A program made the position numbers and the translations under genes. This document shows, in pieces, positions 1 through 64,000 of a stretch of DNA of 64,000 nt (the stretch's first letter is position 1; every line of letters starts with the position of its first letter). The stretch is from Wuchereria bancrofti (lineage: Eukaryota; Nematoda; Chromadorea; Rhabditida; Onchocercidae), in NCBI GenBank assembly GCA_005281725.1, contig SSBO01000003.1:10661251-10725250 (forward strand), given 5' to 3'. The notes under the pieces were generated by a model. It worked only from the letters and a program-made list of their open reading frames with translations. It made no database searches and was not told where the DNA came from.

Positions 1-368
1 TGTTTTGTTATAAAATTTTATAAGACACTCGTGTTTGTACAGTTACTAAATAATTAATATGTAGTCAGTAAATTTTCAAGAAAATGATAAATTTAGAATT
101 TTGGAAATTGAAGCTTGAAATTTTGAAAATTTAAAAACCAAACTTTGAAGAAATTGGAATTTAAGTGATTATTTCAAGCACATAATTTGGTTTTTTTTTT
201 TACAAAGAAAGAACAATTTTCGAATACGAGTGAAAAAATTATTGGCAAAAAAAAGAAATATTGGCGTAGAATTTTCTGAATGCTTTTTAAGAAGGCTATG
301 AAACCTAATACCTATGTAGGTATTAATAAGTTTAACTGCTTAATTTATAAGAAAAATTTTTAATTTTT

Positions 369-374
369 TTTATT
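369..374 (-). terminator. Polyadenylation signal of the two-module surface protein gene
   Basis: AATAAA on the minus strand about 100 bases after the TAA stop at 475-477. This is a typical distance for a short nematode 3' UTR and supports the terminal exon. Confidence 0.5.
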
Positions 375-474
375 ATATACTATTTCAAACAAAATAGAAA
401 ATTTAAAATCAAAAATTTGTTAACAATTGCATGCTACCAATATGATAGCTTTTTGTTCTGCAAACTGTATAAAT

Positions 475-3400
475 TTACATTATTTTAATTAACAGTAACA
501 ACAGTAATTCTACAATTACAATGAAAATAGCTGTTGTTAGCTTGATGGAATTTCCAGAGGCCAACATATTTCTTGCTTGTATGTCTGAATATAATTTTGA
601 AATTACGATATTAGTAAAATTTCGACTAAAAATTTGAACTAAAAGTTATTAAGCTAAGCTGGAAGAATTATCATTAATTCATTGAATTAATGAGATAGAT
701 TTTGCCTAGGCAACAAATTCTATTCAATATTTGATATTTTTTGCGTTTCAAATTAGCAGGAAAAAATGAAATATCAAATGAAAAGTTCGAATTACTAATT
801 TAAATTTCAACCAAATTTTTTTTTAAATCCTACAAAAATTTGTTAAATTTTACTATTAAATCGTGTATTACTAGATAAAACAGTAAATAAAACTTTCATT
901 CAAATGAAAGGTTAGATAATCTGTAAATGACAGTCAAATTTTAATACTTTCATGGTAAACATTATTTTTGCCCACCTTTTGCAACATTTTGCTGATCTAA
1001 CATAATTGTATCGCTCTCATTTTCATTTTTTGCAATCGATTTACAACTGAATAATAATTCTTTGCCACAAACAATCTTTTCAAATGGTTTTGCAGATGAT
1101 TTGAGTGATATCTTTTTTGTTGTTAATTCTCGACTTGTTACATTTGAATGTGATTTTTGCTCTCTGTTTTCAGTCACATTTCGATAATCTAAAAAGAAAT
1201 CTTAAATAATAAATTATTATTATTGCTATATTTTTTAAAGAATTCTTTCTTTACTAAAGAAGAAAAAATAATGCTCTAACTTTTTGACTTTATTTTTTCC
1301 TTTTCTTTGAAAATCAAAATTTTTAAATTTACAGTGAAATTATTAGAAAGTGAAAGATTACAACAAAAGAAAATTTTAATTTCATAAAGTCATACTGCTA
1401 AGTGTGACGAAGTATTGATAAAAACCATTTTTCAACGTATCACTCAGAATGTGAACAGCGTAATATCCGGTTGATTGTACATAGTGCAATCGAACGGTTG
1501 AATGAACGGTTTGTAATGCAAAATATCCGGAATTATTTGGACTTAACATTTCATATATATAATTATTTGAGATGAATACTCCATCCATTTCAATATCATT
1601 TATAGCATTTTTATCCATGAATATCTAAGGAAAACCTTCTTCTAATTAATTAACAGAAGATTAAATTTATTATTAAAAAATAAAACAAATGGAAAAGATA
1701 GAAATATATTGAATGCTTTGTTAGCCAGATATAGTGTATACATATATCCGACTGACTTATCTATCAAATCAGTTGATCGTATTACAATTTTTGCTTTGCT
1801 ATAATTAGGTTATTAGACACTAATTAGTTTATTAGCATAATAGAAGTAAAGTTTAATTTAGCGTAAGTAGACGTAGATTTATAAAGATATCATTTTACAG
1901 CGTCATTTCAACTTTTGTAAATTCTCGAATCTTTATATTAACTCTTTTAAATCAAATCTGTCACTTTTATAAACTGAAATTCAGTTTTTACCAAATTGAT
2001 AAGGAGAAAATATTAATAAATAATATTAAATATGCAAAAAAAGAAAGAAAGAAATCTTTTTTATCATATCAATGATAAGTGTTTTACTAATAGTGAATTC
2101 TTAAATTTTAAAGACTTAATTTTTTTATAATGAAATTATTTTTACTTTATGTCAAGCAAAAAGTTATAAAGTAAAAATTTCAGTTGCTTCTTACCAGAAC
2201 CCAATTTTGATAATGACAAGCAACGAAATGACTTCTTCCCGTAACATATTGTAGAGTAGATGGAATAAAATCAATGTAACTACCTTTCATATTAGATGAA
2301 CCAAAATAATAAATTTGAATGTAATCATTTCTAAATTACTGTACATCAAAAATGATAATATTACAATGCTTACAGCTATTTTGCCTGCTACTATTAAACA
2401 AATATTTTTGCTGTACAAATAAAACTAAGCAATTATAAAGTTGAAAAAAATCAAATAAATAATAATTAAATACTGCAAAGAGAGAATAGTAATCATAATA
2501 ATTATTAATAATAATATAAAAGATTACCTACAATACATTGTTGAAAAATCAGAGAATATTTGCGCTGATAACTGAAAATAATGTTGCATCGTTGCTGGTT
2601 CAAATTTCAACCGTTTAATTTCTTTGGTGGCTGATTTTTTACGTGGAAAAAAATCCACGTAATACGCTGAACATTTTCTATCTGACGGTGTCATCGTGAA
2701 AAAACCCGAATGGTTGTAATGTTGTGCTATAAGCAAATGGTGCATATCATGCAATGACATATCGTTTTTCATTGAACAAGCTGAAAATATATTTAAATTT
2801 CAAAATTCAGCAATAGTCGTAATACAGAATAAAAAAGGAGGATAAATTTGTACCAATGAAATTATCATAACTTTATATTTCATGGATATTATTAATCAAA
2901 TTTCATATGTATATATATGATTAAAAATTTAATTAAACAATTTTTCAACAATATAAATTGCTTTATATGAAAGACATAATTGGAAATTTAATTAAATAAT
3001 TTCTCAACAATATGTGTTATTGCTGAAAAAAGTTGTTTGCTTGGAAAAAAATATGACACTATGAGCTAAATCAAATATAATATAAAAAAGTCTGAAAGAA
3101 TTAAAGGAAATATAGAAAGTGGCAGTAAAATTATCTATAAATATTAAAATCGTCTGCATAAAATGAAAAATTAAGAATGTAAGAATACCACTTTGTGATG
3201 GTATAGGTACTGCCATTGTACAACCAAAATCTAATCGACTTTCAGTATTGTGAATGATTAGCAATTGTTGCAGAGTAATAATCACTTGAAATGATTTATC
3301 ACTCCATAAATTCATTGATAGTTCTTCACCAGATCCATAGTAAGCAAAAATTGAAGAATTTCTTGCAATCTAATAAGTTCATGTTTTATTCAAATAAAAT

Positions 3401-6400
3401 TTAAAACAAAAAATTTTCCTATGTTTTGATTATAAATGGAAATGGAAAAAAATTTCTGCATATCTGAGTGATTTCTGTATTAGTGAAATGGAAAAATTAA
3501 AATTTCAAACCTCTTAGTGCTTATTTAATGTTTACTTATTTATATCTTAATAGTTTCAGCAGTATCATTCTTTTTATTCAAGAGAAAAAAGCAACTAATT
3601 AACTGTTCTATGCAATTAAGAAATGAAGCATGACAAAACTCTACTGTCGATAAGAGCATTACTGTAGCATAAAGTGTACCGTAGACATTTTTTTTGCTAG
3701 CATACTGTACCACAAATGTTTTAACAATAGCATTTATAAAAAAATTTATTAAAACTAGCGGAATGCTTTTATTCATAAAGCAGTTAGTAACAATTATATT
3801 AGTGTGAAAAATTTCGTATCTAAAAAAATAAGGGTAAGATAGCCAAAAAAGAGAAATGAAAATAAAAAATATTTTTCAATGAGTTTTTTTTACTGTGAAT
3901 TCAATCACTTAAAAATTGAGTCTGAGCAGAAATGCCTATGTATATGGAAATTTCCATTTAATAGTCGTTTATCATACTTTTTGTTTGCAAAAGTTAGTTT
4001 CAAAACTGAGTACGATAACGTACGATCAATCGATAAATTATTGGATAAATAAAAAACGCGAAAAAGATTTTTTTTGAAAACAAAATTTACCGTAGCTTTA
4101 ATATTGTAAAAATTTTCGTTCCCATCCACTTTTGCTATAACTGATATTTTTGTTGTTCGATAAGATGGTAAAAGATAAACAATTGAATGACTATTATTAG
4201 CCACTGACTTTGGTAATGAAAAGGAATAATTTCGACCAGCCATTTTTAATGGTAACACTAAAATATTCCTTTTCAATGCTTATCGTTTCTTATAATGCAA
4301 TAAAATTTTTGCTTTATTTTATTAGCTTTGTATAAATTGATTTTACAGTATTAATTAATATTTGCTAGTAAATTATAAATTATTATTTTATGTGATTAAA
4401 AAAAAATCATTTTAAATAATATTTGATATAATCGAGTCAATTGTGTTCAGTAAATTTGCCTTCAACCTTTGCGTTTTTTAATTACTGAAATCATTATCTA
4501 ATTTAATTCTTCATATTCACATTGAGAAGCTTTATGATAATAATGTTTACTTGTAAATCATAAATTAAAAAATACAGAATAAGAATAAATAAGAAACAGA
4601 AAATATTAAAATTACAAAAATAATACAGCTGTAAAATTTTTAATAGGATTATGAGACATGGAATTTTAAAAAGAAAATTAATTTTAGTAGTATAAATTTA
4701 ACTCAAATGCATATTCCGGTGAAAATTTCTTCTTTCATTTTTCTTTTTAATAAAAGCTTAGAGTCGGAACTGTATCACCACTGTCTGTACGATTATCATT
4801 TCATGAATTAGATGAGTTATCATAACAGAATTATTTTAAACTAGGATGACAATATATGAAACCTGTAAAACTGTCACCAATTCTATTGCCGATAAAACAA
4901 GATTGGGTGACAGATATTGGAATAGTAGATGTTATCGTGATTCGCGAATCATAATTACTCTTATAAATGCTAACATTGTATGCATTATAAAGTTTTGTCA
5001 TCATTATTTTATTCATTTTCAACTGAAAAAAAACAAACCTTTCACAAATCTGAAATTAATCTTTTTCAATGTTCAAACTTGTAATTTGACAACCTAACAA
5101 CATTAAATTAGTTTGAAAAAATCTTTAAATAAAATTTTCTCTTCAAAAATCTGCTCGATAAACTATAAAATATAAAGAAAAATGAAAAGAAATCGCATAA
5201 TTTCTGCTGAAAATTTGACAAACAAAAAAATTAATTGTTAAAAAATGAAATTAACCTTATGATGTGTGTATGGTTTAATGTTATATAACATTTCAATCAA
5301 ATTTCCTTTCGATCCATTACAATAGCTAATTCGAACTTTTGCAAACATGTATGGATGAGGGTTAAGGATGTCAAGAGTTAAATCAGTGTTGAAATTATCA
5401 CTGGCATTCTCGACTGTCATCCATGGAAATAATGTTATAAACGATACGCCGAAAATATCTTGGTGATATGAGTTTGCATTATTTCTCATCGTCCATTTTA
5501 GCGTTTCCGTCGGATATGCTAAAAATTTTTGACGAAAGAAAAGTTAAAGTTTTCTAATGCATGCTAACAAAAGTGATAAAAATTTAGTAATGTTTGATAA
5601 ACATTTATTCGTTAAGCTTAACTTTCAAACATTTAATTAAATTTGATAGGTAGAATAAACTTCAACTTTAAATTTATAACTTTTCTCCCCCTCATATCCT
5701 ATGACTAGTTATTTTAAATTTTAAAAATTGATTCATTTGAATAATTTTAAAAAAATGTAAATATTTTCATGAATTTTTCTTGGTTTTATTTTTTTATTTT
5801 CCTTATTCTATTTTTAAAAAAATAAAAAAGATACAGTTTCAAAAAAATTTTTTACCATTAAAAGCATATGCATAACCATAATTTTTCCTGTTTCCACCAA
5901 ATATAAAAAGTAAATAACGTCCGTTTGATTCCAAACAATGCATTCCACGCTCTAATCTTGTTGTATTAATTTTGCGCATTGTAATGGAACGAAATGAATT
6001 TTCAAAATATTGCACATATTCCGCACCAATTACTTTACCATCTAATAGTATGCTGTCCAGTTGACGTGAAATATCATAGAGCTAAAGTAAGAGTAACGAA
6101 AAAAGGTTTTTTAATGATTTAATTTCGTTAATTGTTGTATAATAAATCTAAAAAAAGTTTTCATCTAATGAAAACGACACATTAATCAATTCATTAAGTT
6201 TAAAAGGTTCTTTAAAGAATTAATTATTCAACTTAATGCGTAAAATTATGTTTGAAAGTAATTCAATAATTTAACTCTAAATTTATTTTTAAGCAAATTA
6301 TTTTATAAATGTTATTTCGGAGTAATTATCCTCTTTTTTTGCAGTATAAAATGAGCATTTTTGTTTAAATATCTTTAATATACATGCTCATTTGCTAAAA

Positions 6401-9400
6401 TGTTTGACTTTATTTTCGTTTTTTCGCTTTTTTCTTTTTGTTTAACTGAAATTAAATTTCAGTTTTTTTTTTTTTTGATAATATTTGATTAATAGACCTC
6501 TCTCTTTCCCTCTCTCTCTCATATAGTTTTTTTTNTTTTTTTTCTTTGAAATTCTTAAATTGAAATCATTTATCATTTTAATTATTTATAAGGTATTATA
6601 GAATTAAATTCATTCTCCAATGGAACAAGAATAATTTGTTCATAAAGATGAAAAAAAAAAAGATTTAATAATGAATTAGATAGAAAAAAAAAAAGAATTT
6701 TAAAATTATACTTTGAACTATTTATTCCAACCGGATGCTTTATAAATTTTTAGGATAAAAAATTTTTTTGAAATTTTTATAGATTTCAAACGAAAAAAAA
6801 AGACAACAACAAAAACAAAACAAAAGAAATGAATTTATTGTTTGATTTTTTTTCTTTCTTTCTTTTTTTTTCAAAGTTTTAAAAATGATAAAAATTGGTC
6901 GTACAGTAAATTAAACTAATTTCTAAACATATAAACTTATCATTAGCTCCTAATTAATTTAAATTTCATGCAAAGACAATAAAATAAAATGAATGGAAGA
7001 GCAAAGATTTTAAGTAAAAAGTAATTATAAAATGTATAGTCATATTACCTTTTACTTCATTTACCTTATGCTAATTTATCTTTATTAAAGTAAATCGTAT
7101 GAATAGCAACTTCAAATAATTTTAAATTGTATGAATAGCAACTTCAAATAGTTTTTAAAGTTTTTTTTTTTTTAAAGATTTCATTTCTTTATGCGTAATT
7201 TTGTGGTTTGTTTGTAAAATCGTAAAATGAATTAGCAATCCGTGAAATTATTGACATTGTGTTGTAAACTATTAACAAAGAAAAGTAAAGAAAATATGAA
7301 ACAATCCAGTCATTAAGTATACAATGCTAATCAAATATACAAAATGTACATAGTAATTCAAATTTAAGTAAAAAGTAATCATAAAATGTGTGCTCATATT
7401 ACCTTTTCTTTATAAAAGTAAATTGTATGAATAGAAATTTGAAATAGTTTTAAAGTTTTTAAAACAGATATGAAATTAACTATTTTATTTCAAGATATCA
7501 TTTAGATGCAAATATGATTAAATAAATTAAATTTTACTTTGAAGAAAAAAACATTTTTCAAGGTACAATGAAATTATTATATTTCTTTAGGTCTAATAAA
7601 ATTTACACTTTTAAAATATTAGATAATCCGTATAGCAATATATACGCCATATCTTAACATTGACAATAAACTTTTAGTTAGTGATAAGAAAAGTATTTTA
7701 AATGCTGCTTGAAATCATTGATGAGTTAAATGAAAAAAACTAACAAATAAATGTTCACTTTCATTTTTATACGGAAAACACATTCGTCCGGTGAGGTACT
7801 GTGAGTAAGCAGGTATCATATCCAGAAATGAGTAAAGGTTTTGATATGTTTCAAAGCGAAGTAATTGAAAGAGAGTATTGCTATAAAAGTGAAATTATCA
7901 CATTTACTTTGTATTTCTACACCAATATTTTGTAAACTTTTTGTTATCTAATTTTGGTTATCAGCAAATAATACAATCAATAATGTTTTCTACGTATAAG
8001 CAAATTAGATATCATAAAAATTAGGTTTGTAAAAATTATCTGGAATGAAAAAATCATAAAATTTAATTGTTTGAAATAAATAATGAAACAAATACGGTTG
8101 ATAATGCTTTAAACAAACCTTTTTAAATTGGTGAAGTAAAAAATTAGAAAGAAAAAGTTTGGGGAAAAAAGAAGAAAGTTAAACAGTCTGAAAAGTTAAA
8201 GAAAGCAATGATATAATAAAAGAAGAAGAGCAAAGGAACGAATGTAAAATATTAAATTTAAGTATAATACAACTAAAATCTTAGCTTAAATATTGCACAG
8301 GCAGAAGATTAAGTATGAAAAATTCTGTTAAATAATAAAGATAAAAAGTGAACTTTGATGCATAACCAATGATTGCGTCTTTAAAGTGATAATTCCATTC
8401 AATTGCGATATCATCAAAGATATCACAAGGTTTAACATCAATTAACTTTGTATTATTAGGTCGGAATGTGGCGACAGTAAACGCTTGACAACTTTGCATC
8501 GGTGGTGACAGGAAGAGATGAGTTTGACAATTCTCGGAAGATTGCAAGGGAGTGAAATGAGCGTCGAAATCGTCTCGAAGTGCTATTTGAGAGTAAACTG
8601 AAAATGGCATTCAAATATGATGAAAAATTCGTTTTATTTATTTTTGTTATCTTTGATTTTTATTTTTTGATAACATTTTTATTTCTGTCATAGAAAATGC
8701 TATTTAAAGGAGAAAATTTAGAATTTGAAGTCAAAAAAAAGTGCAGTAAAATTGATGAAATCAAAGTTCATCTTTTTTCTCTTTTCATTTTTTTTATTCT
8801 ACTTCTGCAATCTAATAATATTCAGTTTAAAATGATTTCTTTTCTTTTTTAAACAAATTATCATTTTTCCAAATTAATTAAATTATTTCAAAAATGATTT
8901 CAACAGCTTCAACAGATTTAATCAACTTCTTTAATATTAATTTATTCTTTAACTAATTTAGTTTATTTAACATTAATTTTAATTTATTTGATCCAAGAAA
9001 TTATAATACCATTGTGGGGCAATGGCATAAGCATCGTACATGCAAAGCTTTCATTTGAAATTTTCATCAATTGTGTTTGCATTGCTAATAAAATTACAAT
9101 TGGTGATGAACTTGTTATGTACACAATAGAGGAATCATTGATTGAATTATTGTATGCATAAATCATCGATCCACGATCAAACTGAAAACTAATTCGAAAA
9201 ACAACAAGAAAAACGGAAATGATTGAAATAATGATATCAAGTAATTAATTAATTCATTTCAATTTGCTAATATAGTCTAAATACCATTTTTTGCCACATA
9301 TTAATTACTTTTTATTAATTGAATTCTAATAAAATAGGTTTTCATTTTTAGAATTTTATAAAAACATTTGATATAAATTAAAAATTTCTCTGATTAAAAT

Positions 9401-10626
9401 GCCGATTTCTCTTCCGTTTTTAGGAAAATAGAGGAATGATTGGAAATGCAATAAATTTCTAAAAATTTATTTGTACCCGCGAAATCCTATTGGTTCGTGT
9501 AAAATTTTTCCTTGTAATCGTTGTAATGTTTATGTATGAATCGGTATATGTCGGTATGAAATAAGCTGTTGATATGCCACTATCGAACATAAATGTTGCA
9601 ATTGAAATTGAAAACGAATAATGATTTCCGGCCATGGTTACCGGTAAAACTGAAAAAAAAAAAAAAACCTGAAAATGGTAAAAGTTTATAATATGTTTGA
9701 AAATATTTTAGTAAGTAAATGTCGACGTCTAATCAACAATAATTCCTTTTTTTTTGCCTTTCTCTCTTTTCTTCCCTTCTGAAAATATAAGAAATTGAAA
9801 AAATGGTTTTAAAATGTTTTTTTAAATGGCGTTAAAAAAATATCTCACAAATAATTTATTTTAAATTATATTGAAGAAAGTAGAAATGAATTCATTAATT
9901 ACTACCTGTGAAGCAATCACCATTTTTACGGGTGATAAAAATGCATTCTATGATTGAAACTGATAAATTTGAAGAAATGAAAATTCGTGTTGCGCCAACT
10001 GAGATGACACTTCTTCTGTCGTCTTTAAATGGCCGTGTCATTACCATCGTTGTATCAAATTTATGCTAAATAAACAAGTAATTATAATTATTGGTTTAGA
10101 GCTTTATAATTTTAAATTTAACTATAATTAGTGAATAATTTTCATGCAATGAAATAATCTTTTTTCTAAAATAATCTTTTTTGAATGATTTGTTTGATAA
10201 TTTTTTAAATGATACTGTTTGATCTATCATGATGTTACGATGTATTTTTAATTTCAAAGAAAAAAAGGATTATCTGATTTGCTTTATTTACATTTTTTTA
10301 TGATAAGATGAAGTGATAATAGAAATTTGGCCAATGAATTTTAATAAGAGACAATATTTTGTCAACGAAACTGACTGTAATGTAAGAATTTGGTGGGATG
10401 TGAATAAGATCCTTTGATAATTCCGCCATACTGTTGAAATGTCCTAAGCCAATGTCATATTCAATGACAATCGTTGCTGTCTCATTTTCTGATGCATTAA
10501 CGATTTCAAAGGTAAGAGAGGTACTATTTGATACTTTGTTGCTCCATGGAAATAGCGTTACAAATTGAGTGCCAAATGTATTTGGGTAATTCTTATTAAT
10601 TTTCATTATTGCTCTTTGTATTAGCA
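475..10626 (-). CDS. Tandem two-module IgGFc-binding-like surface protein (5' end incomplete)
   Basis: Sixteen exons in transcript order: module A 10376-10626, 9906-10065, 9477-9649, 9010-9181, 8354-8597, 7745-7880, 5856-6081; module B 5256-5518, 4863-5022, 4091-4257, 3189-3369, 2528-2780, 2195-2330, 1396-1624; tail 976-1188, 475-584. All phases agree and give about 1,024 residues. The modules align throughout: GTQFVTLFPW with GVSFITLFPW, GDCFTG with GDSFTG, VLPVTMAGNHYSFS with VLPLKMAGRNYSFS, IPAYSQYLTGR with IPSTLQYVTGR. Exon 7 of module A carries YGYAY. These resemble the N-terminal IgGFc-binding domain of FCGBP-type proteins; the family call is from memory of the pattern. No VWD or TIL cysteine pattern is seen. 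The tail has N-glycosylation sequons (NVT, NES) and ends in a hydrophobic stretch (TAIFIVIVELLLLLL) just before the stop, so a GPI or membrane anchor is likely. Several donors (GTCAGT, GTTAAT, GTTCAC) are weak and were chosen by module alignment. Likely role: extracellular adhesion or mucus-like surface protein (inference). Confidence 0.72.
7012..7460. repeat. Imperfect duplicated segments in an intron
   Basis: A block around 7012-7165 (AAAAAGTAATTATAAAATGT, then a motif containing GTATGAATAG) recurs at about 7367-7460 with substitutions and deletions. Inside the first block, GTATGAATAGCAACTTCAAA itself occurs twice about 31 bases apart. It lies in the 1.66-kb intron between the sixth and seventh exons of module A. 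No coding capacity is seen; local tandem duplication is the simplest reading. Confidence 0.5.
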
Positions 10627-10885
10627 CTGAAATTAATTTTTTATCTTACTTTTTTCTTTGTAAAGTTGTTTATACTTTCTATATTTCTATTTCATACTAC
10701 AATTTCTAAATTTTATATGCTAAATGAAAATTTATATCATAATTTCTGCATCTAATTAACATTTAAATTGTCGTTTGTATATCAATTTGATTAGATACTT
10801 AGAATTTAAAGCATATAAATGTTATTTATCAGTGACTGATAATCATCATTGTTTATACTCATGATTTAAAATATGTAAATCTCCA

Positions 10886-10915
10886 TTATCATTATCAGTG
10901 ATAATCAAGTGATAA
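10886..10915. promoter_or_regulatory. Cluster of GATA-type sites (TTATCA/TGATAA)
   Basis: Four sites lie within 30 bases: TTATCA at 10886 and 10892, TGATAA at 10899 and 10910. Another inverted pair sits at 10826-10842. This lies just upstream of the first module exon, inside the presumed first intron of the surface-protein gene. GATA factors of the ELT class bind TGATAA in nematode gut and epidermis; use here is inference, and the AT-rich background makes single sites common. Confidence 0.35.
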
Positions 10916-12128
10916 TCAATTTCAGCTGAAAATGTCGCAGTTTTTGTGCGAAATTGTGAGAAAAGTTAATCAATTTATGTTAACTTATAATGTTTCCTCT
11001 GAGAGTTATTTTTTAAAACTCTATGGCGCATCCTTTCGGAATACTTTGACAATACCACCTGGAAATTCTGAAAATTCAGATTGATTCCGCTCTTTCCCGC
11101 TTTTTTTACTCCATAAGAAGTTATTTATTATTAGCTTGACAAATCATATGATTTATCCATTTTATCAAAACAAAATTTCAATAGTAATGATGACCTTTAA
11201 CCCTATATTTGATTGTATCATTAATAATGATTCCTAAGTAATGATGACTAGACCTGAATGAGATTAAAACAATGTTGTGTCCACTTTTCCAATTGAAAAA
11301 GAGCCTAGTTAATTTTAATTATAACAAGTTAATTTTTAAATTAATTTTAGTTATAAGCAATATTATATACCTGTGAAACAAATAAGCATTTGGAATTTTT
11401 GAAGCATATTGCAATTCAAGGTATAAATATTTGCATGCTGAAATTTTATCTAAAATTTTCAAATTAAAATTTTAAGGCTTATGAACTTTGGTCTGATTGT
11501 CAATTTTTTTCGGAAAACTTCACCAAAATGTTACTGTTAGTGTGAAAATATATTTGTTAATTTTATGCTTGCTTGATGCTTGGAAAAAATTTATGCTGGC
11601 GAAAAAAGACTTATTTTGAAATATTTTTTCATTTATACTTTTTAAATTTTCTGTAAGAGAAAAATTTTTGATTTTACAAATGAAAAAAATGTGGAAAATC
11701 TTTATGTTATGAAATATTTGCATTAATGAGCGCATTGAGTAATTTCATTTTGCCTTTTTTCTTTCTTTTTTTTAATTTTAGAAAAGCATTTTCAAAAGCG
11801 AAATACTTTTCTTTCATCTAAATTTAATTTTTTTTTCTTTTTTTAATTGGAAAGAATTTCTACTCTGAACAAATAAACAAATTTCGTTATCACACAAATT
11901 CAAAATAGCATAACAATCAAAATAATTCATAAAAACAAAACAAACAAAAAATGAAACACAACCAACCAACAATGTGCAAAAATCGTAATGAAATACAAAT
12001 TAATATTGTTTTGCTTTTTATAATTTAACAAAAACATTTCAGGTTGCTAATTTAATTTCACGTGAATGCTTAATTTATTAGCAAAGAATTTATTAATAAA
12101 ACCTTTTATTTGGAAAAAACTGATAATT

Positions 12129-12185
12129 TCAAAAAGAAAAACAAATTTGTCAAAAAAAAAAATTCAAAAAGAAAAACAAATTTGT
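12129..12185. repeat. Short direct duplication
   Basis: A run beginning TTCAAAAAGAAAAACAAATT occurs twice in tandem (near 12129 and 12163), separated by a poly-A stretch. It is AT-rich slippage-type sequence with no evident function. Confidence 0.5.
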
Positions 12186-12697
12186 CGATAAACTAATGGA
12201 ATAAACTTTAAATAAATAATAAATTAGCTAAGCTTTGCTGTGTTGATATCATAACTTTTTTCACTTTTGTAAAAATTGGTAATGAAATTTCACATTTCAA
12301 AATTTTTAAACAATAATATCGATTTTTGGATTATAAAACTGATTAACATCACTTTCAAAAAAAACTTTTGCTTTATTTTTTAAATATTAATTTTTATTCC
12401 TAAGTAACTAAATGATAAGCGCAGCATCCTAATTAATAATCAGTGTTGTTCTCTATTTTTAATTTCAGTGTTTTATTATGGAAAGCAATGTCCATCATTA
12501 AATTCATTAATTGGATTTTGTTTTTAATTAGAATCGCACATTTCATTTTTTTCAAAGTCCATTTTTTTAAGTTTTTTTTTAAGTTTTTGTGGCAGTAACA
12601 GTTTATCAATCTCTTAGTTTTCAGTTATTACTCATTTACTTTCTTCTAGAAAGACGCTAATTCCATTGCTGCAATATACAGAATGATTTGATAGGAT

Positions 12698-12714
12698 GTG
12701 ATAACAGTTATCAC
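12698..12714. promoter_or_regulatory. Perfect palindrome of two GATA sites
   Basis: The 17 bases GTGATAACAGTTATCAC form a perfect inverted repeat (8 + 1 + 8), placing TGATAA and TTATCA face to face. A similar arrangement, TTATCAGTGATAA, is at 14866-14878, with a further TGATAA at 14887. Confidence 0.35.
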
Positions 12715-15103
12715 TGATCAATAACAATCAGAACTGTTAGCAAGAAAAACTCTACCGATACAACCTTTGATCACTGCTTAAAAATTAATAATTGATCATA
12801 ATTTCATTATCATCATCATGATAAGTTTAAGTAATAATTACAGTGATAAGAGATAAACTATAAAGATAATAATTTTTGGAATTTATAATTATCAAAAACA
12901 AGAAAAAATAGAAATATGATTACAATAATAAATCGAAACTGCATAAATGATTAATTCGCGATGTGAAATAAAATTGATCAAATATATTTGAATGAATCGT
13001 CAAAAATAAATTAATCATAATTTGTTGTTTGTATTTTGATTCTTCCATGCAGCATATTTTCAGAATGAAAAATAATAAAATCGTAATGTAATTACATGAG
13101 AAAATTTACTTCTTTATAAATAAAAACCTGAAAATTTAAAATTTTTTTTACAAAAAAATTTTTTCATTCATTTGCAAATTTTATTCGATGATATGTTTGT
13201 TAACTAATTTCAAATTAAATATCAACAAAAATTTTCAAGTTAAATATTCAGTTGTCTATGAAAAATTAAAATTGTATGAATTAAAATTTTTTCATTTACA
13301 ATTGTCTCACACAAAAAATATTCCCGGTAAACTGAAAAATACAAATATACAAATGTCTCAAACTATTCAAAATTGCAGATTTTCGGGCAGTAAAAGATTC
13401 TTATCAGGTTTTATCAAATGAATTAAAAAATTCAAGCAAAAAATTTGATTGTAATTTCAGGCTAAATTTATAAATTTATTAAAATCAAAAAATTTAATCA
13501 AAATTGATTATAATTTTATTTTAAATTTTATGAATTTATTTTGCATTGTTTTATACGTAGATTTTATAAGTTACAGTTTTTTCCTTTTCTTTAATTAAAA
13601 TGAATTCATTCAATTTTCATAGCATTTTAGCAAATGAAAAATTAAGGAGCATAATGTAATGAAATTTATGTCTCTGATTTACCTTAATGAACAGAAAAAG
13701 TTTTCAGTTATAGCACAAAAATTAGAGAAAAAATTTTAGGGTTACAATTTAGCCATTGCAAATGTTATTTGTTGTGAAATTTGCTAAGTATTTTAACACA
13801 ATTGCAAATTCATACGTTTGTAATTCAAAAATAAGAACAGTTATTACCTTTTATATTATCAATTTAAAATTAATTTCAAGAATTGGTTAACAAATTTATA
13901 AAATGAATTTTTTAATTCCACGTGTTTGTATGTATATAAACCTTTTAATAAAATTACACAAAAGCATCATTTTAAAATTGAAAAGCACATTTCAAAAAAA
14001 GTGATATGACGCATTTTTTTTTTGTGATAAAATAATAACTATTGGAATAATCAATATATTATTTCACAGCACTGTGCTCTAATAAAAATTTTCATAAGTA
14101 ATGCAGTAATTAAATGCCACTGCATTGCATCAGTCTTTTCTTTTTGTAAGAAATTTTAAATTTCAAAAAATTCCTTGAAATTAAAAAATATCTCAAATTT
14201 TAAAATTTCAAAAATATATTCTGTAAATTTAAGTACATCCAATGATTACAATGTTACTTATTTTAGCTATTGAAAGTATGATTGAGGTGTTTTGCACTAC
14301 TAATTAAAAAGAGTATATTTAAAAGCTATCAACGAAAATTTTGAAGTGAAGAAAAGAATAACCAGCTGAGGAATTGAAAAAATAAAATGAGAACAGAGAT
14401 GGAGAAATTTTTGATAAATAGCAGAAGAAGAGAAAAAGGGAAATAAAATTTGTTGCGAAATATTTCCATCAATTATTTCTAATCGGTTTCCATATAAATT
14501 ATAAAACAAAATACTTTTTATGGGATTAGAAAGAATGATAAGTGAACAAAATGCTGAGAGTATAAGTTATAAACTTTTGTTTATTACGCCAATATTACTT
14601 ACGTATAAACGTTAACGATGTTTTCGTAAGTAACGTTTCTGCTACTTTCGCATGCCACGTCGCTGACACTTTTTTCTACTTATTATGACAAAAAAAAGAA
14701 GAAATATTTGAAGCAGAAAAAAGTATTTTCGCCTTTTTTAACTAAAATAATTAATAAATTCATTCATTGACAATGAAATCTTTGCATTTTTCTAATTGCA
14801 AAAGAACAAATTACCTGCTACTATTTCTAATAACATTTTTTGGTTTGTTTTTAAATCATTATCATTTATCAGTGATAATCATATGCTGATAACATAATTA
14901 TAAATGAAAATGTTTATTCATTAATAATTTGAATTAATGAAAGGAGTTGAATTCAATTCGCTAAAAAATTTCTACAATTTGTCTTAAATTTCAATTTTAA
15001 TTTTTATCGAAACATGTAAACTAAAGGTCATTTGAAAAGAGAGCAATAAAATTTCATATATATTTTTTAATTATAAGTAACTTTGCTTACATATATATCT
15101 TAC

Positions 15104-15288
15104 CGAATAATTATGAGAATAATTACAAGCACAATGATAACAATGATAAGAATCAAAATAGTCGCAAATTCTTTAATCGCTTTCTTTTTCTTGCGTATAA
15201 ATTGCAAACATAGTTTCAATTTTGGTTCGTGCCTTCCATTCATTTCCAGTTTTGATGAAATTGTCACTCGGTTATCACACTTTTCCAT
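15104..15288 (-). CDS. Probable first coding exon with N-terminal membrane segment
   Basis: An ATG at 15288 opens 61 codons that run into a good donor, CG|GTAAGA. The N-terminal ~40 residues are hydrophilic and end in a basic patch (RKKKKAIKEF). A run of about 20 isoleucine, leucine and valine residues (FATILILIIVIIVLVIILII) follows, so the exon encodes a cytoplasmic N-terminus plus a signal anchor (type II topology) or an atypical signal peptide. It lies on the same strand upstream of the two-module IgGFc-binding-like gene and is its natural candidate 5' exon. The exon ends in phase 2 whereas module A starts in phase 1, so at least one unseen exon between 15.1 and 10.6 kb would be needed; otherwise this belongs to a separate small transcript. 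The non-repetitive 5' half looks coding; the hydrophobic half is AT-rich and could mislead. Confidence 0.45.
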
Positions 15289-18200
15289 TTCCTTTATGTG
15301 ATTGAAGTAATGCAAATTAGATATTTATGATTGAAAATAATAAGTTTAGTCTAAAATTAATTAAACAATTGCAATTAATTATGTAATCTTTGCAAAAAAG
15401 CCATTCATTAAATTAATTTTCTTCTTCCACTTTTTATCAGTGTAATGTTTTATCATTGTTTGTATTTAATAGGGAAAATTAATCACATTTTTCAGATAGC
15501 AAAAATGTAAAATTGTGTTACAATGAATCAAAACTAAAACAGTAATAGCAGAATGGACGAATTTTTACTGTTGAAATATTATGCATGAAGTTATATCAGT
15601 ATTATCAGTGATAGCATGAACGGTTTGCCTTTTACCTTTTATGAATTTACGAGATGAAATGAATTGAATGTATGTAAATAATCAATTGATCAACTATCAT
15701 CAAATGTCACTGTTGTCATCAAACGAATTACATATGCAAAAATTTCTCTTTTTTTTAAAATTACTTCATTTTCGAAAAAATAAATTATTGTTTCAGTTCC
15801 TTAATTTAATAAATGCAAAAAAAAAAAGAAAATGAAAAATCAGTTAAATATTTTTCTTACCAAATTTTGAAATGCTAACAATAAATAAGTACTTGTTATT
15901 GTTTACTTATTATTACTTGGTGTAAAATACTTGTTATTGTTTACGTTTGTGATTTATTCAATTAAAGGAAAAAAATTTATAGCATCGTGAAAATTATCAA
16001 TAACAGTAAGTGTAAACGAAACAATAACAGTAAACAATTTAGTAGTAAAGGAAAAAATCGACTTAAATGATTAGTTAAATCAACAATTTAAATACAAAAA
16101 ATTTGATAAAATCTTTACCTTTTTTTATAATTAGCAAATTGAACAACGTTTCAACTTTTTTTGCTCAGAGAAAATGAAAAGAAATATTTTTGTCAGGAAA
16201 AATTGTTGTTTAACTGATTATATTTGTTCAGCTTTACTGTTTTTTCCTTTTTTTCATTTTTGTTTACTGTCATTGGTTTCTTTCTCATTTTATCCTTTTC
16301 GTATTTTCGTTTAATGTTTTTCATTAAATAGTAATTATATTCAATATCATACACTGCAGGCATCATATAGATCATTTAATAATACTTATAAAAAATTTAC
16401 TACGAGAAAGCAAAGAAAAAACAATAAATCGTAATTTGATCAGATCAATAAAAAATTTTACAAATTTAACAAAGCAAGAAGAAATATTATATATTTCTGA
16501 AAATTTAATTCTAATATAATCATTAATATATATATATATAATCATAATTATATTTGTAAATTTAATAAACGTATTCTTAAATATTTCTTTTATATGTTTT
16601 TATAGTGATTGATTTTTTCTTTTTTTGAAGGTAATTTTAAGAATAGTTTTACTTTATTAATGATTTGCTCATTCTGAAATCAATATTTCAGGTTGATCTA
16701 ACTCTTATCACTTCTTTTTCTGTGTTTGTTTGTTTTTTTTTCTTTTAACTCTGGTACTTCACTTAGCTGTGATGCTTAACTGAAAACTGATATTTCATTC
16801 TGTTCCCTTTATTTGCCGATATTTTTGCTTCCTTATTTAATCTCTGTTCATATTTTTAGAGCAACATGAAATGTTAATTTCGGTTTTGCTTTGTTTTGTT
16901 TTCTTTTTTTTTTCAACAAATGAATTGAAATGGAAATATTCAAATATTAAAAAATGTGATGTAAAACTTTAATCAAATAATTAAATGAGTTTTACACTTT
17001 TTAATTTGCGCTTTTTCACTTCCTTTCAAGCATCAAGTATTCAAAAATGAAAAGTAAAATAATAACCAAATATTATAAGAAACTTTTTGAAAATTTTCAA
17101 TTGAAAAGCATTTGCATAAATTTCTTCTTACTTACACGTCCTTTTACCTTTAGTTTTCTTAATTTTTAAATTTTCATTTTTTATCAGTGTTTATCTAAAC
17201 ATATATATGTACAATATATTTCGTTTTCCACAATAATATTTTTATGAATTTTTCATAAATAATATTAAATTGCTTTTTTTAATATTTTATTGGCATTTTA
17301 TGTTTTAATTTTCCAATTTTATTTCATATTTTTATAATTTATTGACATTTCATTTTTTTTATAAAAAAAGAAAAAATGGCAAAAAAAAACAAAGACTAAC
17401 CAATATTAACGGTATTAAGATAAGTGACATCTGGCATCGATGCAATGTCCCCTAGTTGTGATCATATTCTAAATGATACAACATAATTTTCAATTGGTTT
17501 GTTGACGATAATGGTGATGTGATTTTACCAGAAATTATAGCTCTCTTAAGAATTTAAAATTCATTCTAAATTATGCAAGAAAGAAAAAATAAAAAGTAAC
17601 AAAGAAAGGAAAGGAAATAAGTTTACTATTATTACTTATGAAATAAAAATAAATGTGAATTTAAAGAAATGTCTCAAAAGTTTTCTGTTTCTTTTTTTCA
17701 AATTATGTCATAATTTTTATCATAATTTCAGTCTTTAATGAACCATAATCTACTGTAGTTTTATGATAGAATAGTTCATTTTTTTTAATTTTCATTAACA
17801 AAATGAAACTAATAATTATTACTGCACTTTTTTTCTAGTCTACCTATTGAAAAGTGTAATTATTCATTTTTGTTCATTTTAAAATATTATTGTTATTATA
17901 ATGATTCAAGCAAGGATGTCAGATTATGTGACAGACTTTATGGCAAATCGTTTCCAATTAATAAGATTGTAGGACACTTTGAAATATTTTAAGAATTGAA
18001 CGAGAAAAGGAAACAAAAAAGTAGCAATAATTCTTTAATTAGAAAATTTAATTTGCTGATATTTTAGAAATTTGACGTTCGCAAATTCTTTACCGTTATT
18101 TTATTCAAAAGTGCATTCTATTTAGCATAATTATTCGATTTGTAAGTGGGAAAACTTTTATTAAATTGCTATATCGGTAATTAATTGAAATTGATAATTA

Positions 18201-18573
18201 ACAGTGTTATTATTACGACATGTATCATTTATGAATGTGAAATGCTCTTTTCTTGTTTTTTAAGCAATACAAACAGAAATAAAAACAAATAGAAAATAAA
18301 TTATAAATTGAAATTTATTATTATTAGTATTTTCATTTTATTCATTCATTTATTAGTTTTTGCAATTAAAACATTATTAGAACACTGTAATTTTATGATA
18401 CTAAAACTTTTTGTTGCTGAATTTTTTTAATTATTTTGTTTATTAGTACAATAATGATTTCATATTATGTATTCATTTTTCTTTTTTTCTTTGTTTTCAT
18501 AATTTCTGATTGCTGCAAAAAAAATTAAAAAATTCCTTTTTTTTTCGATATCTGTTAGAAGTGTTGAAAGAGG

Positions 18574-18609
<36 letters not shown>

Positions 18610-19092
18610 TTGCTACTATTATTATTATTGGAAGTGGAAAAGAAAAAATTTGGATAAGAAAAGAAAAGAAAAAAAAACCGATGGATGGTCAAAATGGCAA
18701 ACTGTGGAAGGATAAAATCAGGGAGTGGTTGACAAATCTGAGATCAAACATGTTTGGCTGATGTAATCCCGAAGGGACGATAGTCATTTGGTGTCGCTGA
18801 AATGATTGTCGCCAAACGATTTTGAGAGAAGCGAGAAGTTTTCATGAATTCATGGGAGTAAGTGCAGGGATTGGCAAAGGCATGCGAGCATTTCCTTTAT
18901 TTTAGGATAAATGTTTTGGCTGATATTTCAATCAGCAAACTTTTCACATCAAACATATATGTTATGCAAAAATTTTGATGTATTTCAATTCTGTTCATGT
19001 ACTTGTCATTAACTTTGAAATCTGAAAGTAATCGTTTCTTACAAAAATATTTTTTAAAAAGCAAAAAAAAGGACAGAATAATAATGATAATA

Positions 19093-19425
19093 ACAGTAAT
19101 AGGAATAATAATTAATATATAATAATAATGACAAATAATAATAATGATAAATTTTACTAGTTTACATGAAATTTTTATAAATTATAAAAGAAAATAGAAT
19201 TAAAATAGAAATGATCATGGTTTTTTATTAAGTTAATTTTTGTTTTACNNNNNNNNNNNNNNNNNNNNNACAGTAATAGGAATAATAATTAATATATAAT
19301 AATAATGACAAATAATAATAATGATAAATTTTACTAGTTTACATGAAATTTTTATAAATTATAAAAGAAAATAGAATTAAAATAGAAATGATCATGGTTT
19401 TTTATTAAGTTAATTTTTGTTTTAC
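19093..19425. repeat. 156-bp exact duplication flanking a 21-N gap (likely assembly artefact)
   Basis: Bases 19093-19248 and 19270-19425 read the same, and the gap of 21 Ns (19249-19269) sits exactly between them. Two contigs sharing a terminal overlap that was scaffolded rather than merged would give this pattern. The true sequence probably has one copy. Confidence 0.85.
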
Positions 19426-20162
19426 TTTTTTTTGTTATTTGTCTCTAATGAAAGGAAAATTTTTATTTGTCAGGTCCCTAACATCGTTTTAAAAATTTTA
19501 AGAGATAAATATAAACTGTTAAATGTCTTTTTTTCTAGTTTTTGCAAATAATTCCAATGTGTAAGCTGTAAAAGAGAAAATTTAAAACAATCACAACTAT
19601 ATATAAATGAGATAAATTAAGATAAACAAATAAGCAAAACAAATTTAATCACATTTCTTTTTTCAAAAATAATAATTTTAATGTAACAAATATCGGATAT
19701 TTTCGACGATTACAATAATTAGCAAAATGTGATTAAATTAAGTTTAGCACTTTTTTTAGCTGATTTAATAATCTACTCTAATTTTATTTTATTGCTAATG
19801 CTTATCATCAATTTCATGCCTTCTTAAAATGGGTGCTTAACGGAATGGTTTAAAATTTCAGATGTAAATTTAGAAGCTAAAATGAAAAGATTAATCACAT
19901 TTTGAAATGTTCGATTTTAAAATGCTTACCATTTCAAAATGGGCAATCAGTTATGTCCGAGATGACATAAATCCTAAAATGGGTTGATATGTACCAGGGA
20001 GTACAGATTTCTTGCCTGATTAGCAAATTTACCACAAATGGTAGTAGTGACCACTACTACTACTACTAGCATAGATTGAAGGTGATTAATTTATCATTCG
20101 TTTTAGTTGACAATTGACAATGCTTTAAGCATGGATGATATCAACATAATGTGTAATGTGTC

Positions 20163-20265
20163 ACACACACACACACACACATACACACATACACATACAT
20201 ACTTAACAAAATGTATATTCATTTCAGCCAGCCACTCCGTTGATGATGAAATGAAATGAAATTAA

Positions 20266-20299
<34 letters not shown>
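20163..20299. repeat. (CA)n and (GA)n microsatellites
   Basis: An imperfect CACACA/CATACA run near 20163-20200 is followed by an uninterrupted AG run at about 20268-20299. These are simple repeats with no associated gene. Confidence 0.85.
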
Positions 20300-20302
<3 letters not shown>

Positions 20303-21455
20303 AAGCAAGCAAAGAGTGTGTAACGAATGGTTGAATCATTCTGAAAGTGATATGATGGAGTGAGTGAGTGACCGCTTCATCTCAGCATTCAAAGGAAAAT
20401 GTAATTCGTTGAAAAGCACTTTGATTTCAATGAGAATAAGTAAGATTAGAAGTGTTTAGATGCCGGTGAATGGACACAGTCAAATTTTAAATTTAATTAA
20501 CTAAAGGAATTCATTTAGTTTAATAGCAAATGACATTTGCTCTGATAATAAATTTTAAAATTGTTCTCATTTGCAATAAAAAAAGCAGTGAAAATGATTT
20601 CAAGGGAAACTGGAATAGATTAGAGTAATGGTTTATTAATTTTGATATATATGATTTACTGATATGAAAAATTAGAGGAATTAAGTGTGAAAATATTATT
20701 GTTGTTTAAATTAATACATTCATTATTTTCAGGCAATTTTAAACTAAAATTAACTTTTGATGATAATTTGATGAAATCAGTTATAGCACTTGTGTTTTCC
20801 GAATAATTTTCCAATTTTTGAGTAGTAAATGCAAATTATTTTTAATTTGATGTGGTGTTTTCATCAATTTTTAAGTTCAAAAATTCTCAAATTATTGTTG
20901 TAACATAATTATTGTTACCATTACTGTTATAAAATGATCATTGTTCCATTATTGTTGCCATTTTTGTTATTATTATTGCTATTACTTTTTGTTATTACAT
21001 TGTCATTATGTGACGGTGCCTTATTAAATAAATGGTTTTTCTTGTCTTTTTTTAAATTTTATTACCGTAACCGTTGAATTTATTCATAGTAAAAATAAAA
21101 AATTAAAAGATTTTTCAGAATAATCTTTTTTCCATCTTTTTCATTTTTTCTTTTTTTCTTTTTTGCAAAATTGTGCATTTATATTAATAAAATATAATAC
21201 TATCAAACATTCTTCGTCTTTTTCTTTAATATTTTGCTATTTTTTTGCTTGTTTTTTGTTGATTGCTAATTTAAACTTCAACATCTAATCTTTTCGCTTT
21301 TTTTTTGTGTTGCACCCATCAAAATCCGCTCATTTGAAAAATAATTTCATCAACTAAGAAAAATTTCGTTAATAATAACTTTTGGTTAAACTGAAACAAC
21401 AATCTATTTGAAACTACCATCAAATCTAATACTGCCTTCCTGCTACCATTTAGAT

Positions 21456-22216
21456 CAACCAACCAACCAACCAACCAACCAACCAACCAACCAACCAACC
21501 AAACCAACCAACCAACCAACCAACCAACCAACCAACCAACCAACCAACCAACCAACCAACCAACCAAACCAACCAACCAACCAACCAACCAACCAACCAA
21601 CCAACCAACCAACCAACCAACCAACCAACCAACCAACCAACCAACCAACCAACCAACCAACCAACCAACCAACCAACCAACCAACCAACCAACCAACCAA
21701 CCAACCAACCAACCAACCAACCAACCAACCAACCAACCAACCAACCAACCAACCAACCAACCAACCAACCAACCAACCAACCAACCAACCAACCAACCAA
21801 CCAACCAACCAACCAACCAACCAACCAACCAACCAACCAACCAACCAACCAAACCAACCAACCAACCAACCAACCAACCAACCAACCAACCAACCAACCA
21901 ACCAACCAACCAACCAACCAACCAACCAACCAACCAACCAACCAACCAACCAACCAACCAACCAACCAACCAACCAACCAACCAACCAACCAACCAACCA
22001 ACCACACCAACCAACCAACCAACCAACCAACCAACCAACCAACCAACCAACCAACCAACCAACCAACCAACCAACCAACCAACCAACCAACCAACCAACC
22101 AACCAACCAACCAACCAACCAACCAACCAACCAACCAACCAACCAACCAACCAACCAACCAACCAACCAACCAACCAACCAACCAACCAACCAACCAACC
22201 AACCAACCAACCAACC
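21456..22216. repeat. Giant (CCAA)n tetranucleotide array
   Basis: About 760 bp of almost pure CCAA (TTGG on the other strand), roughly 190 units. There are only a few interruptions: an extra A near 21501, 21568 and 21853, and a CCACACC variant near 22003. The unit has no stop codon in any frame, so it yields spurious ORFs of ~260-300 codons on both strands (Pro-Thr-Asn-Gln or Gly-Trp-Leu-Val repeats). The interruptions shift frame, and no acceptor, donor or conserved flank suggests translation. Confidence 0.95.
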
Positions 22217-25200
22217 CAGCCGAAACCATCCACATATCACTAAATATATAATTCCCTAATGCATCGTCGTTATTCGCTTCTTTCCATAACCATTACCAAT
22301 TCACATTTTAATAAACTAAAATCGTCCATTTTCTTTTATTCTTTTCTTCAATTTTTTTCTTTCCTCTTTTTTCACTCTCCAATTTTTCAAAACTATCTAA
22401 CAGATATAAATAGTTTTTTCATTTTCTTTTTTTCTTTTTTTTTTGTCACAAAAAGTTACCCCAATAAATTTTTATGTGAATTTGTTTTGTAGAATGAATG
22501 AATCAAGTAAAAGAAGGCAGCAAAATAAAAAAAGATGAAGAAGGAAATTTAAAAAGAAAAAACTGAAAATAATTCAATTCACACATACACATGCACACAT
22601 ACACACATGCACACATACTGCAACTCAACTTACAGTAATCATTAGTCATTGACTGTTGCAGAATAAGTAACACACTCTGTAAAGTTTACAATTAAATCTA
22701 ATTCATTTCTTTACATTTTATTTTTTTTTTCTGTTGTGCTGGATTATTTGCTAATATTAATTATTTGTTGTTAAAAGATTTTTTACTAAAATTATCACTA
22801 ATTTTTATTATATAAAATGTTAAGTGAGATAAAATTGCTATCAATTCGTCTTTTTTCATTAATAAAATGGCAAAAGAAAGGAAAAAGTATGAAACAACAA
22901 TTATTATTATTATCATTATTTACATTATTGTAATTGAAATATTTAATTACTACCAATTGAATTTAGTTATCACTTAATTTTTTAATAAATTTCTACTATT
23001 TTTTTGTTTGCTTTTTTACCGAAATTTTCTTCTGAAACAAATAATATTTCAGTTCTAATACTTTGTTTAAGCACTCTAAATGATTGCCACATTCATTCCC
23101 TCGTGGATTTTTATTTAATTTATGCTAAAGTCATTATGGAAGACGTTACATATCACTTAATTAAAGTAGGATTTGCTAGTTTTAATTTAAATTAAAAGGA
23201 AATAATTGAATAATACTTAAAAACTGTACTTTTGGGTATATAAGACATCCAACATTTGTTACTCTGTTGCTAATTGAGATTCTAATTACACAATTAGTTA
23301 ATTAATGGAAGCCACTAATCATAATCAAGATTTTAAAGTTTAAAAAATTCTCAAGTACCAGCAATTTTGAACTTATCATACAGTTATATAATTTCCACAA
23401 GAGAATCCGGCAGAGGATGAAACATTAAAAAAACTCAATGTCAGAATACTCGGAAAAAATTCATTAATCCTGCAAGATAACAGCCATATTTTGATTAAAT
23501 TATTTTAATTAAACTCTAACTTAATGCACTAATTTCGAAAAACTTTGTGAATATAAAAATGTAATAGAATCAATAAGTGATAATTTTCAATAAAAATTAT
23601 TTAATGGTGTGTAATATGTTGCAGGAAAATTAAACAATCATTTCATCAAAATTTTCCTTTTTTTTGAAATTTAAAATTATTGCGTTGATATTTCAATAAA
23701 TTTCTCTTTCATTTTGGAAAAATTTTTAATTAATTACTTTTGCCTCCCCTTTTTCTAAGCAAATTATCTAGCTTGTTTATATTTCTTTTTTTCTTGTATT
23801 TTTATTCTTAAAAAATTTTACAATTAGGTATATTTGTTTCTTATATTTACTACTGTCTGTTTTCTTTTTTCAAACTTGAAAATTTTCAAAAAAAGAAGAA
23901 AAAATGGCATGAAAAATATTTTCTAATATTTACTCTTACTTTACAATAATATTAAAATAAATAATTGTTCGTTATATTTCTAAAGCTTTAAAATTTGAAA
24001 TAGCATTTATCTAAGCTTATTTGATGCAGAAAAGAGCGGTTCAAAAGATTTCAAAAAAGATGAAAAAGAAAAGGAAAAGAATGTCATAGTGATTAGCATA
24101 ATGATCATCCGACAGCCTTCCACACTCTCTTCAGAGCGAACAAACCATGAAAAGCATTGTAAATCTATATTTAAGCCTAATAAAGCTTGTCTTTCACTTC
24201 TCTCCAACCTTTTTCATGGCTTATAGCCTAATACTTTCATATGGACTAATACTTTTAAGGCATGCAAGATTTCTTCATCAGATATTAGCGCAAAGGCCTT
24301 TAAACGGCAACAAAAAAAGCAATGCTAAAAAAAGTTACCGTACTTTTCTAAATATTCTTTCTTCCTCTCTTTTTATTGTTAATTTTTTTTCACTTTTGTT
24401 TGCTTTCTCTTCCACATCATTAACAAACTGATCCATTGATGCTGCTTACGAAAAGCGCAATATTTTAATCCAATCCAACCGTTCTAAAATTTGTTTTTTG
24501 TTTTATTTTTCCTTCTTTCCTTTCCTCTCTCTCTTTTTTCTTTCAAAAATCTTAAAAATAATTGTTGTTAAAAAAAGAAAAAAAAAAACGGATGAATACA
24601 CAATTCAAAAATATTCTTTTATTAGCACTAATCATAGGAAATGAAATTCTGAATCAAATATTATTTACTCTATTAAAATCAAAATCTTATTTTTTTTTTT
24701 TTTTTTTTTTGTAAATTTATTTTGCCAAAGATAAGAATATAGTCGAAAAAAATTGTTAACGGTAAAAATTTACTGAATAACAGTCAATTGAATTCAATTG
24801 AATACGAATATAGCGAAAAAAAAAAACAAAGAAAAGAAACGAAAAGGAAATAAAATAAAAGTAAAAAGAAGCTAAAACTGCTTCAATTAATTGGTAGTAT
24901 CAACACAAAAAAAAGTTCATCAAATTTTTGTGCACAGTTAATGACAATCAACCTAAAATAAATACTCTTAAAAACTTCAAATTACAGGTTTTTCAAAAAA
25001 CAATATGATATAAGGAAAATCCTATTATTATTATTACAAATATACCATCATAAATTGAAATTCGAATATTATAAGTATGCTAAAAAAGGAGAAATTTAAG
25101 TTCTTGAAAATATATCACGAAACAATTACGATTATTCCAGATGAAAAAATTCGTTGAAAGAAAGAAAATTGGATTTTTAGAAGAATGTGATGAAATGAAA

Positions 25201-26257
25201 TTCAGGCTATCATAAGTATAGCTGTAAAGAGTATTCAGGTTGCTGCTTGTCATGGCATGGAAATTTCAAATTGCTATAAGTAATGCTACAGGGAATTTAA
25301 ACATTCAATATGTTTGTTGATATGTCATGAAAAATTGAGCTAATCTTATCACCATTATACTAGCATTTATTCATGACTTTATCACTATAATTTCTCATAG
25401 CTGTTAACTTTTATCAATTACGATTAGCATTTAAAAATTATCGAGATGTACAGTTTGTTGATATCTCATGAAAAATTCGGAAAAAAAGAATAAAATAGAG
25501 ATTATGTAATAGGAAATTTTCAGGCAAATCCATCGTATAATTTGAAATTTCAATAACTGATTATTCAAACCAAAATATTATTTATGAGAATTCATACATG
25601 AAAGATTGGAAAATTAATCCATAAATCTTCATGCATATATGAATACATTATAATGCAACAAGTAAATGAATTCAAAATGAAAAAATTATTAATTCAAGTA
25701 ATACCTCATTAACACAAATTCATAAATAAATCTATAATTTCTATCGTCCATCATAAAAAAATAACATTTGATTAATAATTTAAATACATTGTCAAGATGA
25801 AAATTTTGTTTAAATTCAAATTTGCAAATTTTCGAAATAATTTTTTTTTTTTTTAAAAAAATAGAAAGAACAGAAAAAACAACATAATAAAAAATTACCT
25901 GAAAATGTTTAAAATATTAACATGGATGAGCAATACTTGTTGTTGATTATTTGTTTATTTTTTCTTCTCATTGCTTCTGTTGTTTGTCGTTGATTCCTAA
26001 TAGCTATCACCTTGTCACCCATCAACCATCAACCATACACTCCAGCGCTCTATCACTTAAATCTGTCTGTGACATTCTTTTTTCTGATATTTCAAAGCGT
26101 GCGTCAACACATTTCTATGCTGTCGCATCCATTGAAGTAAACGGTCGGTCGCCTGTCAAATCCGCCCACTTTTGACAGCTCACCCAATGAACGATTTGTT
26201 GTGTGGTTTAGTGTGATGCAGTAAGTAGTTCATTTCAAATGCAATTCATTCTTTAAC

Positions 26258-26265
26258 TCACACCT
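26258..26265 (+). promoter_or_regulatory. T-box half-site upstream of the T-box gene
   Basis: TCACACCT, the canonical T-box half-site (reverse complement AGGTGTGA), lies about 650 bases upstream of the T-box gene ATG. It could allow autoregulation or cross-regulation; a single 8-mer is weak evidence. Confidence 0.3.
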
Positions 26266-26911
26266 CCTTTTCTCTTCTCTTTCTTTCCTCTTTTCTTACT
26301 CTCTTTGATAAATTAGGATTTTAGTGATAAGTTGATAATTCATACGGTGTATCTAAATAATCAGATCAGTGATATCAGTGATATCTTGCTCGTATTGACT
26401 AGAATCAGCTGTAATCAACAATAATACTAGCAGTTATTCTAATAGCATCAATCTTTCATTCATTTCATCGCATTATTATTATCATTGCTATTCTCATTAT
26501 TATTTTCACTTTTATTGTTATTGTTGAAATTGATTATGAAATAAATACTTTTTGAAAATGTAAGGTTTACAAATAAAAATTTTTACAATTTTAATTTCAA
26601 TATATTATTTTATTAAGATTTATACAAAAATTTTCAGTGAGTAGTGTAAACATTAGAAAATATTATTTAAATTTTATTTTAAACAGATTCTTATCCACTT
26701 GTTTTTTCTTCTTTTTCTTTATTTTTTTCTTTTTTCCTTTTTTACATCGACCAATGTATGTGGAAAAATTATTGAAGAAAATTTTCAAGAGAAATGGAAA
26801 GAAAAAATAAATGATACTAATATTTTTTTTTTTTTTAAAAAAAGAAACATTGCAGAAGAATTAAAATTGCAGAGATTATAAACGATCAATTGAATATTAT
26901 TCTCTTTAATT

Positions 26912-29900
26912 ATGGCTAGAACAGGTGAGAAACGTTCCATAGATACACTACATGCAAATATCCCGGCACCTGGACACTTTCCTGACATTCCACTCGATTT
27001 GGCAGCACGAAAACGATTCAAATTTATGATTGATCATTTGTTGGATACGGGTGGTACCGATGAAAAAGCTGAAAAAACGACAATTGCTGCAGGAACCAGC
27101 AACGATAGTAAGGATAATGCTGAGATGGACGAAGGTGAGAGTAGCACGGAGCAATTGCCCAAAACTTCACCGTTACCCGGGAATTCTCATATACTTCAAC
27201 ATATCACATGTCGACTGGAAGGACGAGAATTGTGGAACAAATTTTATGAACTTAGCACCGAAATGATTATTACCAAAAGTGGACGGTAAGTTTGTCTTTG
27301 TTTTTCTTTTTCTTTTTAATTATTGTTAGAAAATAGTCACTCTTATTATGATAAAATATCCTATCTGATATAATTTTAAAAAAAGCTAAAAAGATAGACT
27401 TAAAACATGGCAAGTAAAATGGACAACAGATTAAAGTAAAATTAAAATGTAATTTAAAGAATTAGTTGTAAATTACACTAATTCAAAAAGCATTGATTTT
27501 GAGGAATATATTAATTTTGCAAATATATTAATGAAAGGTTTAAGCGATAAAATTTTCAAGTAATTTTTTTCAAATCTTAATTTTATAATTTTGAATATTT
27601 TCAATTTAATGCAATGCTATTTGACCTATTTTTCTTTGCATTCTCAAGTTTTAATAATTACCAGTTTTTTATCAATAAATATTAACTGATTCCAGCATTG
27701 ATAATATTATCATTTCTCATTTATTCTAATGTAGCATACATTGCTGATGCAAATTTCAGCTCAGGCAAATCATTTTTGTTTGCTTAAAATTAAAAAAAAA
27801 GCTAATGCTAAAAGAAACAGAAAAAAGGAAAAAGTAGATTAATTGTTTCAACTATTTAAATTAATACATTATTTCAGATATTCAAGACATAATAATATTC
27901 AATCTAAATATTTTAGGTACTTAAAAAGAAATGTTCTTAAAAAATAAACAATTATAATTACCTTTTCCATCTTAATTTCATGACATAACATATATTAATA
28001 TCACATGAATTGTTCATCAATATGCAAAATGTGAGCATTTGTCGCTTATCTTATGGGATTGATCATTCATCCTCAGTAAAATGAAATTTACTCATTTAAA
28101 AGAATTAACAATGTAGCAAGTAATTTTATTTGTATTGAAATGCTTCCATAGGTGACAATTTGTAATATTACATTTTTGATGATGTCAAAGAATGATTGTG
28201 AAGAATGAAAGGAAGCGATAGTTGATTGGAAATAAAATGAAAATGATAAAAGAAGAAAGAGCGTAGAGTGGTGATTCAAAGGGAATTAGCGTGAAAGAAT
28301 AACAAATAATTTTACTTTACATAACATTCATTTCTTAAGTAATTCAGTTAAAAGCATAGTAAAATAATGCGCAATTTGCGAAATTGCTTTTATATCAATG
28401 CTATTTTGTTGCATCCCTAATTAGTGCTTAATGTAAGCAACCAATAATTGCTAATGCAACAACAACAATTTTTAAAATTACGGTAGTTAAAAAATGACTG
28501 ACCGTATCAATCTGTAATGAATCGAATCAATAACATAAATACATAAAATTTGCTTACTTTTTTATTGCTATAAGACTATAAATTAAATATATAGTAAATT
28601 TAATATTTATTATTAAAGTAGTCAAAAAAAGAAACTGAACAATAAGAAATGACTAAAATTAAATGAATAATTGAATACAAATTGATAACATTTATGAATA
28701 TAACTGAAAATCATTTACAAATAAAAAAATCCTTTTTAACATAAAACTAAAAATTCTTTTTTTTTTCATTCTAATACTTTTTTCCTCATTCATATTTCAC
28801 TTCTCAAGCCATTGTTAAATTAAAAAATTTCGACATTTCCAAATTTAAAAGTCTTGCTTGTTAAAGTTCAAATATTTATGCAATGATGATCTCTTCATGC
28901 TCTTTTGTGATAGTGATGACGATGATGATGATAAAAATGATAACAGTGAAGCTTTCCAATCAATAAAAAGCAAACAGAAACATCCGTTATCTGATTGCAT
29001 CAATCTTTTCATTGTTGATTTTTTTCCCTCAAAATTTTTCTCACTTTTTTTGATTTCCGAAGCAAAACACTGAAACTTTTTTTTTTCTTTAAAGTATATT
29101 AAATGCGATTTATACTAATAAAATGATCCATTTAATATTAGCAAATTTTTTATAATTGTTACTAACACTAAAATTTAATCAAAAACATTGTTCCGTATTC
29201 GTCAACTCCCTGTAAAATATTTACTATTATTATTTTATTACTATCATTACTGTTATTAATTATTATTATCATCATAGTAATTATTATCATTGTATTTTTT
29301 ACGATACATTTTAACTTGATTTAATAAAAATCTTTTATTATTATGGCAAGCAAGAATGCAATAAACTATTTGAGCATACATATATATATATAAAGTTGCA
29401 TTTAACTGAGCCATATTGATCGTTACTGACTGTCACCATCGCACACCTAGACACTACTGTATCGTTGTCATCCCTGCACCCATTTCAGTTCAAATTCATT
29501 TCAACAACTTTGAATTTACTATTAATCAGAGCATTAAATTTCTTATCCCGAAAATATTTCGTTTTAATATAAAATTGTTTTATTTTTGGGCTAATGTAAG
29601 AAAATTGTATTGGTATCAGTTTATTACGCCACAAATTTGAATATTAACAATGAATCTTTTTATTTGAATTAGTACTTTTTACATTAAAATCAAAAAAAAA
29701 ATGCTCATTAAGCTAATACCAATACAATTCTTGCAATAACTTTTCAAAAAAATTGAAAAAAATAAAAAAGAAAATATAACAATATTTAACACAGATAGCC
29801 TAGAAATTAATTTATTACCTCATTTAATTTCATTCATTTCAGTTAACTTAAAATCTTAATTGAAATCTTTTGTAATCAATCTGATAAGGAAAAAGAAGCA

Positions 29901-32900
29901 ATCGAAAATCAATTTTTATGATTTCGTCTTTCTTTTCTGCTTTTACTTCTTCAATTATATGCTGTTTTAGTAAATTATGTATTTTACCATATGTTAACGA
30001 ATAAAGTAATAAATTCTTTTTAAGAAATTATTGTTACCGTAAGCAGTGCAATTATTATTGATTGATCCCACCAAATGACAATAGCGCTCATTTCGTGTTA
30101 ATATACTCAAATTAAAAACTTACTCATCTTTAAGTTGTGAAATGTTTATTAGAATGAGTTAATTATTAAAAATTTCAAGTCCACATAATGCATAATAATT
30201 TCACGTATATTATTTTAAATAAATAAATATATGTATTCAACGAGCAAATTTTATTAATACTTGTAAAAGTATGTGAAATTGTGAGAAAACGAAGTAGTTG
30301 AAAGTTAAGTTCCCTTAAAAAATTAGTTGATTAAGCGCAACTTAAAAAAATAGCATTCTAGCGAATTTACTAAATGAATTATAAGTAACTTAACATTATT
30401 GCATTTCATTAATCTTTCTAGCGTATGAACTATTTTAATTTTAATGCAAGGAAATACAAGCTTAATTATAACTTCCAATCATTCCTTACAATAATTCAAC
30501 TACTTATTTGAATTACTACTATTTTGCATACTGTATGCAATTAAATGTGACTAAGTTAAACATTTTCTCCTTGCTTTATTCTTCATAACATACGGTAGCG
30601 ATGCCTACAGTGGTGATAAATACAGTAATACTCCGTAATTGATTGAACATTAATAAAAAATAGAAAATAAAATTCCATTTTTTTTTTCAACTATTTACAA
30701 CAGATAAAAAAAAAACAAAAAAAAAGTGGTGGCATAATTTTAATTGAATATATTATTCATTTAATTACAACAAAATTAATAAATTTAAACGGATATTTTT
30801 CTTTTTTATTTTTTCATTTAAATAAATTCAGAAATATTTTTCTTTATTATCATCATTACTGTTATTATTAATATTATTGTTATTATTATTATTATTATCG
30901 TCATCGTATCTCAATTTCCTGTACCACATCTAATCTTTATCATTCATCAATGATAGCAATTAATGGCGAGATTTTTATGATCATAATCTATAAACAAAGG
31001 TACACACATAGACACCACACGCACACACATGCATTGCATCTAATATAATGAATAAGTGGATTATTATTGTTGTTGTTGTTGTTATTATTGTTTTGTTGTT
31101 GTTGTTATTGTTGTTGTTGTTGTTGTTGCTGTTATTGCTATTGTTATTCTTGATACATTAATGCTATCAATTATCGATATGAAGATTTTTGTTAAAATAC
31201 TGTAAGTTGTTAAGATTAATTGTAGCAGTGTGATAATAAATGGTTAAGCAATGAATTTGCGTTGATAAATTCAAATTCAATTAATTTTAAAAAATTAAAA
31301 TAATCAAAAATAAATTAACGTAGCTATGTATACTTAGGATTAACAAAACTGATATGATTGAAATAATGGGAGTGAAAATGTTAATTGTTGAAAAAATGGT
31401 AATTTAACCAACATTTAATTTTTATTTCAATTTTTTAAAAATTAAATTTGTATTGATGAATTGGAATTGAATTAATTGAAATGACTATATAATGCTAGGA
31501 AAGAATTCATTTTTCATCATCATTAGTTATTGAATAGTCATGAAATTAGTTGTAAAATATTTGAAAATTATTTTTTAACTTATTTTCAGGAGTTTACATT
31601 TTAGTCATAAATAAAATCTAAAAAAACCAGCCCTAATTATAGACGTATGTTTCCAACGATGAAATTAAGTATTAGTGGTTGTGAACCGAATGTGTTTTAT
31701 TACGTGTTTCTGGATGTAGTTCCGGTAGACAATCGACGTTACCGGTATATTTATAATAAGTCATCATGGTTAACAGCCGGTAAAGCTGAACCTACACCTC
31801 GTAATCGACTGTATATGCATCCTGATTCTCCATTCACCGGTGAACAGGTTTCTAAATTTTTCCCCGCCACAGATTAATAATTAAAATAAAAAAACTGATA
31901 AATTTAATTACTATTAAAATTAATATTGAAATATTAAAAAAAGGACTAAATTGATATGTGATAGTTTTTGTTATAGCTCTGCAATCAAGTTATATCATTT
32001 GAAAAAGCCAAACTGACCAATAATGAAGTTGATAAAACTGGACATGTAAGTTGTTTCCTTCAATTTAAAAAAAAAATTTCCAAATTATTAAATTTATTTA
32101 ATGATGCATGCTTACATCATCATAACAAATTAAACTAATTTTTAGCTAATTTTAAATTCAATGCACAAATATCAACCACGTATACATGTTGTAAGACGAC
32201 CACGTGAGCGACCTATTGAACAGGTAATTTTATTTTCGGACATTATTTAAAATATATTTTCTTGAGGTATTTTTTTAAACAGTACATCCAATTAATTTCA
32301 GAAAGACTAAACTTTTTATTGTTTAATTGTAATTTGATAATTTATTTCTCATCACTTAACCAAAATAAGATCGAATTATATGTTTTTGAAGTAAATAAAG
32401 AGATTATTTCAAAATTAATGTCTAAATTTTTTTTTTCAAGAAAAGCAGAAATTGTAACTATCAATGAAATGTAATCAAAGTTTTTTTAAAATCTGAAAAT
32501 GAAAGAATTTTTTTTGCTTTTTAGTTTTTTTATTTTTCGGTCTTATCTTTGCACATACTCTTTTAGGCTTTAACAATCGATTTGCACAACGAACATTACA
32601 AAACATTTCAATTTAAAGAAACGCAATTTATGGCTGTCACAGCATATCAGAATCAATTAATTACAAAGTTAAAAATTGAAAAAAATCCATTTGCGAAGGG
32701 TTTTCGTGATCCAAATGGACGTTCACCTGAATATGATTTGTATGTTTCTTCTTTTTTTTTTTATTTGTGTTTTTATTAAATAATTCTAATTTATTTGTCA
32801 ATTTCTTTTTTTGCTTTTAGCACTTAAATATTGTAGAAATTTTGACTGAAAATGATGTAATATATAATTATGTTGTGGAAGGATTAATTAAGGTATTTTA

Positions 32901-34170
32901 AATGATAATAAAGAGAAATAAGTAAAATTGCATAATTGTAAAGTTATCACAAATTGTAATTTATACGAAAAATTATTGCTTATTCACATTTTTTCTGTTA
33001 ATATTCATTTATTTATTGATTTATCTATGTATTTCCTTATTTATTCATATCTTTGAAAAAATAAATTTTTAATATTATTTTTACAAATTTGTTCATTGAA
33101 AAACTTTGAAAGGAAAATTATAACAAGAATGAAAGGAATAATTAATATAATTTAAACAAAATCTTTAGGGATATTCGTAATGATAATGCACCAATGTTAT
33201 TACCCAACTTGTATAGTCCAGCAATTATGCAACAAGCATTAATTCGTCAGTGTAAGATAATTTTGTTTTAATTATTTATTTTTTATAAAATAAGTTATCA
33301 ATAAAATAAAGTTATCAGGTTAACAAATAAGTTATTTAGTAAAATAATTTAACTTTTTCTTCACTTCGTTTTTTTTTACATATTTCTTGAAAGTTATGTT
33401 TGAAAGTAATTTTGCAAGGAAAGAAAACAAACAACCAAACTTCCTGAAATTCACAAATTAAATTTCTAAAATGAATTAAGTAAGAAAAGAGTAGTTAGGA
33501 TTATGTAAACATTTTTTATGTCATACAAGTTAAACAAATTTAATTAACTTATTTGAATTTTTGAAAATTTCTCACAAGTATATTACTTCAAGATTATTTC
33601 AAAAAATAAGATAATCATTTGCTAATTGTATAACCTGAAAATTCAATCGTATTTTATTTTATATTTAAAATCCTATTTTCAAAATTTCATCTTTCTTTTT
33701 TAACTGCATTAATATATATTATAAAATGAAATGAAGCATATTTTTCATTTCTCATTTTTTTGTTTATATAATTTAAAAAATTTTAAATTGTTATTGTTTT
33801 TATAGATTGGGCAGAAAAAATACATTCACGTTTTGCATTACCACCACAATTCATCTCACAAATGTTTTTTGCAAATATTACTGCTATACCTGTGTCGTCA
33901 TCAACTTTACCTGCTTCTTCTCCTTCTTCTTCTGCTGCTGCTGCAACTTGTCCACTGCGTTTAAATTTTGATCGCGATTTAATGCCATATAACATTACCA
34001 CTACTACCACCGCTACTGCTACTACAACAATTAGTACTATTAATACTACTACAACTACAATTACTAATACTAATCCCAATAATAGTGCTACAATTACTAA
34101 TGTCACTGCAACTGTACAAGATAATCTGAAAAGGTTAACAGATGACCGACGAACTTCACTCATTTTATGA
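26912..34170 (+). CDS. mab-9: T-box transcription factor, TBX20/MAB-9-like
   Basis: Seven exons: 26912-27285, 31643-31847, 31977-32045, 32146-32223, 32567-32739, 33169-33251, 33806-34170, all phase-consistent, giving 448 residues. The T-box begins near residue 100 ([15 protein letters not shown]) and runs through RRMFPTMK, the [10 protein letters not shown] segment, [31 protein letters not shown] and NPFAKGFRD. The [10 protein letters not shown] and [15 protein letters not shown] blocks are closest to TBX20, whose C. elegans counterpart is MAB-9, a nuclear DNA-binding regulator of hindgut and neuronal fate. The usual ELGTEM reads ELSTEM here. A 4.36-kb intron splits the domain at the GR/R junction. 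The acidic, Ser/Thr-rich N-terminus and the Ala/Ser- and Thr-rich C-terminus (an (ACT)n-like coding run) are low complexity. AATAAA at 34352 lies ~180 bases past the stop. T-box identity is near certain; the subfamily is likely but unproven. Confidence 0.9.
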
Positions 34171-37100
34171 TCACTTAAGTTTTTTTTTTTTACTTATTTA
34201 ATTCATATATTGTGAAATATCTCGTCCTTTTTCATTGTTATTTTTGTTTTTTTCTTTCTTTTGTTTTTGATACGTGTTGTAATTAACGGTGAATAATCAT
34301 TGTAGCAGCTATAAATTGTAAATTTTAATTGAATTTTTAAAATAAGATAATAATAAAAACATTAAATTATTATATTGCCAAATTGAATTTAATAACATAT
34401 TCATGAAAGAATACAAAAAAAAAAAAATTATTCATAATGGTTGAATGTACTAGGATAATACAATTGATAATGTATAAATCTTATATGACAAAATGACAGG
34501 AGTTTAACAAATGATCTTTTGTGTTAAAATAAATTATTGAAATGTATTATTATTTATTTATATTCCTTATTATTGTTGTTATTTATTTATACTTTCTGAT
34601 AATATCATTCAAATAAATTTTTGTAGATTATAGAGTAATGAATGTTATGACCGATTTTCTCTTTTTTTTTTTAATATTTTCAAAGTCAGAATTTTATTTA
34701 AATTTCAAACTTCATACGATTTGTCGCATTTCCTTGCAAAAATAAACTCCTATTTGATATTGTTTACATAATTTTACATTTGTATTACTTAACTTTATAG
34801 TTTTTTTCTTTTTTTTAAATTGAAAATTTTCATTCTTTTAACTTTTACGTTAATGCAGAATGATGTAGTCATTTTGCCATATTCTCACACATTCGGGAGA
34901 TACTTTTTTTTTTAATTTTTTCGTTTCATTTTTTGTTAAATTTTATATCTTTCTCATTGCAGTGAAATTTACAATTTGTGCTATATGGTTGGTACGTCGA
35001 TAGAATGTTTCATTTTTTTCTTTCTTTTTTTTAGTTCAAATATTAGACACTAATTTAACTAATAGCAAAATAAAACTAAATCAAATTTTGAATCAATTTT
35101 TTCTTGCTTGTTGTTATTTTCTTTTTAAATGACTTATATTTGTTTCATTTTTGATTTCATGTTTTTTTAAACATTGAAATTTAATTTGCCGAAATGCTCA
35201 CCTTTCCGGTTTAATTAAAAAAACCGTTGCTTAATGTTTTAGTCAAAATTAAACAAAATACTGTCATATAAATTACATGATAATATTTTTATAAAATGAA
35301 TTAAATTGATCATAAAATAGCAACAATAAATAATTACATAAAAGATTAAATTTAATTATAATTTATTTAGTAGTTAGAAAAAGAAGAAAGAAAGAAAAAC
35401 ATTAAGCGTTAAAAATAAATGTAAATGTTATAAGAAGAAATGAAGATTGAAAGAAAGAGAGGAAGAAAAAGTAATGGAAAGACAGAGAAAAATAATTCAA
35501 TATTGGAGACAAAATCGGAAAGTTATAATAGGTAATTTCGGTTTGATCAAAAGAATTGTTGTAAATAGAATTAAATCAAATTGATGCCAATATTAATTCT
35601 TTTCATCTATTCAACCAATAACTATCTCTCTTTTTTTGCTTCCATCATCTTATTTCTATTATCTTCGTTCCTTCTCTTCTTTTTTCCTCCCTCTCTCTCT
35701 CTCTCTCTCTCCCTCTCCTCTTCAATCACTAATTATTCATATAACAGAATTTCCAACTACACCTACTACCACACTTCTCGACCATTATCCCTTTCTCTAC
35801 TCTGTTCATTCATCTGTTAGATCTATCCCGTGAAGGACATTTTAAATTCATTTGCCCTGAAATGATTACGGTAATGAATTTCGAAAAGAAAAAAATGTTT
35901 AAAATAGTTGAATGAAATATGTAATTTCTAAAATAAATTAAGAAAAATAAATTGAAATATATATATAATTTCGATTATATATATTTTTGGACAATCTTCT
36001 AAGATATTTTAAAATAAATGATTGAATGCCATTTAATTCATTTCATTTCTCTTCTTCGCCGCAAATATTGGTTGAAATTCGTTAAATTATTTCAATACTA
36101 GCTAATTATGCATGTGTTACTAATTACATAGCTCATTATATGCGTTATGTTAAGAAATAATATCAAAAAATGTAAATAATCCTTAAATAATATTTACATA
36201 TTATATTAAAAGTTTTTTTAAGCTAATGTTACTAATTACGAAAAGTTTTTGAAAACTTTGTAATTGTCGAAAAAAAAGGCTTTACTTTACACGATTTAGT
36301 AAAAAAAGAGAAAAAAAGCACTTCCTTCTTCCTACTTTAAATATTTATTGAGAATTGTTAGAGTTATATAAAGTCATAGGAATGAAATGTGTGAAAAAGA
36401 TTAAATGAAATTACTTGGTCATATTTTGTAATTGATTGTGCTTGGCCATATTGTCCTAAAATGAATTCCATATTTCTCACACTGGGCTTCTTGTCCTCAT
36501 CCTAGTAATGTCAGATCAAATAGTACGAAGGGAGGAGAAAAGGACTTAGGAACATAAAAGTGTGAGAAGGTCATTCACAATGTATTGCCATCTGTTATTA
36601 TTATACTCAAATCAAATCATTAATTTCGGCGCACCAATAAAATACACACACACACATACATACATACATACACATACACACATACATACATATATATACA
36701 TACATGCATATATGTATATACACATACATCTATAATAAACATATACAAGTAGTTTGGAAATAATGAAATAACCAGATATATCTGACATTTCCCCTTCCTT
36801 TATTCAAGATTTCCAAATGATCAAAAATTCCACTCATTTTAATCTTTACAAAACTTTTAAAAATTTGATAACAAATACCATAAAATGCCAAAAAATTAAA
36901 ATGAAGCTAAGAATTATGTATGCACACCAGTATAATAGGTTAGATCTGGTAATAACAGCGACAAGGAAGTTCCATTTTTCTTCGAGCAATTTTGACGATA
37001 TAATGAAGTAAGTCGGAAATCATCAGTGTCTTTGTGTTGTATATTGCTTTTAAATGGATTAGGCAAAAAAAAAAGTGAAAAAACTGTTGAAGACATATCT

Positions 37101-37927
37101 AAAATGTATTTTTAAAGAGAAACTATGATCAAATTATTTAGTTGATTGACAGTAAAAAAAAAAAAAAAACCTTTCATTTAGCAAACTGAGTTATAAATGC
37201 GCATCATTTTATCGTTGCGCTAATAAGTTATTTGATACATAAAAGAATGAAAGTAAGAAAATAGATATATAAAAATATACATATATATACATTGTGCACA
37301 CACAATAGCACTTGATCATTTATAAATAATTGAAAAACCTTAGAGCTAAGTTAGAGCAAACTTTGGAGCTGGATAGAATGGTATACGATGATATCCAAGG
37401 CGCATAAAGATAACACTGGGATATGTAACAATCGGATGAGACAATTAGACTAAAAAACTTCACCGTATAAAGTGAGTACAGCTAAGTGTACAGAGTAAGG
37501 CATGAAGTGAACTCAAAGTAGCTAATTAATCATGCAAACTTAAAAATTCATACTCTTTTCACTGCCAACCAATCAGTACAAGAAAAATAACTTTCCGATA
37601 AATCAAAACATTGAAATGAAGTCTAGATACGTCAAACTGCGCTATTGCTCATCATGAAAAATAACGCGTTAAAAACATCATAGACATTCAATACTGTTCC
37701 AAAAACTAAAAGTTACTGAAATTAACATTGAAATGAAAATATAAACAATTCGTGAAGCAGCATTAAACACTGGATCAAGAAGTAAAAGGCCGAGAGATTT
37801 ATGTAAGCCCTGTTTAATGGAGAACAAAAGCTAGAGAAAGACAACAACATCAATTAACCAAAAAATGATAATATATATATATATATATCTTTGTGCTCCG
37901 TGTCCTTCAAATTAATGATGGTATGAT
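34171..37927. other. Intergenic region between T-box gene and zyg-11 homologue
   Basis: Holds the T-box 3' UTR, poly-T and poly-A runs, a (CT)n run near 35690-35712 and CA/TA microsatellites at 36643-36735 and 37867-37889. A slightly GC-richer stretch at 37330-37850 shows no exon with family resemblance; part is probably the 3' side of the minus-strand gene that ends at 37928. Confidence 0.5.
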
Positions 37928-40900
37928 TTAATTTTTCAGTTTTGATTGGTCATAAGTGAAATGTTTGATCAAACTGAGCACAGAATGAGCAAGCTGTACA
38001 GCGTCTGGATGAGCAAATCTTGAATTGACTAAACGCAAAAATTCTTCTCGTCCTCCTTGTGAAAGGAGTAACTTTATATAGTTATTTTGTCTATCACTGA
38101 TGCATACATGTTGGATTGCCCATGCAGCCCACATTTGTGCCCCGGTAATACCATCTTGTTTCAGTAACACAAAGAATGGTACAAATGACCTAAAAATAAA
38201 GTGCACATACTTGAATGAGCAAGCTTTAATTCAGGTCATTATTCAGTAAATTTCGTTGCCATATTATCTACTAAATTCGCCCTTGTAAGCGAAAAAAAAA
38301 AAAAACAGTTCTACTTCCTAGAACATAAAAATGACTCTTGGTAATCCAAAATAACCGTTACGCTACAGAAAAAAAAAGTAACAATTACCGATAGGCAACC
38401 ATAGTTAGCAGTGCTTTGGGCCATCTTTTTACTGCCATTATCTATAATCAAGTGAAATGAAGTTAATGACAACTACAATATGTCAAAGAGATAAAAAATA
38501 AAGTACAGTACTGAGTGTACCGTCAATTCACTCCGCTATGCCACTGTAATTTTTTAATATTTAAAATGTATTCACTAATTATTTAGCCGTTATTACTGCA
38601 CAGAAAAAGAGCTGAAATTATAATAAGTCACTTCTCAGCTGAAAAAAAAAAAAACCAACCAACGATTGATTACAGTGATCCGATGTCGGTTCAAATGTCC
38701 ATGGGCCACAGTCCAACAGATTAGCCAATATTCCAGCAGCGAAATATGAAACATCGATATGCCTTGCATTACCAACAGCTGCAGCGTAACTATCAGGCAT
38801 CAGATCACTTTCCAGCAATTCTCTAAATAGTTTTGTTGTTTTCGAAAAATACAATTCGCGAAACCAGCAAATTAAATTTATCTGTAGAATAGTGCATAAT
38901 CTATTAAGAATCATTTGATAGTTCCACTTTTCATTTTAACTCGGAATCACGTGACAACATCCGGAAATGCTTCATCACCTAAATACAAAATAAACTTACA
39001 GAACTGTCCGAATATATCGATGATGTACTATTCGCTTCTTCAGACCTCTTACTTCGGCAATGTTATTCTGAAAAATAAAATATATCACTATTTTCTATTT
39101 TCAACATCATTCGCTATTTACCAACAAGAAAGAAATATATTTCTTAAAATTGCATATTGTACTAGATTTTCATACAAAAGTTAACTCTATAAGTAGTTCT
39201 AGAGTAGAAATTTGAAATTTCCATGATTATATTTATTTCATCTACCATAATCCCATCTACCATAATTCTTATCAATCTGCATAGAGTGTGGCATCCAGGT
39301 AAAGTTTGACAAAAAATTATGAGTTATGCCACAACAAACTGCTAAATGAATCAAACTACGTAGTATACAGAAAGACTAGATTTTATGTACATATCACTAA
39401 ATACAAAATGCACTCACCAAAAGGCCAAGAACCTTGGTTTGTATATTTGTATTATTTTGGTATTGCTCCAAAATGCCAAATGCCGCTGCAATTCCACCAA
39501 GCTGTACAAATAGTCGACATGTAACCGGTGATTCGTCTAAAATAGATCAGAAAATAAAAGTAGAATAGGAAGAAAATGACAGGTTGACAAAAAGCTATGA
39601 GTTAACAAATGAATGTTCAAAAATAAAAGGATTCAAATAGCAATTATCGCTGTCAATACAAATTATTTTGTCCATTATTTCTTAAGTGCTTTTAATAATT
39701 TAAATTTCTGTACTTCTAGCCTCATGAAAACGGTAAGGAAAACCTATCATAGCTGAATATATTATATATAGTACCAATTGGGCTTTGGATTAGAAATCTA
39801 AAACCAAAACACTGGACAGCAAAGTATCAGAATGACTAACACATCTGGTGAGCTATGGCTCTATATATTTCATATTCAAATAAAAGTAAAGTACCTGTCA
39901 AATTCCAGAGCGCAGATAGGGTAAATTTTACTGTGAAATTATTGAAATTATCGTGTCCATTGTCGGGATTGTCTAGATTTTCATTGATCATTTCAATCAA
40001 GTGCGCAACATATCGTTTATTTGTGGCTAAAAGATGACTTTGTTCGGTAGGTAATTTGGGTGCCAAAATTGATACAACTGCGATCGTCATTCTGCAAAGG
40101 AAAATGATAAAGAATTCCAGAAATAATAAAAATATATAATAAAAAAAAAAAAAAAAAAAAAACAAAACTACATTCACGAATTTGGAACTACTAAGAAATC
40201 CGCAGGCAGGAATTAGCTTAATGGATTTTCTCATGTTGAAAATTTCCAAGAATTTTAGCTTCTCGGAATGAATTTGACAAGAAAATCTTTGTCCTTTCAC
40301 ATCTCTGACGACATGAGCTTTACCTTGAAACTGAGGGGTCTCGCGTGTTTACCATTGATTCTAAGGCTATTTCACATGTACGGAATATATCAAAATTTAG
40401 TGACTGTAATAAGTGATCGCTACATACCGTAAGCCATACATTCTTTTGCAGCTAAAAGTAAAAATTAATTCTTCTCGATAGAAATTTAATACGTTAAAAG
40501 GTTAGTGGAGAAAAATTTCTTTTGAAACCCTCTTGCATTCAGGAGGTAGGACTGTTATCCCAACAAGAATAATAACAAAAATCATACCTGGACCATCCGA
40601 GGATGATTTTCTGCCGCATCTAAGCATCGATCAACACAGCATCGCGTCTCTTGTGCGGTAAGTTGATTAATTCTTTTTGATCTATAAAAATTCACTTATT
40701 CTGCAAATACCAGGAGAGTAATTAGACATTCAAAAGTAAATAAACATGAACAATACATCCATTCTTACTTCCGCGTTAATGGTTCACTATGACTTAGCCA
40801 AACAATCCAGAACTTACTTGCAGAGATGATAAAGGCAAGCACTCCCTGCCATCTGTATTGCAATGTTTTTTTTGTGATTAAGCATCGACAATACAACACC

Positions 40901-43439
40901 CTGAAAATGTGAGAAAAAGTTGCAATTGCAAATTTTCAAAAAAATGTCGATCGCCTATTGCAGATTTCATTTTTCATTGATTTTCTGTTAACTCAGCGAA
41001 ATGAACAGCTAAACATATAATTAAGACTGTAATAAAATTTTGATTATACAGAAGAGACATGGTAGGTCAAAAGTTTACCCGGACAGTAAGACGCAAATCA
41101 GCGGGCTGAAATTCATCGTAAGAGGTTTGTAGAAGATAATATACGGCTTGTAATGCATGCGATGCAAAAGCTTCTCGATCTGGACGCCAATATCGTTGCA
41201 GTGAAAGAAGACATTGAGCACGTGTGCCAGCATTAGCTATCTGTAGGGCAGATATTACAGATTCACAGCAACACATTTTAAAGAATGCTCAGATATTTCA
41301 TAAATTATAAAATAATCACACTAACGTATTAATATTTAAAATCTCACTCGCAATGGTTTATCCCTTTCATACGGATAGTGATAAGGATGTCGATTTAAAG
41401 AAGTGTCCAAAATGGATATGTAGACCAAATGCGGATGCAGAGAGATGAACTTTGTAATATAATCAATAGCAGTTACAAGACTATGAAAATTCAATGCATT
41501 CCCAGCAACGTCCAAGAAGCGAAGACTTGGCCACCACGGTATGCCGGATGTTACGACATCACGGACTACCAATGTCCCTATATCAACTTCAAGCGGCTCA
41601 CCAATGCTAAAGTAGTGATCATTTAATTAAGCGTAACAATCGCTAAAGTTAACTTTCGGAGGTGCATGTCTTAGCGTTTATTGATTTCATTCGTATAATA
41701 ATAGAGCGCATTACAGATCAACAGCTCTCGTATTTTCCCTTCATTAAAACTCACAATATTTATGTTCAAAAAATGAAACACAAAATGTTTGTAATGCACA
41801 TATATTCTAGCTGCAGTGAAAACAATAAATAAGTCTCTTAAGTTGATAAACATACCTGTTTGGTAATACATCAACTTTTTTATCCGATATATCTAGAAAT
41901 TTTAACTTAGTAAGAAGTCGTAATGTATCCGCAGCACCATTTATTGTTATGGCACGAGAAAATTTAAGTCGATGCATTACAAGTACTTCCAAAGTGTCTC
42001 TGAAAATCGAATCATTTTCCTTCGTTAGGCTTGCATTTTAACTGGAAAATATGAAATTACTCGTCTTACATAAAGTAAAAGCTAATTCAATATAAAAAAA
42101 AAATTAGAAAACGACTTACTTCAAATTACTTAATGGGGCAATTGCTGTAATGATTGTTTGCGATAAATCAAGAACTCTCATGTAACGCATCTCTTTACAC
42201 ACCAATTTTAATTCAGCATCACCAAACGCCGGTGTTTCAGAAACAATTAAAGTTGTCAAATACTTCAGATCTGCTAAACAAGCTATACATGTTACTGGCG
42301 TTACACCTGAAAGTGAATAATCACAGAAAATTGCGATAAAGCAAAGTGAATTTCCGTTCCAGAAAAGTTCACATATCAATTAGACATGCAATGGTCTGAA
42401 CAATTTCCATTCCATAAATCAGACTTTTTGGCAAAAATAGTAACCCATAGAAATCAAGGTGAAGTAGGAAAATTAAACCAAAGTGTGCTCTTGAAAGAAT
42501 CGATAAAACTTAGAAGGCATAATTTCATATGAATTTACCGGACATGTCAATATATTCCAGCGACGTTAATGCATGAGGTCCAAGTAACTGTAAAATACCA
42601 TGCAAATCACGAACGGAATCGGCAACTGAGGTGTCACGAATGGTAAGACGTTTTATTGGATGCATTCGTAACATTTCAATTGGCATGAGCATCAACAAGG
42701 AATATGATAAATGCACCTGTAATTTAATTTTTACGGATTTTTTGTAGAATGTTTTATCAACTATTACTACTATTAAATACCAAAAGGAAATTATTAAGGT
42801 AATGACAGAAGTCTAAACAAAGACTTGCATCTTGAGTTTCATCATTTTTTTATGAAAGATATTTGACCTGTCACAAATTTTAAAGTATGAATCTTTTAAA
42901 AAATAATAAATGCATAGCATAGCAATAAGGCGATTCGAAATTGGTATTCTCTTGGCTTTTTCAAATTTTTTCTCAAAAATTAAAACGCATTTTAAAAATA
43001 AAACTTGCATATGAACTTGCTGACGCAATGGTGAAGGCAAAAGAAAAATTGACACTTAAAAATTTTTTAAATCAGTTTTATTACTTTTCTGCTTGTTTGG
43101 AAATCCAGATTTCTTTTGATAATAATTTCATACGAAAATTTCAAAATAGATCATTCTAATCTGGACTCTACAAACTGCTAATCAGTATCATTACTTTAGA
43201 AATAATCTAACCTCAGTTAGACGAAAACGCTTATCAAAGAGTGCCATTGTTTTAGCGTTCAGCCAATTGTTGAAACGAAGCGTAGCCATCAACGAATCGG
43301 AAATTTCTGATGGCAGGGGACTGTCAATGGATGGAAACCAGTGATATTCAAACATTGTTTTCGCAACTACCTGCAGCGATAATCGAAGCAACGATGATGG
43401 CGATGATTCTATACTTTCATCGTAAAAGCTGCTCGCCAT
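37928..43439 (-). CDS. zyg-11: ZYG-11 homologue, CUL2 E3 ligase substrate receptor
   Basis: Fifteen exons in transcript order: 43212-43439, 42539-42716, 42120-42306, 41856-41999, 41348-41606, 41079-41240, 40818-40900, 40588-40681, 40324-40451, 39895-40091, 39418-39536, 39000-39067, 38660-38822, 38389-38441, 37928-38189. Lengths sum to 774 residues plus stop, close to the family's usual ~750-800. The N-terminus shows a BC/VHL-box-like SLLRLSLQVV (Ser at the usual Cys position) and a Cul2-box-like LPSEISDSL. Leucine-rich repeats follow (FLDISDKKVDVLP, RVLDLSQTII). The second half is armadillo-like: SILAPKLPTEQ, KFTLSALWNLT, VLGLLNNIAEV, VSYFAAGILANL, WAAWAIQHVC, all matching ZYG11/ZER1 proteins. 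The family recruits substrates (cyclin B in C. elegans meiosis; Gly N-degrons in human ZYG11B/ZER1) to CUL2-elongin. A TTTCAG 21 bases before the ATG could be a trans-splice site. Confidence 0.93.
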
Positions 43440-43460
43440 TTTATAATACAATAAAATAAT

Positions 43461-43466
43461 CTGAAA
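43461..43466 (-). promoter_or_regulatory. Possible spliced-leader acceptor of the zyg-11 homologue
   Basis: Minus-strand TTTCAG ends 21 bases before the ATG at 43439, a typical spacing for nematode trans-splicing. It could equally be an ordinary acceptor of a 5' UTR intron. Confidence 0.4.
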
Positions 43467-43858
43467 CTAAACTTTAAGTATGAGCTTAGTTCCATTTTAC
43501 TATGTTTTATATTTACACGTTGCCAAAGATGTAAAGCTTTTTTTTTTCGGCCAAAAGACTATAAACACATACAATGTTGGCGAAGTTAGAGATTTAAAGG
43601 CAATTAAAGGCAATAACAGAATAACATTCATTTTCAAAAAATCAACAAAATCATGTTAATGCAAAATTTGCCAACTTCTGCTCACTCAAATTAATAACCC
43701 CAAAAGTCTATTCCACTGTTTAATAGAAGATTATTTTATTTAAATTCAACTTTGTTACGATTAAATATATCATTGCCAGTACCAATCACTAATTCTTCTA
43801 CCTGTTTTAGTTTATTATTGAAGTTTAATAATGTTACCAACAATTAACTGTAAACTAA

Positions 43859-44047
43859 CTATCCAAATGTAGCAGACCGAAGCGTTTCACATTCAGTACC
43901 AATAAAAACCGGACAAACGCCTTCATACCACCGGATAATAAATCCGGCAACTGAAACATAATCGTAAATGTACATATATTCAACTTTAACACGGTCCGTG
44001 GAAATTATACACAATTTTGTTTGCTTATAGCAATATTTTCCATTCAT
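43859..44047 (-). CDS. Small ORF or terminal exon of unknown gene
   Basis: An ATG opens 62 codons with no intron, ending in TAG, in an otherwise stop-rich spacer. The second half (VAGFIIRWYEGVCPVF, then two further Cys-containing turns) has higher GC and looks coding. A perfect acceptor (ATGTTTCAG) lies at 43951-43959. If it is used, the exon 43855-43950 can also be read in another open frame beginning LPDLLSGGMKAFVRF and ending in TAG. I do not recognise either product. It lies between the divergent zyg-11 and gcs-1 homologues, so any further exons would have to be upstream at 44.1-46.2 kb, where I see none with confidence. Confidence 0.3.
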   Translation of the reverse strand: MNGKYCYKQTKLCIISTDRVKVEYMYIYDYVSVAGFIIRWYEGVCPVFIGTECETLRSATFG

Positions 44048-46288
44048 TAAGCAATATAGTGTTCATTTTTTAATCGAATTTGTTTATTCATTTACATGTT
44101 TAGTCGATTTTTTCCACTTTTTTCTTTTGTTTTGTTCTAAACTTTTTACTTGACAAATTTTCATTAGACTTTTCTCTTTTGCTTTTTCATTTTTATATTT
44201 ATTTGTGTGTTATTAAATTATATGACAGTAGCAAACTATTCACATAAAAATCTGATAAAAGTTAAGTGGAAAATGATTAAATCGTGTCCGTCCATTAGCT
44301 AGCGCATAGTTTAAGGTCGCGATGTGATGCGTATCGTTTTATTATTAGTTTATTGGTTAATTTGTTAGAGAATTAATTGTATGAGCATTTTCAATTTGTA
44401 AATTAGCATTGTAATTTGTATGCTATCAAATGTGTTTAAATGTAAAACTATAATTCATTTGTTTCGAAAATCTAAACTGATTATTAAATAAGTAATATGT
44501 TTTATTTTATTTTACATGCCATATTATGAACGTTAGATTAAGCTATTATTTTTGAAATCATTTGATTCAAACCATAAATTTGTATACTTTAGATTATATC
44601 ATTATATAATTTCAAATATGAATATAATAAATCCTATAAATAGTTTGAATTAATTGGTTTTAATTTAGTTTATGAGAACTTTAATATTTTCATACACCTT
44701 TGTACTTATTATGTATAAAATGAATTGATTCACGTGAATGTTATTCATATTACGTAAGATTAAGCTATTATTTTTGGAATCATTTAATAATTTTATTTTA
44801 TTCTTAATGCATATAAAAGCAGTATTCTTAATGCTTTATTCTTTGTCATTTTTTATTTTTCATTCATTTGTTATTTTTTTGTTTTTCTTTTCTTTTGTTT
44901 TGTTTTTATAGTAAAAACTAAGTTTTTATTTTATAAACATTAAATTTTTATTTTATAAACGTTAAATGATGGGTGGTAGTTGTTGGTTTAGGAATGGAAA
45001 ATCAGCACTTTCAATCATTTTTGTTCATTTGATTATTGTGTAACATTCCATTTTATACAATGATAAGAGTTGTATTCGTTTTCCTTTCAAGAATTATTTG
45101 TGCTTTAAATTTGTCATAAAAAGGGAGAAAAAAGAAGAAAAAGAAGAAGTATGAACAAAAAAACTAAGAGAAAAGTTTTGTTTAATCATTTTCCTTATCT
45201 TTCATCTTTCTGAGTTTTTTTTTTTTTTTAATTGTAATTGATGAAATTTTTCGTTTCTCTCTTCAAAAAAAAAACAAAAATAAAAGAAGGCGGACATAAC
45301 AAAAAAGCGCTCTTTTTGCTTCATTTCCTTCATTTATATTAGTACGAAATCATATTAGCAGTTGTAGTATTGTAATTGTTACATTAGAAAATTATTAACT
45401 TTAGTGTATTGTTACGTCACTTATCACTGCTTATCAGTGTGATATTAATCATGTGTTGCGCGCTAGATTAAAAATTGATAAATTTATTAAATTTAATTTG
45501 TTGCCCATACGTGCTAAATGTTGTTTGCTTTCTCATAATCATTAAAAATTACAAGTGGCTAAATTACTGTGAAATATATCAGTAATTGTAATCATATCGT
45601 TAATTTTACTCGTCTTATTGAAATAAGTGAATTTATGTTTTTATCTTTTTCAGATTACATCATGCGAAATATGCTGGTCATATTTATTAGACTGATAACA
45701 ACATGATCAAAAATTTGTTTAAATTCTTTTTGATTGCTCACTAACAATTTGACCGTAATATTTTTCTATAACAAAAGTTTTCATTCAATTAAACATTAAT
45801 TTCTTGCTTCATAATTAATAATTTATTGTATTTCATTATTTCTCACTTGTTTATTTTTACGCTTTATTTTTTTATTGCTTTATTTTCTTTTAAGATTAAT
45901 GCAATTTATCATCTATCTTACATTGCTATTTTTGAATGATTAACACCGTTACTACTCTGTTCAATAAAATGATGGTTTTAGGAAAAATGAAGAAAAGATT
46001 AAAAATGATATTTCGTAATATTTAAGCAATTCAATGAAGGAATTCTTTTCCTTTGATTTCATCAATTTTTAGTTCTTGTTTTTATTGTTAAAAATTAAAT
46101 CTAAACTTTAAAGGATCGATGTTTACTTTTTCTAGAAACAGGAACAATTCACTGCTCTTTTTTTACTCTTGTAGACTTTGAACTTTGATTTCTACTTTTG
46201 ATTTCCTTTAATTTTAGTTATATTTTTCACACCTATATTAAACTGTTCAAAAATTTGTCTCAGCATTCTTATAGGATTTGGGATCAAT
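44048..46288. other. Upstream region of gcs-1 homologue
   Basis: No convincing gene. A GC-richer patch at 44285-44340 (ATTAGCTAGCGCATAG, then GTCGCGATGTGATGCG) is not assignable. Matches to the SKN-1 consensus WWTRTCAT occur at 44842-44849, 45110-45117 and 45905-45912. C. elegans gcs-1 is a classic SKN-1 target, but such degenerate motifs are frequent in AT-rich DNA. Confidence 0.35.
46266..46274 (+). promoter_or_regulatory. Possible spliced-leader acceptor of gcs-1
   Basis: TTCTTATAG ends 14 bases before the ATG at 46289. A 3' splice site so close to the start codon, with no obvious upstream donor, is typical of nematode trans-spliced mRNAs. Confidence 0.45.
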
Positions 46289-49200
46289 ATGGGCTTACTA
46301 ACGCTTGGGACGCCATTGTCATGGAATGAAATAGTACCCTACGTTGAATATATTAAAGTAAGCATCGGATTTTATACTTTCATCGAAAACTGAAATATAC
46401 ATTTGTCTTATATGACTGAATTACCTAACAAATTTCTCAGTATTTAAGTATGATAACAATGACATCGAATAATAGATTTGGTATTAGAGCAGTTTAAAAT
46501 TATCTTTAAAATTTTAATTATCGAGGCTTATTTTTTTTTAATGTTACAAATTTGTTATCCGATATCGCTTTTTGTGCTTAAAGAAAATACTTTTTTTTTA
46601 AGGAAATAATTTAGTTTCTATGTGACAAGTGAATAAGTTAGAATGATAATTAAATGTAACTTTTCAAATTGAGGAACACGGTATTGCACAGTTCATTGCT
46701 CTGTATCATCGGTTGAAAGGACGCGAAGGTGATCAGCTGAAATGGGGCGATGAAATTGAATATACAATTGTTAAGTTTGATGATGACGCAAAGAAAGTTA
46801 GTGGATTAAATTGTAAAATAGATAAAGCAATGCAATTAGAGAGAGAGAAAAAAACGACCTTTCTGAATCATTGATGTGTGACTTGAAAGCTCATTGATGG
46901 TATGTAATTTTTATCATTGATGAGCGTATCAATGACGTTAATTGCTTGTTATAGGTTAAGAAATGATATAATTCATTGAACACGTTATGGTGTATGTTGC
47001 AGAGCAATGAGAGGTTATTGTGAAAAAAGAATTGAAATAGAAAAAGTCCTTTTTTTGCTAAGGCTTTTTAGGTTCGGGTAAGTTTACGGGCAGAAGAGCT
47101 TCTTAATCAATTGCAAGCTGGTGAAGAGTTGAATGCATTGTTGGGTAATGATAATTGTTGCTTATGGCGTCCAGAATTTGCTGCGTACATGATTGAAGGA
47201 ACACCGGGAGCACCATATGGAGGTTATTTATTCAGTTTTCTCTGCGATCACGTGAAACTTTTTGGATGAGGAGCACGAGCAAGCTCATCATCTTGTACGT
47301 TTCATATTCTTCCAGTGAGGAATTCTGCATATTATTTTTCAACGTGAAGTAAATTACTGAAATTTATGAGACATGAAGAAATTTTCTACTATTCCTAGAT
47401 CTTTTTTTTTCTTTTCTGTGTTATTCTCGAATTTAGGCTTGTTGGCATGCTTCAATGTAGTGGAAAGTAACATGATATCTCGTCGAGCTGAAGTCACACG
47501 ATTGTTGAAAGGTGACGAATCAGTTATGTCAATATCATTTCCATCTCTGGGTACACCAGATTTCACTTCGCCTTCGTATGAACCACATCCTGATGGTGAT
47601 AGCAACTCTGGTTGTTCAATATTTTTTCCTGATGAAGCAATTTATGCAGGACATCCAAGGTACGGAATGTTGTTTTGATGCATTTAGGAATGTTATACTC
47701 AACATCACTTCAAATTATCCCTAGAAATTTTGAATTTTTCAAATTCATTAACTTTTGAAAGTTTATCTCATGTTGGTGAAATAATGATATTTTCTTTTTT
47801 CAGGTTTCGGAATTTGGTAAGAAATATCAAACAACGTCGTGGTGAAAAAGTTGTCATAAATGTACCAATATATAAAGATATCAATACACCAAATCCATAT
47901 CAGGTATCCTTTTGACCATTCAGCGTTTATATAAGGATTTTGAAATCTTTCAAATTTTGAAGAAAAAAAAATCTTTCAGAGTTTGACTTATGGAATATAT
48001 TACTTATTTCATATAAGCTTATTTCATGTAAGTGTAATGCTTCAAGATGCTTTTGTTTTTGGTATCTAATAGCAGGCATAGCAAGATATCACTAAGCCTT
48101 TGTAATTCGTTCACTTATATTCACACAGTTGTTGATAGAATTTTCTCTAAAATCTGTTCCTGAAATGAAATTGACAATATTTCGTAATTTACACATTGCT
48201 TCGCAGTCTTTTTTTTCTGTAATTTTAGGAAAATTTTGCTCAAGCAAAAGATGGAGGTCAGTCTGCACTAGCAGCAAAACCAGATCATATTTACATGGAT
48301 CATATGGGTTTTGGAATGGGTTGTTGTTGTTTACAAGTCACTTTTCAAGTGATTTTTTTCTTTTTCTTTCTCTTTAAGATTTATTTTTGCAGGAAGAGAA
48401 AATTTGTTTCCCTTTTTTTTTCTCATAAGAAGTAAGCAAAAATATACCAGTATTGGTCTTTTTATAGCCCACATTTGGCTATACTTTTTTCGACAATATG
48501 ATACTTATTTTTATCAAATAAAAAATTTTTTGGTAAAAAATGAAAATTTAATAATTTTTGACCACAAATTAGCAAATGTCAAAAAGCACTTATTTATGTA
48601 TATGCGATAAGGAACTTCTCTTTAATGTTTTTTTTTTTTTAAATTATTTATATTTTTGTTAATTAGGCTGTCAATATTGACGAAGCGAGATGGTTATATG
48701 ACCAGTTGACACCAATAACGCCTGTATTATTGGCATTATCAGCTGCTACACCTGTTTTTCGATCACGACTGGCTGATGTTGACTCTCGTTGGGATGTCAT
48801 ATCAGCGGTAAGGTAATTGCATAAAATCTGGAGTGAAATTTGGCCTATTATTTAAAAATTTTTTGATTTTGATTCTGAATATATTTTTTATTCATTATGA
48901 GGTGCTAGAATGAGTTTCTTTTTTGGATGTTTCGTTTCATCAATTTTTTTTTTTGTGAAGAAAACGAAAAACAAATTTAAAAAAAAAAGTAAAATAAGAA
49001 TAAGAGTAGTAGATCTTTAGTCAGGCTGTCTACTGTTGCTCAGTATAAAGAAATGAAGGAAACTTATTTAACTTAGAAACTCATTTACGAATGCAGAATG
49101 TATCGCTTAATTTTCACATTTAATTTGAAATATTTGTTTCCACATTCTAGAGTGTTGACGATCGTACAGCTGAGGAAAGAGGGTTACTGCCATTAAAGAA

Positions 49201-51723
49201 TAATAAATTTGTGTTAGAAAAGAGTCGATATGATACTACTGATTGTTATATCTATCCCTGTTCTGAATCGTAAGTCATATTTGCTGTATACTTAAATAGA
49301 GTGACTTTTTGCAACTTTTGTAACATATTTTAAATTTATTCGTAAATACAATTTTGCCAGTTACATGGAAGGACACAATAGATTTTTTTTTTAGGTTTTA
49401 ATGATGTGTTGCTAATATTGTATTCTCGTAACTTTTAACTTTAATATTCGTGTTTTTATTTGTTGATGCTTTCGAAACATTGAGAACAGCTGAAAGTATG
49501 CAATGTTGATCTTTTATTATTGTTAGCTGCAGTTCCTGTTATTTAGTATAACAGCAATAAATATTCTGTATTTCGGACACAGTTGTCATTTCAGATATAA
49601 CGATATACCGCTTCAGTATGACGACAAGATTTATAAGCAGTTAATAGATGGTGGAATTGATAATCTTCTTGCACAGCATGTTGCGCATATGTTTACTCGT
49701 GATCCTTTACAGGTAATATGTAGTAGTTACAACTTATAAACAATTCAATTTCTTTATTTTATTTATAAAAATTTTTTAGCATTCAAGCTAGAAATAGTGT
49801 TTGGATTGTACTTGTAATATTATTATTCAAAATCCTTATTTGATCTCTTTGTTATGCTCATTACTTTCCAATACTTTATAGGTATATCGTGAACGTATAG
49901 AGCAAGATGACATGAAAACAACTGAACATTTTGAAACAGTTCAAAGTTCAAATTGGATGAATATGCGTTTCAAGCCACCTCCACCTGATTCAGAAATTGG
50001 TTGGCGTGTTGAATTTCGACCAACTGAAGTGCAACTAACAGATTTCGAAAATGCAGCTTACTGTTGTTTTGTTGTACTTTTAACAAGGTAGGCTTAATGC
50101 GCTTCTGATTTGATCACATTGGAAAGTATTTAATCTTGAAGAAGAGCATAATACCGTTATATTATGTTTTCATTCACTTATATCGAGAGGGAGAGAGAGA
50201 GGGAGTTAGATTGGAAAATTCGAGGTGGTTTGTGTAATTGCAAAATCTTTAAATGAATAACCTGAATTTGCTTTCGATTAGTGAAAATTGCTGAAGATTT
50301 GAAAGCTTTCATTGACTATAATTTAGCCGCATCTAAATTAGGCATTTAAACTTAGTTTAGTTATCGTAAATCTTTCTCTGTATTGAAATCTAACTCTATC
50401 TCAAGTTTATTATTTCGAAAAAAAGTTTTTAGGCAGTCGTATCATTTTTTTTTTCTTTTATATGGCAATAAAAATTCGAATTGAAGGTAACAACGCTGAA
50501 TAATTTCCAGGGTAATGATATCATTTCGTATCACTTTGATTTTGCCCATTTCTGTTGTTACGGAGAATATGAAACGTGCACAGCGTCGAAATGCCGTACT
50601 GGAACAAAAACTACTTTTCCGTAAACGTATTGCAACTTGCAATTCACCACCATGTGCAAGGGGAGCGGGTTGTACACTCGATTCTGATGATGTGGTGGAG
50701 ATGACAATCAATGAAATCATCAACGGTTAGTATTTGGAGATTTGAATGCGATTAGCATTGATTAGATCAGATTTGATCTGCAAATAATCCTTCTTAACTA
50801 AATCTTTTAAGATTTATTGTGCTTTCGTAAGTAATTTATATATGGCTTGATTTTGGGTCCTGTTATTCATAGGTTGTAGTTGTTAATTTCTACTATCTTA
50901 ATCACAATATACTATGTTATGATTTTCTCAAATGAAAGTTGAAAACGGTGGTAGATGGTTAATACTTGTTAGTCGCAAACTTACGATACAGAATAATCGT
51001 TTCAGGGAGCGGTGAAGATTTTCCAGGATTAATACCACTAATGCGCCAATATTTAGATAGTGCTGACGTTGATGTGGATTCACGATGCACCGTATCTCAG
51101 TATTTAAGCTTTATACAGGTTGATTGATAGTGCTTACGAATGAGCCTGATTCTCTGTTTATTGAATTTTAAAAGTGATTTGGCAAATTTCAGAAACGAGC
51201 TTCTGGCGAGCTGCAAACATTAGCTGCATGGATGAGAGAATTTATTTGTGAACATCCTGACTACAAACACGACTCATATGTAGGAGATCGTATTATCTAC
51301 GACATGCTAAAAAAGGTTGGCCTTACGGTAGCTTCTTACAAGTCGAATTTTTAATCTTTTCAGGAAAATACGCCAACATGTTTTATTCTATTGCCAACAT
51401 AACAGCTTATTTTTATCGTTGAATTATTCTTAAGTCTAATAACTTATCCTTAATGATTTGCTAGCTTTCATATGATAGTTTCGTTTGTATTGCGATTAGT
51501 ATAGTTTAACAAATGCATCAGTTCACTTGTACATTATTGGTAGCGTTTATTTTCCAGCGTTTTGCAAATTATCTTTTTATTACAGATGGATAGCATATCA
51601 AAAGGATTAGCGTGCTGTCCGAAGTTACTAGGTGATTATCGTACAAGGACGGATTCACGTATACCGATGGCAGTTCGTCGAGCCGAAGAAAATTTAATTG
51701 TGAGCCATAAGCAAACTCACTAA
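46289..51723 (+). CDS. gcs-1: Glutamate-cysteine ligase catalytic subunit
   Basis: ATP-dependent ligation of L-glutamate and L-cysteine to gamma-glutamylcysteine, the first step of cytosolic glutathione synthesis. Fourteen exons: 46289-46357, 46674-46796, 47072-47222, 47437-47659, 47804-47903, 48229-48348, 48667-48807, 49151-49269, 49595-49712, 49882-50087, 50511-50725, 51006-51118, 51193-51315, 51586-51723, giving 652 residues. Family blocks are intact from the start: [67 protein letters not shown], then [10 protein letters not shown] containing the conserved active-region cysteine, [74 protein letters not shown]. The length matches nematode GCS-1 (~650). The final exon is read through a GTGAGC donor to TAA at 51721; alternatively that donor is used and the protein is extended by exons at 51805-52094. 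The acceptor of exon 2 (AAATTGAG) is unusual but is fixed by homology. Confidence 0.93.
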
Positions 51724-51804
51724 TTATATGAAGCATTAAATTTTGTGATTTCACAAAATTTTGATTTATTATGATTATATATTTGCAATTCTTCTGATAC
51801 ACAG

Positions 51805-52094
51805 GTCATATTACTGTCCAATCGAAAAGCTCGAGCTTATAAGCTGACTATAATAGCAATGTTTTTCACTCTGTGTATTGTACGTATCATGTGAAAACAG
51901 GCGCTAGTTTTATTATGAATCAGGAATTTTGAAATTATAAATTTTCTGAAATCATTCATTTCATTTATCTTCTTTGTCTTTTTCATAATTATCTTTTGCA
52001 GAATCATGCAACACAAAATTTATTCAAGGCACATATTCGTAGGAAAAGCTTACAAATATTGGAACCATTTTTCATAATTGATGTGATAAGATAA
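51805..52094 (+). other. Possible alternative 3' exons of gcs-1
   Basis: Exons 51805-51879 and 52002-52094 are both multiples of three, have good sites (GATACACAG acceptor, GTACGT donor, CTTTTGCAG acceptor) and join in phase after 51699. They would replace the last 7 residues with 55 residues ending at TAA 52092, including a hydrophobic patch (LTIIAMFFTLCI). AATAAA at 52208 lies ~115 bases beyond. Known GCL proteins lack such a tail, so they may be 3' UTR sequence or an alternative isoform. Confidence 0.35.
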
Positions 52095-52392
52095 AGTATT
52101 CATGTTACATTAGGTATCATCGATTTTTATTATTTGTTTTAAAATATTTTTCTCCTTTTTTACTCTATACAAATTAATCGATTCAAAATTATCCAAAATT
52201 ATGCGGAAATAAAAAGGAAATGTCACTTTTAAATCTTTTTTTGAGCAAAAAAACAAGAAAACTATAGCAATGAAAAAGCGTATCTTTTCATTTACCAATG
52301 GCAAAACATACATTCCATTTGGCGCAAAGATTAGATATGTGCTCATTTGATTGCATATGTGATAGTGTCATGGTTTTCTTTTTTTTTAAATA

Positions 52393-52597
52393 AAATCATT
52401 TAAGAAACTCTGAACTTAAATCATTTAAGAGACTCTGAACTTAAATCATTTAAGAGACTCTGAACTTAAATCATTTAAGAGACTCTGAACTTAAATCATT
52501 TAAGAGACTCTGAACTTAAATCATTTAAGAGACTCTGAACTTAAATCATTTAAGAGACTCTGAACTTAAATCATTTAAGAGACTCTGAACTTAAATC
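52393..52597. repeat. 25-bp minisatellite, eight copies
   Basis: Eight near-perfect tandem copies of a 25-base unit (contains CATTTAAGAGACTCTGAACT), with one variant base in the first copy (AAGAAACTC for AAGAGACTC). It lies ~300 bases downstream of the last possible gcs-1 exon. There is no long ORF through it. Confidence 0.92.
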
Positions 52598-54508
52598 AAC
52601 TTAAATTTTCTTTTTAGTTCCCTTTTAGCTTCTTGTCTTTTTTTTCCTTTTTTTCATTGCAAAAATGTCATAAAAGAGAAAAAAGAAAATGACAAGATGC
52701 TAAGTCAAGGTTTGCAATCGATGAGTGAAATAGAAAAGATGGAAAGAATTTTTAAAAGGCAAAGGAACATTTCCATCAAATTTTATTTAATTCTTGAAGG
52801 TGAAATAATAGCATAGCAAAATGATATAGGGGACAATGGAATAATGAAATTATAGAATGAAAAATGAGGGGGAGGGAGAGAGAGAGAGAGGAGAGAGAAC
52901 GATGAATAAATGGACCAAACTACTTTCTTTTCGAAGAAATTGCAATATTGGTCACTGGAATGATTTTTGCTGAATAAAGATTACGATTATGACGTCATAC
53001 TGGTAAGATTTCAAATTTATTATTATTGTTGTTACTGTATTTATTATTATAATTGTAATTTTTTATTATTTATTAATTAATTAGTTATTGATTATTACTA
53101 TTATTTATTAGCTAATTATTAATTATCATTAATTATTTATTTATTATTATTAATTAGTTAACTATTAATTATTATTATTTAAGACGCGTGAGTAATACAA
53201 ATGGTGGAACTGATGAAATAAGAGGAAAGAGGTAGAGAGAGGGAGGGAGAGAGAGAGAGAGGTAGAGAGACAAATAGAAAAAAGGGAGATATGGGAATTC
53301 ATAAGGCTTTTTTTTGTCAACATTTCGACGAAATTGCAATGCGATATATTTCATTTTTTGGTTTAATCAAGCCAAGATTATATGATGTGATGTCATAGTT
53401 GTTAAACTCAATCAATGTAAAGCATAAATTCCATTAGTACATTATTGTCGTTCATTTGTCGTAATTTTATCGCAAAAATTTTGACAATTTAGCTTAAAAA
53501 GTTATTACTCTCGGATTTAGATATAATGTTTGAAATGTTTGTTATATGGAGTGCCACTCCAAATTTAATAATTAGCTGCGTTATTGGTATGATTGCAGTA
53601 TTAATTTTAAAACTTTAGTGATTCATGGAATTATTTTTTGAAAATTGATTGCTCGAAATTTATCATCGTAGAATAATCTGCTATTTATCATCTTTTCTTT
53701 AAACAATTACCAATCAATTTATTTCTAAAGTTTCATCATCTTTCTTTTTTCTGTTTTCTTTGATAAATTAAACAAAGTGGTATCCATGCAGTTATATGGC
53801 GTATTTTGTCTTTAACTTCAGACGTATTTAATTTTAATTTTTTCACTAAACAAAAAGTAACTAATCATTTGAACGAAGTTTGATATTGTCACAAGTGTAC
53901 TCTTTCCTTAGCTATTTAAACAAGACGAACTTTTTTCTTTCATTTTTATTTTCACCTTCTACACATTATGAAGAGAGTTGCACTTTTAATAAACTGAAAT
54001 AGCAAAAGGAAGTAAATTGGAGAACAGAATGAAAAGAAATGTAATATAAATTGGTGAGCTGGCTAAACTGAGAATATTCAGCCAGAAATAAAAAGAAAAA
54101 TTTTAATCGAGAATAATGACGAATATGATATCAACTAACCTTTTTTGTTAATTCTCAAGAAATAATCTTTCCACCATCAATGTTGGCTTATTTACAGAAT
54201 AAAGAAAAAATAAAATTAAATATTATGCAAGATTTATATTATAAAGAAAAAGAAAACAATTTATCCAAGCAAGAATGATTCGAGAAATATTGAGCATAAT
54301 TCTTACAAAAAAAGAAAAAGATTGGAAACAAAGGTATGAAAGTGAACAGATGCCATAATATGAAGAAATATGAGGTAAATGATGAAAACAACAAATTCTA
54401 ATTTAGAATTCGCGCTCTTCTGCTTTTAATTAATTATATTGCCGAAGTGTTGAAGTGCTGCGGTAGGAATTACAGCAGCTGTGATTGAATCGTTATTGGT
54501 TGAATAAA
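52598..54508. other. Simple-repeat-rich intergenic DNA
   Basis: Contains (GA)n-type runs at 52868-52898 and 53230-53272 and an ATT/TTA-rich low-complexity block at 53010-53180. No exon or RNA gene is recognised. Confidence 0.55.
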
Positions 54509-57500
54509 TTAACATAAGTCCGAATCTTCGGGTTCAACTATCGGTGCCATATGTGATTCCTGAAATTAAATCGTTGTAAAATTGTTTACTATAATATAAC
54601 TTATTCTTTATCAAGTTTTATATTATTCAAAAGTTTAAAATAGTGCTGAAAATTTTCAGGAAAACGTTCGTCTTCCATATTACATTGTAGTTTTATGTAA
54701 ATTAAATTGACACATTATATTACAAACATAAAATGCTATATATATATATATTAGTCTATTTATTTATTTATTTATTTTTTTATATTTTAATCACATAATG
54801 TCCTGAAAAAATAAAGCAATGACAAAAAAAAATGTATAAAATATTGTAGAGTATTCAATAATTTGTATATCTTTTCGATACATTTAAGAAATAGACGAAA
54901 ATTATTACCAAATGTTTGAGTAAGTATAATATTTGATAACTTTTAATATGTTATATAATGTCTACTTTTTTTGTTTGTTAAAATTTCAATTATATAATTT
55001 TTTGTAGTAAAAAAAAGAGGAAAACAAAAACAAAAAATGCGCAATGATTTGCAAACCTCTTGGATCGATTTCGTAAGTAAGTCAAAATGATTGCCAAATG
55101 CTTGAGTAAGCATAATATTAGATGGTTCAATAGCAATCACATGCGCTAAATGCAAACAAGAGGCGCAATGCATCCGCGATTTCTCTTCACGTCTCGCAAT
55201 CGAACAGAAACACAATTGAGAAACAATATTCCGGAAGAGCTATAGATTAAAGCAATTATCACTACTTTATCACTATATCATTGATATCGCTATATATCAT
55301 TGTTCTCTTATAATAGTGTATTAATTAAATATGAAGAAAAAAATTTTTTAGCATATGATAAATAAATATTGCTCAGTAATAGTAGTAGTATAACGATTTT
55401 GACTTTAATAATTTTTCATCTATTTTTTCTTTTCTTTATTTATTTTTTTTGGAGAAATAACATCTTTCTAACATATCATTGATATCCCTTAAATAGCTGT
55501 TTTAATTATAATATTCATTTGTTAATTACTATTCATTTTTAACTTTTTAATGAATTTGTTACATGAAAAACTGAATGAGTTAATTGTAAAAATGAATTGT
55601 GGTAAGAAAATTGAAATAGGAAACTGTTAGATAAATTATATCATATCTATCAAGTACGTTTGAAACTTTTGAACAGTTGTCCATCGGCTAAGAAATTTAT
55701 TTTTATAAATCATTTGAAAACTGAAAGTGCAACATTTGTTTTTAACGAGGAATAAAGCTAATGTTAATAAAGATGAAATGATAAATATCAATGAGCAAAA
55801 CAGATTATAGTCTAAAACATAAAGGAAAAGCAAATATTTTAGAAATTTTGGATATAAATACTGAAAATTTGCTTTAAAAATTGCAAAACATTCAATTGTA
55901 TATTTATGATTCATCGTTTAGAAATTCAAAAATTTGACGTTCAAAAATTGATTGTATAAATAATTGGTCATCAATCAAATGAAATTATTATTTTTATCCA
56001 AAGATTAATTTTAGACAAATTTTTGAAATTATTAACGTCCATTCAAGATGAATTTGAAAGTTGCGCATTGATTGATTCTCTGATCACTTAGCGTTCCTTT
56101 TAAATTCATTTCTCTTCGTTTAGCCTTGTTACATTGCAATATCGCTTACAGTAGTGGTTGAATAGCAAAAATTAGTGGTAAATTCGTGAAATTGAAAAAG
56201 TATTCTGCCGCAGATTCTTCTTCTCTCTCTCTCTCTCTCTCTCATCTCCACTCTCACCTGTACTCTCTCCTTTTCTGTTTCTTTAATGAAAAGAAAATGT
56301 TATTCAAAAAAGAAAAAAATTTTTTTAGAACTGTTATGGAATAAAAAACATCGTTTTCTTCAATTTAATGATTTTCAATCTTTACTAAACTAAATTCATT
56401 CTGAAATTTGTGAAAGACATAATATGAATGGGAAATTTATTTTGGAAATAGTTCAAGTTTCTTTAAAAATTTGTCAAATTTTATAAGATTTTTCTACATA
56501 AATTTTATTTCAGAGTGAATGGAAAAATTTATCTTCCAGCACAACATAATTTCAAGAGTAAAATGAAAACATATTTATATTTTTCATAAATTCTTTTCCT
56601 AATGGTAGTAAACTTTTTTTTAAAAAAAAATTTTTATTGGGGGATAAAAAATCTTCCAATAACAGAAGTATACTGATTTTTTTTTCTTTTTTTTTTAAAG
56701 AACAAAAACAAAAAAAAAATATTACGAATGTTTTTGCAGATTTCATTTGAAATCTGCAAAAGAAAAAGTGGAAAAAAAAAATATTTTTTACTTTCTTCTC
56801 TAATTTTATGATTTCCAGTCTTTATGTTAACTTTGGCGTACGTCAACATGTAATTTGGGTGGGAAATTTATTCCGTTCGGAAATAATTTAATTCTCATTG
56901 AAAAAACTCTTAAAATTTTCAATCTCTGTTTGCAATTTTGATTATAAATATGTATTATTCGACGCGAAAAAATTAATAATTAAAAAATTCTCAACAAACC
57001 AAAAAAAGTTCGCATTATGCTTACATACTTATTAAAATTTTTCATACCAATAAAATTTTTACGAGTAAAGAACTGAAAAAAGCGACGGAAAACATTATGT
57101 TTATATGTCTGTGTACTTTTTATTAATCCAAGTAATTTAAATTCAAATGACTAACAAAGCACAGATTGAATTTGCAATATTGAATTAGAATATTAAATAT
57201 TGCTGATAAAATCTGCATTTCACATTGCTCAACCATATTACTTTCTACCATATATCCTAAGTAAAATTACCGATAATTTATAATTTATATAAAAAAAAGG
57301 GGAAATTAAATTTTTTCTCCTCTTACAATTCAATTATTTAATTAAAGGAATTTTAAGAATTTGAATGTATCAGTTTTTACTTTAAATTTACAATCAGTAA
57401 TTATGATATGTAAAAGATTTCTATGGACGGCAAAAAAATTAACATGAAAATTTAAGTAAATTGAAGTTGTTAAGAAACGACAAAAAAAGAATCAAACACA

Positions 57501-59555
57501 AAAAATTCTCTTTTCTTTTTTCGCAATTACAATTATATGTTTCATTTCATAAATTAAAAATTATTAGAATTGCTGTTGTCATCAATTGCGTTGATGACAA
57601 TTTTATTTAAAACAAATTGGTAGCAATAAACATATTTTTTGATGAAAATGTCGAAACATTATTTTATTACAACTAATATCATAAGAAATGAATCTCCTAT
57701 TAATGACAGATAAAAACTAAACTGCATAGTGATGAAATGTGTATAATGAATATTTTCCGGATTTCCCTTCAAGAAATTCGGTTACTTGTTTTCATCCAGC
57801 ATACAACATTTAGAGATTATTCTGTTCATATGATTTATTTCGTATGGCTTAAGTGACTTATGTCATCTTTAGATTATGATAAAATTAAATAATGCTTCGA
57901 TTAAATTCGAGTCAATAGCAATTTTTCGCTTCTATTACAAATATGCAGGTACAACAACTCCCAAATATCAGCAAAATCCTTTGAAATTTTCTTCTTTGAA
58001 ATATTAAGTATTATAGTAACCAATGTAATCGTCATCATATCTTCAATCAAATAAATCCAGTTAAAGTGTATCAAATAAATCGATTTAAAATAGTTCTATA
58101 TCCCTTCAAAAGATTATCTTGCAGTAAAAACTTTATTACTTACTGTTTACTAAAATTGGTTAGTACAACTATATTATTTACTATTATTATTAATTATCAT
58201 TATTATATATTATTTACTACTGTTCGTTACAATCACCACCATGTAATAATTATAATTATAGAGCAACTAATCGGTGTGGTGTAAACTCTTTTTAACCATT
58301 ATTGGTTATCATTAAAACTATAACATCTTCCTGATTATTAGGAATCACAAAGAGGCATTAATAACATTGTTGATAAAAACAGCATTTGCTATCATGAATT
58401 TTTATGGATAAAAAAGAAGAGGAATTACTGATGTTTAATCAATTAATTAACTAATTATTAATAATAGTAATAATGACAATAATAATAATAAACCGAAAAC
58501 AGTTGGATAAACAAATTACGAAAATGGACTGTTGATTTCTAATAAATAATTTAATAGATTTTTAAAAGATAATATTTAACAGATAATTTAAAAGATTCGC
58601 CATAAGGATAAAAAATTCCAAAACTTTTCAGAAACGACAATGTGAAATTTTGAAAAGTTAGTAGAGAAAATAAAACAACCTGATTGATCGGCTGTCAAAC
58701 TTTTCCCTACCAAGATAAGCTTTGAAATTTGAAAACTCTTCCTTACTCCATGATAGTATTATTCAAAAGCTTATTTCAAATCATTTTAAATCATTCTACT
58801 TGCAAAACATGAATCTATTTTTATTCAGAAAAATGACAGCCTGTATTAAGCTGGACAGAAGCAGCTAAAAGTTGCATTTCAGATACTCGAATATTCACTA
58901 CACATCACTATTCTAGGCTACTTTTAAAATTCTATTTTGTGACCATTCAATATACAATCGATCAAAGCCCTTCTCAGGTCAACAAGCAATCGCAATGATT
59001 TTGATTCGGTTTTGGTACTTAGTTAACGGAAGAAGTTTAAAAGCACTTCTTCCTGTCCACAAATATAAATGACTAATTTTGAACATGAAAATCTATTATC
59101 TTACCTTTCCTATGATATTTCCACTCTCTCATTTCAAGTTGTCTGATCAGTGAAAGAGATCAATTTTTATCCCTTTCACTTTAAATAAATATATTGTTTA
59201 TCAGATAAAGTATTTGGTCGAGTAAATAAATCAAAGTGATGATTGACTGGCAAATAAACACTGGAAATTTCATCCATACTCTTAAAGACTTTACTGCCAG
59301 TTAATAAAATTGATTTGATAATTTTTTTTTAACTTTATTCAAACATTAATCCACATGAAATAACTTGCTAACAATTTCATTATCAAATTTTGTTTAACAT
59401 AACAATAAAGTGTATATAACAAATAAGATAAAATAAAGAAATGAATAGTTTGAACGTACCTTCGGACTCGCGCATATAATAATAATAAACATCCATGTGA
59501 TAAGAATACATAAACCGAAAATGAAAATTTTATTCGTTTCCTTGTCAGTGTCCAT
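54509..59555 (-). CDS. Unrecognised small protein with N-terminal signal sequence
   Basis: Three exons in transcript order: 59460-59555, 55057-55239, 54509-54559, each a multiple of three, giving 109 residues. Exon 1 (MDTDKETNKIFIFG...) has a short charged N-terminus, an ~18-residue hydrophobic core and ICASPK at the end, i.e. a plausible signal peptide with cleavage after Ser or a signal anchor; it closes at a good donor AAG|GTACGT. Exon 2 has a CTATAG acceptor and Cys/His content (CFCS, MHCASCLHLAH) followed by FGNHFDLLTKSIQE. Exon 3 starts after AATTTCAG and ends with an acidic tail (EPEDSDLC) and TAA. Exons 2 and 3 look firmly coding. Linking exon 1 across a 4.2-kb intron rests only on strand and phase; other exons may lie between. 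No family recognised. Confidence 0.45.
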
Positions 59556-59569
59556 TATTTATTAAAATT

Positions 59570-59800
59570 ATTATTATTACTGCTATTTATTATTGTTTTA
59601 TTATTATTAGCAGTATACTGCTATTACAACAATAATAGTAAGAATAATATTTATTAATATAGTAATAACAATGAGAATAATAAGACAATAATAAGCGTAA
59701 TAACACTAATGCTATTAATAATAGTAATCATAATAATAATAATAGTATTAATAGTGACAAAAATAATAGTAATAATAAGATGATAATAATAAGTAGAATA
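59570..59800. repeat. (TAA/ATT)n low-complexity block
   Basis: A trinucleotide-rich stretch of TTATTA, AATAAT and AATAGT repeats lies immediately upstream of the signal-sequence exon. It creates a long leucine/isoleucine-rich ORF on the minus strand that I regard as spurious. Confidence 0.7.
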
Positions 59801-60039
59801 ATGCAAATGTCATAGTTAATTACAGGAATTGCTTTGAAGGATGGCAATGATAAAGTGTAGAAGTAATCAGTGAAATGGTCACTTTGCGCCACTTCCTTCA
59901 GCCATGGCAATAAGTTGTGATAGCGCACTCAGAACACTTCAAAAGTAACTCCGTCACTGATGCTGCAGCTCGGATTCCTGTTGCTACACTACTGCTGATG
60001 AGCCGATCACGGCTACTTTAAGTACTGGTATGTCTGTAC

Positions 60040-60106
60040 ATGTCTTTGTGTGTGTGTGTGTATGTGTCTGTGTGTGTATGTATGTATGTATGTGCGTGTG
60101 TTGGTG
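60040..60106. repeat. (TG)n / (TATG)n microsatellite
   Basis: A GTGTGTGT run followed by TATGTATG units; simple sequence. The cysteine- and valine-rich ORF over it is an artefact of the repeat. Confidence 0.8.
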
Positions 60107-60612
60107 AAGCTATCTGTTGATGATTTAAGCTTATATGAGCAGTTCCGTCTATCCTTGTTTTGCGAATGTTTTTTCCTTTCTTCTTTCCTGGGGTTTGTTG
60201 TTTACTTATTTAATTTTTGGGTAAGCAAAAAAAAGCAGCAGGGTGGAAAGAAGATGAGTAGCAGTAGTAGTAGTAGATTTCCCATATCTGAAGAAAGTTA
60301 GAGGAGAGAGTTGAATTGTAACGAAGGAAACTGAATTAAAAAGAGAAAGAGATGAAAGACTGAGTAAGAGGAAAGAGCATTCAAAGATAATTCTTGTTCT
60401 AACAGATCTATTAGTTTATTTTCAGACAGCTCTTTTATTCCAATTTTAATTGCAAAAATTGAAGCTTATTATCTGATTCACACTGCAATTAACTTCTTTT
60501 TTTCATCTTTATATCTTCCATTTTTTTATTTAAAAAAAGGATAAAATATCCCAATGATGATGGTGAAAGTAACATGAAATGAATATATGGAGAGAAAGGC
60601 AAATAATTATAC

Positions 60613-60712
60613 CTTTTTCCTCATCCTCAAATATGAGTTCAACAAGCAGTAAGTTATCTATTTGTTTAAATTTAGCACAACGATGCATATTTCTGCTTTG
60701 ATGCATTGCCAT
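60613..60712 (-). CDS. Possible isolated coding exon
   Basis: An ATG opens 33 codons (starting MAMHQSRNMHRCAKF, ending in an acidic ELIFEDEEK) and runs into a usable donor AAAAAG|GTATAA in phase 1. Composition looks coding against the AT-rich surroundings. I found no matching downstream exon in phase 1, so this could be a chance ORF or part of the unresolved gene at 59.9-61.7 kb. Confidence 0.25.
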
Positions 60713-60975
60713 AAATGGAAAGAAGAGATTGGCTTTTCAATTCTTAGCTTATGATATCGAGAATGATTGACAGACAGATGTGAGCAAAACATATGAAAGT
60801 GAGGGATTTCAGAGTTATTTACACTGCGTTCAATACGTCATTCTCGAAAAGGAGTGATAATGACGTTAAGCGAAGAACTTTCAGAAATATATATAGCTGC
60901 AAACTTTTCTGCTACCATTTCTGGAATTTCTGAGAGTTACCCAAGCGTAAATGACGCGCAGATCAGTTCAAAGTT

Positions 60976-61633
60976 TTAGAATTCCAAACATGTAAGGTGT
61001 AAGAACGTTAGATAGATAGGTGAGCTTTCGATTGTTGAAACTTCTGACGAGACCATTTGGCGACATTGATTTCTGTAATCTCTTCTAGCAGTATCACATT
61101 TACATGAACAAAATTGCTAGATACATTAAAAGAACGAATGAAGTTCCCAAATAAATTTCATAAAAAAAAGTTCAGACTTACAACTGATCAGCATACACTA
61201 ATGTGTTGATTTCGATAGTTGTAATTTTATACGGCTTGGAAATTTTGTCATTTACCAAAATTTTCTGAACATTGAACGTTATTTCGTTTTTTAAATAAAA
61301 TTTCCGAATTTTTTATACAAATATCATTTATGATTTCAGCGAGTTCCAAACGTACTGCTGCAATAACAAGAATCCACGATGAGCATTCAAAGCAAAAAAA
61401 GAGCGCAACAGTGCATTTGTTAACTGTCAGTACAGAAATAAGAAAATGAGAATGTCTAAGAAAAAAAAAAATAAGAAACAGTGAAACTTACAATCTGTTT
61501 ACCGGTACTGCTCATCTTAAATTCGTATTATATTAATAAAGATTCAACAACCTTACTACATCAATTGAAATGCTTACTCTACAAACAGGGTAAGCCGTTC
61601 GAATTTCTGTCTGTTCTTGACCCCACGACAAAC
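60976..61633 (-). CDS. Possible multi-exon gene, product unknown
   Basis: A chain of four minus-strand exons joins in phase: 61578-61633, 61492-61515, 61356-61423, 60976-61072, ending at TAA 60976-60978. The donors are GTAAGC, GTAAGT and GTACGT, and the second exon is only 24 bases, opening with ATG (MSSTGKQI). The third reads LTNALLRSFFALNAHRGFLL. The acceptor before the last exon (AGATTACAG) is good, but that exon is open in other frames too, so its reading is uncertain. No family recognised. The region is denser in G+C than its neighbours, which supports real exons, but the model is a hand-made chain and may be wrong in part. Confidence 0.28.
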
Positions 61634-62833
61634 CTTATGAAATAATAAAAAAGAGAAATTCACGACAACTTATAATTAATATTATAATTGATATGTCATA
61701 AAATGTCAACAAATAAGTGAGCATTACATGTAAGACATTAAGATAAATTAATAATCATCAACTTTCCTCGAGTTGCTTTGTTATTATTTGCTATTTGACA
61801 ATTTTGCCGCATCAACTATTCGCATGATAGTTTTTTTCTAAATTTCTATTCCTGAAAAACAGGACATTTCCAATTGCTAAATTCACATGGAATTGCTACT
61901 CAGGTGAAATAATTTAACTGTTGATAATACATCGGTAACCGTTGACAACTGATAATAACCATATATAATAAAGAAAATCCTATTCTCGCTTATCGATTAA
62001 ATCTTCTTGAAATGCTAATTAGCAAATTACGAGTTCAACAGACCCTCTTCTCAATTCTGGCATGAGCAAAAAGAAATTCTTCCTTTCTCTAATCTTTATA
62101 AGCCGGCACAGTATTCAACATTTGAAAAATGCTGTAACGATTGTCTTTTTAAACAATTTTTGAAAATCGATGCTTTATTCCAGAAATATTCAAATTTTTA
62201 GTGCTGCAAAAAATTAATTTAATTACATATGAAAATAATAACCCAGCTAAATTCCTGCTCATAAAAATATCAGGAACAAAGTAGAAAAAACAAAAACCTG
62301 TGCTAATAGAAGGTACTTCGAAAATTTTAGTACTCAATAATACATTAATAAATAAATAAACAAATAAACACTACAACTACTACTACTCTACTACTACTAC
62401 TGCTACTAATAATAATAATATAATAATAATAATACAATAATAAAGGAAGAGGAAAGGGAAAAGGTAAAAGTTGGAAAACGTTTTTGCAATTGCAAAAAAT
62501 GATCTCAGGTTGAAAGATCTAGAAGTTCGAAATATAGATCAAAAGAACTCCTATCAACTGTCATCATTTGTGTGAAATTAAACCTTAAAAGGGCAACTGG
62601 AATGATTAAGATCGTTTGGGTATTAATTGTAAAAGTATAATTATGATAGCTAACTGATCAATGATAATTTGCCTACTGAAGTGGTATCGAAACTAGACTA
62701 TTGCAAACATACCATTAATCTATAAGAAACAATTATGGGAAATAGTCGTGATTAACAAAGAGCACAAGACTACGAGAATATTGCTAAACATAAAACATAA
62801 GTTTGAATAATTCTGCTATAATACAGCTTAATG

Positions 62834-62874
<41 letters not shown>

Positions 62875-64000
62875 CTAAATATACTAAATGTAATATAAAC
62901 TAATATAAAAACATTTGTAGATAGTAAATCAACGAAATCTATTTAAGAAAGACAGTTCATTCCCTCTCCCTTTCTCTCTGCAAGTGAACGAATAGATATA
63001 AAACAAGTAGAATTAACAAAAGATTTAAGAAATTTATGTATAGTTAAAGAAAGAGGGAAAGAAAGAATGGAAGGAAGTAAAACTGTATCATTTTTGGTGA
63101 TAGGAATAGGTATGAATAGCATGAACGGAAGTTTATTTCACATTTAATAAAGAATACCTAATATTTAAAAGAATATTCAAATTATCAAAGATACATTTAA
63201 AAGCATGTTACAAAACTATCTCATTGAGTCACAAAAGTCGAATGTTACGACAAGTGTCAAAACAGTTCATTAAATAGAATACATAATTAGCCATGATATC
63301 AAAAATCATGATAAATGATAATGACAAGAGAATTTCATTAATACTATGATGTTACGACCACAGAAATTCCGGGAGGGACCGATTAGTTTAGTGTTTGCGA
63401 TGTACGTAATAAGCAATGAAAGTATTTTCCCTTATTTCCCTCGAAATTTTGAATTTAGACCAGTTGGTCAATTCAGTTTAATGATCTTATCATTTGGATG
63501 CCATTTGAATTAACTATAGAAAATTCCTGAATAGCGCAATAAAAACCTGGTAATATCAGAATTTTACAAAAACTCTGTATAATACGTTAGAAACTACTGA
63601 AAAAAGTAACATTTAGGAGAAGTACTACTAAAGCCTAAAGAAATCTATGCGTTACTACAAAACATTAAATAATTCGAATAAGCTAAAACGAACAACAGGA
63701 AAACAAATAAAGCAGAAACTCAAATAAATGATACTGCAGAGCACTACTATCTATGCGCTACTATAAAAAACACATAGTGCTTTGATTACCATCATATTTC
63801 ACTCGGTGAAATAGTTTCATTTCTAATTACATCAAAAAGGACATATGTATAGGAGCTTTTACGATTTTATGTTATCATGAACATTATGGATCCTTTCGAG
63901 AAGATGATAATTACCATAAACATTGTTAGAACCGGTTATAAATGGGATATAAAATGAGCGATAAACTGGATGAGAATAAGACGACAGCAGAAATTTTTTC
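61634..64000. other. Unassigned right end of window
   Basis: Contains ACT/TAA microsatellites near 62370-62440, a (TA)n run near 62841-62865 and a CT-rich patch near 62963. No recognisable coding exon. A short GC-richer patch at 63350-63420 has no gene model. Confidence 0.45.

What the first reader, a model, noticed from the sequence alone, without database searches (positions are those of the whole stretch)
1396..10626. Seven-exon module duplicated intact within one surface-protein gene
Modules A (5856-10626) and B (1396-5518) each have seven exons with the same intron phases in the same order. Both begin and end in phase 1 and can be joined in frame. Two exon pairs have identical length (160/160 and 136/136) and the rest differ by 3-12 bases, although the protein has diverged widely. 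This indicates an old tandem duplication of a whole IgGFc-binding-like domain as a symmetric phase 1-1 unit, under strong length constraint at two exons. Two such domains, no VWD repeats and an anchored C-terminus is an unusual architecture and could be an expanded parasite surface family.
Basis: partly seen in the sequence, partly recalled or inferred. Interest (0 to 1): 0.75.

Follow-up and report, generated by a model that had tools for sequence, protein, structure and literature searches.

The report
Doubled IgGFc-like domain in filarial worms
In a filarial worm, a gene for a secreted, probably membrane-tethered surface protein carries the same seven-exon domain twice; single-copy relatives with the same exon pattern elsewhere in the genome support an old in-frame doubling, and similar doubled-up proteins are already known in frogs.

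Summary
On the minus strand two modules (A 10626-5856, B 5518-1396) each have seven exons, intron phases 1-0-1-0-1-2-0-1 and exactly the stated lengths; they are homologous (26% identity, E 6e-38). They lie in one predicted 17-exon, 1036-residue gene that starts with a 37-nt signal-peptide exon at 11407-11371, not at 15.3 kb, and ends in a GPI-like tail. The species is probably Wuchereria bancrofti. Two single-module genes in the genome share all six internal introns, so the module is older than the doubling; a second two-module gene shows the doubling predates that gene duplication. No sequence passes the Pfam IgGFc_binding cut-off, but filarial and bacterial profiles match (E 6.5e-7 for this one pair). 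Not supported: strict exon-length constraint; an expanded family (four loci found, though divergent members could be missed); a unique architecture (frog PRIT proteins). Ligand binding is untested. Verdict: a clean phase 1-1 tandem duplication, a new variant of a known kind.

The parts
11371..11407 (-). exon 1, start codon and first half of signal peptide, ends in phase 1
   Evidence: resembles A. viteae P0004 N-terminus and the 37-nt exon of the C4 paralogue
10376..10626 (-). A1, 251 nt, phase 1-0
9906..10065 (-). A2, 160 nt, phase 0-1
9477..9649 (-). A3, 173 nt, phase 1-0
9010..9181 (-). A4, 172 nt, phase 0-1
8354..8597 (-). A5, 244 nt, phase 1-2
7745..7880 (-). A6, 136 nt, phase 2-0
5856..6081 (-). 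A7, 226 nt, phase 0-1, end of module A
   Evidence: joined to B1 at this place in 9 of the 10 predicted proteins
5256..5518 (-). B1, 263 nt, phase 1-0
4863..5022 (-). B2, 160 nt, phase 0-1
4091..4257 (-). B3, 167 nt, phase 1-0
3189..3369 (-). B4, 181 nt, phase 0-1
2528..2780 (-). B5, 253 nt, phase 1-2
2195..2330 (-). B6, 136 nt, phase 2-0
1396..1624 (-). B7, 229 nt, phase 0-1, end of module B
976..1188 (-). linker exon, 213 nt, phase 1-1
   Evidence: present in P0003, which leaves B7 earlier and reads through the end of this exon to a stop
475..584 (-). last exon with hydrophobic GPI-like tail and stop
   Evidence: similar tail in the C4 paralogue at 16897-17001 and in P0009

Best explanation
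The window holds a 17-exon gene of a filarial nematode (most likely Wuchereria bancrofti) for a secreted, probably GPI-anchored surface glycoprotein. Its ectodomain is two direct copies of a seven-exon, about 450-residue all-beta module that is a distant relative of the IgGFc_binding domain. The module is bounded by phase-1 introns on both sides also in a single-module gene (signal-peptide exon, module, tail exon), so recombination in introns could double it in frame. That happened before the filarial lineages sampled here split, and before the two-module gene itself was duplicated to a second locus. Shown by sequence: exon anatomy, homology, shared intron positions. Inferred: expression as one transcript, GPI anchoring, glycosylation, order of events. 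Function, inferred only: a tethered adhesion or scaffold ectodomain of the worm's surface, where two domains in a row give reach and multivalency; I put this function at about 0.4, apart from the confidence given below for the structure and history.
For: Splice sites, phases and homology. Open frame of 1036 aa over 17 exons. A runs into B at the same place in 9 of the 10 proteins. Second two-module locus on C4 with the same signal-peptide exon and tail. Two single-module genes on C12 with the same six internal introns and phases. Tree of 20 modules: A and B each one clade, 100/100, each with both loci; A+B against the other modules 95/91. IgGFc link: profile-profile Prob 92%, E 6.5e-7, score 59.4 against at most 21.4 in 60 shuffles, at most 21.9 in 40 more and 15.1 reversed. 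AlphaFold2 mean pLDDT for P0012 rose from 48.6 to 71.6 and pTM from 0.48 to 0.78 when 15 bacterial IgGFc_binding rows and P0019 were added and P0001 left out.
Against: No transcript data were at hand; the database proteins are predictions or of unchecked support, and they differ at the ends (P0003 lacks the last exon; P0005 runs A into B with a shortened A7). No single sequence passes the Pfam IgGFc_binding cut-off (gene b, P0007 and P0018 were not scanned). The profile match weakens for subsets: A rows E 0.0045, B rows 0.0051, A+B 0.016, a-type 0.018, a+b+Thelazia 0.00017. The pLDDT gain was not controlled with unrelated beta rows. The tree joins long branches, as the program warns, and AU tests do not reject trees that place Thelazia's second module with A or B (p 0.064, 0.071).
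Confidence: 0.8

Rival explanations
1. Two adjacent or operonic genes, A and B, each with one module; the acceptor of B1 would then be a trans-splice site.
For: A7 read through its donor meets a stop within five codons, the A-B intron is only 337 nt, and nematodes trans-splice (recalled).
Against: B alone has no signal peptide and A alone no anchor; the junction is phase 1 on both sides; 9 of 10 database proteins, under the names of six species and covering both two-module loci, join A7 to B1 at this place, and the tenth (P0005) joins with a shortened A7. Most or all of these are gene predictions.
Confidence: 0.07
2. The two-module gene arose by fusion of two different single-module genes, not by tandem duplication of one module.
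For: A and B stems are very long (1.5 and 1.6 changes per site); two divergent single-module genes exist; AU tests leave A+a+b and B+a+b open (p 0.070 and 0.062).
Against: A+B group at 95/91; A or B with gene b (p 0.013, 0.002) or with a alone (p 0.017, 0.016) are rejected at 0.05, uncorrected for eight tests.
Confidence: 0.2
3. The modules are not IgGFc_binding-like; the beta-rich profile match is a coincidence.
For: No Pfam hit above cut-off; P0012 reaches only 12.0 bits of 25.6, and in another register than the profile match; no usable whole-fold match in the PDB; subset profiles are weak.
Against: Collinear 310-column match, shuffles and reversal all far lower, a shared C-terminal H...G...YGY pattern in the alignment, length agreeing with the 450-residue H domain of FCGBP (PMC9354016, passages), and IgGFc-binding names given by sources to 12 of the 19 homologues.
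Confidence: 0.1

Closest known systems
Amphibian PRIT proteins (tandem IgGFcBD; Nat Commun 2024, PMC11237159)
   Same: Signal peptide, several IgGFc-binding domains in tandem by exon duplication, VWD supradomains lost in some
   Different: PRITs are secreted glue or skin proteins, in glue-makers with disordered repeats between domains; here two domains are joined directly and end in a GPI-like tail
FCGBP, human IgGFc-binding protein
   Same: About 450-residue N-terminal H domain that gives the superfamily its name (passages of PMC9354016); FCGBP itself was not compared here
   Different: In FCGBP 12 VWD-type repeats follow; none found here. IgG binding is not shown here
Brugia malayi BM9105 and Bm9924
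   Same: 88% and 90% identical relatives of the window gene and of the C12 single-module gene, called uncharacterised
   Different: BM9105 as predicted lacks the signal peptide and the end of module B
Bacterial IgGFc_binding (PF17517) proteins of the Myxococcus phylum
   Same: Profile match over exons 2-7 of the module
   Different: Bacterial, with other neighbouring regions; the module's first 110 or so columns are not covered

Membership tests
IgGFc_binding, PF17517 / IPR035234 | score above Pfam cut-off 25.6 bits | tested here: not met
   no hit for A and B, 0 of 9 members of A1, none for gene a, 1 of 8 at 12.0 bits, E 0.12; gene b, P0007 and P0018 not scanned
IgGFc_binding, PF17517 / IPR035234 | profile-profile homology with accepted members | tested here: met
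   20 filarial/Thelazia modules vs 30 bacterial domains: Prob 92%, E 6.5e-7 one-to-one, 60 shuffles max 21.4 vs 59.4; subsets much weaker
IgGFc_binding, PF17517 / IPR035234 | about 450 residues, beta-rich, behind a signal peptide | tested here: met
   435-462 residues; mostly strands in the model of P0012, mean pLDDT 71.6; signal-peptide exon judged by eye
IgGFc_binding, PF17517 / IPR035234 | binding of IgG Fc | not testable with these tools
   needs protein
FCGBP / VWD mucin-like proteins | VWD-C8-TIL repeats | tested here: not met
   no Pfam VWD in modules A and B or in 9 members of A1
PRIT (tandem IgGFcBD) | disordered repeats between domains (in glue species) | tested here: not met
   A7 joins B1 directly
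PRIT (tandem IgGFcBD) | tandem IgGFc-type domains without VWD | tested here: met
   with the IgGFc link at profile level only; PRIT description read
GPI-anchored proteins | N-terminal signal peptide and hydrophobic C-terminal tail without cytosolic part | tested here: inconclusive
   seen by eye in window, C4 paralogue/P0009, P0011, P0019; no predictor run

The most novel reading that the evidence does not exclude
Filarial worms display a tethered, doubled IgGFc-binding-type ectodomain that captures a host ligand such as immunoglobulin Fc or mucus glycoprotein: a parasite coat built on the same domain that mammals use in mucus defence.
Probability: 0.07. Interest if true: 0.8.

Novelty: new variant of a known kind. 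Interest (0 to 1): 0.36.

Why it matters
It ties a set of uncharacterised filarial proteins to a domain superfamily found in bacteria and animals, gives a testable history (single module, doubling, gene duplication), and offers a defined, probably surface-exposed ectodomain family of human filarial parasites for expression and ligand tests. The listings of searches show no paper on filarial members; they cover only open-licence PMC papers, and of the nematode papers listed only PMC4046973 was opened (passages).

Full report
Anatomy. The window is AT-rich DNA of an 86.5 Mb assembly in 108 contigs (G000). Adding a 37-nt first exon (11371-11407), a 213-nt linker exon and a last exon (475-584) gives an open frame of 1036 residues in 17 exons, with 24 N-glycosylation sequons and 18 cysteines. 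The first exon reads MLQKFQMLICFT, close to the N-terminus of Acanthocheilonema P0004 (MSRKLEMFVYLA) and to a 37-nt exon of the paralogue (MPGKFEILTYFS).

Species and single gene. Of 10 homologues, P0003 (W. bancrofti) is 99% identical over 57% of the query; P0006 (W. bancrofti) matches the second locus C4 at 96-100% in 9 of 13 tblastn pieces, the other four being pieces that run over intron ends. So the genome is most likely W. bancrofti (inference). A7 is joined to B1 at the same place in 9 of the 10 proteins: P0001-P0004, and P0006-P0010 of the paralogue type; P0005 joins A to B with a shortened A7. P0006 and P0007 are two predictions of one gene. None of this is transcript evidence that I could check.

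Family in the genome. Searches with A, B, gene a and gene b hit only four loci: the window (C3), C4:17.5-24.3 kb, C12:17.33 Mb and C12:22.76 Mb. The searches go exon by exon and score only the best candidates; the A query did not list B exons nor the B query A exons, so members as far apart as A and B can be missed. C4 is a second two-module gene with a matching signal-peptide exon and tail; its B6 exon was not found cleanly. The C12 genes each carry one module. Gene a: 245,148,170,166,214,151,214 nt; gene b: 251,157,164,172,220,145,226 nt; both with the same phase pattern. I chose splice sites for these two genes with the pattern of A and B and database relatives in view, so the agreement of phases is partly built in; exon homology and the intron columns are less so. 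In the four-way alignment introns 1, 2 and 6 are in the same column in all four modules, intron 3 within 2 columns, introns 4 and 5 within 5 columns. Gene a matches A and B at E 3.8e-22 and 3.1e-22, gene b at 1.0e-14 and 3.7e-19, two-sequence or three-sequence searches. P0011 (B. malayi Bm9924) shows the single-module form as signal peptide, module, linker, hydrophobic tail; a fitting signal-peptide exon of gene a ends in phase 1 as well (17335648, by eye). So a phase 1-1 module existed before doubling.

History. In a tree of 20 modules the five A rows and the five B rows each form a clade (100/100), and each clade contains both loci, so the doubling came before the gene duplication and before the filarial lineages sampled (Wuchereria, Brugia, Elaeophora, Dirofilaria, Acanthocheilonema). 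A+B against the other modules has support 95/91, with a long-branch warning. Of eight AU tests, A or B with gene b or with a alone are rejected (p 0.002-0.017), but A or B with Thelazia's second module, or with a+b together, are not (p 0.062-0.071). Tandem duplication is favoured over fusion, not proved. Thelazia P0019 has two modules with a linker between them; its second module falls with the single-module types on a long branch, so it may be an independent doubling or a predicted fusion.

What is known. I read section 8 and passages of PMC11237159: amphibian PRITs lost VWD in some species and gained tandem IgGFc domains by exon duplication. From PMC9354016 I saw passages only: FCGBP's H domain is 450 residues. 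From PMC4046973 passages only: an Ascaris protein is labelled IgGFc-binding but its BlastP match is apolipophorin. The listings of searches name no filarial member; other listed papers were not opened.

Verdict. Function remains inferred.

Noticed in passing
window 19093-19425: A 21-base N run (19249-19269) is flanked on both sides by the same 156 bases, which looks like an unclosed assembly overlap.
   Followed up: yes
window 21456-22216: CAAC tetranucleotide array of about 189 copies, 98% matches.
   Followed up: no
window 52393-52598: 25-bp tandem repeat, 8.2 copies, 99% matches.
   Followed up: no
window 26894-27289 (+): Exon with the start of a T-box domain (PF00907, E 1.3e-6).
   Followed up: partly
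window 37928-38935 (-): Exons of a zer-1/zyg-11-like gene (PF22964, E 7.6e-19 and 7.6e-7; weak PDB match to ZYG11B, E 0.03).
   Followed up: partly
window 15104-15324 (-): ORF with a lysine run and a long hydrophobic stretch before a good phase-2 donor; not joined to this gene, unexplained.
   Followed up: partly
L016, C4:23097-23250: Exon A2 of the C4 paralogue has GC instead of GT at the homologous donor (154 nt), or an earlier GT (139 nt) as in P0006.
   Followed up: partly
L016, C4:18080-18600: The B5-B6 region of the C4 paralogue is predicted differently in P0006 and P0009 and no clean B6 exon was found.
   Followed up: partly
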